Shown: positions 1 through 64,000 of the stretch, in pieces
Position numbering within the stretch: position 1 is the stretch's first letter
Layout of the letters: every line of letters begins with the position of its first letter
Origin: Paramarasmius palmivorus
Taxonomy: Eukaryota; Basidiomycota; Agaricomycetes; Agaricales; Marasmiaceae
Length of the DNA: 64,000 nt
Direction of reading: 5' to 3'
NCBI GenBank assembly: GCA_037176845.1
Contig: JAYKXP010000085.1
Span: 1-64,000 of the forward strand
Translations under genes and position numbers: made by a program
The notes under the pieces: model-generated
Told to the model about the DNA's origin: nothing
Seen by the model: the letters and a program-made list of their open reading frames with translations, nothing else
Databases searched by the model: none

Positions 1-83
1 GCATTAATGGGGTAGTGGTAACCTGGGTCGTTGCCACATGAGTGTTGCTCGACCCGCCGGGGGTTCGATTCCCTCTTAATGCA
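1..83 (+). tRNA. tRNA-Gly (anticodon GCC) with a 12-nt intron
   Basis: The stretch folds as a complete tRNA. The acceptor stem GCATTAA (1-7) pairs perfectly with TTAATGC (76-82), followed by discriminator A83. The D arm contains the A-box-like TAGTGGTAACC. The anticodon stem GGTCG (26-30) pairs with CGACC (50-54), and the loop TTGCCAC carries anticodon GCC (33-35). Bases 38-49 are extra and sit one base 3' of the anticodon, the canonical place for a nuclear tRNA intron. The T arm is GGGGG/TTCGATT/CCCTC with one G-T wobble. The gene starts at the first base of the window, so its 5' flank is not visible. Confidence 0.93.
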
Positions 84-89
84 TTACGC

Positions 90-94
90 TTTTT
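90..94 (+). terminator. RNA polymerase III T-run terminator of the tRNA
   Basis: Five consecutive T on the coding strand, seven bases after the tRNA discriminator base, the normal Pol III stop signal. Confidence 0.75.
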
Positions 95-310
95 AGCCTC
101 ATCGTTCACTTTTTTCTTGGTTCATGCGATTGCTCACACTAAAATGATGGCAAACTGAGAAAACGTACGCCATAGGCTGAGCAGTGCTAGCGAGGCACTG
201 ATAGCTCGGGAATCCCAAGTTGTTAGGGCATGTGATGAGAATGAAATACCATCTTTGGATGACCTGACTGACAGACACGCTGTTACTGACCTCGACTTGC
301 ATTGTGCATC

Positions 311-3300
311 ATGACCTCCCAAGAAATACGTTCTCTGCTCGAGCCTCCGAGCCTCAAAGAACCCCAGAAGTCCACAATAGCCTTCATTGATTCTCGATTT
401 CAAACAGTGGAGGATCTTGCCGGCATTGAAGAAGTGCTCATTGATGCGAGGAAACATCACGCAGAATTATCCGCCAGTGTACGCATTTCAACACCAAATT
501 TCTTTTGCTGTGTTCAAGAGACTTGTCATAGATTAGCTTAGCTCCTCGAAAGCTAGATTGGACGAAGTGATACTGGAAACGCGTACTTCAGCAGAGTCAT
601 ACGTGGAGACAGCTCAAGAGCTTTCTCTGATCAGGCATTCTATTGCGGATGAGCTCAGTGACCTTTCGGAACGACTGGAATCGGTTTCTTCGAATGGGCT
701 AGCACCGACGCTATTAGAAGACATCGAAACCCTGCATCGGAACTTGAAGGAGTTGGAGAGTATAAGAGGATATGTTATGGTTGTGGAACATGCTTTGAAG
801 TTGAGGTGCGCTTGAGCATCAGTCTTTCACGATACTCTTTCTAAACCTCGTCTAGTGAAGCAGCTGTACAAGACGTTGTCTCTGCATCTGCTGCAGCTGT
901 CATCTCAATATCCGCGGTTGCACAATTCCAAGCACTTCAATCCTTTGTTTCCAAGGTAGCTGAAGCCACTTCGGAAGCAGAGGCCACAGCGGGAACCCAA
1001 AGCTTACATCTCTCAAGCTTCTTGAATAATTTGCGCGAGAAAACTTGGGCTGACATGAAGTCCGCTCTTGCTGAGTACGCTCTGTTGGTTTAGAAACGTT
1101 TGACTTCGTGCTGACGAGTTCCCTAGGCTACTATTGACAGCAGCAGAGCAAATAAAGTGGCCGATGCAAGTCAACTATCCCTCCGTACCCCCAAATGACC
1201 GAGCAAAATTCGAGGCTACTTTCCGACATATGCTCCAGCTACAGAAAATGTCAGTAAAGATTTATTGTCAGCGTCTATTTCTGCTCATAGCATCGGCAGT
1301 GGCGTACAAATCAAGGCCTCAACCAATAACGAGGGCTTATATCCTCTGGAGGCCCTGGTCCAACCTATATCTCTGCGATTCAAATACCACTTTGAAGGCT
1401 CTCGACAGACAAATAGACCCGACAAGGTGGGTTCAAGCACTGGTCTTGCGTACCTATATTTCTCATTCATTACAGCCTGAGTGGTACTTTACCCATGTTC
1501 TAAATGCTATCCACGATCATCGAACATTCATGGAAACCGTTGTTCAGCAACTCATTGCTACTTCCGGACACGAAAATATTGACGCTTGGGTATGTATTTC
1601 TCACCCTTTTCTGCTACCAATTGCTGAAAAGATGTAGCGAGAGTTCACGGTACTGCTCCTTCCCCTTTTGACACGGAAACTCCGACGAACCGTCCCATCT
1701 CTGCTATCTCACCCTTCGCTACTGGCGCACACGATATACCAAGCCTTGTCTTTTGATGCCTCTCTACTTGAGACAGGGTTCGATTTACACAAAACCACTA
1801 GCGCAGGAACATCCGACGAGGAGAATAGATGGCCAGGAATTAGTGAGGTCATACTCGGAAAGAAGGAGTGGTTCGATGCTTGGGTCGAAGGAGAGAAGAG
1901 ATGTAAGTCGACAATGCTTCTAACGATTTGCATGGCGGTTGACCCCGTGTGCCCTATAGTCGCTGATGACCAATACCACGAAATCATCAGTGCATCCGAT
2001 GCTTGGCAAATTGCGGATGACGACCCTGAGTCAGAGTACTCTAACAGTGATTACAAGACGACGAACTCTGCGAGACGGGTGAAAGCTTTGGTTGAACAGA
2101 TTACAGGTAATGACCACACCTTCACCGATCCTTTCATACTGAACTGACCAAAACGATCAAATAGACCGTTATTCTCCCCTACCAAACTTCTCCCATCGGA
2201 CCAGATTCCTCATTGTGGTGCAGCTACCTATCCTCGAATCATATCATGGCCGCATATCTGCGTCTTTAGATGCGTTTGAGACGCTTTCGTCTGCTTTGGT
2301 TCGAGCGGTTCCTGGCGCGCTCGGTGTAACCCTAGGTGTCAAGGATGATACGAAAGTGAACGTGGATACTCGCCGGCTCACTAGTGGCGTTGAAGGTGTA
2401 CAGCGGCTGTGCAAAGCATTATTGAGTGCTCGGCACGTTGAAGCTGCGATGGAGCAGTGGGGAGAAGAGTTGGTGCGTTTGTGATTATCATGTTACGACC
2501 ATGACAGTATTAATGTGGTTATTGAACAGTTTTTCCTCGAGCTTTGGACTGAAATCAATCGTCGAGCGAGATTGAGGGCGCAGGCTCAAGCACATTCTGC
2601 TCTGCCTGACCCGACAACTGCACCGTCTGATAACTCGCAAGAGACAATTTTTGAGGAGTTGGTCGTGCAGTATCGAAAGCTGGGAGGCCGTTCAGAGGAT
2701 ATCATCGTTCAGCAAGTGTGTGCGGAAGTAGAAGCGGGGCTAAAAGCTCACTTCCAAGCTATGACTTCGTATGTCCATTCGTTTCCTTCAATAGCTATTT
2801 TTCACGGTCAAGCACGCAGGCCAAACCCGAATACCCCTCCTTTAGATGACGACATTTCATTATCTCAGACACTGCTCGGTCCCCTTGCGTTACTCTCCGC
2901 ACACCTTACCTACATCAAAACCACTCTTCCCAAGGCTACAGTGACTAGCTTGTACCGTCGCATCGCATCGAGGCTCGCAGAACATATTCTCCAACGGCAA
3001 ATTCTATACCGCGGGAATATTACTTTGACAGATGGCAAAACAGCCCTAGCAGAGAGCGAGCTTTGGGTTGAGACCTGCCAAACAAGTCTTGCGGGATCTC
3101 TGGGAGGCGGACGAAAGCGGGTGGAGGCGCCGTGGTTTAAGCTGTTGCAAGGCGCAAGAGTGGTTGCCGCCGAAGGTGAAATGTGGGATCACATTTCGGA
3201 TGCTACATTTGGAGCCAAGAGCCAAGAGGAGTGGGAGGAGGTAATGGAGAATATGACTGGCGGTGTGGAGATGAACAGAGAGGAGATTGGAAGGATTCTG

Positions 3301-3318
3301 CGCCGACGGGAGGCATAG
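311..3318 (+). CDS. RINT1/TIP20-family vesicle tethering protein (Dsl1 complex subunit)
   Basis: Tip20/RINT1 proteins belong to the Dsl1/NRZ tethering complex on the ER, which receives COPI vesicles returning from the Golgi. Multiple exons joined by short introns give a continuous helical protein. The N-terminal third is coiled-coil-like (ARKHHAELSA, EDIETLHRNLKELESIR). The middle holds the family block around LLPLLTRKLR and WFDAWVEGEKR. The most telling stretch is RFLIVVQLPILESYHGRI, followed by the C-terminal helical bundle ending in GRILRRREA. The ATG at 311 (MTSQEIRSLL) is the first in-frame start. Family assignment rests on the overall pattern and the LPILESYHGRISASLDAFE-like block. The exact gene name and each splice site are less certain. 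Confidence 0.78.
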
Positions 3319-3481
3319 ACTTTTCATTGTTCTTTACATTTTTCTGCTTCGAGATTCTGTGTTAAAGATCTGACCTGTCGATATTCAATTGGAGGAGGTA
3401 TACATCTACAGAAATACACAAAATAGGTAACCGATAACACCACGATAACAGTAAGGTGAAAACAAGATGATAGCTTAGCGC

Positions 3482-6225
<2,744 letters not shown>

Positions 6226-7983
6226 GGTGGTGATGAAGAGAGGTGGATTTTTACGCGACTCAGCGCGTTCAGTCACCCTAGTGACAAGTGACAAAACATT
6301 CTCACGCCTCAAAAAATTCTCTTTCAGTTTGTCCTCGCTCGGTCCTCGCTTTACGCAGAATATGGCGTAGTTCGCATACATAACGCTGAGTTGGTATACA
6401 AAGTGTCATGAAAATGGGGATACAAAACTTCACAGGACAATAATGTAACGGATAAATGAGAAGGGTAATGAAGTGCCGGATATCAAGTGGAGCTGGCCAC
6501 GGAGAATCGTAATGGTGTACAAGGGAAGATTATTATGAAGGAGCAATAGCTAGTATGCAGTGAGCACAGATGATAAGTACTAGTCATTAAGAGATGGTTC
6601 TTACAAAGGTTTTGATATGATTCCAAGTTGAAAGCCTGACTAGGCCTTAATTAAGCCTCCTCCCCTTCTCTTCTCCAGTCCCGACTGCCGGTTATCTGTC
6701 TTCGCCAGTCTCGACTACCAGTAATCTGTCTCCTCCAGTCCCTGCTCCCAGTTATTTGTCGCTCTTCGAGTAAGTCTGCCTCAGCATCAGGGACCTAATA
6801 ATAGAAGCAATAACGGTAAGTTGTTCAACGGCCACGCGAGAAAGAAGGTACACACAGGAAGAGCAGCAGTCGATGCAACGAAAAGGGCAACGAAGAATGT
6901 GAGATACTTGTGTAGCAGCATCGTCGTAGTGGTAAATATGTCGCCTGCAGGCTGTGGGAGAAATATTTCACGGTCCTCCGAGCGATAGTCAACGGGTCTT
7001 TAAATACCAATTTGCGACGGGGGGACAAACCGAGCCGGTTCTTCCCAGCAATCATTCCCCTGAAAATGAAATTTACATAGCGAGTGCCCAAGATCGTTTC
7101 TCCACGCCGACTGGCCTGATCACGGCATGACTTCGAATTCAGAAACTGGGAACCTTTCTGGCTCCAATTGACTGCCCCCCTGGGATCCGCTGGGATTGCA
7201 TATGTCCTCCCGTTCCCACAGTGGTTTGAAATAGCACCTTGGACCGTTCCTAGCAAACCGGCAGTTTAAGCATAGTGGACCACGTTCGCCTCCAACTCCT
7301 TCTAATGGCTTCTCCCTTGTAGGACTACTCCGTTGGAGTGTCGACCTGCGGCAAAAAACGAAGGCTGTATTCGGGTCCGCATTAAAATCCGTGGATGAGG
7401 TAGAATGTGCATTCTCCCTGACACGCTTACGGTCCCGGTCCAGTGGGTTCTGTTATCGAGCATTCGGCAAGGTGCTAGATCTTCCAATGGTTTGGGCAGG
7501 TGCTTTTCGACCCTAGTTAGCAATGGCATCATCAATGGAGCGAGAAGCCTCTACGCCCGTCGAATGAATTCGGATTTCCGCGAGCTTTAACCCGTCGCTA
7601 CAGGTGCTGTTTCCTTCCTCCTAATCTGTTGTGATAAGACCGAACGTCATCGAAATCCCCGAGGTATAGCAAGAGGCTTGCTCGATTAGCATATTAAACG
7701 TGAAACCGGGCCTGAGGCCTGAACCTGTGCAGAACGACAGGTGCGGCGTAGCATATGATCTGGAATTCATCAGCCTGTATTAAGGCTGCAGCGAAGGTCG
7801 AGTTAACTCCAAGGGACAGGAACATGAGCTCACAATCGGATCGATCATGAGAAGGATTACACATCGGGCCCTGGCCACTTTGGCCTGAGCTTTCCGCAAG
7901 AGCTAGAATACAAACTGACATGGCATCTACACATGTTGAAACATACATCCCCCTTCATCAATCCTGATGATGTCTGTTAGTTG
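6226..7983. other. Intergenic stretch without a convincing gene
   Basis: About 1.75 kb between the MCM3 5' end and the PRP17 3' end. Open frames here are short, lack any recognisable motif and do not join through plausible introns. The only structure seen is a 30-bp tandem repeat, annotated separately. The MCM3 promoter must lie in the part next to 6225. Confidence 0.6.
6675..6764. repeat. Imperfect 30-bp tandem repeat, three copies
   Basis: Units start at 6675, 6705 and 6735 and share the pattern CCAGTC..GACT.CC.GTTATCTGTC. The copies differ at several positions, so this is an old or relaxed minisatellite. It lies in pyrimidine-rich DNA upstream of MCM3. Confidence 0.7.
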
Positions 7984-10047
7984 CTAATAATGAGCATGAC
8001 GGATAGATGAACGTACCCATAGCTTGATAAGACCATCCCACGATGCGGTTACCACCTTCGACTGATGAAAACGCGTTGAGGATCAATATTTAATGATTGA
8101 AGCTAGTTTCACTTACAGTCTCATGTGGTAGCCATTCATGAGCGATGACCACCTTTGAGTGTGCCTTGAGCCTGGACTTAATTCGCCCAGTCTTCCAGTC
8201 CCAGAAAACAACATTGCCTTCACCGTCGCCACTGCTAATCCATTTACCATCAGGTGAAAACCCAACCTGACATGCATAACCCGCGACGGAATGGCCAGCG
8301 AAACGCTTCTTGCGGTTCTGGCGGAAGTTATCCGTGCTATAGATCAAGATCTGATTATCCAGAGATTGAGCGGCGAAGTATCTCTCTGTATATCAAAGTC
8401 AGCTTTTGCTCGCCAGGAACGATGCTAAAGGTTAGCAGATGACGCACTCGAAGGATGAAGTGTGACGGCCGGCATAGAATGCATGTGAGGCTCTGCAATG
8501 TACTTTATCACAACTGGAATATCGAAGTCCCAAGCTCTGATGGTTTTGTCGTCCGAAGTGGTAACGAACCTCCGGTTTTCGTCCACAAACGTAATAGTGT
8601 TGACTGGTCCTAAATGTTGATCGTATTCTTGTGTGATATCGCCAGAGTTCATATCATACTAAAAGGTGACGAAAATAAGGAAAACGATGACACACCAAGG
8701 GAACGGAAGGTACACACCTGGATGATCTTCTTATCAGACATACCGGCAAGGAAGATATGCTGTTTATCTTGGTCTGGATGGAAGCGAACGACGTAAGGAA
8801 TCTTTCCATTTCCGAAGCGCTTCAGACATTGGCCAGTCTCTGTGTCCCACAGTTTGATCGAGCGATCGTAAGAGCAAGAGAGGAATTGGCGGCCGTCGTT
8901 CGAGAACGTTACATCTTTGACTGCCTTCACATGCCCATGGAAGGTACGAAGGCAGTTCCCATGAGTATATACGTCCCAAAGCTGCAGAATGAAAAATGAT
9001 CCGTGAGAACTGGGTATTCCGCAGTTCGAGAAAGGATAGCTACCTTTATTTTGGTGTCCATGGACCCACTCAGCATGAGATGGCCAGTCTCTGGAAATAG
9101 ACGGATGACAGAAACACCTTGGGTATGGCCTGTCCATGTATGTATACAGGCCTTGGGAATGAAGCATTCTTGCGACCCAGCTTCGTGCAAAAGGTGGGGA
9201 GCTTCCGCGATGGGCGGTGACATGTATGTGCGCCCTTGGTAATCCGTCATTTGTCTGCCATGGAAGACTGACGTCTCCTGCCCGTGTGTGCCGCGTTTTG
9301 GTTTGGCCTTCTTGGTGACGACTTCCTCCTCTTCTGATTCCTCCTCTTCCTCGCCCTCTTTGGCTTCAATACCAGTCAAGAAGTGGTTTTCTGGTTCATC
9401 ACCTTCCCAGGATGCCCACGGACCAACGTAGGCCCCTTCACCTTCAACGATATCCAAGTCGCCTTTTTGCTTGCGCTTGCGTTTTAGCTCCTTCCTCTGA
9501 CCCTTTGTCGCACGCATAGTGTCAATCGTGGCAAAACCATTAGCCTCCGCTTTTTCCAAAGATCCTAACACGGCTGGCGCGTTGGGGTCTATCGAAGGAT
9601 TCGCAGAATAGCCAAGGATGGAATGAGTGAGATGCTGAGCCCTAAAAGCATGCTCCGTCATAGACTGCTCTTCGACGTGACCTGCGAGTGCATTTTGGTT
9701 CAGGAAACGCTTCTTGTCGCCGAAAGGATTGTCAGGTCCTTGTAATGGAAGCATCATGTCTTGGTACGGAATGTTCACGTTCATTTGCGTATCTGTTGGT
9801 CGTGTAACTAGTGAGGTTTGGTGCAAAGGATCCTAATTGAGAAAATCAGAGGGCTCTGAAATTAAACTCCAAGGTGAAAACTCACTTCGGCCAAAACATG
9901 AGGTGCCGCTTCTGTTGTCAATGGTGTTGAAGTTGAGGTTTCTTCTGTCCGAATTTTCTTCATAGCTGGTATCTTAGAGATTCCAAAGAAGTCTCCCGAG
10001 TTGACATCTTCATCTTCTCCAGACGAGTATCCTTGAACGAGCGACAT
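7984..10047 (-). CDS. PRP17: Pre-mRNA splicing factor PRP17/CDC40 (WD40 repeat protein)
   Basis: PRP17 (CDC40) is a spliceosomal WD40 protein acting at the second catalytic step. The protein starts [14 protein letters not shown]. It then has a family-typical N-terminus ([33 protein letters not shown]), a basic and acidic linker, and the block [20 protein letters not shown] seven-bladed WD40 propeller follows, with repeats such as [46 protein letters not shown] and [14 protein letters not shown]. The last repeat reaches a stop at 7984 if the frame is read through, while an alternative intron after the final IKLW could alter the last few residues. The start at 10047 is 158 bases from a divergent Myb gene, suggesting a shared promoter region. 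Confidence 0.93.
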
Positions 10048-10205
10048 AATGAGGGTCAGATTTGAGTCAAGTTTGAGTTCGCCTCTGAGTTCAAATCGTG
10101 ACCCAAAATATCACAGCGTCACAGTCACAGCTCGCTGACTCCACCACAGCGGCCTGAGCGCTGTCACATCATTACTTGCTCAACAACCGTTTGTCATGCT
10201 GGAGA
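10048..10205. promoter_or_regulatory. Shared intergenic promoter between PRP17 and the Myb-C2H2 gene
   Basis: Only 158 bases separate two divergent start codons, so both promoters must lie here or overlap the neighbouring 5' UTRs. No clear TATA element is visible. Confidence 0.5.
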
Positions 10206-12441
10206 ATGGTAGAGAAGGCTGCCAGTAGACCATGGACTCAAGAAGAGGACGATCTGCTGAGGAAAGCGGTTGCAACACATGGCGCTCAGGATAATTGGAA
10301 AGCGGTTGCCACAGAAGTCCCAGGTCGTACCAACAAAGCTTGCCGCAAGGTCAGTAGGGTACACCATTCCTGAGTCGATACTTATTGGGTGAAAACTCTA
10401 GCGATGGCTTCATTCACTTTCCCCGACGATCAAGAAGACCCCCTGGACGCAGGACGAAGACGATCAGCTGCTAGGACTGTTCAGCATACATGGTCCAAAG
10501 TGGTCATTCATAGCTCGTCAGATTCCCGGTAGAACGGACGATGCGTGTTCAAAGCGCTATAACGAGGCTCTTAATCCTGATTTGAAGAAGGACGACTGGA
10601 CTCCTGAAGAGGAGCAGCTACTGGTTCAGGTCCATGCGGAGATTGGCCACAACAAGTGGAAAGAAGTCGGCGCCCGTCTCAGTCGAAGCGGACTGGCATG
10701 TAGGAATCGGTGCGCCCAAGATCGGGTCCTTCTCCAAATTTTATTGATTTTATCCCAGGTGGAAACAGCTTGAGCGAAAAGGCAAAATCAGCCAGCTCAT
10801 TGCACCGGGTGGCGCTCACCGAGAGATGCCTGCTCGCCCTATGGGCCAGCTCGAATCATACTATCCGTACTACCCGCCTGAATCGTATCCTCTTTTCAAC
10901 GAAGCAGGACCAATGTCTTCTTTTAGGGAGCCAACTCCTGAGCTTCCTGCTTCTCAGCCCGTTTCATATCCACCCCCAATGCATTTTTCGTCCTCGTCGC
11001 TTATCGCAGCATTATCGGATCCCACACCCCAACCTTCTCCCTCTTCCTCATATTTGGAGCCGCCAGCAGACTCATCTTGCGGCAGCAGTCCCATAGCACA
11101 GCATTCACCTATGCTGTCAGAGTCACCATACCAAGCCTCCCCTGCAGAAATAACGGATAACCCGATGTTGCTGGACAATCTCGCACAAACTACCTTCCTT
11201 GAATTCGATTTTTCATCATTTTACATGGCAGAAGAGCCCTTCGTATCACACGAGCCAGGCATCTTCACAGCGCCTCTGGACTCCTCCGGCGCGTATTCCA
11301 TGCCTGATCAAGAAATGTGCGTACAAGTACACAAGGCGCCTATCGTCGCACAGTTGGAGGAAGCACCGCTTTACGACCGCCAAGCAGGCAGTCCTTTCAG
11401 CGATATCTCCCCGGAAATGAATCTCGTGGAAATGTCTTCCGCTTCATGCAGCCCTGAGGAACGTCTTTCCCAACTATCGCCTACTTCAAGTCCCGGTTCG
11501 GTTGCACCGGTTGATTTACCAGCGAATGACTCCATTCCCTCCAGTTCTCTGCTATTCGCTGAGACGCCGCTTGTCACGGACGCAGCAGTTAGCCGTGGCA
11601 GGAAGCGCAAGAATACAGCATCTGCTTCCACAGCCCATACATTATCTGTATCAAACATACAACATCGGCTTTCGACCATTATGCCTTTGTCATCGGAGTA
11701 CGTTTCCGAACATTTGGTGTCAGGAACAATTTTACTGATAGTGCCTCATGCAGTCGTTCGATAAAACCTTACGCTTGTGGACATCAAGAATGTTGGCCTG
11801 CTACTGAAGAGACAAGTAAAGCTTGCTTTGCTACGTCAAGAGAACTATGGGAACATAGCAGAGCCGCACATGTCGATGATTTTCAGGACGACCGACCATT
11901 TCGGTGTGCTTTACCTGGCTGCGGAAAATCTTGGAAGGCGAGCATACGTTGTCATATTCAACCTGTTCTACGGAATTGACATAGTTAAATAGAGCCTCAA
12001 CGGCATTCAATATCATCTTCAAGTGTAAATGACGATGCAGCCTGTCTGGGTTTTGCTCTCGCTGATCCCGTTTGTTTAGCTCTACTGCTCACTTTCAACA
12101 AGCTGTCTCATCTCAATTCTCTGCTGCTAACGCAAGCGATTCCCCTCAAACCGATTCCGACATGAATTTAGCTTCTGAAGGACAAGAGACAGGCAAGCGC
12201 TACACTTGTGACCATCCAAACTGCTACAAGACGTACAAGAATGCGAGTGGGCTCAGATACCACAAGAAGAACGTGAGTCGTTGCGCCATCAGCAATTCAA
12301 CACTTTACGATGCCTCCTGAACAGGGACACCCGCGAAAGCTACCAATGCAATTGACTAACATGCCACCCTCGCTTGCTCGTGATCTTCCACTAAGGATTA
12401 GGAAGATGCGTAAGAAAGATGATCTTCAACAGGTTTCTTAA
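10206..12441 (+). CDS. Putative transcription factor with three Myb/SANT repeats and C-terminal C2H2 zinc fingers
   Basis: The product is a likely nuclear DNA-binding regulator. Three Myb repeats are seen in order: RPWTQEEDDLLRKAV...VPGRTNKACRKRW; TPWTQDEDDQLLGLF...IPGRTDDACSKRY; DDWTPEEEQLLVQV...RSGLACRNRWKQLE. A Pro/Ser-rich, probably disordered linker of about 300 residues follows, including a basic RGRKRKN patch. The C-terminus carries zinc-finger segments: KPYACGHQEC..H..H, FRCALPGCGKSWKSLNGIQYH and YTCDHPNCYKTYKNASGLRYH. The last two resemble the paired fingers of the Sfp1 type. The reading frame is continuous across every proposed splice, including a GC-AG intron at 11938-11992, which argues for one gene rather than two. 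The start ATG at 10206 places the first Myb repeat about eight residues in. Confidence 0.82.
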
Positions 12442-13106
12442 AGGACGGAAAGGATTGGCTCCCTCCCTATAATAAGTGAGCACGAAACTAATACTGCTTA
12501 TTTACTGCAAATAATTGTGCTACGAATGATTGTACTTTTCCCCTCTCAAAGCCCTTTTATGATATACCACTGTGTTCGTGTGTGTTCGTGTACAGTGTAT
12601 GTTCAAATTCTTTACGATCTCATATCCATTGGCTATCTCCTTCGCGGTGCCTTTTGCAGATGACGATAACTGAGCTGGTTCACGCTGGATCTGGAATCGT
12701 CGTCGGGCCAAACTCTGGTCAACCTCTCGATAACACCGGATCTGTAGCTACCAAAGTTCCCGGTTTTGACAGCATTGACCGGTGTTAACCTTGCCCGGCC
12801 ATATAGTGGTGTTCAGCAAAGCTTCACAAGGATCCGCACTGTCAGGCGAACCTTTGAGTACTCAGGAGAATCTCAATAATACCGAGGACTCGGGAAGACG
12901 GTTGATTAGATCGCATCGGTTTGCTACCTGGTACCGATGCTTTAGATGATTGTATCTATTCGCGAATGCCGATAGTTTAATCTCCATATAACACATACTC
13001 GAACGATTTCTACACGTTCATCATTGCCCACCGCCTGCACCAAATTGGTTCGCCCTAGATGACGAAAAACACTCAGTCAGCATATCAAGAGGGCAAAGCA
13101 AGCTGC
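12442..13106. other. Intergenic region between two convergent genes
   Basis: This 665-base gap holds the 3' UTRs of the Myb-C2H2 gene and of SGT2. A GT-rich run (tgtgttcgtgtgtgttcgtg) lies near 12570-12590. No gene is visible. Confidence 0.6.
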
Positions 13107-14282
13107 TCACAGGTTTCTCAAAGCAGGGTTACTCATAATCTCGTCCATGGAAGGCATATCTCCTGATTGGACACGGTTCATCTGCACCGATCGTTGAGTA
13201 AGCATGTACGCCGATGGTAAACCAGGTAGTCCACATACCATATCTGCAACGGCAGGGTTCTGCATGAGGTTAGCTAATCCACCGTTTGACATCATTTGCT
13301 GGGCCATTGCCATCATCTGTGGGTTATTGAGGATGCTAGACATATCTGGCATGCCTCCTCCTCCGGCGCCACCTCCTCCCATGCCTCGAAGCATATCGGC
13401 CATGCCGGAAAGGTCAGGCATTCCTCCTGCACCTGCACCTGCACCTCCTCGGGCTCTTGGTGTCGGAGAAGAGCCATCATCCGGAATTAGAGGAGGCGGA
13501 CCTTCGTCGTCATCATCCTTCGGTATCCGGGCTTTGGCATTCTGAAGTCCGGATTTGAGGCCTGCGTTATTCGGATCTAGCTTCAAACCGCGTTCAAACG
13601 CATCAGCTGCTGCTTTGAAGTCTGATAGGCAATACTGGGCGTGTCTATGAAGCACAGATAAGTACTCATCCATACAAATAAGAGACAGATGACGCACCCT
13701 AAACGATGGTACGCTTTCACAAAGCTTGGATCATTGGCCAAAGCCAATTCAGCATCTCCGATTGCAGAGAGATGATCTCCTTTACTCGAGTACGCCGCAG
13801 CACGATTCGAGTAGTAAATAGGATTTGTAGGATCAAGGGTGATAGCTTGTGAATAGGACTCGATTGCTTCGTCATACTTCTTGCTAGACATCAACGAGTT
13901 GCCTTTGGCTTTGAATTCTTCGGCTTTAGCTTTATCTTCCTTGGTAGGTCCCGTTTGTTTTGGCGCCGGTGTCGATGAACCTTGCGATGAAGAGCCAACT
14001 TTGTCCCGTGTCTTCAAATATACATCGAAGATACTTTGAAGAGTAGCAGGTTTGACACTAAGACGTTCTACTTGTTTCTCGTCCGAGGGGTCGACACCAA
14101 ACGCTTCGCCAATGCACTGAACTGGTGAAAGTGAATCAGCTCTTCGAAGTTCAATTATCCTAGGGTAACTTACTTGCAACCTCCAAGCTCTCCTTGTCAT
14201 CTGCCTTTACAGTCCCATCTGTTATGGATTGGTTGAGGAAATCGAGGATGGAAAGAACGAGACGCTGCTGCTTTTCCGACAT
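13107..14282 (-). CDS. SGT2: Small glutamine-rich tetratricopeptide repeat co-chaperone SGT2
   Basis: SGT2/SGTA is a cytosolic co-chaperone that links Hsp70/Hsp90 to the GET pathway for tail-anchored membrane proteins. The N-terminal dimerisation domain begins MSEKQQRLVLSILDFL. Three TPR repeats follow (AKAEEFKAKGNSLMSSKKYDEAIESY; NPIYYSNRAAAYSSKGDHLSAI; FKAAADAFERGLKLDPNN). Then come an acidic patch (PKDDDDEGPPP), a Gly/Met-rich stretch (GGMPDLSGMADMLRGMGGGG) and the C-terminal NPQMMAMAQQMM segment, which matches the methionine-rich client-binding region of the family. Introns interrupt the N-domain, the TPR region and the last part. The start at 14282 is 94 bases from the divergent PRP19 start. 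Confidence 0.93.
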
Positions 14283-14376
14283 TGAAATATTTCAATTTGG
14301 CGGTGAAGGTGAAAAGGGTGTAACAAACCCAAACAAAACAAGTTCAGTTGCGCGTCACGTCTGGACCGTCACCACC
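14283..14376. promoter_or_regulatory. 94-bp divergent promoter between SGT2 and PRP19
   Basis: The two start codons face away from each other across 94 bases, so transcription of both must start from this compact interval. No TATA box was found. Confidence 0.5.
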
Positions 14377-15996
14377 ATGTTTTTCTGCGCCATTTCAGGT
14401 CTACCTCCCCAAGAGCCAGTCGTCTCGACAAAATCTGGCAAAGTATACGAAAAACGTCTCATTATCAAACATATTGAGGCGAATGGGACTGACCCAGTCT
14501 CGGGGGACAAATTGGAAGAGTCGGACCTCATTGCTATAAAGGCCTGTAAGTTGTCTGTTCAGGTTTCTCTCACTTTTCACGCGTTGATTCATGGTTCCCA
14601 GCCCCGGAAACAAATACCCCAAGACCGCCGACTCAAACTTCCATTCCAGCACTGCTTCATACGCTCCAGAATGAATGGGATTCCCTCGTATTGGAGACGT
14701 TTGCCTTGAAGCAGCAGTACAACAACGTACGGCAAGAGCTGAGCTACGCTCTGTATGCTCAGGATGCCGCCAGTCGCGTTGTGGCCAGGCTTATTAGGGA
14801 ACGAGATGCTGCTCGAGAGTGAGTCGTCAATTTTTTTCTCAATTATTTCGTACTAACTGGACCTCAGGGCACTTGCCAATGTGCAAGCTTCAATGGGAGT
14901 CGCACCCAGCGCTGCTGGCGAAGACGTTGAAATGAGCGAAGAGAACGCCTCAGAGGAGGGTATTCCCAAGGAAATCATCGCTCAAATTGACGAAACACAC
15001 CAAACCCTCTCGGCCGCGCGCAAAAAGAGAAAACCACCTGCAGGTTACGCAACCGCGGACGAAGTCAAAACTTTCACTTCCAAACATACCATTCCCTCTC
15101 TCCATTCGGCTTCACCGCCCGGTATCACTGCCCTGGCACTTTCTTCCACGAACCCCAACCAATTTTTGACGGGAGGCAACGACAAGGTCGTGCAACTGTA
15201 CGACAAGAGCACGGATAAGGTCCTTGCTTCGCTCAAGGGTCACACCAAAAAGGTCAACCACGTTGCATTCCGCGAAAAAGAGGGCGAACCTCGGATTTTA
15301 CTCTCAGCGGGTGCTGACAAGATTGCCAAACTGTGGTCTCACGACGAAGCTTCGCAAGAGTACATCCCCAAAGCTACTATCCGTACACACAAGGGCGAAC
15401 TGACTGGTTTGGCCGTACACCCGACCCAAGCCATCTTCGCTTTGTCGTCTACGGATAAAACGTATTCCTTGTACGACTTTGCAAACGCAAACGCAGTGTT
15501 CAAGAGCGTTCCTTCAGAGGATCCGTTCACTGCTCTTTCTATCCATCCCGACGGAACACTTTTGGCAGTTGGCACACCCAGTTCCACGATCCAGATATAC
15601 GACGTCCGGACTGGAGGAATTGCTGCTTCCCTTACCCCCGCTGATAGCGCTCCATTCACCGTGAACACACTCTCGTTCTCCGAAAACGGATATCACCTCA
15701 GTGCCCCGGGATCCTCCTCCACCGTTGCCATATGGGACCTTCGTAAGCAGAAGGCTACTCAGTCTCTTGATATGGGAGAGGGCTTCAAGATCAACAAGGT
15801 CTTATATGATGTGAGCGCGCAGTTCTTAGCTGTTGCTGGCAGTACTGGAGGACGGGTGTTTATGAACAAGAGCTGGGAAGAGCTGGCTAGGTTTGAAGAG
15901 GGTGGCGAAATGACGGACATTGTGTTTGGGGAGGACGGTAAGGAGATTTGGGGAACGACTGGAAGGGAGGTTAGGATCTGGGGCCTGCCAGCTTAA
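14377..15996 (+). CDS. PRP19: Pre-mRNA-processing factor 19 (U-box ubiquitin ligase, WD40)
   Basis: PRP19 is the scaffold and E3 ubiquitin ligase of the nineteen complex, which activates the spliceosome. The first residues [17 protein letters not shown] form the canonical N-terminal U-box, continuing with [20 protein letters not shown]. The coiled-coil tetramerisation segment follows ([20 protein letters not shown]). The C-terminal WD40 domain includes [29 protein letters not shown] and [10 protein letters not shown], and ends with [10 protein letters not shown]. Two or three short introns lie in the N-terminal third, while the WD40 part is one large exon. With PRP17 it is one of two spliceosomal WD40 genes within 8 kb. 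Confidence 0.95.
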
Positions 15997-16200
15997 TTTA
16001 TTTTCTGTACTTGCTGTGAAAATACATGGACTGTCGTCCCCATACGTCATGTAAAAATGACTTGCTCAACGAAACGTATCACCTCTGAAGAGATCAAAGA
16101 GATCAGCTATTCCACGGAAAGTAACCAAGACTGTGCAAGGAGGATCGATATTCGATTGATCGGTAGTACTAATAAACAAATCTAGCAGTTCTCCGGGCGT

Positions 16201-19200
16201 CTATTTGATCATCGCAAGGAGGACATCCTTGTCTTCAGATTCTTCCACGAGAGAACGGAGCTTGCTCTTCTGTTCAATCAATGCCTTTGGTGTGTTGAAT
16301 TCAACCTGATTGATCATCAGCACCGGTTCAGAATATGTATCCGGTAAGGCAACGTACTATTTTCCCGTCTTCAAGGACCATCTGTAAAGCTCTGTAAGTC
16401 TGGGGGTATCGCAGAGGCCCTTGAAGTACTCACGATCTTATCTGAATCCATGACTGTTCGAAGTCGATGAGCGACTGTGATTAAAGTCACGTCCTTGCCT
16501 AGCTCGTTGCGAAGAGCTTGTTGAATAACGGTGTCCGTCTTGTAATCTGTACCACATAAAATGAGAGGTTATTCAAAAGAAATACGTTGACGGGACTGAC
16601 CTATAGCCGATGTAGCTTCATCCAAAATAAGCAGTTTACTGCCTCTGACGATGGCCCTAGCCAGAGCGAGGATCTGCCTTTGGCCGACTGACATGTTGGC
16701 GCCTCCGCTGGAAACGGTCGTGTCCAATGTCAATCTATTCTCCTCAGTTTCGGTCTGAACAGATTGTAATCCAGCAGCACGAAGAGCGTCGTTAAGCGTT
16801 GCATCATCATATTCTTCGAAGGGATCTAGGTTCTGTCTGAGGGTGCCGTTGAAGAGCTCCGGCTAGTAGGTTTATTTAGCTTCAGCCATGTGAACGAACG
16901 GCCTAAACGTACTACTTGAGGAATGATGGTAACTTTGGATCGTAACGCGTTGAGGTTTAGCGATGATGTAGGTAAACCGTCATAGTATACCTCTCCACTA
17001 GTCGGAATGCCACGTAACAAAGCGAGCGTCAAGGAGCTCTAACCAGTGCCACAGCCGTGAGAGAAGGACTCGGGACGCAAAATATGAACTCACTTTTCCG
17101 GCACCCGTACGGCCCACTAGAATTCTCTTGTGAGTACAACGTGTGCCACAAGTCTAGAAATCACTGACCGATGCCAATGCGCTCGCCGCTTCTAATTTCA
17201 AAGGACAGATCTCGCAGAACTTCGGGTCCGTCCTTGACGTATTGAGCGCTCAGATGCTCGACCCTGAGCGACCCACTCGCTGGCCAATACGCAGGGGGCT
17301 CTCCTTGCGTCGTTGGCTCTGGTTCCTGTTTGATTCCAAGATACTGCTTAATCCGTTCCAGACTAGAAACGACTCATAAGCTTCTAATGGACCTTACAAT
17401 GTGTTTCCGTACCTGTTACCTACACCGCAATATCAGCACAAAAGCAAAACACATGTGATAAACACTTACTTTGGATCTCGATGGTATTGACACACTGGAC
17501 AGCAGTAAGCACTACACCACTGAAACTAGCTGCAAACCATGGATTAATTTGAAACCCTCGAAAACGGTAAGACAGACAGACCGCCCATGCTTAACGAAAA
17601 CCCAGTGGCCGCAGAGCTCTGATGTGCTGCGTAGAATAAGTAAATAGCAAGTGCAGACACGAACATCGTGCTCAAAAGATCCATGCGCAAGGCAATCCAC
17701 CGGGTGAGACAATGGAAAGTCCGTGCGGCGCGAGAATAATGGTCGATGCGTACAAGAGATTCGCATATGAACTGCTCCTGTGCGCCATACGCTCGTATCG
17801 ACGCTATATGTACAACAATGTGAGTGAAATGCATGACACTTGTCACAGCAACAGGATCACATACGAAGACCTGCAATGGTAGCGCCGTAGCTTGAGATTC
17901 AAATTATTGAGTTTCAGTAGTGTTAGTGATCTAACTGGAGACTTACTGTGCAAGAACAGGCGCCCGGGCCTTGGACATTTCTCGTTTGATTTCGACCTGA
18001 GTTTTCATGTAGACATCGCTCAACCAAGTGGCGATGATGGCTAGGGTGATACCGGGGAGTATAAAGATCGGGCTGTATATGACCACACCTCCGAGTCGTA
18101 TCAACATAAATGAGACAACGTTCCAAAGTACAAATATATGCTGAAACAGTGGACCATCAACTGTTTTGTATTAGCGATGTCCTGAAACTTCCTGGTCCAC
18201 GTACTGGCATCGATATCTTGGGTTACCCTGGTTATAATTCGTGACTTTGGAGTGATGTCAAGCCAACTTGTGCTGTGTGTTAGAATGAGGCTTTCGTTAG
18301 AAGGGAAGACGCTTACCGGAAAGTTGACCCGAATACGGCTTCCATCAATCGCGCGTGGATTGTTCTCGAGGCTCGCAACGACCCTCGCATCGTGACTAGC
18401 CTGCAAAGAATATACGATAGCATAGAGGAAAAGCAGAGAGACACTAATTTTCAAATCATTGAGCCTTCAACCTTTTGGGGCTTGCCAGACACCTACGGTA
18501 TACTCCAACATGGCTGCAAAGATACAATTCAAATACTAATCTAAAATTATTGCGACGACTTACACGAGAACATTGACTTCGCTGGCCGGATAGATAGCGT
18601 ATTGAGATGCCCAGTATCCGAGGTACCATGACTGGATGCCGAGAAATCCATTTGACAAGATCATTGGAACGAAGAAACACAAATAGTAAATGATAGGATG
18701 CTTTCCTCCAAGAATCTTGAAGTACATTGCGACTTCAAAGAGACGTGTTAGGGAATATCATTTTCAGACAGACATTGAAACTGACCCGTTGACCAGCGCA
18801 CTCGCCCGTCTTCCTTTTCTTCTTCCACAATCAAATTTCCAGGCTTTTGTGTCTTCTCGCCAGCAGTGGGACCGATTAAAGCATCCTCACTCTCCATTTT
18901 CTCGAGCTCCTCGAGGTGCTCCTCGTCTTTTTGAATTTGGTCTTGGATGTAAGCACTCTTGCTGCCAGAGGTCTCCTCTCCGGTCAAATGTCCGTCAAGG
19001 TCGACCGACACGATATAGTCAGTCAAAGGAGCAGTTAATGCCAAGTTATGCGTCTAAAGAGAGATCAGGCACGAAGTTTTATGATTTGTCAATCAGCACT
19101 CACCACAAGTAAGATCGTCCTCCCCTTGACGAGGTCACCCCGGAAACATTTCTCTACTATCCATTTAGCAGTATGTATGCTTTCGTGACAGATATTAGTG

Positions 19201-22200
19201 AGTGAATCAGAATGAGAGTAGATAGACGCACTCCAAAGCAGCAAACACGTCATCTAGAAGGAGAATCTCCGCATTCGAATAGATTGCCCTTGCCAGTGTG
19301 ATCCGAGCTTTCTGTCCACCACTGAGAGTCACACCCAGTTCACCGACCTCGGTGTTATCACTGGCCTCAAAGAGACTGAGGTCATGTTCAAGACAACACT
19401 GATGAATGACCTTCTGATACCGTTCCTCGTCAAAGACACTATCAAATAAGATGTTTGCCTGCCCCCGCGCGTCAGTATTGCTCTACGACACAGGAAACCG
19501 TGACTATCGGTACCTTGATGGTATCATTCTGTATCCATGACTCTTGTGCAGCATACGCAACGCCTTTGTGACGAGGAAGGTTGAACCAAGATCCAGGCGT
19601 GTTGGATGTGAAACAATGCATTTCACCTTAAAAATGCCTTCAGTTATACCGAGAAATGTGGTAGGTGGGAGTATCGTTACCTAAAAGGGCCATCAATACA
19701 CTAGTCTTTCCCGAACCTGTAGGACCTATGATGAGGTTGATAGCTTTGTCCTTGAAGACAATTCGGTCTGGGACGTGTAGGACAAAGTTTCGTTCCGAGG
19801 AATCCGTATCTTGTTTCACTTCCCACGTAAACTTCGCATTCTGGAACCCGATCTCTTCTCTGTGGAGTGCGGATTCTTCGTGGACATGTTCATCTACATA
19901 CGCATCGAGGAGTTCCGTCTGATGACAACGGGTCAGAAACATCTTAAGAGGGAACGTAGCGACTTGCGTTTCGAAGGAAATCATTGATTCGATCCAGGGA
20001 GACCTTGCCGGCGAAAATTGATGATATGGCATTGGTGACTTCCCATAGCAGTTGTCTGTAGATATTATGAATGAAATGGGGACTGAAAAGAGGAAGTTTA
20101 AAGCCTTTACCTGAACGTGTTCATAACGGAAAGGGTTGAGAACACTTTAGAGGGTGACAATTCTTGCTTCATGATTGCAGTCTGTCAAGAGGTTACAAAT
20201 GTCTGTAAAGATGAATGTCGGCGTTAACGGACGCTAGAGTATGGAAATTAGCCTAGGCCACTGCGTATAGGAATGTAGTATACTTACTATGTGATATATG
20301 TGCCAAGGAGAACGAGGATGGGAAGCGCGAAGCTGCAATAAATTGAGGCGTCCATCCAGATCGGACAGGTTGAGAGCCTACTTAGTGACGTCGATAGGCA
20401 GAGTGGAGAGAGTAAGCTTCCAAGACCACTCCATCTCTTCTACACGCTTCTCGTGGATCCCCTTTTGCATCCTCTTCTCCCAGCCGAGCAACTTGATCAT
20501 ACGCATGAGGTTGACCGCTGTTACAAACTTCAGGTTTGAGGAGGTACTAGTATGTGAAGGCATAAAAGCCCACCTTCAACGACTCGAGATACCCTATCAT
20601 CTGTTCTCCTCATCTTCTCCTTCTGGTAATGGTGCACTATTTTCCCAACCAGACCAGGAATAGGCATACAAACGATGATTATGGCCAAACCTACAAATGC
20701 GCTGACCGAACAAAAACATAAGTAATGGTGTGTCACTGACACTTCAGATCACCCATACCTCCATCCCAAGACCTCATACAGAAAGAAAATGGTCAAAGCG
20801 ATTCGCGGAGGCACTTGTACCAATAATTTCGGGAAGTCACGGGCAGCGATCACATTTGCCAGATCAGTGGTGATCAAGTTGTTCATCTTGCCAATGCTAT
20901 TCTTTTGCTTTGGGTCTTGTCCTTGGGCTGACTTTTCGCTTTGAGGTCGAATGCGGAGCGAATGTTCGAAAACGAGTTGCGTAAGAATGGCTTCGATTCT
21001 AACACTGAGACGGGCCTATACAACCCTTGATGAGAAAGCCAGTAAAGGTAAGGAAGACGAGGGACTGACTGCTATGAACCCGTATCGATTCGTTGCCAAC
21101 GAGTGAACAAATGGCCCGGTGAAAAGGAGAGCAATCCAGAACCAAGGTCGCATTACTGCTCCTTCTCCACCCTTCTCGATATAGCTGTTAAAAGTTGATC
21201 ATGATCAGTAGGTGGTAATACGAGGCGAGCACCATGCTTGTCGTACTTCAAAAGTCTATTGATAGCAACGGGGGACGCCAACGCAGTGACCATGTCAACC
21301 AAGCTAACCATAAGCAGCGATGCGTAATCCCAGCGAAATGTCTTCATCATGCCCCAGAAGATGTGTGATTTTTTCGCGCCAGAAAAGCGATCCAGATTCT
21401 GTACCTAGTATGAGGGTGTATACCGAAATGAAGGTGAGCCATTCTTACCCCGAAGCTCTGTGATTTAAGGTAACGAGCTGCATCATAGTCGGCCAGTGAG
21501 GGCAAGCTCTTGTCGGTGAATTTGGGGCTCTTGTACGTAGAGAAGATGACCTGGTCCAAAAATGTGTATGTGAAAAGAGAGGCAAGAGATGCCACTTGTT
21601 CTGGGTTTGCCTGTGAAAAACGAGTTCGAGGTTGATTCCGTGTGATAGTTCATTGACACATACCTCCTCCTGAACGCTGAGATAGTCTTGACGCGGTGTG
21701 AAGAGTGGAATGACTACAGCTACGAGCACGAGGACACCGATTTTGGCCCACAGCAATGGACCGTCCGCTTTGTCCATCGGCTCTTTCGTGTATGTCAAGA
21801 GTGGATACACATCTCGATATGAGTAGACGACTAGGGTGACAAGGAGTACAATGTTGCGATGCAAAGCCACCAAGGTACTGTCTTTCTTCACAATTAATGG
21901 TATAGCAGCAAGAAATGTCGTGTATAGCTACCAAAGGCATTAACGAGGTTGCATGGGGAAGAGTTCAATAGTTACTCACAAAGCAAAACACTAAGGCAGA
22001 TTCTGGAACTGCAGGAACTGACGGTTCAGACTCCTGAGCTCCAGAATACCGATATGAGACGAGCGAAAGTCCTAGTAGCCCCAGACATCCAACAACCCTC
22101 AACCACCAGAAGAGCGTTATAACGCGTCCGGGTGTGACGCGAATCGTTGAAATGTGTTCATTCAAGGAGGCATCCACTTCCACATCGTCAAGCCTAATTG

Positions 22201-22373
22201 GCGAGGGTCGCTTGCTGAGACCCTTCACCGACCACTGAAAGAGAAGTAGAGCAAGAGATAAAAAGGCAGCATAAGGTGGTATGAGGAGAGTATCGCCAAA
22301 GAATCTGGATGTATCCAAGGTCAGATGCGAGTCTGGCCGAAGGAGAACACATTTCCTACCTTTCAACACCCAT
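16201..22373 (-). CDS. ABCC-family (multidrug-resistance-associated type) ABC transporter
   Basis: This is a full ABC transporter spread over 6.2 kb and many short introns. The order is membrane domain, NBD1, membrane domain, NBD2. The N-terminal part has hydrophobic helices ([28 protein letters not shown]), suggesting an extra TMD0-like region. NBD1 shows Walker A GPTGSGKT (near 19720) and signature [17 protein letters not shown] (near 19300). NBD2 shows Walker A GRTGAGKSS, split by an intron at about 17040-17095, and signature [15 protein letters not shown] (near 16680). The last residues are DVLLAMIK before a stop at 16201. The arrangement matches fungal vacuolar or plasma-membrane ABCC pumps of the Ybt1/Ycf1 kind. 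Its substrate cannot be read from sequence. The start ATG at 22373 opens a tiny first exon (MGVE) and is less secure. Confidence 0.87.
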
Positions 22374-22430
22374 AGTCAAGCTATGAACTCAGGTGGGTGA
22401 TACAGGTGTATCTCTGAAGCAAAATGCCAA

Positions 22431-22702
22431 TGGATCTATGCCGCTTTATCTCTGAGAAAGTGATTGCTAGATCAATGTCACAGCGCTGAACGAGTCAGGG
22501 CTCCCGCACGAAAACGGCGGTTCCGTGGCCGGTGCCTTTGCAGGCTGCTTTAGAATTCAAGTCAACTGGATCCATGCCGCTTTATCTCTGAGAAAGTGAT
22601 TGCTAGACCAATATCACAGCGCTGAACGAGTCAGGGCTCCCGCACGAAAACAGCGGTTCCGTAGCTGTTGCCTTTGCAGGCTGCTTTAGAATTCAAGTCA
22701 AC
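22431..22702. repeat. Direct tandem duplication, two 136-bp copies
   Basis: Copy one spans 22431-22566 and copy two 22567-22702, with an exact 136-bp period. By eye they differ at seven positions, six of them transitions, giving about 95% identity. The duplication lies just upstream of the ABC transporter start, in its likely promoter or 5' UTR. Confidence 0.85.
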
Positions 22703-23418
22703 TGACAAGTACTCCAAGGGCCCATCTGATTCCTATTCAATTGTGGTACAATCCGGCGTTCACATCAACGGTACGGGAGCAGCTGGAAAGGAACAGACTT
22801 CGATTAGTTTGTCGGCCTTCAAGTCAAGAAATGCTCACAGAGGACACGCTCGAGGGTTAATGCAACGTTCAGGGTCGACTCGGAAGAGACAAATTTACAA
22901 GAGTGAGATGTGGGAAAATTCTGGACAAAAAGGGTTCCGAATTCCTGGCCATCCTCATCAGCCCGCGAACCGAAAACTGCAGCAGCTTTTGCGCCAAATA
23001 TAGCTACAATGAGGACAAGAGCCAGACCAACAGTTGTTCCGTCAGTTTCGTGGTGCGGTTGGTGTCTTTACCGCCCAGGAATACTCCCCAAGGTGACGGT
23101 ATGATCTTCGCATTAAGACCGACAGGAGTGTGAGCATTACAGATATGTCATTGATCATTGCAGTCATTTTGTACTACTACAAAAAATGTCAGTCATCCTA
23201 CAGTATTCGAAGGAATTGTAAATGTAAAAGAACATGATGCGGAAAAACTTGAAATTGCAAGGCGAGCCATGAAAAAGGGTACGAGGAAGGTAAAGAGTGA
23301 CCGGCAACTGACAGCTAGTGTCAGGGAGGAGGGAGGTATCCTTGAGTATAAGTATGATACAGCGTAATAATGATAACAGAGCGAAACGGGAAAATCATCT
23401 ACCCAGTCCCGAAAGAAA
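22703..23418. other. Intergenic stretch between ABC and OPT genes
   Basis: Several short open frames occur on both strands, but none has a recognisable domain or a convincing exon chain. On the minus strand near 23000-23050 a short hydrophobic stretch could be a relic of a membrane protein. I do not call a gene. Confidence 0.45.
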
Positions 23419-26137
23419 TCAATTCCACGTCGTTGGCCCAAAGGTGGCACCTTCGTCCACCATCTTCAGTGGCATCCCATTAGCATCGGCAGTGTTCTGC
23501 CATATCGTGTTGCCGATCCAGTCGATCTGGTCAATTTTCGTTGGATATACGACACAGAAGAAGATGACGACCAGACTGAGGGCGACACCGGCATCCAGGG
23601 CAGCGGAAAGGATGTAGTTATATCGCATCCACCATCTGAAGTGGCGGCGACGGACAACAAAGTTGAAGATGAATCCGACGAATGCCCACGAAGCGTAGTT
23701 GATACCGCTAGCAGGGGGGATGGCACCGACACCAGAGAACATGACGGGAATGTTGACGTATCGCCAGAAACCGAGGGGGTAACGGCGAGCGAGGAAGTAG
23801 AAGGGAATCGGAAGAATGGCACCGATGAGGTAGAACCATAAAAGGGAGCTGTAGGGCTGTCCCGGGCTGAACATGCGTTGAGGGCCAATGGCACCCCAGA
23901 TGAGGGATGCGGTAGCGAAAGTGTTCTCCGATGGGCAAACGAAGCCATCCTTCTGTTGAGGTGTGCAAATGTCCTCAATGTTTGCGAACGCCCAGTTCTG
24001 AATGCCGACGGTGACGAAACAGCTGATGGTAGCCGCGACAACCTGAACCGAGAACATCATGCGTGGGGGGATCTTCATGTAGTGGCCTAGCTTCAAGTCA
24101 CCAGCGAAAGCGACAGCTTGGTTAGTGCCGATGTACGCAATCGTCTTGAATATGATGTTTGCGATGGGACGATTGGGAAGCATGTAACCAGCTACAAGCT
24201 CGTGGAAGACCTGCATGTTGCTGACCTGCTGGTTCGTGATGGCTTGCAGCATAGCCATGGGAAGGGAAAGGATAGCTGCGAGACCGAAAGCAATGAGTGC
24301 GGCCCAGATCGGGAGCTCGGTGGGGAAGAGGTGAATAGAAGTGAGCAAGCATGCCATGGCGACGCATCCGACGGCGCCATACCACCACAAGGGGGCTTCG
24401 GGATAGGCTTGCATAAGACGAGAGTGCACATCACGCTCATCCTTCAATGAGCTTCGGAAGCGTCTAGCGATATCCCTGCGGAACCACACTGAAGACAAGT
24501 CAGCTCAGAAACAGTATAGAAGCCCCAAAAACAAACACTCACAGAAGGTGTGCACGAAGATTGAAGTGAACGCCGCGAAAGACAATGCGTAAGCCATGAT
24601 AAGAGTTGCAGGGATGTACAACGGAGAATAGGTGCGGTACTTCTCCTCGTCGAATTGGCCGTTGGTGACAATGGCTGAGGCATTGTAAGGCATACCAGTG
24701 TTGTCGAAAGATCTAGTTGCCGAAATGGGCAAGTACGCGGTGTTGAAGCTATTCGTGACTTTGACAATGTGTCAGTTTTGGAATTTTGTATGCAAAGATG
24801 TCGATACTCACAGTAGATGATGGGGACAATAATCCAGAACCAGAACACCATAGATACAGTAGTGTTCAACTCAGACCACCACTGTAGAGAAGACATGAGC
24901 TAAGAGCAAGGATTGAAAAGAGGAAGAACATACTGGAGTGACGAGGGGACTTCCGATGTAGGAAATCATTGACCAATCGAAGGTCAAGATACTCATACCA
25001 AGACCGGTATTGGTACCGAACAAGGCATTGACGGCCACGTTATCCGGAGCGATCCAGCATACCCAGTTGAACATGCTGAGAGCGGTGAAGAGATACCCGG
25101 GGAACCAATACCAGACGAAGCTGCACACCATCGCAATGAGGAAGAATCGCTCTCGAGTCATGTGTCCTCGATCACGCATTCCATAGTTCTTGTGCAAGGT
25201 GTTGAAGAGCGCAGAGTTGACCAAGGCACCAGGCCAAATCATACTCGACGGCCAGACAACGAATTGGCGCAAGAAACCGGCCAAGGAGAACCCAAGGATC
25301 TGCGTTCCGAGGGCAAGGAGAATTTGATAGCCGAACGTTAATTCGTGCTGGTAGAACATCTCCTGGGCAGCAAAGATACCGGTGGCATATGCACCACCAA
25401 CCACGATGTTGGACATCACTGTAATACAGACGTGCTCCTTGATGTTGAACGGACCTGGGTTGAGCGTCCATCTCCAGCCGAGAATGTTGAACTGGTATGT
25501 CGGAAGAATCCTCTCGAGGAGCTTGCCGCAAGGTAAAGACACCAGCTGGGCAACGATACCAGTGACGAAGACAGACGGGTCTAGACATGTCAGTCAGGAT
25601 GAGGTAAGATGAATAGCCGGAAGGATTACTCACATCTGAAACCGAAGAACTGATTGTTTCCAGTGACCAAGACGGAAAAGAGGATACCAAGGAACCACAT
25701 TCTGAAGGTGTTGACAGGCATAGTGGGGTCATCGATGCTTGAAACAGCAGCTCGAACTTCGGGGTACGGAGATTCACTGCGAGAAACCTGTCAGTTATGT
25801 TCCGTTCAGGTAGAGATATGTATACGCACTCGTCAAACTCGATGGCAGTTGAGTTCCGAGACTCGGCTCTGGATTGAGTGAAGCGCTCAGAGTCGATGTG
25901 AGAATCAGTGTCGATTTCGGAAGGGGCATAGTGATTAGCTTTCTTCGTCCCGAGCTCCAAAGATTCCGTCGAGAGAAGAGGCTTCTTCAAGTCCATGTTG
26001 GGGTCGTTCAAATGTTCCATCATAAAGTCGACATCTTCGGGAACATCGGGAACATGTCGTGGCCGCGCGAGGTGTGCGGGGAAGGTAGGGAAGGCGACGT
26101 GTTCCGTAGAAGTCGTGAAAGCTTTGCTGTCCTCCAT
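23419..26137 (-). CDS. OPT-family oligopeptide transporter
   Basis: OPT proteins are proton-coupled importers of small peptides, including glutathione, at the plasma membrane. After an acidic cytosolic N-terminus (VPEDVDFMMEHLNDP), the protein has many hydrophobic helices and family blocks: MPVNTFRMWFLGILFS, LPCGKLLERILP, LNPGPFNIKEHVCITVMSN, QILGFSLAGFLRQFVVWP, WPGALVNSALFNTLH, ALSMFNWVCWIAP and KLGHYMKIPPRMMF. The NPGPFNIKEH block is a hallmark of the family. It ends with GATFGPTTWN. Five or so introns are visible. The start ATG at 26137 (MEDSKAFTT) is the first ATG in frame. It is divergent from the dioxygenase gene, with 851 bases between them. Confidence 0.95.
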
Positions 26138-26988
26138 GGCGAGCACTGGCTAGGGCAGACTCGTCGTAAAAGGTAAGGGGGGAGAGGGAATCGTGAAGTA
26201 ACAAGAACCTGCGTCGGTGGTCCTTTTTCTATTGCATCGCTTACGGATCCTAGTCATCGCGGCCTGAAATTGACATCCATATCTGTCTGAAAATGGAAAT
26301 GGCGAAGGCAAGTAAGACAATTAGACAAAAGACGAGCTATTGTTCTGGTCCGACGAGAAAGGAAACACTAAGCATGGACGGGGCACCGAAGCTCAACCGT
26401 CACAATAGCCTGAGAGAACTTTGCTGATCGACGATTGCCGAGGGTAGATAGGGCCCATGCACCGAGAAAACCTTGTTTCGTAGCACTGAGACCTCCTCTT
26501 CTCGTTCCTTTGTTCAACGAATGGCCGTTGCTGTACCTGCATTGCTGAAGCAGATGGCCTACGCATCGAGAAAACTTGAGTGAAAACAACTTTGAGAAGA
26601 ACTGAATCGTCACCTGTTCAGACACCTGAGGGGATATTGAGTAAGTGACCACGCTAGTCGACAGGGTTTATTGTTTCTTTTGTGTTTTCACCTGGGCAAA
26701 ATGGGGATACAAGGAGAAGAAGGTCGGCCGATTCTGATGGGCCTCATTCCTTGATAAGATGACGATGTGCCTGTGGCTGTACGATAAGATTACTGAAATT
26801 TCGGTTGCCATTGCCGTTGCCTGCCGAAGAAAACGCAACTTTTCCCTTGAATTGCTTCACTCACACGACTAGATCACGCAGGATGGGTATTGCACAATCC
26901 GGAGGCCATATGACGACCTCTGCAGAAGATTTAAATCCATAGCGTCTAATCGTTCGTCGAATCTGTTTTGACTCACATCGCTGTCGAA
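26138..26988. promoter_or_regulatory. Divergent intergenic region between OPT transporter and TauD-like dioxygenase
   Basis: This 851-base gap carries the upstream regions of both genes. No gene, clear TATA box or repeat is seen. Co-regulation of the two is possible but not shown. Confidence 0.45.
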
Positions 26989-28438
26989 ATGTCTGCTACC
27001 GTAACTCAAACCGTCACTCAGGAATCGCAATCGGTACCTCAGGCTACCCTGACACTTCATCCCGAATCTGGCGAACAAAAGAAAGAGGAAGCGAGCCAAG
27101 AATATCGTTACGCTCATCTATTGCCAGCTTTCTCGCAGGATCGGTATCCCCCTCTGACACCATTCGAACACGTCGACCCAGCTTCCCGTGCTTTGACCCA
27201 TGCCAATCCCCGAGCATTCCTGGATAATGCAACCAGTATCATCGAGTTGACACCAAACCTTGGTACGGAAGTGCATGGTGTTGACCTGCTCAAGCTCGAC
27301 TCTGATGGAAGAGACCAGCTAGCATTGGAGGTGAGTGCCATGGCAATCACCATCTCAAACCTGACTAAGTAACTCTACAGGTAGCTAGAAGGGGTGTCGT
27401 GGTCTTCAGGGATCAGCAAGCATTCATCGACGCTGGTCCTGAGTCATACTTGGAATGGGGAAGACATTTTGGCCGGTACGTTCCTCGTTGACCCGTTGCG
27501 GAATCGCAAATTCAGCCCACTGCCTTTAGACTACACATTCATCCAACCTCCGGACACCCTGCAAACTACCCACAGATTCATCTTGTGTACAAGTACGTTC
27601 CCCGGTCATCTTTCAAGGTCCATAATCTACAACGAACATAAACAGGGACGAGAACAAATCTTTCAACTTCGAGAGAGACGACAGCATCACTACATCACTC
27701 TGGCACTCGGACGTGTCCTACGAGCTGCAGCCTCCAGGACTGACCACATTCTTCCTGCTTGCTCAGCCGAAGACTGGCGGGGATACCCTGTTCACAAGGT
27801 ATACACCTATTATTACATTTCATCATCGATAACGTCTGACTCACCACGACTTCTACAGTCAGGTGTCGACGCTGAAGAAACTGTCGCCCCAATTTGTTGC
27901 ATTCCTTCGCACACTCAAAGCTGTTCACTCCGGAGTTGAGCAAGCAGAATTCTCCCGTGCTGGAAAACGGGGAGGCGTTGTTCGCCGAGAGCCCGTGGAA
28001 CACGTACACCCACTTGTCAGAAGGCATCCAGTGACCGGAGAAGAAGCACTGTACGTCAACAGGCAGTTTACTCGCCGTATCGTTGGTTTGAAGCGCGAGG
28101 AATCAGGTATGTGTAAATATAAGTCAGGGTGTTCTATGAAGCTGATCTTGTCCAACCTCAGAAAACATTCTGAAGTTCCTCTACGACCATATCGACAAAG
28201 GTGTTGATCTTCAGGCCCGTGTTAAGTGGACGCCGAACACTGTTGTACTCTGGGATAACCGAACTACTGCACACGTATGACCCAGACTTTTTCGACGTAC
28301 AACATCAATCTAACTCATTTTTACTAGTCTGCCATTGTCGATTACGGCGAATCGAAAGAACGTCGCCACGGAGCGCGCATTACTCCTCAGGCCGAGAGAC
28401 CGATTCCAGCCCTCGAAGGCCTAGATTTGAACGCGTGA
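26989..28438 (+). CDS. TauD/TfdA-type Fe(II)/2-oxoglutarate-dependent dioxygenase
   Basis: The enzyme oxidises a small substrate using 2-oxoglutarate and O2. Taurine or sulfonates are the classical substrates, but fungal relatives vary. Exons join into a product with ELTPNLGTEVHGVDLLKL, RGVVVFRDQQAF, then SLWHSDVSYELQPPG carrying the HxD iron ligands. The distal His lies in NRTTAHSAIVDYGE, and RHGARITPQAERP includes the Arg expected to bind 2-oxoglutarate. All iron ligands are present, so it should be active. Start ATG at 26989 (MSATVTQ); stop at 28438 after EGLDLNA. Five short introns. The nearby OPT gene might import the substrate, or the enzyme might serve the peptide locus further right; both are guesses. 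Confidence 0.92.
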
Positions 28439-28905
28439 AGGGAAAGCATCTAGACTTAGTAGAAAAATGTACAAAGCATAGAACGTGTATGTCCTCGGAT
28501 ATATCTCGTAAATGTATTTTATAGGTAGGTATCTATGATTGCGGTACTTGTGGCCCGTCAGAGCCTAACGTTCTATCAAGGGATCATCCACGTTTTGATA
28601 CTGACTAGTGCAAGTCGCGGATCGAGAGCGCTAGACATGAGCTGGACCTAGTACCTGTAAACGCAAATCTCGGTACCACGTCCGATACGACACATCTACG
28701 ATCGCATGGGATTTTCCTGGAGAATACCCGGCTATGCGCTAGGTTTCTGCCGGTTCACCCATGGTAGCAAGGTACAATTCACACCTCTAACAAGCTTCCA
28801 AAATTCCGTATCAATCAATCTGACTACCGTTCAAATAACGCGAGAATACAATAATTAAAGTCCCAGGCATAGCAACATAGAGGGGTATCTCCACACAAAA
28901 AACCC
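28439..28905. other. Intergenic region with convergent 3' ends
   Basis: The gap of 467 bases holds the 3' flanks of the dioxygenase and the membrane-protein gene. No gene or repeat was recognised. Confidence 0.55.
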
Positions 28906-30145
28906 TTACACCAAACTGGTTGTTTTCCCCATCGAGCCCGAGGGTACAGAGGAGGAAGTAGTTGCCTCACTATCCGTAGGGCAGGATCGAGTCAAATTCA
29001 AATCCAACGTTGCATCCACTTTTTCGGTACTCTCGTCGCCAACATTGAACGTCATGTGGGTCGAGGTCAGGTTCTGAGTCACCTCTTTCGACCAGGCTTT
29101 CCCCATCGCGACTCGAAGAATGATGAGTTGAGGTGAAATGGCCTAGATTCCCGAATGCTTGGATGAACGAATGAACGCAGTAAAAGGTGCGTGGTTACTT
29201 ACGCAAAAGTCACCCCAAACCTGAACGAAAGCGATGGAGGTACTGCTATGCTGCGCATAGGTAATGACGTAGAGTATACCGAGGACCGTGAACGGTGCGG
29301 CAGACTCTATCATTATCGCAACGATACTTGTGTACATTGTCGCGTGCTCTGGGCCGAGGAGCGTCCTCATTTGGTTCCGAACTGCCAGGAGGCGTGCACA
29401 TATAAGTAGCGTTACGATAATGTTAACGCTCAACGTGAGTGCCACATATGGCACACCAAAGTCCACGGCATTGCCTCTGAAGAAGTTTGCACCGGGCAGG
29501 GCACTCTCGTAGATGAGGAGAATCGACATGGCTGTATAGTAGGCTTGACGTCAGCGAGAGGATGCGTAGGCTGTGATGAATACTGGAGATAGCGTACAGA
29601 AAGCCCCGAAGAAGAGGAGAATAGGGAATGCAACCACTTTCCATGAGGAGGCCCATATCACGTAGCTGCGGTAGATCTAAGAGCGTTAAAGGGTTAGGAT
29701 CAGCCAGCGGGGAGAGTGTGTGGAAACTGGGCCCACCAGAAGTGCGTCCGATAGGAAATTCATAGCAACCCCCGCAGTAGTGCCAAGGGTGTTCACTGGG
29801 TCAGAAATATGTTCTTCAATGTAAATGGCAGGTCCGCCTTCCACTTCTCGGTGATCGATCCATGCAAACTGGCCGAACACAGCATTGCACGAAAGCGCTA
29901 TGGTCCACAACAGGAGTAAAACTATGCTATAGCCGATGTAAAACTTTGACGCCGATTTAGCTCCATATTGTGGGCGAGACAGGAAATGGCATGTAAGAGC
30001 GAAAATGACGAGGTGAATACCTGGGAACTCATTTAGCTTGTCAGGATTCCATCATGCTCGTATGCACAGACATACCATATAGTATCCCCGTAAACTGGCC
30101 TCCGATGTAAAATGAGCGTTCAAACGTGAGGTCAATGCTACTCAT
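28906..30145 (-). CDS. Seven-helix membrane protein, DUF6533-like family of Agaricomycetes
   Basis: Five exons join in frame from MSSIDLTFERSFYIGG to the tail SGSMGKTTSLV. Hydrophobic helices are seen in order: GQFTGILYGIHLVIFAL, YIGYSIVLLLLWTIAL, VAMNFLSDALLV, VVAFPILLFFGAF, VPYVALTLSVNIIVTLLICARLL, ESAAPFTVLGILYVI and a last one near SSTSIAFVQVWGDF. The pattern with YRSYVIW between helices is typical of a large agaricomycete family of unknown function with a GPCR-like layout. The C-terminal tail is polar and Thr/Ser-rich. It lies next to the peptide locus, but nothing in it shows a role there. Confidence 0.72.
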
Positions 30146-30546
30146 CCCTGTGGGGGCGTTGTCGTCTGGTAGGGGTCAGGAAGAAAGAGGGGACATCGTC
30201 CCCACGTCAAGGCCCAACTTTCTACAAGGAGAGCGCTCGGATTTCGCCAGCTTTCCATCACACTCCTATAGTAAGAAGCAAGCGAAATCAGTAAAAGAAC
30301 TGTTCGGCTTCAAGACGGCGTGGGCCAGAAGAGACGGAATCTGTGATATGAGCCATTCAGCATGCATCATTGAGGTTGATCAACTGTCAATCCCGAGGAA
30401 CAATCCCTGGGCGAAGGTCACTCCACCTCTAACAAGTATCGAATTCCCATTGGCCCTTTCTTGAACTCTTGAGTTTCTCCAAGTTCCGCAATTGAGAGGT
30501 ACAAAAGGCACGGTTTGAGAATTAGAGTGTCCCACACTAATCCGCG
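30146..30546. other. Divergent intergenic region
   Basis: The 401 bases between the membrane-protein start and the GNAT start hold their promoters. One plus-strand open frame of about 110 codons has no motif and is not called. Confidence 0.5.
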
Positions 30547-31644
30547 ATGTCTACGGAGAGGATCATTGAACTGGACAAGGATGCGCCTAGTATGAAGTCA
30601 TCCCCCTCTACCTCCCTACTGATGCCAGACAGGCTACATGCCTAGTTACTCAGCTCCGGGAGGCCGCCAGCGTGTGCGCAGGTGCGTACGATAAAGGTAA
30701 CTCGGTCAGGATACCGCCTCCGAGACTGGGATGATTATTGTTTTGGTAGACGATCCTGGTCTTCGAAGCCTCATTGGAGGTGATTCAAGCGTAATGGAAT
30801 CGGTATTCCTGGCCACTATAGGCGCTGCAAGTATCGGGGGGCATATCTATGCGGCTGTCAACGAGGATGCGAAAATGGTTGGCGTCGCAGTATGGTGGGG
30901 GCCGGGAGAGAACCCTTCCCGAATTACGTGAGTTCGGGTTTGGGCGCTCAGCGCTGTTCTCCGGCGCTACTTACATACGTATACTACGATCTATCCTCTT
31001 CCTCAGCGACGAACACCGGCAGCAAGGCATCCCCGATGTCCAGGATTTATTGACTCCCGAGACGTTACAGTGGTACAAGGACACCGTGAGCTCCGCATAA
31101 CTCCAAGCACCGCAAAACTGATCAATAAACCTTTTAGTATCAACCTGAATTAGCTTCTTTCACAGACCAATATTTGGGACCAAACGTCAGTCTCAGGCTT
31201 TTCAGCTGCTAGAGAGTGTCTTCAAACATCTAGGTATAGGGCAAGTCCAAAACTTGGTGGCTCAACCTGATTGCTGTGGGACCTAGCTTTCAGAGGCGTG
31301 GTATAGGCACGCGTCTTATCAGAGAAGTACAAGGCAAGGCAAGTTTCAGGTTGTACATAATCTGGTACGATTGACCCTGATCTCATGTCTTCTTAGGCCG
31401 GGGACTGTGGGATTGGCCTCTGCGCTACGAACAGCCTTAATGTATGTTTGACAACACCTTAGACTCACAGGCAATCTCAAGCCTGACGGATCCGTCGTAT
31501 TGACAGGCGTCAATTTATCAGGCTATGAAACTCACTATGGTCGGAAAGACCAGCATGGGAGGTCGTTTCGGCGAGTTTCCCGTCTACCTCTTTTCATCGC
31601 GCTGCAGTAATCATCCATCGGAAATCGAGGGGCATTTGTATTAA
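30547..31644 (+). CDS. GNAT-family N-acetyltransferase beside the peptide locus
   Basis: GNAT enzymes move an acetyl group from acetyl-CoA to an amine. Exon 1 (30547-30589) gives MSTERIIELDKDAP and splices to 30646, giving ITQLREAASVCAGAYDKDDP. The product continues LRSLIGGD, GHIYAAVNEDAKMVGVAVWWGPGE, then across a 78-base intron (to about 31006) to TDEHRQQGIPDV and LTPETLQWYKDT. The acetyl-CoA-binding motif is clear: WWLNLIAVGPSFQRRGIGTRL. A GC-AG intron (31339-31396) precedes AGDCGIGLCATNSLN. The favoured last exon reads TSMGGRFGEFPVYLFSSR and stops at 31644. The penultimate junction is the weakest part; reading straight on would instead stop at 31610. The gene is convergent with the UstYa-like gene and overlaps its stop by four bases. 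Acetylation of a peptide amine is a reasonable but unproven role. Confidence 0.77.
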
Positions 31645-32579
31645 AGCCTAGTACTAGAGTATCGGAGGGGAGCATTCTCTAAATCGTCATCTATGAAAAT
31701 AGACATGTCTTGCTGGTGGTCCAAGAAGTGATCCCTAGCCCAGTCTCGGATTCTGTCAAAATTGCGGCATGTGTGAATAACATCACTTCGCTCCTTCGCG
31801 GCTTTGGACCTTTCAGACCACTGCCACACGATGGGCGTAATGTCAGCCGAACACATCAAAGATTGGCGTAGGCTGGATATGCAGTGCCGCATATGAGGGG
31901 TGTGAATGCCTTCGGGAGTGACGGGATAGTATTCCGGATACATGGCTTTGCGCATCTCATTCTGGAATATTGAGTCAGGGTCAGGACACGCACATACTGT
32001 CAAACGCGTTCTTACCAAGCAATGAAGTTGATGAAATACATCGAGCGCTATCATGTACTGTCCGTCTGAGTCTAAGACAGGATACGTCTTGTTGGGAATG
32101 AGCGCTGCTTGATCCCGCGGCACTTGGTTGTAGGCATCTAGATATTCTTGATGAGAATGTTGTGTTACAAAGAGACAGTTTGATACGTACACTCGTACAA
32201 ACTGAGCCATGCAGCGTCAACCTCCTTAGAAGGCTCCCGGTCATAGATAGGAATATCAGATCCGAACGCGCTATGGAACTTCACGATCGTATATTCGACG
32301 GCTTCCTGCGCAGGAGCTGGAATAATAATGGGCAGAAGTTAGCGATGTATCGTTAAGACAGTAGAAACGCGCACAGTACAGGGCCAGAGATGTCCGAGGG
32401 TGTCCGGTATAGATATCCGCACGCGACACTAGCCATGCTATAGCCGATACGCCGTTCATAAGAAGAGAAACTATGAGAACGAGTAGCAAGGAACGAGAAA
32501 AACGCGTCGGCTGTGGCGAGACGAGTTCATCTCCCTTCTCCTGTGGTAGGGGAGTGTATGCAACATCGGTACTTCGCAT
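31641..32579 (-). CDS. DUF3328/UstYa-family oxidase
   Basis: UstYa-family proteins carry out oxidative cyclisation in fungal RiPP pathways such as ustiloxin, phomopsin and asperipin. Four exons (32375-32579, 32191-32316, 32016-32137, 31641-31961) sum to 774 bases, encoding 257 residues, the usual length. A short cytosolic N-terminus ends in one membrane helix (LLLVLIVSLLMNGVSAIAWLV). Then come the family block LYSPAQEAVEYTIVKFHSAF and EVDAAWLSLYE. Both diagnostic motifs are intact: HQLHC (in MIALDVFHQLHCL) and HMRHC (in GIHTPHMRHCISSLRQSLMC). The third splice acceptor at 32137 was chosen because the nearer AG creates a stop or breaks frame. This gene and the kexin-type repeat precursor at 34281 lie within 2 kb of each other, the classical dikaritin pairing. 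Confidence 0.92.
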
Positions 32580-32697
32580 CTTGGAAAGAGTATCAGTGGG
32601 ATGTTCAAGGGCCGCTGGCTAGCCCTCTTCATATAATGTAAAAGTTGATGATAGTTCAAACCGGGCCTGACGGCGAGACAAACACGAGTTCATGTCA

Positions 32698-33475
32698 TCA
32701 ATCAACTAGGTTCCTTGGGTAGATCTGCCTGGGGTATAGCCTTGTCAGTGTTGCTTGAACGTACGTGGACGGGTCTTCAGGAGCGCTCTGGAATACCTCA
32801 AAAGGAAGTCGTATAATAGTGCCGAGATTCAATCCGGAACGACCTGAACGTTCAAGCGAGTAATGTTGAGCCGTTGACCGAGGACTGCCCAGTGTAACTG
32901 AGCTTGCTTGGGACATGGAATTGCTGTGTCTTGACAACCAGACAGTCGTATCAAATATCACGAGAGTGACGGCTGAGGGGAGAGGTTGCCTCGGTCCCGT
33001 AGAATCGGCCATAGAATGAAGGTGCAGTATGTTGAGTTCAGACCGCGTTTTGCATCGCCGTTTCCGAAATAACCTTTGTATTTCTGTCAAAGACTGCTGT
33101 AAGTAATACAGGTCAGAATCTGATTTCTTTTCACCAGTATAGTTTAGGGCATACCAGCACCCCATCCTGCCAGCGAATTCAATTTCCACGAATGGTACCG
33201 GATCCGAGAGCTTTCTCCGATACGTCCCTCGCACCCAGAGAAAAATCTCGACTGTGCAGCCCTAGATGATAGATGTCTAGTAGTCGTCCACCTAGGCAGA
33301 AATTAACAAAAAATCTTGCAGGAATCTTGAGTTTGGTGGTGGTCTGATAGAAAGATATGACGTGAGAAATTTCTTCTGCAGCCCTTAAACGTAAGCCTCT
33401 TGCAACTTGTCTTCTTCCCCAACACCGCGCACAGACTTCGAATGCTTCCGGTACCTCAGCTGAGGCTTCATTCAT
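32698..33475 (-). CDS. Unrecognised protein between the UstYa-like gene and the precursor
   Basis: I do not recognise this protein. Two exons join across an intron at about 33250-33292: the first encodes MNEASAEVPEAFEVCARCWG and KLKIPARFFVNFCL; the second continues VEIFLWVRGTYRRKLSDP, PFVEIEFAGRMGCWYAL and ends LYPRQIYPRNLVD. The splice restores a single open frame of about 245 codons, which supports a real gene. The start at 33475 is the first ATG in frame, and a further upstream exon is possible. No signal peptide, membrane helix, metal motif or nucleotide-binding motif is clear; Cys residues cluster near the start. Its 5' end is divergent from the precursor gene, so the two may share control. 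It could be a lineage-specific tailoring protein, or unrelated. Confidence 0.55.
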
Positions 33476-34280
33476 GCATCTGGGCCGGCCTCCAAACTGT
33501 GAGATCTTGACAAGGACCCTCACTTCGGCAGCAGTAGCACTTGGAGTTCCCGCCGTGAACAGGCAACGGCAGTGTTACGGTAGTGCCTGTCTCTCCAAGA
33601 GCAAGAGCTCCTTCAAACGAGGATCACTCTGAGCAAAATCGCCACCTATATGGATCGCTCTTTGACGTTGAATGAACAGCGCGCCGTCTGCCACATCTAG
33701 GGACAGTATCCAACATCATCAAGTCGGTATTCCACCCTTTCCGATTCGAGTTAAGCCAAGCAAGGCGTGTACCGCTCCTTCTTTTGAAAATTTTCAATAC
33801 TTCTCTCAAGCTTCCCGTGGTAAACGAACCCGCATCATGACTGTCGACTTCCCGCCAGCCGTTCAAGGAAGTTGACGCTGACTATCATACGATCTATCCC
33901 GTCAACTGTAAACGTTGACCCGTGGCTGTTGCATGTCTAATTTCCGATAACTCCTACGGACAGACGCTTTTTGGTAACTTTTTTCCGGAAACTGAATTAA
34001 ATCTTGGAGCTCGACTTATCTGGGTGCCTTCAGGTCGCATCAATCGCAGTCAAACTGTTCAAATGGAGCCTTCATCAACATCTACTCTGCTAATACACAA
34101 AGCAGTTATCTTACGGGGTTGCACCGCTCCAAGGAAAAAGATCTGGAATCTATTCGTGGGTAAGACAACATACGTGCCAATTTTCAGCTCGAGAAAGGTA
34201 TTTAAGCTGGGGTGTATCTCTGGAACCCTCAACAAACAGTCACTCCCAGGTTTCCTCGAGCCGTTCAAATATTCTCTGAA
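33476..34280. promoter_or_regulatory. Divergent region upstream of the RiPP precursor
   Basis: An 805-base gap between the unrecognised gene and the precursor start. A TATA-like TATTTAA lies at 34199-34205, about 75-80 bases before the precursor ATG. Open frames in the gap have no motifs. One plus-strand frame that runs into exon 1 is out of frame with the signal peptide and is treated as chance. Confidence 0.45.
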
Positions 34281-35552
34281 ATGCTCTTCTCTCTCGTCTT
34301 CATTGCCTTGGCTTGCGGCCGCAATAGCGTGCTCGCCTTACCTGTCGCTGGAGGTAAGTACCCCCGACCGACGCCGCATTCTAATGCTCATTAGCCTCCA
34401 CAGAGACATCTTTAGCATCTCGACAAGATACTGTCGACCCCAACCCAATCTTTGCGAGTCATGCATGGGAAAATAGGTATGTATCTCGGGGAAATCCTGA
34501 TATGTGCGTCATGTTTGACGACTCATTCTACGACGTACAGGAAAAGACAGACGGGTATGTTGCTCCAACGTTGTTGATGACATCGATCATCGACTCAATA
34601 ATCATTCAAACTATCGGTGATACATTAGAGGAAACAAAGTGAGTCTTCATTATTTCCGTCATCTTGTGGCGGCCCATTGATATATCGCATATGTATAGCA
34701 AAAAGGGATTGAGTAAGTGTCACCCTCGGCCAACTGAACACCATATCGACTCAACTGAATACAGGCGAACTCATATTTGCGAAAGTTGCTTGGGAGGATG
34801 ATTCGTTAGTCATCTTCTTCGATTTTTTGCTGAAGTCTCATAGACTTCCCCCTTTAGAAAACGCAAACGTGATGAGACTGTCGACGAGGCAGGGTTAGTC
34901 TCTTTCTCCCTTGGTCTCGACCCTTTACTGACATGGAAGGCTTCTTGATCACTAGCAAGACCTTGGGTACGTTCCATGCTTGCTTTCCCGTACTCAACTC
35001 GGAGTCTTACGACCGTACAGGTGAACGTATATTTGCAAAGGTTGCCTGGGAAGGAGACGCGTAAGATACCGATTCAAAATTCTAGCTACTACTAGGGCAA
35101 GCATTGATCTCGTTGGTTATAGACGAAGGCGTGCAGATATCTTTGCCAAGACAGCCTGGGAGGATGCGTAAGTACTAAAACGACTCTTCATGCCTCGTCC
35201 TTACTCTGTATACGAAGACCCAAACGCCGGGACATTTTTGCAGAAACTGCCTGGGAGGATGTGTAAGTTATAGCGGCAACTTCGCATCTCTTACGAGACT
35301 AATTCTTCTTTTATTTATTTGCAGTGAGCGCAAACGCAGGGACATCTTTGCAGAGACAGCTTGGGAGGACGCGTGAGCTATTTCCGATGACTGTTTAGCT
35401 GATAAGATTGACTGTTGATTTCTCTGTAGCCGTAAACGAGATGACAGCGGCGGTAAGTGAAAATTTTGTGAAACGACCCTCAAACAAATACTGATGGTCC
35501 TGCCAAAGGTGATCCAATCTTTGCAGTCACTGCCTGGGACGTAGAAAAATAG
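34281..35552 (+). CDS. Multi-core RiPP precursor with kexin-type sites (dikaritin-like), 14 exons
   Basis: Fourteen exons sum to 516 bases, encoding 171 residues: 34281-34353, 34404-34476, 34541-34554, 34629-34638, 34699-34712, 34765-34804, 34858-34893, 34956-34966, 35021-35060, 35123-35167, 35218-35262, 35325-35372, 35430-35452, 35509-35552. The first exon is a signal peptide (MLFSLVFIALACGRNSVLAL). Seven related cores follow: PIFASHAWEN, LIFAKVAWEDD, RIFAKVAWEGD, DIFAKTAWEDA, DIFAETAWEDV, DIFAETAWEDA, PIFAVTAWDVE. Basic pairs (KR, KRKR, RRR, KRR, RKRR, RKR) separate most of them, as in kexin-processed precursors; the second core is preceded only by KK. Frame is kept across all 13 introns, which would be very unlikely by chance. 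The microexons between 34541 and 34966 are the least certain part. The neighbouring UstYa-like oxidase suggests side-chain cyclisation of the released peptides. The final product is unknown. Confidence 0.85.
35123..35372 (+). repeat. Three tandem core-encoding exons of symmetric phase
   Basis: Exons 10, 11 and 12 are 45, 45 and 48 bases, each a multiple of three, each entered and left in phase 2, and each coding basic residues followed by D-IFA-[KE]-TAWED. They are separated by introns of 50 and 62 bases. The similarity of the exons, with diverged introns, points to duplication of an exon-plus-intron unit that keeps the frame. Confidence 0.85.
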
Positions 35553-35726
35553 ATTTCTTCTGGGATACAAGGGAATGGACAAGCTCCTGGGCTAATATAT
35601 GACATACTTGTAGTCAAACAACTAATTAGAATGCTGTGGCTATCTTTCTCCAAAGCGTCCATAAAATGTCCGTTTCTGTATTGTGACAAACAAACCAAGT
35701 CCTAATAATATAATGCAGTACCTTCT

Positions 35727-36752
35727 CTACTCGTTCGGATTTGTCTTCCCAGCCTGTCCCAGAAATCAGCGAAGTAGAGAACGGGTAAGGAATAGCTTAC
35801 CTGATGGTCGCCTCCCCGATCGCGACCTTCTCCACATCCGCATAGTATCTCGTGCCACCACCGCACCTCCTTCTCTTCTTGTACTGCTTCCCCTTCAGGG
35901 TATAAGGTAGGAGCAGGTATGCTGTGCGGCGGTTCGTCGATCGGGGGTGGGGTACGTGGAGGCGGTAGACCTAAAGGTTGTGGTGGAGGGGCTTTACCCG
36001 TAAAGGAGGAAGTAGCTTGCAACGTCGGTCGCTCCGAGGTAGATCCACTAGAGTTTTGGGATACAGGTGGAGGTTCTGTAGTTGGACTCATCACAGCGGC
36101 AGACTGATGAGAGTCGGCGAATGGGGATAGTAAAGGTTCAGGAGGATTCGCAAAAGGGTTTCTCGGGTCGTTTTCAGTAATCGTTTCTGGTGTAGCTGGA
36201 CTTGGCGGTGTGATAGTCGTACTCTGCCGAGGTGAGAGACCCGGGGACTGCACCATGTTGTCCAAGGGTAAATGGTCCACAGAGTCCTGGGATTGTAATG
36301 CAGTATGGTTTCCACCAAGAGCGCGATGTCGGGATTGGCTGGGACCTCTCCAGAGTAAGCTTGCTCGTCTACCAACCTCGGAGGCAATAGAAGAGGTATT
36401 TGAGGTGCTGGTAAATGATTCACGAGCAGCTTTTCGCCGTAAGCGTTCTGTGACCTCCCACTGACGGAGATTCTGAAAAGGCACATTGCAGCGTGAGGCC
36501 CGTTTCTCGCTGTATTTTTGCATAACTCACCTCTTCTATTCTGCGAGTCTCTGCCGTCTCATCATTTCCTGGCGGGTACGCAGGCGATTCTGCCGTATCC
36601 TGGTCATCATCTGAAAATGCTTCCCTCTGCTTTCCCTTGCTCGCAGCAGACAGTCGCCTTGGTTCATCATCATCATCATCATAGTGGTCGGCAACGTCTC
36701 TGTCTTCAACTGGCGGGTGACGGTCTGTAGGGGACATGGACTTGGAGGACAT
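35727..36752 (-). CDS. Disordered Pro/Ser-rich protein with a conserved-looking Cys-Trp C-terminus
   Basis: I do not recognise a function. Three exons join into about 300 residues: an acidic start (MSSKSMSPTDRHPP; HYDDDDDEPRRL), a helical basic block (NLRQWEVTERLRRKAARESF), a long Pro/Thr/Ser-rich disordered section, and a compact end RWWHEILCGCGEGRDRGGDHQ. A short last exon adds AGKTNPNE before the stop at 35727. The WW..LCGCGEG motif looks like the functional part; I infer this from its contrast with the rest. Its start at 36752 is clear. It is convergent with the precursor gene, 174 bases away, and shows no link to peptide production. Confidence 0.7.
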
Positions 36753-37017
36753 TGTTTGGCGTCGACGACGTCAGGGCCAAGAGCTGGTTGGAAAACGTGA
36801 TCTTACATAATATTGGGCGCTAACCACCCTTGGCAACAGCAGTACATGCACACGAAGGAAGCAAGTACTATCGTGTCAAATTACCCAAGAAGAGCATCTT
36901 ACCAAGGTAAGTTCAGAGTTGAGATACACTATGTACAAGATGGAATGCCGTCAGCCTACTTGAGGGCCTGCATTCTAGCGCTCAAGAGTAAAGAAGCCGC
37001 GGCTGACGGTCCGAGCT

Positions 37018-38339
37018 TCATAGCTTCGAATTTCCTCGATTTACCATGGGAGTATGCGACTCATCAGAATTGTTTCCGTCACGGAAAGGATTGTTTGCGC
37101 CACTAGGTAACGAAAGAATCGAAGCACGGGCGGCTTCTCGCATTTGATTCAAGTTTTGATGCAATGCATTCTGACAGGCACAGTTGGAGCAACTACCATT
37201 GAAGAAGAACAAATATTGAACTCACCTGTTCGCGCCAATACTGCACCCGTTTTTCGCGGTCTATGTCGCGCTGTCTCCTATGAACCAGGAACAGAATAAG
37301 CAGGGTCCCGAAGATAGCTTGTTAGGTGATTAGACTGGTCGGTACTTCGGTCCTGCACATATTCAATTAGACACATACCTGTGGCAATCCCAAAAGCTAC
37401 GACCACGTAAACCCATACTCTCAGATGGAAAGACGCGCCGGATTCTTTTCCGCAGAAACCGCTATTGAGGCAGTTCATTGAGTGGCATCTGCTTGGGGAA
37501 TCAGCAACAATGATTATATCAGATGCTAACGGAAGGTACCTACTCTTTGTCGGCCTCGCAGCGATCACCGTCGTTCTTGTTCTTCAGGCATTTCTTCTTC
37601 TGAGAGTCGCAATAAAGACCACGTCTGCAGTTGCCCCTGTGGGGTGGTGTTATTCGTCGCGAAAACGTTTGCTATTTTGAGCATACCTTGACACAATGTC
37701 AATAAACTCCTCCCCGCTCGCAGTGTATGCAATATATGCCGTGTTCTCCACAACACAGTCCTCATCAAGGGTGACATTTGCCCATCTGTAATGGCTGATT
37801 CAGCACTGCCCACAAGAGAGTTCGTGTTGGGGATATGTACACGCATATATTGTTCAGGCAAACCGAACCATTAACGTTCAACCCCCTGTTGCTATGATCG
37901 GCCAGCTCTTTGAAGTTCGGAGGTCCCTGGCACTGGTCTAAATTCTAACTGTCAGCGGAGCGTCGCCCGTCGGAGATATAATAGGACGCTCACCATCTCG
38001 ATTCAACTGGCAAGAACTGCCGACAGCTAATATGGGCTGACATGAATCCATCTCGTCTGGGCAAAACTGTCCCCGAGGACATTTTGGAGGAATGGTCTGC
38101 GAATCCTGGGAATATCCGAACGGAAAATCGTCGACCCTACAGCCTCGATAGGCGCAAGTGGAATTGGCAGCACAATAAGTCTGCAGGTCACAGTCAGAGT
38201 AGAACTGGTAGGTCCCGACTTGTAGACGATTGTTCGACTGGCTACATGATTCTCCGAACGTGGCGTTGCCTGTGTAAACCTGTCGAGTCCAGATAAGAAG
38301 TAAAAGGGCGGTGGGTCGTATCATCGTTGAAGGGAACAA
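37018..38339 (-). CDS. Secreted-type cysteine-rich protein with one transmembrane helix
   Basis: The N-terminus is a signal peptide (MIRPTALLLLIWTRQVYTG; ATG at 38324 or 38339). A long ectodomain rich in paired cysteines follows: FGESCSQSNNRLQVGTYQF, SDCDLQTYCAANSTC, KCPRGQFCPDEMDSCQP, SRYDCRRGLYCDSQKKKC and CEADKECDT. A membrane helix (VWVYVVVAFGIATG) then leads to a basic cytosolic tail (RRQRDIDREKRVQYWREQ) ending NRGNSKL. Six or so introns break it up. The Cys spacing suggests a disulfide-bonded, EGF-like or wall-associated ectodomain at the cell surface. No named family is recognised. Confidence 0.7.
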
Positions 38340-38860
38340 GAGAGAAGAGAAGCAGCATCGTTTCCTTGCAACGAGGCAAGACTTTATATACCTAAACTGA
38401 CGGGCGAAGTTACATGGTTTAGCACCTGAGAGCTAAAGAGGACCACAATGATACGTACAAGCCTCTGCTCAGTTCGGATCCTGTCAAATTAGCATTTTTC
38501 TCGTTCGGGTTGAGTTTCAAGCTGTGGAGACACTCCGAACACTCCTTCCTGCAAGTTATGTTATCTTTTCCGCACTTAGATGACTCCCAGAATGTTTGGA
38601 AGGCGATAATGTGTGGTCCAAAGTCAAGGAATCCGGAAAGTGGTGGTCATGATGCAAAGAGTTGACGCTCGGATAATTCTTCTTCCGAGTCCGACGCTTT
38701 CCGTCACAATTTTTGTCACGCCTTTTTTTTGCTCTTTTCTCAGCTTTTTCTCTCTCCACGATCTGCACCACGTCTGCCCCGCGCGGACAGTAATCGGGTA
38801 TATCTTCAGTACGGTATTCATCGACTCGAGTTTTCTCATTATCGTTTTAGGCGATCGCGA
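38340..38860. other. Upstream region of the first F-box gene
   Basis: A gap of 521 bases between divergent genes. It holds T-rich pyrimidine tracts (about 38720-38760) before the F-box start. No gene is seen. Confidence 0.5.
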
Positions 38861-40459
38861 ATGGACGAGCCAGCGCTAGTTTCTGACGGTCGTCTGTCTT
38901 CCCTGAAAGATCTTTTTGATCAGACCATCACGGAGGCTGACAGGCGAATCATAACTCAATATCTTCTCGAAGTGGAAAAAGATGTAGATGCTTACGAGAA
39001 GGAGCTGAAGAGGCTGAGGTTATCCATCATCGCGGTGGAAACAAAGCGCAATCGGTCGAAGAAAACAATGGAGGAATACAAATCTTTGTTGGCACCGATC
39101 CACAAAGTACCACCGGAAATCCTTTGCAGCATTTTCGAATTTTGCTGTGAGCAGAACGTACTTCAGCCAACGTCTCTGCCGCCGGTCATGGCATTGTCTT
39201 ACGTATGCCGTCGGTTCAGGTCGTTGTGTCTGTCGACACCATCGCTATGGTCATCGTTCGCCATTCCGTTCCACACATGGACCAAGCTCGAATCACTCTA
39301 CCTAGTGGTCACTACATTTGTGGCCTACTCCAACCAACATCCATTGAGACTTAGTCTCGACTTTCAAAACTTCGACAGACAATTACTCACGAACCAACTC
39401 ACACACGGTGGCATGCTACGCAACATCCTGTCCATGCTTGTGGTCAATTCACAACGTTGGGAAGCTCTTGAATTGCACATCAGGGTTGCAGATCTGGAGT
39501 TTGACGTGTTTCGACCCATCGAAGGATGTTTGCCCATGCTCGAAGTTCTACGCCTGTTACAGCCTCGCGCCGCAGTCGAACTCGACAATGAGCTGAGTCT
39601 TTTTCGGGACTGTCCAGCTTTACACACGGTGTCTATCAGCGGTCTTCGGTATTGGCCACACCTAGTTCTTCCACTGCAAGGCGCTAAATCTGTGGAACTT
39701 CAACATTGCTTCACAAGAGATGCCTTGTCACACCTGCACTCGTGCCGGAATATGGAGCGTTTAGAACTGTTTGGTGTTATGAGGGATTTGGATGGTTTCG
39801 AAGGGCCAGAAACCTTAATCTCCAACGTCAAGTCGCTTTCAATAAGAGCTGTGGATCCCGACGAATTAGGTTACATTCTGCATCATTCGACGCTCCCTCA
39901 TCTATCTGCGATAACCATAATTGGTGATGCAAGTCTTTCAAATTTCTCCGTAGACCCCCACCATATCCTTCCTCTGAAACAGTGTTTGCTTCGATCTTCT
40001 TGCACCATCACTTCATTCCATATGAAGGATTTACCCATTACCGATGGCGAGGCTCTTTCCCTACTCGGTCTCATGCCGACTTTAGAGATCCTCGGAGTCG
40101 AGGAGGTTGTACCACAAAATAACCCAAGCACGAATGGAACCAAACATATTCTCACTTCATCCTTCTTGCAACACCTTGCAATCATGGATCATGATACTCG
40201 TATTAGGACTCCCTTTCTTCCCCAACTGAAGGACCTTTCACTAACCGTCCATGGGGAAGTGCCGTTGGACACTGAGGCACTGTTACATGCCATCGCAGCG
40301 AGAGGGCTGCATCATCGTGAAGTTGGAGTCGCTCCTCTGACATCATTCGACTTTGCCGTGACTGGGAATTGTCAGAAGAGTTTCGATGATCTCATGCAGG
40401 CATTACTATACTTCAATGGGACTGGGTTACGAGTGAAGGCCTCGTACAAGAGTCTCTAA
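38861..40459 (+). CDS. F-box protein, copy 1 (intronless, 532 residues)
   Basis: F-box proteins recruit substrates to SCF ubiquitin ligases. An N-terminal coiled coil (EVEKDVDAYEKELKRLRLSI; AVETKRNRSKKTMEEYKSLL) precedes an F-box: APIHKVPPEILCSIFEFCC with VCRRFRSLCLSTPSLWSSF. The remaining 400 residues are a leucine-rich, LRR-like substrate region (VSISGLRYWPHLVLP; SLLGLMPTLEILGVEE). The ATG at 38861 is used; an upstream in-frame start near 38729 would add a 44-residue extension with no family features. The same layout is repeated in the genes at 45328 and 47457. Confidence 0.88.
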   Translation: MDEPALVSDGRLSSLKDLFDQTITEADRRIITQYLLEVEKDVDAYEKELKRLRLSIIAVETKRNRSKKTMEEYKSLLAPIHKVPPEILCSIFEFCCEQNVLQPTSLPPVMALSYVCRRFRSLCLSTPSLWSSFAIPFHTWTKLESLYLVVTTFVAYSNQHPLRLSLDFQNFDRQLLTNQLTHGGMLRNILSMLVVNSQRWEALELHIRVADLEFDVFRPIEGCLPMLEVLRLLQPRAAVELDNELSLFRDCPALHTVSISGLRYWPHLVLPLQGAKSVELQHCFTRDALSHLHSCRNMERLELFGVMRDLDGFEGPETLISNVKSLSIRAVDPDELGYILHHSTLPHLSAITIIGDASLSNFSVDPHHILPLKQCLLRSSCTITSFHMKDLPITDGEALSLLGLMPTLEILGVEEVVPQNNPSTNGTKHILTSSFLQHLAIMDHDTRIRTPFLPQLKDLSLTVHGEVPLDTEALLHAIAARGLHHREVGVAPLTSFDFAVTGNCQKSFDDLMQALLYFNGTGLRVKASYKSL

Positions 40460-40688
40460 TGTGGTCTAATGCAAATATCTATCTTGTAATTTATCACATA
40501 CATGTCAAGTAATATATAGTATGCCCTCCTATTGCTAGCATTGGCTTCAGTGCCCTAGAGAACGATGGCTAGTCTAAGTAAGTACTAGCACAGGTGCGGC
40601 AGATGTCGGCAATCTAACAAGTAACCGCGTGAATCTCCTTCTCCCACCTCCACGTCGCGAAAAGTGTCGCTAACCGGGCATCTCAAAG

Positions 40689-42449
40689 ATGTCTGCATAC
40701 TTCATTCTTTATTGCGGACTATGTGTGACAGTGTTGAAGGAGGTCAATAGGCTCGTGGATGAGCCTTACATGGTGCGAAACCTTGCCTTAATACTCATGA
40801 CCTGTACTCAGAAACATGGCAGGATGAACCCTTTCACGTACCTCAAGCTCAAGCGTACTGTCATGGAGATTTTGATCAGTGGGACCCCAAAATCACTACG
40901 CCTCCAGGACTGTACGAAGAAAGTATTACTGTACCCAGACTCGAACTGACTTTGGTACTTTGCAGGTACATCATGAGTCTCATTTTCAAGAAAATCTTTC
41001 TATTCAAGTGCAATCTCCCGATGCTTCGGCTCACTACGACGCTATCACTTCTCGCCTTACCGATAGCGCTCACACGTCTTCTATGCTTTCACCGGAGAAT
41101 CCGACCACCTTCAGCCCTTCTGGTACCTACCCCGGATGCGATCGTACTCAGCCTTTTCCCAATCGCGTGGTTCTTTGGATTCCTCTACTATACCGAAGTT
41201 CCGAGTCTGGTATTTGTAGTGTTGACGGTGACTGCAGCCTCAGATGACCAGCATTGGCTGGCTGCGCTGGTACGTCTACTCCGTTTAGTTTCGATTGCAA
41301 CGTGTCACTAAACAAGGGCAAGAAATCTAGTTGGGCCTGATCAGTTGCACGTTCAGACAAACGAATATTATATGGGTTTTGTACGCCTTTGCGACGAGCC
41401 AGCTGATGTATTTGCGGTTCCGGCGTGCACTCCCTGGTGAAAAACCACCGAGCAAGTTACATGATCCTCCTGCTTTGGCCGCTGGGTTTGGGGACTTCTT
41501 TAAAGCGATATGGAGTGTCCCTAGAGTTGTCCCCGATCTATTACCCTCGTTTGTGCCGTACACGTTGGTGTTGGCTGCGTTCGGAGCCTTCGTGGTGTGG
41601 AATAAAGGGATTGTACTCGGTACGCGATCTCTTTCCATTGATAGAAGTCATATTGAATCGGTGTTTAATATACTATAGGGGACAAGTCCAATCATATCCC
41701 TGCCTTGCATATTCCGCAACTGTATTACTTCGCTGCGTTTTCGACTGCATTTGGCTGGCCTGTCCTCATTAGCGGACCTGGCGGAGCCGTAGGTCTCGGA
41801 AAGGAGGTGTACAAGAGAATGTTTGGCACCAAAACGTGCGAGGGTGTTTCTCTAGCGTTCAGTGAACTCTCTGCTGACCTTTGACATGGACATGCAGTCG
41901 CAGCTTGATCACCCTGCTTGTCATGTCTGCTATGGCCGTCACTGTGAAATTCTTTACGTGTGTACGTTCGCCTTTGTTATTCGGCTTGCACTGACGATGA
42001 TGAAAAGTATCCACCATCCCTTTCTTCTCTCGGATAACCGACATTACACGTTCTATGTGTGGCATAGAATATACATGTACCACTGGTTAGCCCAATATTT
42101 GCTTGTCCCTGCATACTTGGCATGTGCGTGGGCATGGTACCTGCGTGTTGGTAGGTTGAGTTTCAGCCTGTTGAAATTTGGATAGCGATTCACAATTTGA
42201 ACAGGGAACGAGCAAACCATGCTTCAAACACTTGTTCTTCCTATTTTGACGGTCTTGACTCTTCTGCCTACTCCTTTGTTGGAACCAAGGTACTTTCTGA
42301 TTCCCTACATCCTTTTGCGAGCACAGATCGTAGAGGTGCCGACATGGTCATTGGCAGTCGAGGGTGTGTGGTATAGTTTCATCAACCTTGTGACGATGGG
42401 GGTCTTCTTGTACCTTCCTCGTGAAGGAGTAGGTCGATTTATGTGGTAG
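40689..42449 (+). CDS. ALG10: ALG10/DIE2 alpha-1,2-glucosyltransferase
   Basis: ALG10 adds the last, third glucose from dolichyl-phosphate-glucose to the lipid-linked N-glycan precursor in the ER membrane. Exon 1 begins MSAYFILYCGLCVTVLKEVN and ends EPYM. After an intron the conserved luminal block DEPFHVPQAQAYCHGDFDQW-DPKITTPPGLY follows. Downstream are hydrophobic helices and the family motif FRQTNIIWVLYAF (near 41350). The C-terminus shows LLEPRYFLIPYILLR and the usual final RFMW just before the stop at 42449. Six or more introns are present and not all junctions were resolved. The acidic DE pair after EPYM is the expected catalytic region. Confidence 0.92.
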
Positions 42450-42696
42450 ATAGACAATCAAGCCCTTTGTGGAATTTTCTGCCGCTTGGAGTATAAAAGG
42501 CGCCAAGCGGATCAGTCACAGGGTAAAGAAACGCGACCGTCGCTGGTTACGTGAAGTTCAAGTTTTGGTTGACAACTCATTTCACGACCGTCGCCCGCCA
42601 CTGGGCTCGTCCTATATTTCATTCCCACACGCCATTTACGACCGTTGCAACGTTCGGCTACGACTATTTGACGATTCTTTTACTCTTACATTCACT

Positions 42697-44781
42697 ATGC
42701 CTTCGGATTCATCGTCCAGTGCGACCACAGCGTCGCGCAAACCTTCAACCAGGAGCTCGATTAGGCAGTCATTGAACTTTGCCTCTGTTGGGAAAGCTTT
42801 CGCAGATGTTATGAACAAGGAAGGACGAGAAAGGGGGGCTCGGGAAGCAGAAAAGTCGGCGAAGAAATCGGTCAAGGAGTCTCACCGTTCGAGTATTGGA
42901 CTTCGAGGCTTGGCTCCTCGTCCTTCGCTTGACAAAGATGCAAGGCCTTCACCACCGCCGACAAAGAGGCCACGGACCCCAGACTCTAAAACTATTACCG
43001 CTAGGAGAAGGAGCTCCATGGCTCAGCATGCCCAAGGAGCCTCTTTAGATGCGAGTAAATCTCCCGATTCCGCAACTCCTCAAAACGCACCAGTGTCACG
43101 CACGTCCACACTGCGTCCACGCTCCGGAACTTCTTCTGGACTTCCGAAATATAGGCCAAAGTCCATCATTGCATCAGATCCCACCAAGAAACCCGGTTCT
43201 CCTTCTTTGATAGGTGCTCGAAAACGACCATCTGTCTCTGAAGACGACGACGACAAGGACGACAAGGAACAGATGAAGCCAAGCGGCGAAAAATCCTCGA
43301 GGGCCATTAGTCCTCTTCCTCATCGTGCAGCTTTCAAGGTCAATTTGACCAACCTCGCTCCTACACCATCTCCCAATCCCAAACACCACTCTAAGCCCAG
43401 CACTCCAACCTCAACTGCGAGATCCTCTCCCACTCGTCTCGTAAAACATACCAAGGCTGCTAGTTCTATCATTCGTCCCCCATCATCTGCCTCTTCATCT
43501 AGTTCTGTCACTCCCCGCACACCAAAGTCCTCACCAGCTCGCAATGACTTGCGGTCCACCAAAAGCAAAAGCAGCCAGAGAGGAAACGTAACAGACTCGT
43601 CAGACGACTATTCGCACCCCTCACACCCTGGAATACAGGAATCTCCTCTGGTCCGCCATGTACGTCAACGTTCCAAAGCTGAATCGCCGGCTATCGAGAC
43701 GAACGTTGGCAACATGTCACACATATCAGAAGCCGATAGCGAGGATATGGAAGAAGCTGATGTCGAAATGCTACTCGCACCTGTCGCATCGATTGGCGCA
43801 CCTACCCCCGCCATGCCCAGAATCCAAACGACCCGAACACGCCAACGGCTCGCGCCGCAGACACCGTGCCGACCTACAGTGCCAAGAGAGGTTTTGATGC
43901 CACCTGATAACGACAGTCCGTCCTCATTGAGGCTGCGAACGACACCTGCGAGCGAAAAGTCGGCACCGCGTGGTTCTATTCTTTCATGGGAACAATTTGC
44001 GTCCGAAGCATCGAAGACGCTAGATGAAGAGGAGATTGGCACCGTTCTGTCAGACATAACAGCACCGTTTCAGGGTGCACCGCTCTCGCCTATGCCGACT
44101 GGAGATATGCTCTTGCCTCCGGAGAGTCCATGCCTTAGTGCGTTGAACTCACCGAGTGGGTATGGGTCTATCTCACATGTTCTTCTACCAACTGTCACAC
44201 CATCACCGGCACTACCTCGTACCAGGTTCAGAGAATCCTCACCTTCCAATAGCTCGGGAGAAGCTGCGGTCGTCACATTACTTCGCTTGCAGTTGTCGTC
44301 GGCAGAGAACATTGCAAAGGAGAGGTTGATGCAGTTGCAGTTACTCGAGGAAGAGGTTCATAACTTGAAACAGGCGAGAGGTCAGGATGCGCAGGAGTTG
44401 GCGCGGAAATTAGAGATACTGGAAGAACAAATGAGGGACAAGTTGGAGGCGGAGGCACGATCGGCGGAGCAGGTAGCTGCTCATATCGCTTTGCTAGAGG
44501 GAAGGTTGAGGAAGGCTGATGTTGCTCGCGAAGAGGCTGTGAAATATGCGGTTGAAAGCGCGACACGGAGTGTACATGCCAGTTCACTTGCGAGTATGAA
44601 GACTCGGCACAGAAGACTGGAGGCTGCACATGTATCAGAGAATGCGGCCAGGGAGTGGAGACATGTGAAGGAGCTGTGTGAAGGGGAACTGGAGGATGTA
44701 CAGCGAGATAAGGAACTTATGACGTTCCTATTGGCAGAGCTGGACCTCGCTCAAGAACAAATTCGCGAGATGGATGCATGA
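42697..44781 (+). CDS. Ser/Pro-rich protein with C-terminal coiled coil, unknown function
   Basis: One uninterrupted frame of 694 residues from MPSDSSSSATTASRK. The first 550 residues are low-complexity Ser/Pro/Thr/Lys with many SP and TP sites that could be cyclin-dependent-kinase targets, basic clusters, and an acidic run (SEDDDDKDDKEQ). The last 130 residues form a clear coiled coil (LLEEEVHNLKQARGQDAQEL; ARKLEILEEQMRDKLEAEAR) ending EQIREMDA. Such a layout is common in cytoskeletal or chromosome-associated proteins, but no family is recognised. The open frame extends upstream to 42469, but that part lacks a conserved look, so the ATG at 42697 is preferred. Confidence 0.75.
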   Translation: MPSDSSSSATTASRKPSTRSSIRQSLNFASVGKAFADVMNKEGRERGAREAEKSAKKSVKESHRSSIGLRGLAPRPSLDKDARPSPPPTKRPRTPDSKTITARRRSSMAQHAQGASLDASKSPDSATPQNAPVSRTSTLRPRSGTSSGLPKYRPKSIIASDPTKKPGSPSLIGARKRPSVSEDDDDKDDKEQMKPSGEKSSRAISPLPHRAAFKVNLTNLAPTPSPNPKHHSKPSTPTSTARSSPTRLVKHTKAASSIIRPPSSASSSSSVTPRTPKSSPARNDLRSTKSKSSQRGNVTDSSDDYSHPSHPGIQESPLVRHVRQRSKAESPAIETNVGNMSHISEADSEDMEEADVEMLLAPVASIGAPTPAMPRIQTTRTRQRLAPQTPCRPTVPREVLMPPDNDSPSSLRLRTTPASEKSAPRGSILSWEQFASEASKTLDEEEIGTVLSDITAPFQGAPLSPMPTGDMLLPPESPCLSALNSPSGYGSISHVLLPTVTPSPALPRTRFRESSPSNSSGEAAVVTLLRLQLSSAENIAKERLMQLQLLEEEVHNLKQARGQDAQELARKLEILEEQMRDKLEAEARSAEQVAAHIALLEGRLRKADVAREEAVKYAVESATRSVHASSLASMKTRHRRLEAAHVSENAAREWRHVKELCEGELEDVQRDKELMTFLLAELDLAQEQIREMDA

Positions 44782-45327
44782 TTATCACGACTACCTTTGA
44801 GATGTGAAAGTTATTCACGCTACTCAACTTGTTCGTTATGCTATATATTTTCTTGTTGTGCTTTTGCTCACACGATTTTTCAGGTTTACTATATCACATT
44901 CGACATTCCACCCTATCATCTTTGTGTACTATACCCTCACTATTTGCTTATATACGTTGCTGTACTATTATCATCTATCTATGTTTCTACTTTGATTTTG
45001 ATAATATGCAGTTCGTTTGTCTGTATAGCAGCGTCTCATTTATGATAGATTTCAGGTGAAGCTGAAGTGTTCCTGCCTAATTGGGTCACCAACGAAGGTG
45101 ACTCGGACGCGCCTTGCCAGTTTACCACGACCTTCACCTTACCTAGAGCTCCAAGCGTGAACTTCCGCTCAAGATCGGTGCGAACATACATTGTGGCCTT
45201 TTGAGATCGAATTTGTACTCAAATCTTCTATTATTCTGTAGGTCCTTGGGAAAAACTAGAACTTTGATTCACGGACACCATCACCGCGCAAAACCTTGCA
45301 GAAAACCGAGCCCGGTCTACAAATCCT
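44782..45327. other. Intergenic region upstream of F-box copy 2
   Basis: A T-rich 3' flank is followed, at about 45100-45190, by sequence that recurs upstream of the F-box pseudogene (see the repeat entry). No gene is visible. Confidence 0.5.
45100..45190 (+). repeat. Promoter-proximal segment shared with the F-box pseudogene (second copy near 47110-47207)
   Basis: Both copies carry CGC.CCTTGCCAGT...CCACGACCTTCA, and then GCTCAAGATCGGTGCGA. The order and spacing are similar in the two places, so the duplication that gave rise to the F-box copies included upstream DNA. Confidence 0.65.
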
Positions 45328-46917
45328 ATGAACCCAATGCTTCCTCACACAGTCACGTCGAGCGACCGAAAAACCTTGACGCAGTTCATTTGGTCTGCAG
45401 AAAAAGAAATGAAAGGATACGAAGGAGAAATCAGCCGCTTGAAGCTGGCGATTTTAGCGTTGGAGACGAAGAGGAACAGGCTGAAGAAGAAGATAGAGGG
45501 GTATAGGTCACTGCTCTCGCCAATCCACCAACTTCCACCGGAAATCCTATTCAACATCTTCAAGCCACTTTGCGACAAAACCGAGCTCGAGAGAACCAAA
45601 AGACCACCGGCGTTGACGGTGTCAGCCGTCTGTAAACGGTGGAGGAACATTTCTCTCTCCGTCCCATCGCTGTGGTCGTCTTTCGAGATCGTGTTATACA
45701 CGTGGAAGGGACACTTTCAGAAGCTTGCGCGTCTCATCCAACTATTCCTGGATCGGTCCAAAGAGGCTCTGTTAACGTTAGTGCTGCACCTCAACCTGGT
45801 ACCACCCTCCGAGCCCCATCTGATCGAAGTGCTCACCACCATCATCCAATCCTCCGAGCGTTGGGTCAGCGTCACAATGTCAGTCGGGGTCTCCGAAATG
45901 TTACATCGGCACATTGTTTTCAGCGCCCTCAAAAACCGTCTTCCCAAACTCGAACACCTTCAGATTATTAATGCATACATCTATGACGATGATAATCTAC
46001 GTGAACTGGACTGCTTCAGTAGTTGTCCAGCTTTGCATAACGTTACTCTTCGTCATGTAGACCTCGAACCCATACTTGTCCTACCGTGGAACCAAATCAC
46101 GTCCTTGGAGTTGGAATTTATGCGTTCCGATGATGCCCGCCTATTTTTGTCAAGTTGTAGCCGTTTGATCACTCTACGGCTCATCGGGACTGGCGAAGAC
46201 CCGGAAGACAATCCCCATCCCACACCTGAACGCCTGCTGAAGCCTGCCACTTTGGACGTCAAGGACCTTTCCATAACGGCCTGGCATCTCATTCACATCA
46301 ACTTTCCCTTCCAATCACTCACTCTCCCGCAAATGACCTCTCTCAGTGTCAGAGGTGACGAGTCTAGGGAATACCGGGACTGCACTGACTACACCGAAAT
46401 CGATTCAGAGCCTATCTGTGACTTCATAATCCGGTCTGCATGTTGTCTCACCTCTCTCCATATGAAGTGGGTTCCGTTCACGGATGAACAAATTCTGTCC
46501 CTCCTACGACTACTGCCCACTTTAAAAATCCTCTCACTGGAAGAGTTCGCTGATTGCAGCACCAATGGGACTGCCAATTCCATGTTGACCCCATCGTTCC
46601 TTAGACACTTGTCCATCACGGCTGAACACGATGATCCCGGTGATCTCTCGTCGTCCTCCCCGTTGGTACCACGTCTAACAGACCTGAACCTGGCTATTCA
46701 CGCTGGTAAGGATGACGAAAACGAGGCACTTGTCACCATGCTCACGACAAGATTACTCCTTGATGAGGCGGTAGATGCTGGCGTTGACGTCCTGGAAACG
46801 GTCTCGTTAGCTATCATAAGCTATGAACCGGATGAGCTTTCTAGCAGTCCGTTTGGTCAGTCGTTGAATGGTTTCGTGGAGGCAGGATTGCGGGTGAAAA
46901 TTTCATATGTCGAGTAG
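45328..46917 (+). CDS. F-box protein, copy 2 (intronless, 529 residues)
   Basis: A paralogue of the gene at 38861, with the same order: an N-terminal coiled coil (EKEMKGYEGEISRLKLAILA; LETKRNRLKKKIEGYRSLL), an F-box (SPIHQLPPEILFNIFKPLC; SAVCKRWRNISLSVPSLWSSF), then an LRR-like region with FSSCPALHNVTLRHVDLEP and LLRLLPTLKILSLEEFAD. It is presumably an SCF substrate adaptor. It begins at the ATG at 45328 and is unbroken to 46917. Sequence distance from copy 1 is large except at the coiled coil and F-box, which suggests rapid divergence of the substrate-binding part. Confidence 0.88.
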   Translation: MNPMLPHTVTSSDRKTLTQFIWSAEKEMKGYEGEISRLKLAILALETKRNRLKKKIEGYRSLLSPIHQLPPEILFNIFKPLCDKTELERTKRPPALTVSAVCKRWRNISLSVPSLWSSFEIVLYTWKGHFQKLARLIQLFLDRSKEALLTLVLHLNLVPPSEPHLIEVLTTIIQSSERWVSVTMSVGVSEMLHRHIVFSALKNRLPKLEHLQIINAYIYDDDNLRELDCFSSCPALHNVTLRHVDLEPILVLPWNQITSLELEFMRSDDARLFLSSCSRLITLRLIGTGEDPEDNPHPTPERLLKPATLDVKDLSITAWHLIHINFPFQSLTLPQMTSLSVRGDESREYRDCTDYTEIDSEPICDFIIRSACCLTSLHMKWVPFTDEQILSLLRLLPTLKILSLEEFADCSTNGTANSMLTPSFLRHLSITAEHDDPGDLSSSSPLVPRLTDLNLAIHAGKDDENEALVTMLTTRLLLDEAVDAGVDVLETVSLAIISYEPDELSSSPFGQSLNGFVEAGLRVKISYVE

Positions 46918-47456
46918 GATGCTTGCCGCGGATTTTTCCTTTCTAGATAGCTCATATATATAACGCTCGCTTGGGAATGATCTAAACTCGTCTTATTGTT
47001 CACTATAACTCGCTATATGCTAGTAACTTTCACTATGCCGCCCAGCTACCTACGTCTGTTGAATGGAACCGTGAGTACAAAACCGACAAAATTTTTACTC
47101 GGGACCAGACGCGCACCTTGCCAGTCAACCACGACCTTCAACTTCTGTCACTGACTCAAAGTCTCGAGTCGAAACGTTTGAATCATCAAGCTCAAGATCG
47201 GTGCGATTAACACTACTAGACTAATATTAAGATTGAATTTGTGCTGAATCCCTGTGTAATGCCCAGGGCACGCGAACATTGTTGACGCCGGCGCCGATAC
47301 ACAAATCAAGTCCGACCTCCTCCTGTCCCTTCTTCCCTTGGCCCCAAAGGATCGTCTCGTCACGCAGACACGAAAGCAGTCACGAAAGCAGTGGGGTGCT
47401 CCAGCGTGCGGGAACCATAGTGCTTCGACTTGGAGGTGGACACAAATTCGTCAACG

Positions 47457-48581
47457 ATGGTTGAACAAGGATCCCTCATTGGCACACTGCCGATCAACCG
47501 ACTGCCACCAGAAATTCTGCTCGAGATATCCATGTTGTTATGCGGCAAAATTAGGCTCAAGAAGAGGAAAAGGCCACTCGTGTTGACTTTGTCAGCTGTT
47601 TGTAGACGATGGAGAGCTATCTTTCTTTCTTCACCATCGTTGTGGACATCTTTATCGATCGATTTTTCGATGTGGAAGGGTCAGTACAGGCGACTCGGCC
47701 AAGGGGTCACGGCACTCCTAACTCATTCAAAGGACGCATCGCTGTCCTTGGAACTAGATTTTGGAGGCATTGACCGTATCAAATCCTCTAATCGCCACTT
47801 TCTGGATGTCTTGACTTCCATAGTCCAATCCTCTACACGTTGGGTCAACCTCAAATCATGATCGGGATCCGTGCCCTTCGTCACAGCGTTTTCAATGCCC
47901 TCCAGAATCGACTACCGAGACTTGGGCTACTCAGCATCGAGTGTCGCTACTTCGATGATGATGTCATGGACAAAATACGCATTTCCGTAACTGTCCAGCT
48001 TTGCGTCGTGTCAAGTTGTGGGCAGTAGATTGGGGGTCCCTGCTCCTTCTGCCATGGAATCAAAACAAGTTCGTGAATCTAGGAGGCATATTACTTACCT
48101 TGCCGCGTTCCAGCCTCGACCCTCGACCTCCAATGTTGTTGCAAGTCGTCCGAGTCACTGGAAGAACACCGGCAGGTATTTGCTCCTCTCAATGTCTCTT
48201 GCACGTCGACCATACGCATCTTCTGGTACTACTACCTCAAGGCCTCGAGATCCTACATCCTACATATTGGAACCGGCAATTTATGCGAAAGCTCTTCAGG
48301 ATTTGGGTCTCTCGAATATTCTAGCGCATTTTAGCTCCCGTCGGTCATCCTGGTTCCGAAACCCTGTATTTCAGAGCCATTCTACCTCTATACCTCGGCA
48401 TGCTTGGTGCTTGGAGGACTGTTTGAGGAAGCGTTTGCGGACTCTTATAGTACGTGCTCACTTGGATATAAGAGGTATGTTGTTTCTTTTAGGTCAATTC
48501 CGCTTTAGTTTTCGAGATCTCATTGTTCGTTTTATGAAGCCTTCCAGCGTAATCGTCGACCTCTACTATCTCGTCGCATAA
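47457..48581 (+). pseudogene. Degenerate third F-box copy
   Basis: The first 130 codons resemble copy 2: INRLPPEILLEISMLLC, SAVCRRWRAIFLSSPSLWTSL and SIVQSSTRWVNL. Right after the last block the frame breaks near 47855, where copy 2 reads on through the equivalent position. Related sequence continues in another frame (HSVFNALQNRLPRLGLLSIE) and again later (ACTGTCCAGCTTTGCGTCGTGTC, compare copy 2 near 46020), with more stops. The N-terminal coiled coil of the other copies is also not seen here. A truncated F-box-only product from 47457 to 47861 could still be made, but loss of function is likelier. Extent of the decayed 3' part is approximate. Confidence 0.8.
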
Positions 48582-49463
48582 CACGACCAAGTATCCTCAA
48601 GATCAATCACCAATGCATCCTGACTACCTCGTCCGCTGCCCTATTTTTAGTCAAGTTGACTATCTGGTTTCCAGAATTCGGATGGCCAAGTTGCCTGATG
48701 CAAGAACCAGATTTCAGGTCCATTATACGCTGACTTCACATACCAATACTCGCCGACAACATTCTGTTGGAATTGCCTTGGACCATCAATGAAGATCCGA
48801 ATTCTTCAAATCAAGACTCCCAGCTCCTTTGTCTGGACTCAGGATAATGTGACTCTGGTCTATTCGTCATTGCCACCTTTCACCTCAAAATCAGCCTACG
48901 AAGGACGCATGAAGATCTTCTGGCTGGATGGTACAACATCAAAGCTCGGTGTCTCTCAAGTTAGATTTCATGTGCTTCAAACGGCTTCATTGGGGTCTCA
49001 GGTGCCCGACTCCGACGAGAAGATACCTACCGACCATTATTCAACCAAACCGACTTCGGTCGCGATTAGGCTGACAGCGACACTTCGTACGCAGTATTCA
49101 GTTTGAGTACTCTATCTGAATTTCCAGTAACCAACACTCAATCGCTATTCAAGGTTGCTGCCACCCCGCGACTGTCCTTCGTGGTGACTACGAATCGGTA
49201 CTCTACAGTACCAGCTAATAGAACGCCCTCTACGAACTCCCGGCCGCATAGAACGTGTGCTATCGGTTTCCTGTCTACATGTATCATTATGATCTACATT
49301 TCGTTGCAACCTGAGCTTGCCCTGTGCGCAGTGGATAGTGGATCAAAGTGGGTATATATCTTCATTGAAACACCATAGAATGTATACAATACACCATTGT
49401 TGTTCGAGGAATGCGGTCCAAGTCCATGATATCCATACACAAATTCGGAAACACCACATTTAT
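48582..49463. other. Stretch without a firm gene
   Basis: It may hold further remnants of the F-box copy. A plus-strand frame at 48789-49106 has no recognised motif. The right end is the 3' flank of the next minus-strand gene. Confidence 0.4.
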
Positions 49464-52051
49464 CATCTCCATGCCGGCTTCTTCGCCTCTTGACGAGAAA
49501 GCGGTTTTGGCTGGCCGATCTTCCCAGTTCCTTGATCACGATCATTAGTGCGCTTACTAGGATCTATCGCCCCGCCAACCTGCTTGGTGATTCGCTTGAC
49601 AGAGACCTCCGGTTTCTTTCCGAAAGTACTGGCTCGAGTAGGCTGTCGCGCGTTCGTTGCGGATGTCGGAATCGAAACCGAACGGCGCCCTGGGAACTCA
49701 ATGTCATTATAGCAGCCTCAAGGTACGTAGGATGAACTTACCTGTGGTTTTCAGATTGCGTTCGCTTGCTTTTACTCTCGTCGAGACCGGCCGTGCATCG
49801 TGACTATTCACCCATTTTTCAGGGCCATGAGATTTGCCAGATGGGTTGATGATTGATTTGGGAGTGAAATTCCGGGGTTGTTGCTGCCTGGGATCGGTTT
49901 GAATAGGCTTGACAACCGTTCTTGGCTTTTCACCTGTTTGTTCAATAATGCAGTTACATATTAGTACCAAGCCGAGGGTGCGAGACTGCGAGTATTGGTT
50001 TGAACGTACCTTGGAGTTTGTCGCTAGCTGAAGGTAATGTATGATAGCTTGACTCTTCAAGGGCTTTAAATCGATTTTCATCTCCAATGACTTCGAGAAT
50101 AAAAAGGCCAAGTGATATGGCAAGGTCCGTCGTGGTAGAGTCAAAGCCTTTGGAAGTGTGGAGTTTCTGAATGGCGGCGTAGTGACCAAAAGACCAGGAG
50201 GCATCCCAGGCAACCATCCCGGAAGTAAAAGATGGCAACCCTGAACGTGCTTCCACAAGCTCAGGCACCATTTCCCGCCCAAGTGGATCAAATGACCAGA
50301 AGTACTTCTCGTGCTCCATCCAGGATCTCCAGATAGCTTTGTCGTCAGATGGACAGGGAACAGGTTGTATGAATAGATAGACATTTTGGGGGATGTTGGG
50401 GTTCTTTTGCGGTGAAGTCCGTTCAAAGTGAAGAAGGAAGCCGGTAAGTATACCTAGTACAAGTCAACAGATAGGTCAAACATGACAAGACTAAAAACTT
50501 ACAATAATTCTCCCAATCATCTTCATGAATCCCGAGTTGGCTGAACACGCTGTGTGCCTGAGCGAGCCATGATTCCGCCAGAATCCTCCGTTCTTCCAGG
50601 GGATACACCCCATACCATAGCTCGATCCCTTGAAAGTCCTGTATCTCCGTCGACGTGACAGTAAACCTATACCTCTGATCAGTCTGCAAAGTCCAACACC
50701 CAGCTTTTGTATACATACCGCACCGAGCCATCGTCCATAACAACCTGACTCTCCCTCATTCCATCAGGAATCCTACCCTCCAGCCTCCAAAATCCATAGT
50801 GCCATCTTTCCCCGGCACCTGGCAATCTAGCAATGATATCCCCTGAGCGCCGATTGTATATTGCACCGGGGACGGATGACAGCATGGGTATGACTCGTCC
50901 GTTGGCCAGGGGTTGGAGGAGTGCCGAAAGAGCCATACGAATTCCTGTGAGGATAGTCCGAGCAGGGAATGACCTTGTGAGATATTTAAAGACGGTGTCA
51001 CTGTCGCTGTAAGTTTGGATGGGGAGGTGGGTGGAATGGGTGTTGGGTATTGTGTTGCTGCCGGTGCCGAGCATGGTCAGGGACTGCATGTAGGGAAGTT
51101 CGAGGTATGGTCCTTTCTGCAGTGCGCCGGTCCTTGGGTCGACCCACATTTCGCCTATGAGCTGAAGCGCGTGTTGATATAGATTGTGATGATGGGCATA
51201 CAGACGTACAGGATTTCCCATTGAGAGTTCCTTCTTCATTCTGCCAAACTAGAGATCCATGAGATGCTATTTGGCGTAGATTTCGATTAGGAACGTACTT
51301 GGTGGGCGAAGTACGAGTACAAGAGTGGCAAGTATTGATAGCCGTCGAGGACAATACGACCAAGTGGGATGAGCGCTGTCAAAAAGACATGTGAATACCA
51401 TAGACACATTTTCAGAAAAGATATGCACCACCGTAGAATACCAATGCAGGTAAGCCCTGTTCATTATCGTTGTAACCAAAGATTTGTGCAACATTGGCGT
51501 TCCTGAAGACCTTGCGTAAACTTGATATTAGAGGGAGGGCAAAAGACATACTTGATGTGAGCGAAATGGCCAAAATCTTTCTTGAATGCCTATCGGAGCA
51601 CGAGGTCAACAATAAGAGAGCTTGGGTATGGGTAGTACTGACTTTGAGGGCATCGGGGCCATCGTATGTAACACATAAAAACTTTTCTTCTCTGTGTTCA
51701 CCCCGAAGGCGAGCAATTCCTATGTTGCGATGAGCATCGACATTTCGCCAAAGCCGATACTGTTTTTTTCCTTCCTCATCATGGAAATATTGCCTTCTCA
51801 CCGAAGACGACGTAGCGATGGTGCTCTCAAGGCATATGTCACCTGTTTTAACACGGTTGTACTGTGATCATAATCGGAATCAGCCCATAATCTCGAGTGA
51901 CAGGACAGAATGAACTCACATCGTCCCATATAGTCCGCTCTTTTCCCTTCCTCTGTGTAGTCACGACCGTCTTGTGGACAATACGAACGTGATTTGTGCT
52001 TGTGAAGCTTCCACCGCTGATAGTAAAACCAGAGCAGTTGCGGAGGGACAT
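49464..52051 (-). CDS. Large agaricomycete protein of unknown function (N-terminal 'GGSF' motif)
   Basis: Exons chain in one frame from MSLRNCSGFTISGGSFTS to a last exon ending SRQEAKKPAWR at 49464. Landmarks are ARLRGEHREEKFLCVTYDG, KNANVAQIFGYNDNEQGLPA, GRIVLDGYQYLPLLYSYF, LQLIGEMWVDPRTGALQKGP, WHYGFWRLEGRIPDGMRES and SWMEHEKYFWSFDPLGRE. The start and the 'N..VAQIFGYN....PALVFYG' region resemble a large family in mushroom-forming fungi in which a kinase-like hydrophobic core (here degenerate) follows a GGSF-type leader. No ATP-binding or catalytic loop residues are evident, so enzyme activity is not claimed. The basic last exon is probably disordered. About eight introns. Confidence 0.68.
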
Positions 52052-55000
52052 GGTGGAAGTTGGGGGTTGTGGAAAGGAAGGGCATGGAAGGTCAGGCTTT
52101 GAGGTTTGTTATATCATGTCAGACGAAGAGCGCTATATGCGAAGTGATGGAGCCCTGACTGACGTCTGGCAGTGGTAGACCTGCACAACTGAGTTTAAAA
52201 ATGGCGCAGCTTGTCTTATAATCGAGTGTCCTGTTTGAGCGACGTGTGAATCCTAGAAATAGTCATATAAGGAAGGTGGCCTTGGCGGAAGTTTTTCTTG
52301 ACGGCTGCCAATGACGCTTGAAGACCACCAACTTGACAGAAGGTCTGAGCCTCCGGCCTTCCATTTCCAGTTTTCCAGTTCCGTCACGTGTAGCGGTGTT
52401 CGGCAATTGCCGCTGTCCACTGACGCGTCCCTCAACATCTCGCCGTCGCTGACCTAGTCCAGTTATCAAGCACTGACACATGTCCAAGATGGATCTATCG
52501 GTGTGTTGTGAAGGGAGGGAGTGTAGCGGGTCAATATGCCTTCTATGTGCGTCGTTATTACCTTCAATTTGACCTGCACTTACCCTGTCTTACCCTAGTG
52601 TCGTCTAATACTCTGCTGCCTGCACTGTCACCAGTACCCATATGCATTATCGGCCTCCAATACCTCTGATCCATCCACCTATCGCACGATTATGCTGAAC
52701 AGACGCGAGATCCTTCCGTCACACACCTATCCCACACTGGCTCACCGCCTTCCAGTGATACTCGAATGTGTCAATCATGAAGTACTTTCGACAACAAAGA
52801 AGAAGGTTCATCTTCATCACCTCCATTATCACCCCTTGTAGCAACATCAGCAACTACCTACATCACCGTCTACAACTACCACGGCATTCACCTAGGGTAA
52901 GTAGGAAAAGGGGTATCACTCGGTGACTGGGTGTAATGTGGATGGCGCATGCATATTTAGGAGTAGCATCGTTGTCACAATGCCAGGCACTTATCAAGAA
53001 CGAGAAAGGCGAGACATGGTAACAGCGGGAAAGGAGTCAGGCGGAGTTTGCCCTCTTGGTACACCGTATCAACTATATCGTTGTCTGTACATCCACTATA
53101 TGTATCGTTCTCAGTAATACTTAAATAATTCCTTTGCCATGCTTGCTCAAAAAAGCTAGTGAAGTTCCGAGATAGCCATGCAGAGGATGGATGCACAGTC
53201 ACGATATCGATCTCCGCATCATCCCTTGCTCTTACGCTCTCTTACACTTCTGAATTTCTTTGGTAGGAAAACATGATCGATAAACCTGCTAATACTATGG
53301 ACTGACCTCGAAAAAAGACCAAGCTTGGAAGTGCGAAGTGCTAGCGCCTGACGGCACGTGCCAAAACTGGAAAAAAACTGGAAACTGGAAACTGTAAATC
53401 CCAAGACCCAGACGATCTCCAACTTGAACGCGCGACACTCAAGGCAAGTTGAAGAAAGTTTTGAGCGCCTAACTGGTGTTCACGCGTTTCTTCTCACCTT
53501 TAATCTGATTTAATAATCTGTCCTTAGACTCGTGCCCATTCCCGTTCGGTCTCGTACTTGGGCTTAATTCCTTATCGGAGTAACTCTTTGATGATGAAAA
53601 GGTGGATGACGGCAGGGAAAGGTACGAGACCGAAGGGACTGGTCCAAACCGGGGCCATTTTGGCAGGCCCTGCCAAACGTGAGTTTGGACTTAGTGAAAT
53701 CAGCATGTTTCATCAATGAAGCAAATACAAAAATCTAGATACTGGCATCCCTCCCCAAAATACAGCCAAAAAACTAATATGACCTGTTAGACAAACATGA
53801 GACGAGTCAGGAAAGTCATATAAAAACTAAGAAAACCAGAATGGTACCGTACCACGCAAGATCTTGGCTCTAGAAACATGAAAATCTGGTCATGCCAGGT
53901 CATCTCCCCACATAACTTCGAGTGACATACCTTAATGGGTAGAAGACAACCTCCGTAGACAAGAGAAACGGCCTGTACACTGGTAGGTATCCTAACGATG
54001 CAGCAATTGAGGATTTTGGGTGTCACAAGCCATGTAGCCGCGTCTTTTGGGAGCAGGACAGTGAATCCAAGTGCTCCAAGAGGTAATTTGGACGACGAAG
54101 ACACCATAGTCAAGTCCTGAGGTGACGAAGTTTTCACATGGTGTATCTGTGACGGTTTGTAGGAGTTTAAAAGTCCAGAACGATAGGTTAGGTGCAGAAA
54201 TCGGGCTCGACAACGTTCCGGTGAAGCCTAAAACCCAAAAGAAGTCCTAAAACAATGAATAGCATTGTAAGCATCAACTGCAAGCGATTTATATGGCTTG
54301 TTACGCACCTATAACCTTCAATACCCAATACCAGCACCAGAGACTTCATCGTGACCAAAACCGTTAATTTTTCGACCATTTTAATGCCATTTCCGCAGTA
54401 TAGTATCTCTAGGTCTTTGCGACATGAAATAAAGTCACGCCGGACACTTGAAGAGCGGATTAAAAGCAGGGGATAGGGATCGTCGTGGGGGAACGGAGGA
54501 AAGATGTTTTTGATGAGCTTGATTTCACTAAGGGCCTGTTCGGTAAACATTTCCTGAACAAATCACTCCAGAAATGGAAAATATTCTGCTCGGGGGAATA
54601 TAGTCTTGATTTTTCCCGTATCACGGCAGTTTTCTACCAGTCTGATATTTTGAAGGAATTAGCAACATTCATACTTGTGAAAACCTCGATTTAGTAATGG
54701 GCTATCGTCTGCGAAGTCAGTCGATATGGTATTTGACTAGATAATTACAAAATCGTACTCCGTGAAACTAACGACGATAGATAGATTTTCAAGAGGCATT
54801 TCGTACCGTTTGAAACCCGAAAACTCTGAGTAGAGGAATCTCGGGTGAAGCAATCGAAAATCTTATTGCAGGAATATCGATTCGAATCTTGGCATTTCAT
54901 GGGTCTTCTGAGCCGTCTGGATAGGGCGCCAGAAACTGCAACAATCGTTTCGTTCGAAATAACGCTGGTGCGTCATTCTCCTAACGTGGTAGCGATACAT

Positions 55001-55095
55001 GCGTGTAATCTGGCTGTCGCAGTAGCGTTATAGGCGCGTGATATGCTTGTCGCATGCGTGTATTGACTGCACATGGATGATATATAGACGTTGCA
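52052..55095. other. Gene-poor 3-kb stretch
   Basis: No convincing complete gene. On the minus strand between about 53990 and 54400, fragments such as SPISAPNLSFWTFKLLQTVT and YGVFVVQITSWSTWIHCPA look protein-like but lie in short, unlinked frames, perhaps a relic. At 54526 the sequence CACTAAGGGCCTGTTCGGT could be a transposon terminus because a CACTA-class transposase follows; no inverted partner was found. Confidence 0.4.
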
Positions 55096-58000
55096 CTAAG
55101 CTCTAGACAAATTGCAGAAAACTGAGCGCTGGTGAGAAAAATCAAACCGTGCGGCATGACCAATGACATCGGTAAGACCGACATCGTCAAGAGCCTCCTT
55201 CATAAGAGAGGAAAAGGTTTTCGCTGGGAAGTCCTTGTAGCGTTCAAATGGGTCATAGAGCGACGGGGGAAGGGGGAGATATTGACGGACGTGAAAACGA
55301 ATGATAGCACCTGCCGGATCCAAAACGTTTTCGATGCGCTCAATGCGACCGGCCACGGGTTCAGAGCTCGGTGTTGGTCGATACATAATTATTGAGTTTC
55401 CTTCGTGAGTCGTATACGGCGAAAAGTTCACCTCGTTGCATTTGACATAGCAACGATGCGAGCTTTTGACTTCTACCTGTTCCTTGGTGGAAGAAACAGC
55501 GTTTGCAGGGACAAAACATTTATCGAAAAGAACCTTTAATTGCTTGATGGCTTCAGGGCAATGAGTGCGGCGGAGCCATCGTCGAATATTCGCAGCCCGT
55601 GTTTGCGAGCGCATAATGGTCGATTCAAGCACACCTAAGAAAATGTGAGGGTGATATTCATTGGCGTTTCTACCTAGAAACTCACCGCCTATGCGATCAT
55701 TGGTTTTGACCTTTTGCAGTGTCCCAATGAGTCTTTCAAACGGGAAACACCACCAGGATAGAACAGGTCCAAATAGAAGGAGAAAATCGTAGATATGTCC
55801 AGCCATGTGGATATTAGGGCGGGGAATAGACTCGTATGTTTGGGGATAGAGTTTTCGCAGATTGGTCACCCAGTGTGTAAGGTGTTCTCGATAAGCCGAA
55901 GCTCGAGGTCGGGTCATAGTGTATCTGCATGCGATCACTGTCGCCTGGAATAATGCCATAGTGTGATCGAGTGCCTGGGCGAGCATGCCCTCGTCCGAAT
56001 CGTCGCTGGGAGGAGCATGACCATCGAGATCACCCCATAAAGTAACCAGTGCGATAGGCAAGTAAATTGTGCTTAAAGTGCGCCATTCATCTGCTTTGAT
56101 AGTCCCTGCATTGGATTCTCCGTAGTTTTTTGGAACTGAATTGACCCAAGATGGTGTTTTCGTTTGGCTGATGACACGTTGAACATATTTCAGCGTTTCT
56201 GGGGAGCTAGTCGGAATGATGTGTGCCTGAGATCTGAAGCCCTGGCCGAGGCGCTATTAAGGAAGTTTGAATACGACTTGAGTAAGGCAATAAAAAGGAA
56301 CGCACCCAGTTCAGAAGGACGGCAATGAAATGATTCTTGTCCTTCATGGGTCCAGATGGAAACATGACTGAGGCAGGATCCTTCGCCCGACGTCTCGCTC
56401 GCTGAACGTAAAGGTCGGAAATCTCCTTCCGAACATCACGAATACTCAGAGTACCTGGAAAGAATCCCAGAGTCCACGCGACGAATTGAAGGGACTCTTT
56501 GGTACCCACGTTTTCCAGACGAGTCCATACCTCATTTAAAGTCGAAGATCTTTCCCCTTCAAGGGCTAAACAAAGTCCCTCCTGAATTTTGGCAACGCGA
56601 GGAATATGATGTTGTGGGATCCTGAGGTTCTCCGCAGTAGATCCACCATCATACGACACCCAAGGCCAATCGAAAGCATGCCTAAAACCATCCACCGTGA
56701 TGGTTTTGGCGGAGGCATCAAGGCGAAGAACATGTCGGCAATGATAGTGAACGAGTCCTTCCAAAATGCAGTGCATGCTGTCTACGACAAGCATTCGAGT
56801 CGGATCCCAATAGTCGAGCTCCCACATCGATGACCATCGAACACCATGATGCTCGAATATGTGTTCTCGGTCCTTGGAAGTCTTTGCCTCCTTCCAAGCA
56901 CGAGCCCATGTCCGTAAGTGGGCCCAATCTCTTCGCTTCCAGCGATGATAGTCGGTACTAAATATCTGGTCGCTACCAGAAAGATCGCAGACGCTGCAGA
57001 TGAAATTGGCCATTCTATGACCTTGAAGACCAGCCAACTTCCTTGCCGCGGGTAAATCATTCACGGAAAGTACCACAGCAGACTCAACGACAGCGTCTGT
57101 CAAGGCGCCTTCATCCTCCTCAACTTCAGCGTCTGTCAAATCATCGGAGGAGTCAGAGTCGGAGCCGCCTCTTAAGATATCATCAGAATTGGGAATGGGA
57201 GGGGCACAAGTCCGGGCATTGCGTGGTCTGTTCTACATTACCATCAGCAATGATAAGACCAATGCTAGAGCGTGTACTTACTGCTACACCGGAGACATGA
57301 GAGAATCGAAACCCTGGGCGCCATGCACGTTGGAATTGCAAGATTATAGGCCGGAGAAAGTGATCGATTTCGTCTACATCTGGCTCGTGTGGCCCTGGAA
57401 CGATACCGCCGAAAAACATGAACTCGGGGAGATAACGAATACTAGGATCCAGTGCAAGGTTGGCTGCGGATATAATCCCAATTGAATTGTGGTTTCCCCG
57501 TTTACGAACGCCATTGGGATTGAAGAAGTCCATGTGCAAGGCAAACGCAAGTCGAATCTTTTTGCCACGATCCACAAAGAGTTTGCCATCGGGTCCACAA
57601 AAATCCTTCATAAACTCGGCCTCGAAGATGTTGTGAATTTCTGAAGGAACCTTCCCGTTCCTAATGTTGGCATGCGCCTTGTCGGTGGCGAGATTCGACT
57701 GTTTAACAAAAGTCGGATCGGAAAGGCACCGAGCGAGGTAGTCGCTGAAGGAACCGACCAAATAGGGCTTCACTGGTTGATTGGTACCGTCTGAGCGGGG
57801 CTGCAGAAGCGGAGCTCCACAAATATTTGTCCCGCTCTCCCCTACAACTTCGTTTCGGCAAGTTTCCGGGAACACGGGGAAGTCTGTTGCTTGGAAGGCA
57901 GACGGGGGATGCGTAGCGTTGCAACTTGGGCAGGTTGCATAGAGCTCCAACTTGCTATCGATGGGAAAGTCGCGGAGAGCCTCATGCAGAGAGTGAGGGA

Positions 58001-58778
58001 TGCCCGTGAGGATTTCATCTTGGGTGTCACTAAGCTGAGGACATCCAGTATCGTCGGCTGAGGTACCATGGGACATCCCTAGGCGGACTAGAAGCGTAGC
58101 AGCTCCAAGAAGGAAGTTGGTCTGCACAATCGACAAGCCCATGATCACATTGCAGATAAGTGCAAGGACGATGACGACCTGATGGATGATATCACGCTCC
58201 TGTATGATAGCCTCGTATACATAACCTAAGATATCGAATATGAGATCGATTCCCCGTGAATCATTGTGAAAAATAAAAAGCTCACTGGAATCTACATCAA
58301 GAGGTGCACGGCCATCGGGAAGTAGTGGAGCATAAATCTCCATGACCACCATCTCTAGATTCACGACAAGTCTTTTCACCCTCTCCCGCTTCTCCTGCAG
58401 CAAATGAGCTATCTGATGGCCCTGACTCTCGAGCAATGGTTTGCGAGTAGTTTTCCTGCTTCGATCTCTCTCCCGAGAATTGAGCGTGTGTATGAGCTTC
58501 ATCCCGCTATGCAAATCATTGGACACTTCCTCCAACAATGCCCGCCGCCCGTTAACATCCTTCTGGGACAATTCGGTGTGAAGTCGGTGATTAAGCTTTT
58601 GTACGTCTTCTTCCAGCTTCGAAAGAGCTTTCCACTCATCATTTTCAACCTTGGTGGGCTTCGCTGTAGCTGGTGGGTTTGAAGATGATGGAGAGTTGGG
58701 TAAGGATGCACTGGCATAGGGTGGTGTTGATGGCCTCGGAGTGGAGCGACGTCCGAAACGCTGACCTGGCCGAAACGC
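55096..58778 (-). mobile_element. CACTA/EnSpm-class transposase gene, Plavaka/Tnp2-like
   Basis: The encoded protein moves DNA by a DDE-type mechanism. Read right to left: a coiled N-terminal part (ALSKLEEDVQKLNHRL), a Cys-pair segment (ATCPSCNATHPPSAF), HANIRNGKVPSEIHNIFEAE, the core block LAFALHMDFFNPNG, a Cys-pair NFICSVCDLSG, the Tnp2 hallmark WELDYWDPTRMLVVDSMHCI-LEGLVHYH, and FGPVLSWWCFPFERLIGTLQ. The intron at about 56256-56308 joins smoothly. The junction near 57180-57260 could not be resolved without a stop, so the copy may be damaged or use an unusual splice. The first in-frame ATG is at 58502, but coding-like sequence extends further upstream to a TGA at 58779. Terminal inverted repeats were not found. 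Confidence 0.8.
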
Positions 58779-59622
58779 TCAGAGATGTGACTTCGTCGCT
58801 ATGATAGCCTGAATGCTATTCAGTGCGTCGGATACACCAATGGGAGCTAGTGATGGTGGAATAGTTTGGGCGGCGTTATCGTAGACCTCACTAGATGACA
58901 TGAAGAGGCGATTCTGATGTTGGTAATCAGTTTCTTTGGTGGTCAGACTTGCAGCTATAATATGTGTTTCAAGATCGAGGTTATGGGCATCGCCCTGTGT
59001 ATGAATCAGCTTCCTCATTAACACTCGAAAGAATGCAAGGTTCACGCACGCTTTTTGAACCATCTCCGCCCCTTTCGTCTTCAGATACTGTGTCTCTCTA
59101 GCGATGTACGTGACTTCAGTGAGTGATCATGGACTCAACAGTAAGAACCTACTGTAACGTTGAACTCTTGGGGTATGCAGGTACCGAAAAGCGGCTGCGT
59201 AGCATGGTTAGACTGCTGTTGAAGCTTGTGTTGGTTTTCAAAGAACGTAGCAGATTGGTCACGAAGATTCTCACCAAAGAAGATGTTGCGGTTGAGCTTG
59301 ATGGTTGTGTGGTTGAATCTTCCAGATCGAAGGATCCTGGTAAGTGACAGCTCGAGCCCACATCCAAGGCGTGGAAGCGTGATAGAAGATCATCCTACAC
59401 ATGACGTTAGCCACACTACAGGGTTCTGGTCTAGGCTCCCACCTCAGATCCTTTGGTCTTCACTTCCGAATTCGAGGGTGTCCCGTCGGCTTTTGGCGCC
59501 GGTTCCTAGAAAAGTGCTTGTGATTAGTAAATGTCTAGCATAGGTGGATTACTTACCGACGAGGGTGTTAGGTCTGCGTCTTGAGCATACAAGTTCAGCG
59601 CAGAGAGCAAAGACGATAGCAT
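58779..59622 (-). CDS. Unrecognised gene directly upstream of the transposase
   Basis: I do not recognise it. It starts MLSSLLSALNLYAQDADL at 59622, continues through short exons (PAPKADGTPSNSEVKTKG; DDLLSRFHALDVGSSCH), and ends in one larger exon with YLKTKGAEMVQKACVNLAFF and SLAPIGVSDALNSIQAI, stopping at 58779. Its stop TGA is in the same frame as the transposase sequence that follows immediately, so it could be an N-terminal transposon part broken by a stop, or a separate host gene with the element inserted behind it. The splicing in the middle part is uncertain. Confidence 0.42.
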
Positions 59623-60017
59623 GATGGGGGAAACGATGTCCAAGCGATGGAGAAAAGATGCTATTAAGTATGCCTAGACACACACCATAATGTATGAGGT
59701 AACAGGACAACCAGCGAGACAAAACAAGTCAATTGAGAGTTGCTAACCTACTATTGTACAATTACTTATTGTACGTCGAGGGACGGCATTTGTGTTCATA
59801 CAACGTCAACGAAACAGCTATCATTAACATCATCCGTTACTGTAATTGTTGTGCTTCGGAATAGCTAATTATGAACGTATTAAGACCATCGTGATGCTAC
59901 CTAGCCAAGGACAATAGGAGAATGAATCCGGTGCTTCTTCCTTTGAAACTGGGATAGATGGGGAGCGAACCTGTGCAATAGTCAATAAACCGAATGTTTT
60001 GATATGACAAGAAGGGC
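59623..60017. other. Intergenic region, nothing recognised
   Basis: A 395-base AT-rich stretch between two minus-strand genes. No motif, repeat or exon was identified. Confidence 0.5.
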
Positions 60018-60456
60018 TCACAACACGGCAATGGCGAACATGATTTTCTTGTCCTTCGGCCGAAGATTCACTACGCTCCTCGATGACCCCTTGCCCACCC
60101 TCATGATAACAATATCACCCTGAGTTCCAAGGTGATCATGAGCAGGAAGACGGCAATGGCGCTGAAAAAAGACCCGGAAATGTTCCTCCCGAAATATTAT
60201 ATCACAGTCGTGAATGTAGGGTTGCGGCACGGCCCAGTGAGTAAATCGATGCTCGACCAGCGGTAAACGAGGAGCGTTCGGAACGCGAGCAGGTGCCCCC
60301 CCAATGGTCACCACATTAACCACACTTGGTGGTGTATCGTTCGAGATCTTGTATGCTCGTAAAAGAAAAGAATGCCTCTCCTATTCGAAAGTTAGTGGTG
60401 CATCGTGGCAAGGAGGCGCCACTTACTTCGGGGAGGTTTGTCCTGGTTCTGGGCAT
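60018..60456 (-). CDS. Small hypothetical protein, about 130 residues
   Basis: Two exons join in frame: MPRTRTNLPE (from 60456), then ERHSFLLRAYKISNDTPPSV. The body has VTIGGAPARVPNAPRLPLVE, HCRLPAHDHLGTQGDIVIMR and VGKGSSRSVVNLRPKDKK, ending FAIAVL. The pattern GDIVIMRxG....VVN(L/M)R resembles a small agaricomycete family of unknown function often present in many diverged copies; this is from memory of the pattern. An additional 3' exon after FAIAVL is possible. No catalytic residues or targeting signals stand out. Confidence 0.55.
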
Positions 60457-61215
60457 CGTGAAGGATTTAGACAGCCTGCTGTCAAGAGGTAGAGTATGAA
60501 CATTCAGACTCGATATCTCGAACTTTATGTCTTCGTTGCGGTGCGTGAGACCGTTAGAAGACAAAAGAAAGAACGTGAGCCAACAAGAAACAAAATTAAT
60601 GCGCGAACACGCACCTGCACCCATGACCATGACTATGGTGTCACCTATTTACACATCGGAACACAAGACGAGGAATTGCGTCTCTCTTGGGAAGCATACG
60701 TGTCACAGAACAAAAGGAATGGCAGATCCCGCTAATTCGACCTGTCGTATTCGCGTGAGGAGGTGTTTTGGCGATAGATGAATTTGCATAGCGAAGCGTT
60801 GTCCGCTGACCCTTCCGAAGACAACGAAAGAACGTGATGAACGCCGACGAAGAACAATTGACTGTCTCCCACGGTAGTTACTAATTCAGCTGGTGGGGTA
60901 CTATCTCTGCAGAGTTTATCTTGGTGGGGCTCCGGATATACACTTACATCCGGAAATACTGAGATTGTTAGCTCAAAGTGCAGCTTTCTCTCAGGAATAA
61001 TACTTGTTTCGCCCACATCTAGTGTCTTTCGACACAGTGTCGCAAAAATTAAGTTTACCCGGAGTCAGAAATCCCACGAGCCCATCGAGCGCAAACAAAG
61101 TGCATTTCCCTCTCCATCAACTTGAACCATCACCCACTCTAGCCCACGTCATCTCCCGATTTTCGCGCCATTTTTTCACCCTAACGCTCGGTCAAAATAC
61201 CCTCAATCGACGGAA
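60457..61215. other. Divergent intergenic region
   Basis: A 759-base gap between divergent genes. Short frames on both strands have no domains. Promoters of both flanking genes should lie here. Confidence 0.5.
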
Positions 61216-63087
61216 ATGTATGGCATATATCAACCCGATGGGAGAGACGTAACCGATAAAGCACAAAGTGCGTCGACTTTTTATTCTACTGGTCATCATC
61301 CTAAAATTTTCAAGGACGATATAACGTGCGTTGGAAAGATCCGGTTACACCAAAAGACGTCGAAGCAGACGATAGCGTACTTTCTGAAGACTCAGACACC
61401 GACGACACTCCTTTAAGCACCGACAACGACTCTGCAACCATTTCCTCTATTTCCGCGAACGAAAACGCGCCCCAACCAAAGTCGGACAGCATAGATATCA
61501 AAGAAGACGTAGAAATGCGACTAATCGACCATCCGACTCACGAAGAAGGACCCAAATCCCCACCAACTTTCGCTATCCCGCCGTCTACGCCAGCCGGCAC
61601 AGTTACCGAAGCTCGAGCTCTTCCCGCCGACGTTCGCTCCTCTGTGTCCGGCGCAAAAATGAATGTTGCGCGAAAACGATCAGTGCAGACAGTCGTTCCC
61701 GTTCGGAGGTCCGCTCGTCAGGCTTTGAATCGTAGTCGGGACGACAAGTCTGTGCATAAGTCGGCTCGCGCACATGTTCAAAAGCAGAAAAAAGACGCTC
61801 TTTTGGCGTCGCGCACATCTGGAGAGTTTATGGGAAGGCATGTAGAAACATTGTATCAGTCCGTGGTATGCCACTTTGTTACATCTCTGATTGTGGCTGA
61901 TAGCTCTGATCTTTAGACGCCCAGCTTGCATCCCAGGTCAGATGTCGACATGCCACCTGTTCGAGACCTTCCCGGCACTTTTTCCGAATCTCCGGACGGG
62001 AACTCGTACAGCAGCCCTCATGCACGGTCCGGGAACAGCATTACACCCCTTTCACAGCCATCGGACTGTGGACCTGCACCTTACGATCAAGTCTGGCATG
62101 GTAATCGGACGCCCTCCGATGTCGCTCAGCTCGCCGTTCCACGCCCGTCGTATGGGAGTGATATTTCCGCTATCAGCACTCTCTTCACGCAGACTTCTTT
62201 GAATACAGCACCCAATCCAGCTCCTGCTATGCAGCCTCGACGTCGCCCAACTAATCCATACCCGTTATCACCTTCATACTCCAATCCGTATGTCTCGTCT
62301 GCCTCTTCCCTCTCTAATGCCGCGGCTTCTATGCCGAACAGACCACCTCTCGCACGTTATACTCGCAGGCTCGACAATCCTGGTTCTTTGGGGCCTATTT
62401 CCAATTTCTCTCGCAACTCTGTCGAGGTTCCAAGTTCCATGACGTTACCTCGCACCGCCGAAATCCCTGCTTCGCAGAAGCCTCTTCGTGGCCGACCCCC
62501 ACTCTATAGTAACAATGCAACTACCACATTCTGGCTACCAATGAAAGCAGAAGCGGCACGCGACAAGATCGGAGGCACAGATAAATACTCATCGTCCTCT
62601 TCGTCGGTCTCCTTGAGCGACAACTCTGCATATTCAAAGTTCATCGACCCCTCTGTACAATACGGAGCCACGGAGGTCCACAGTGGATACAACAGCAATA
62701 TGTCCATTGGAACTGCCAGCGGTAGTGGTTATAGCCTGATGATGCAGACTCCCGCTCCGCCGGTACTATTGCCAGCAATCAATACTCAGCTTCCCGCCTC
62801 CAGATCTGGTTTTCCTAATGTTCCGGATATCCCTGGCGTTCCCAGTACTCCCCCTTCTCCGGAAGCTCTTCTTGCGTTCAGAAATGGTCTCCAACAAGAC
62901 ATGCGGCGTCTTTATATGGCACATGTTGCCCGATTCATGCAGGGGCAGTCCCAGTCTAGCGCTCCCGCTGCAGGGAACACAGATGTGTGGAATGATTTTC
63001 TCGTAAGTCTCAGTTCGTTTCATGCACCAGCTCCGCACTCATGCCTATAATTCAACGCAGAACAGCACTGGAGATCGACGTTCTTGA
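61216..63087 (+). CDS. Disordered Ser/Pro-rich protein, unknown function
   Basis: Four exons (61216-61267, 61315-61865, 61917-63002, 63061-63087) join exactly in frame to 571 residues starting MYGIYQPDGRDVTDK. The second exon gives an acidic, Ser/Asp-rich segment (DSVLSEDSDTDDTPLSTDND), then a basic patch (RKRSVQTVVPVRRSARQALN) that could be a nuclear signal. The rest is Pro/Ser/Asn-rich without folded-domain features, except for a short helical block near the end (LLAFRNGLQQDMRRLYMAHV). The tiny first exon and 8-residue last exon are typical of this genome. No family is recognised. Confidence 0.68.
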
Positions 63088-63551
63088 ATATTGATGTATC
63101 TATTTTGGCCACACGCCATGTTCATTTCGGGATTGGGACAAGTATATAGATAGGCCGGCGGCAGCTACTTTCTTGGATACTTAGGACTGTCAACTACTAA
63201 CGCATCGTATATTTTGGACTGCCAACACATATTGGGTATATATATTATATATCGTTGTATAATGCTTTGTACATAGGATGATAATGTGAACGCAATTTCT
63301 TGGTATCGCTATCGCAAGAAGTGAGTACATTAAGTAATATAAGTATGTATAATATCGTAGAGTCCATGATGCAGCCCAAGATATATTATACAGCGGCTTG
63401 GTTATTAGCTACAGGGATAATGCGTCTAGGTATATCTACACAAAGTGATCTTCGGGACGCAAAGAGAAAACCACATACAAGAAAGCACGTCATGGCAATT
63501 GATACAAGATGGAAGATAAAATCGAGACACAGAGCGTGACCTTCAGAAAAC
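63088..63551. other. 3' flank with AT-rich sequence
   Basis: It contains TATATATTATATATC near 63238-63254 and other A/T-rich runs. No gene is visible. Confidence 0.5.
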
Positions 63552-63962
63552 TCATAGAATATTTACCCTGCAACCACGCTCACGCTTCCCTATCCCTATT
63601 ACGTTCGTTCTGGAAAATAGGACCGCATAGGTACACTTCCCTACCTGGAGCGCGAGCGTCACGTACGAGCCCATTTGTGACAGAACTGTCACCACTTGGG
63701 CTTCGATGCGGCCCTCGATGAAGAGGCTGCGGCCAACTTCGATACTCTCAGAGACGAAATAGGCGTATGAGAGCACCTGTCGATTGCTAAGGCGAACAAT
63801 GCGAGTGAAGATATACGGCATCCGCAATATGGCATCAATCTCCTCCTGCTGCCAGTGAGAGCCAGAGGCATCCGGCTTTGAGGAATCTTCCTGCGGTCCA
63901 TCTGTCAAGGATGTGTCGCCCTGAACCTGAATGGCTGTGGAAACGATGGAGACTGGGGACAT
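63552..63962 (-). CDS. Hypothetical protein, probably partial at the right edge
   Basis: A minus-strand coding-like frame with DASGSHWQQEEIDAILRMPY, IFTRIVRLSNRQVLSYAYFV and SESIEVGRSLFIEGRIEAQV, then QMGSYVTLALQ. The last 30 codons may instead be an intron starting at a GTAGGG after LALQ. An ATG is present at 63962, but a splice acceptor next to it makes it equally likely that the gene continues beyond the window. No family is recognised. Confidence 0.45.
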   Translation of the reverse strand: MSPVSIVSTAIQVQGDTSLTDGPQEDSSKPDASGSHWQQEEIDAILRMPYIFTRIVRLSNRQVLSYAYFVSESIEVGRSLFIEGRIEAQVVTVLSQMGSYVTLALQVGKCTYAVLFSRTNVIGIGKRERGCRVNIL

Positions 63963-64000
63963 GGGTTGATTACAACGCGTCGAGGTGTGAACACTGGAAT

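What the first reader, a model, noticed from the sequence alone, without database searches (positions are those of the whole stretch)
34281..35552. Hidden 14-exon precursor for a family of secreted cyclic-peptide candidates with core IFAxxAW[ED]
Seen directly: 14 small exons keep one frame over 171 codons, begin with a signal peptide, and contain seven diverged copies of an IFA-x-x-AW core, mostly set off by dibasic sites. Known: kexin-type repeat precursors next to DUF3328 oxidases make dikaritins such as ustiloxin and phomopsin. The core here, with Phe and Trp but no Tyr, matches none of the dikaritin cores I know. Inference: a new basidiomycete RiPP whose precursor is almost invisible to gene finders because no exon exceeds 73 bases.
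Basis: partly seen in the sequence, partly recalled or inferred. Interest (0 to 1): 0.95.

Follow-up and report, generated by a model that had tools for sequence, protein, structure and literature searches.

The report
Mushroom tryptophan-peptide precursor, one core per exon
A fungal genome, likely that of Paramarasmius palmivorus, carries seven scattered copies of a short tryptophan-bearing peptide that are predicted to be spliced from tiny exons into one secreted precursor, next to an enzyme gene of the family that makes cyclic peptides in moulds, and related precursors and enzymes occur in other mushrooms, so these fungi likely make an overlooked class of such peptides.

Summary
Seven IFAxxAW copies lie at 34448-35539 in three frames; a DNA pattern for the motif hits only these seven and their seven counterparts on the other haplotype (C31). 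A Moniliophthora roreri homologue, aligned with introns allowed, reproduces 13 introns, 11 exactly as in the 14-exon model; simple splice scoring did not rank that model first. Homologues occur in Moniliophthora, Lentinula and Collybiopsis. One correction: the gene is annotated on C31 (VNI00_008915), with introns retained. Five more UstYa loci in this genome carry a hydrophobic leader and an intron-divided array of tryptophan cores, in the same head-to-head arrangement; 0 of 10 control pieces carry an array. None of 65 cores has Tyr. Most likely this is a Kex2-processed, UstYa-modified peptide family with tryptophan cores. Expression, cross-link and activity are untested. Intron-split cores may help explain why few UstYa-linked precursors were found in Basidiomycota.

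The parts
34281..34353 (+). exon 1, hydrophobic leader MLFSLVFIALACGRNSVLALPVAGE (predicted signal peptide, judged by eye)
   Evidence: alignable in P0002
34404..34476 (+). exon 2, core 1 IFASHAWE (34448-34471)
34541..34554 (+). exon 3, dibasic spacer RKRQT
   Evidence: acceptor confirmed; donor differs there (34570)
34629..34638 (+). exon 4, spacer micro-exon (10 nt)
34699..34712 (+). exon 5, spacer micro-exon (14 nt)
34765..34804 (+). exon 6, core 2 IFAKVAWE
34858..34893 (+). exon 7, dibasic spacer KRKR
34956..34966 (+). exon 8, spacer micro-exon (11 nt)
35021..35060 (+). exon 9, core 3 IFAKVAWE
   Evidence: acceptor; the rest of the exon is skipped there because the guide protein has six cores
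35123..35167 (+). exon 10, core 4 IFAKTAWE, phase-symmetric
   Evidence: donor
35218..35262 (+). exon 11, core 5 IFAETAWE, phase-symmetric
35325..35372 (+). exon 12, core 6 IFAETAWE, phase-symmetric
35430..35452 (+). exon 13, dibasic spacer RKR
35509..35552 (+). exon 14, core 7 IFAVTAWD and stop
31641..32579 (-). UstYa (DUF3328) gene, exons 32579-32375, 32316-32191, 32137-32016, 31961-31641, 257 aa with one predicted N-terminal helix and HQLHC/HMRHC motifs
   Evidence: Pfam E 4.9e-32; model identical to VNI00_014698; motifs; helix 27-58 in the AF2 model

Best explanation
Window 34281-35552 holds seven IFAxxAW core copies that are predicted to be spliced from 14 mini-exons into one secreted precursor, each core in its own exon, which would be cut at dibasic sites by a Kex2-type protease and likely cross-linked through tryptophan by the UstYa-family enzyme encoded head-to-head 1.7 kb away. 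Shown: the cores and the silent-site bias of their differences, the conserved protein family, the UstYa gene with both HxxHC motifs, and nearness of precursor and UstYa in three further genera by locus number or contig length. Inferred: in the secretory pathway the copper oxidase removes 2H or 4H from each core, joining the Trp ring to a nearby residue (Ile or Phe would be the first guess), and small cyclic peptides are exported. Four of the exons, three of them core exons, have lengths divisible by three and matching phases, so unequal crossing-over in introns, or exon skipping, could change the number and mix of cores without breaking the frame.
For: Genome-wide specificity of the motif. Homologues P0001-P0010. 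Spliced alignment, 11 of 13 introns exact. Identity to M. roreri P0002 at aligned positions: cores 42 of 48, other positions after residue 25 48 of 83. Synonymous share 57 of 66. Dibasic site in 6 of 6 intervals here and 5 of 5 in P0002. UstYa gene and relatives. Nearness: Moror_12715/Moror_12716 with contig length 186038 for both, D9757_002199/D9757_002198 with 726963 for both, and L. aciculospora P0021/P0005 with 4268692 for both. UstYa relatives form a fork supported 95/95 in a 36-row tree, with sub-branches that follow taxonomy. Five further UstYa-linked intron-split arrays with hydrophobic leaders, each divergent to UstYa; array of four or more copies in 6 of 17 UstYa pieces (one of the six is this locus's other haplotype) against 0 of 10 control pieces. 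UstY enzymes as dicopper, O2-dependent side-chain cross-linkers: PMC12186524 (passages).
Against: No transcript, mass or product was seen. Simple splice scoring did not choose the 14-exon model, and NCBI's model retains introns (P0001). In the annotated Lentinula and Collybiopsis homologues dibasic sites stand in only 0 of 4 to 3 of 4 intervals, so release cannot rest on Kex2 alone there, unless small exons were missed. The first two Lentinula hits had E-values of only 0.069 and 0.44 and were accepted for their repeated core and leader before entering the profile. Known UstY products in the papers seen use Tyr or, in victorin, Phe (PMC9233826, passages); none uses Trp. 11 of 17 UstYa pieces showed no array. 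On the UstYa tree the species with a known IFA precursor are not one clade (4 label changes).
Confidence: 0.72

Rival explanations
1. The precursor is a Kex2-processed repeat protein that gives linear secreted peptides (signal or pheromone-like), and the UstYa gene is a chance or unrelated neighbour.
For: Linear KEP peptides ending in -AADW were detected in Lentinula edodes and Pleurotus (PMC9769878, section 8). [quoted passage not shown]
Against: Nearness to a close UstYa relative in three other genera. Six arrays in this genome, this one included, are head-to-head with UstYa genes, with 0 arrays in 10 control pieces.
Confidence: 0.13
2. The protein is a secreted repeat protein whose IFAxxAW motifs act uncut, for example as repeated binding motifs, and the dibasic sites are incidental.
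For: Lentinula homologues keep the motif while lacking dibasic sites in many intervals.
Against: Dibasic sites in 6 of 6 intervals here and 5 of 5 in M. roreri P0002; link to UstYa.
Confidence: 0.09
3. A decaying or unexpressed repeat locus, the motifs surviving by recent duplication only.
For: No expression data; three exonic differences between haplotypes, one of them amino-acid changing (read by eye).
Against: Synonymous excess between copies, conservation across genera, same core strings in both haplotypes.
Confidence: 0.04

Closest known systems
Dikaritins (ustiloxin, phomopsin, asperipin-2a, victorin)
   Same: Leader, repeated cores, Kex2-type sites, UstYa-family gene beside the precursor (features from PMC9233826 passages, and PMC7329392 section 7)
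   Different: None of 65 cores examined has Tyr; all have Trp, partly because most were collected with a pattern that holds W. No tyrosinase match on any contig bearing an array. Cores split over mini-exons. Basidiomycete
Kex2-processed repeat proteins (KEPs), including DUF3328-linked ones
   Same: Secreted repeat precursor with dibasic sites. Umemura 2020 lists a DUF3328-linked type with W (P-3), whose seven genes come from Fonsecaea, Cladophialophora, Galerina, Psilocybe and Coprinellus, four of them with a DUF3328 neighbour (passages; section 7)
   Different: Only 103 of 1680 basidiomycete KEPs there had a DUF3328 neighbour; cores split by introns; six core strings from this family and the other arrays occur in none of the held papers
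Epichloecyclins (gigA)
   Same: Multi-core secreted precursor giving cyclic peptides (PMC9233826 passages)
   Different: Tyr-Ile cross-link there; no Tyr here. Whether gigA has intron-split repeats was not seen in anything read
Burpitides of plants (lyciumin, moroidin)
   Same: Copper-dependent side-chain cross-linking (PMC12186524 passages); that some use Trp is recalled
   Different: Unrelated enzyme family and kingdom

Membership tests
UstYa/DUF3328 enzymes | PF11807 match and two HxxHC motifs | tested here: met
   E 4.9e-32; HQLHC at 146 and HMRHC at 174
UstYa/DUF3328 enzymes | Dicopper active site | not testable with these tools
   AF2 model of middling confidence (mean pLDDT 77), no PDB relative
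Kex2-processed repeat proteins | Signal peptide plus repeats separated by dibasic sites | tested here: met
   dibasic in 6 of 6 intervals; leader judged by eye, no signal-peptide predictor was run
Kex2-processed repeat proteins | Actual cleavage by Kex2 | not testable with these tools
   needs peptidomics
Dikaritins | UstYa-family gene beside a multi-core precursor | tested here: met
Dikaritins | Tyr-based ether cross-link in the core (ustiloxin, phomopsin, asperipin type) | tested here: not met
   no Tyr in the 171-aa model; victorin, which uses Phe, shows that the class is loose
Dikaritins | Cyclic product | not testable with these tools
   needs LC-MS
Dikaritins | Clustered tyrosinase (ustiloxin, phomopsin only) | tested here: not met
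   16 PF00264 matches, all on C9, C15, C18, C38, C48, C79 (counts are lower bounds)
Amanita MSDIN cyclic peptides | MSDIN leader, single core between prolines, no signal peptide (recalled) | tested here: not met
   the model starts with a hydrophobic leader and has seven cores

The most novel reading that the evidence does not exclude
Mushroom-forming fungi make a large hidden class of tryptophan-cross-linked UstYa peptides whose precursors are written with cores split over small, often phase-matched exons, so that copies can be added, lost or skipped without breaking the frame; surveys of annotated proteins missed most of them, which would explain why UstYa-linked precursors looked rare in Basidiomycota.
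Probability: 0.5. Interest if true: 0.87.

Novelty: new variant of a known kind. Interest (0 to 1): 0.74.

Why it matters
Umemura 2020 counted DUF3328 neighbours for 103 of 1680 basidiomycete repeat precursors and offered two readings: a different cyclization motif, or hardly any cyclization there (PMC7329392, section 7). Yet mushrooms carry many UstYa genes (16 in Pleurotus, PMC8893723, passage). Intron-split precursors could resolve that mismatch and say where to look: head-to-head with UstYa genes, for repeats spaced about 100-120 bases, frame by frame. It also points to UstYa chemistry on tryptophan, and the shiitake relatives of this precursor give a safe place to test it.

Tried and rejected
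Simple splice-site dynamic programming to support the 14-exon model: it did not rank that model first; the homologue-guided alignment was used instead. A Lentinula precursor as query in the own genome found nothing, which the tool itself calls uninformative. Fold search with the UstYa model (AlphaFold2, mean pLDDT 77) gave 0 matches at E 0.001 in the PDB, and there was no PDB relative by sequence up to E 1, so no structural support for a copper site was gained. A precursor beside the UstYa at L017: a leader only, no repeats seen. L014: leader plus one clear core SDTPFDNKTWFKR and one degraded-looking copy, not counted among the arrays. Array scan: 11 of 17 UstYa pieces negative. Reciprocal test for the VDxxNxxW pattern: 53 hits, 31 in the two arrays on C26 and C84, 22 scattered singles, against 17 for the reversed control. 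DNKxIWIK pattern: 6 hits, all in the C21 array, control 0. Pheromone reading of the basidiomycete type rejected for lack of a CAAX end (seen in the sequence; the rule is recalled). Paper searches. In the listings shown (capped: for example 25 of 159 papers, 15 of 14,524) no title or abstract start dealt with these cores or with intron-split UstYa precursors. Most subscription papers are not held.

Full report
What is there. The window is contig C85 of a 68.3-Mb, 393-contig genome. The UstYa model of the window is 100% identical over its length to VNI00_014698 of Paramarasmius palmivorus, and the precursor matches VNI00_008915 on a contig of length 549664, the length of C31, so the species is very likely P. 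palmivorus. C31 carries the same region at 98.3% and 98.5% identity in the two 10-kb stretches compared, as expected for the second nucleus of a dikaryon.

The motif. Seven IFAxxAW copies stand at 34448-35539 in three frames. A degenerate pattern for the motif occurs 14 times in the whole genome, seven here and seven on C31, and its reversed control 0 times. A looser IFAK-type pattern adds 3 single hits elsewhere. Of 66 pairwise single-base codon differences between copies 57 are synonymous, where 19% would be expected. The pairs are not independent, and the copies were picked by an amino-acid pattern, so this overstates the case; but the pattern allowed other residues at the first and sixth places, and all seven copies have Ile and Ala there.

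The gene model. A hand-read model of 14 exons (73, 73, 14, 10, 14, 40, 36, 11, 40, 45, 45, 48, 23, 44 nt) gives 171 residues and a stop. Two simple splice scorers did not choose it: near versions came third and ninth, and one search gave 10 exons. The test with weight is the alignment of the M. roreri homologue P0002 with introns allowed: 14 exons, 11 of 13 introns exactly as in the model; one donor differs, and one intron skips a core because that protein has six cores. NCBI's model of the C31 copy retains the stretch equivalent to 34477-34638 (P0001); P0002 instead supports the spliced form, with KKRQ before EETSDRG, though it has seven more residues between them. Each core lies in a different exon, and each of the 6 intervals between cores has a dibasic site. 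Exons 7, 10, 11 and 12 begin and end in the same phase.

Relatives. phmmer gave five proteins up to E 10: the C31 protein (1.7e-94), two M. roreri models (8.1e-47 and 5.3e-29), and two Lentinula proteins at 0.069 and 0.44. I accepted the last two because each has six copies of IFAK/E-x-x-W (one of twelve ends in G) behind a leader. A profile with all five then listed ten proteins, adding L. guzmanii, two L. edodes models, L. raphanica and Collybiopsis confluens at E 1.6e-33 to 2e-14 (only the 7995 candidates sharing most words were scored). The core is IFA-x-x-[AQ]-W with few exceptions. Against M. roreri P0002, aligned core residues are identical at 42 of 48 positions and others after residue 25 at 48 of 83. 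In P0004-P0010 dibasic sites stand in 2 of 5, 2 of 5, 0 of 4, 2 of 5, 1 of 4, 1 of 2 and 3 of 4 intervals. Either those fungi release the cores differently, or small exons were missed in annotation; this could not be tested.

The neighbour. A UstYa gene on the minus strand starts 1.7 kb from the precursor's ATG. It has both HxxHC motifs, as do 117 of the 120 listed relatives scanned (itself included). Among the 264 relatives (120 listed), the closest named ones are one row per species in Marasmius kin, Lentinula, Collybiopsis, Dendrothele, Tetrapyrgos and Rhodocollybia. In a tree of 36 selected rows, rooted at the midpoint, a fork of 21 rows (95/95) holds these relatives and single Mycena-group rows, with sub-branches that follow taxonomy; species with a known IFA precursor do not form one clade (4 changes). 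No precursor was found for Marasmius fiardii, Dendrothele, Tetrapyrgos, C. luxurians, Rhodocollybia, L. boryana or Mycena; whether absent or unannotated is open. Other genes nearby: an OPT oligopeptide transporter (23419-25593) and a TauD-like piece (27833-28207) on one side, unnamed open frames, F-box and ALG10 pieces on the other. The broad scan of 69 other frames showed only the first 25 of 79 families, so the gene list of the window is incomplete. No tyrosinase match lies on any array-bearing contig.

The wider pattern. I fetched 17 pieces around the UstYa matches other than the window itself (L009, L011-L026). Some are not independent: L009 is the other haplotype of this locus, L014/L016 are 95.6% alike, L019/L026 77-89%. 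Six of 17 carry an array of at least four copies (5 of 16 without L009), against 0 of 10 control pieces: five window pieces, L010 (the other haplotype of part of two of them) and L027-L030. The five beyond this locus are L011 (14 copies, VDDANIGWKDEPV), L012 (15, VDANNDHWTI type), L013 (16, GVDLDNKQWGLK), L015 (5, VDVDIANTNQDWWKR type) and L018 (8, DNKNIWIKR). In four of these, every gap over 75 nt between cores holds a possible in-frame GT-AG intron: L011 13 of 13, L012 10 of 10, L013 8 of 8, L018 7 of 7; L015 was read by eye only. With free choice of sites such introns are not rare by chance, and I ran no null for this, so the weight lies on the regular spacing and on the synonymous share: 573 of 586, 325 of 405, 563 of 567, 43 of 61 and 85 of 103 for L011, L012, L013, L015 and L018, 15-20% expected (copies again picked by amino-acid pattern). 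In L013 seven gaps and in L012 four gaps lie within one exon, so 'one core per exon' holds for this locus, L011, L018 and L015 but not throughout. All five have an ATG with a hydrophobic leader just upstream and stand head-to-head with a UstYa gene. Of the 65 cores none has Tyr and all have Trp; for this locus, L011, L012, L015 and L018 the collecting pattern held a W, for L013 it did not.

How it would work. From the literature: UstY enzymes are dicopper, O2-dependent cross-linkers of core side chains (PMC12186524, passages), and dikaritin precursors are cut by Kex2 (PMC9233826, passages). From that I infer secretion, cutting at KR/RR, and oxidative cross-linking at Trp. Which bond forms is a guess. 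The exon layout would let unequal crossing-over in introns change copy number without frame damage; that is inference from phase and spacing.

What is new. Known kind: UstYa-linked multi-core peptide precursors. New here, as far as the held papers go: a conserved IFAxxAW family in Marasmius kin, Lentinula and Collybiopsis, and intron-split tryptophan-core arrays at six UstYa loci of one genome. Umemura 2020 (section 7 read; passages) found a DUF3328 gene near 103 of 1680 basidiomycete KEPs. Three of its seven abundant DUF3328-linked types lacked Tyr, one of them (P-3, partly from Galerina, Psilocybe and Coprinellus) with Trp, so Trp cores near DUF3328 are not without precedent. None of six core strings searched is in the held papers. 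P. palmivorus is a palm pathogen and M. roreri a cocoa pathogen (recalled); no role in disease was examined.

Noticed in passing
L011 2348-3906 minus (C1:568000-577999): UstYa-linked precursor with 14 near-identical cores VDDANIGWKDEPV; 12 of 13 units between cores splice to 54 nt (one to 60), with introns of 47-62 nt.
   Followed up: partly
L013 7509-9010 plus (C26:482500-492499): UstYa-linked precursor with 16 GVDLDNKQWGLK-type cores, often two per exon.
   Followed up: partly
L012 7809-9780 plus (C84:108000-117999): UstYa-linked precursor with 15 diverged VDxxNxxW cores.
   Followed up: partly
L018 about 2935-3874 minus (C21:158500-168499): UstYa-linked precursor with 8 DNKNIWIKR-type cores, a possible intron after each of the first seven.
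   Followed up: partly
L015 about 3760-4399 minus (C99:135000-144999): UstYa-linked precursor with 5 cores of the VDVDxANxNQDWWKR type.
   Followed up: partly
L014 about 2980-3678 minus (C99:2000-11999): Hydrophobic leader and one clear core SDTPFDNKTWFKR plus a degraded-looking copy beside a UstYa gene.
   Followed up: partly
window 35220 against C31: Haplotypes differ Pro to Arg just before a dibasic site (PKRR against RKRR); the core strings are the same.
   Followed up: no
window 23419-25593 minus: OPT oligopeptide transporter about 6 kb from the UstYa gene; a possible partner, not tested.
   Followed up: no
window 35702-36770 minus: Open frames directly downstream of the precursor with no Pfam match at E 0.01.
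   Followed up: no
C1, C21, C26, C84: These UstYa loci have no near-identical second copy among the fetched pieces, unlike C85/C31; possibly present in one nucleus only, or collapsed in the assembly.
   Followed up: no
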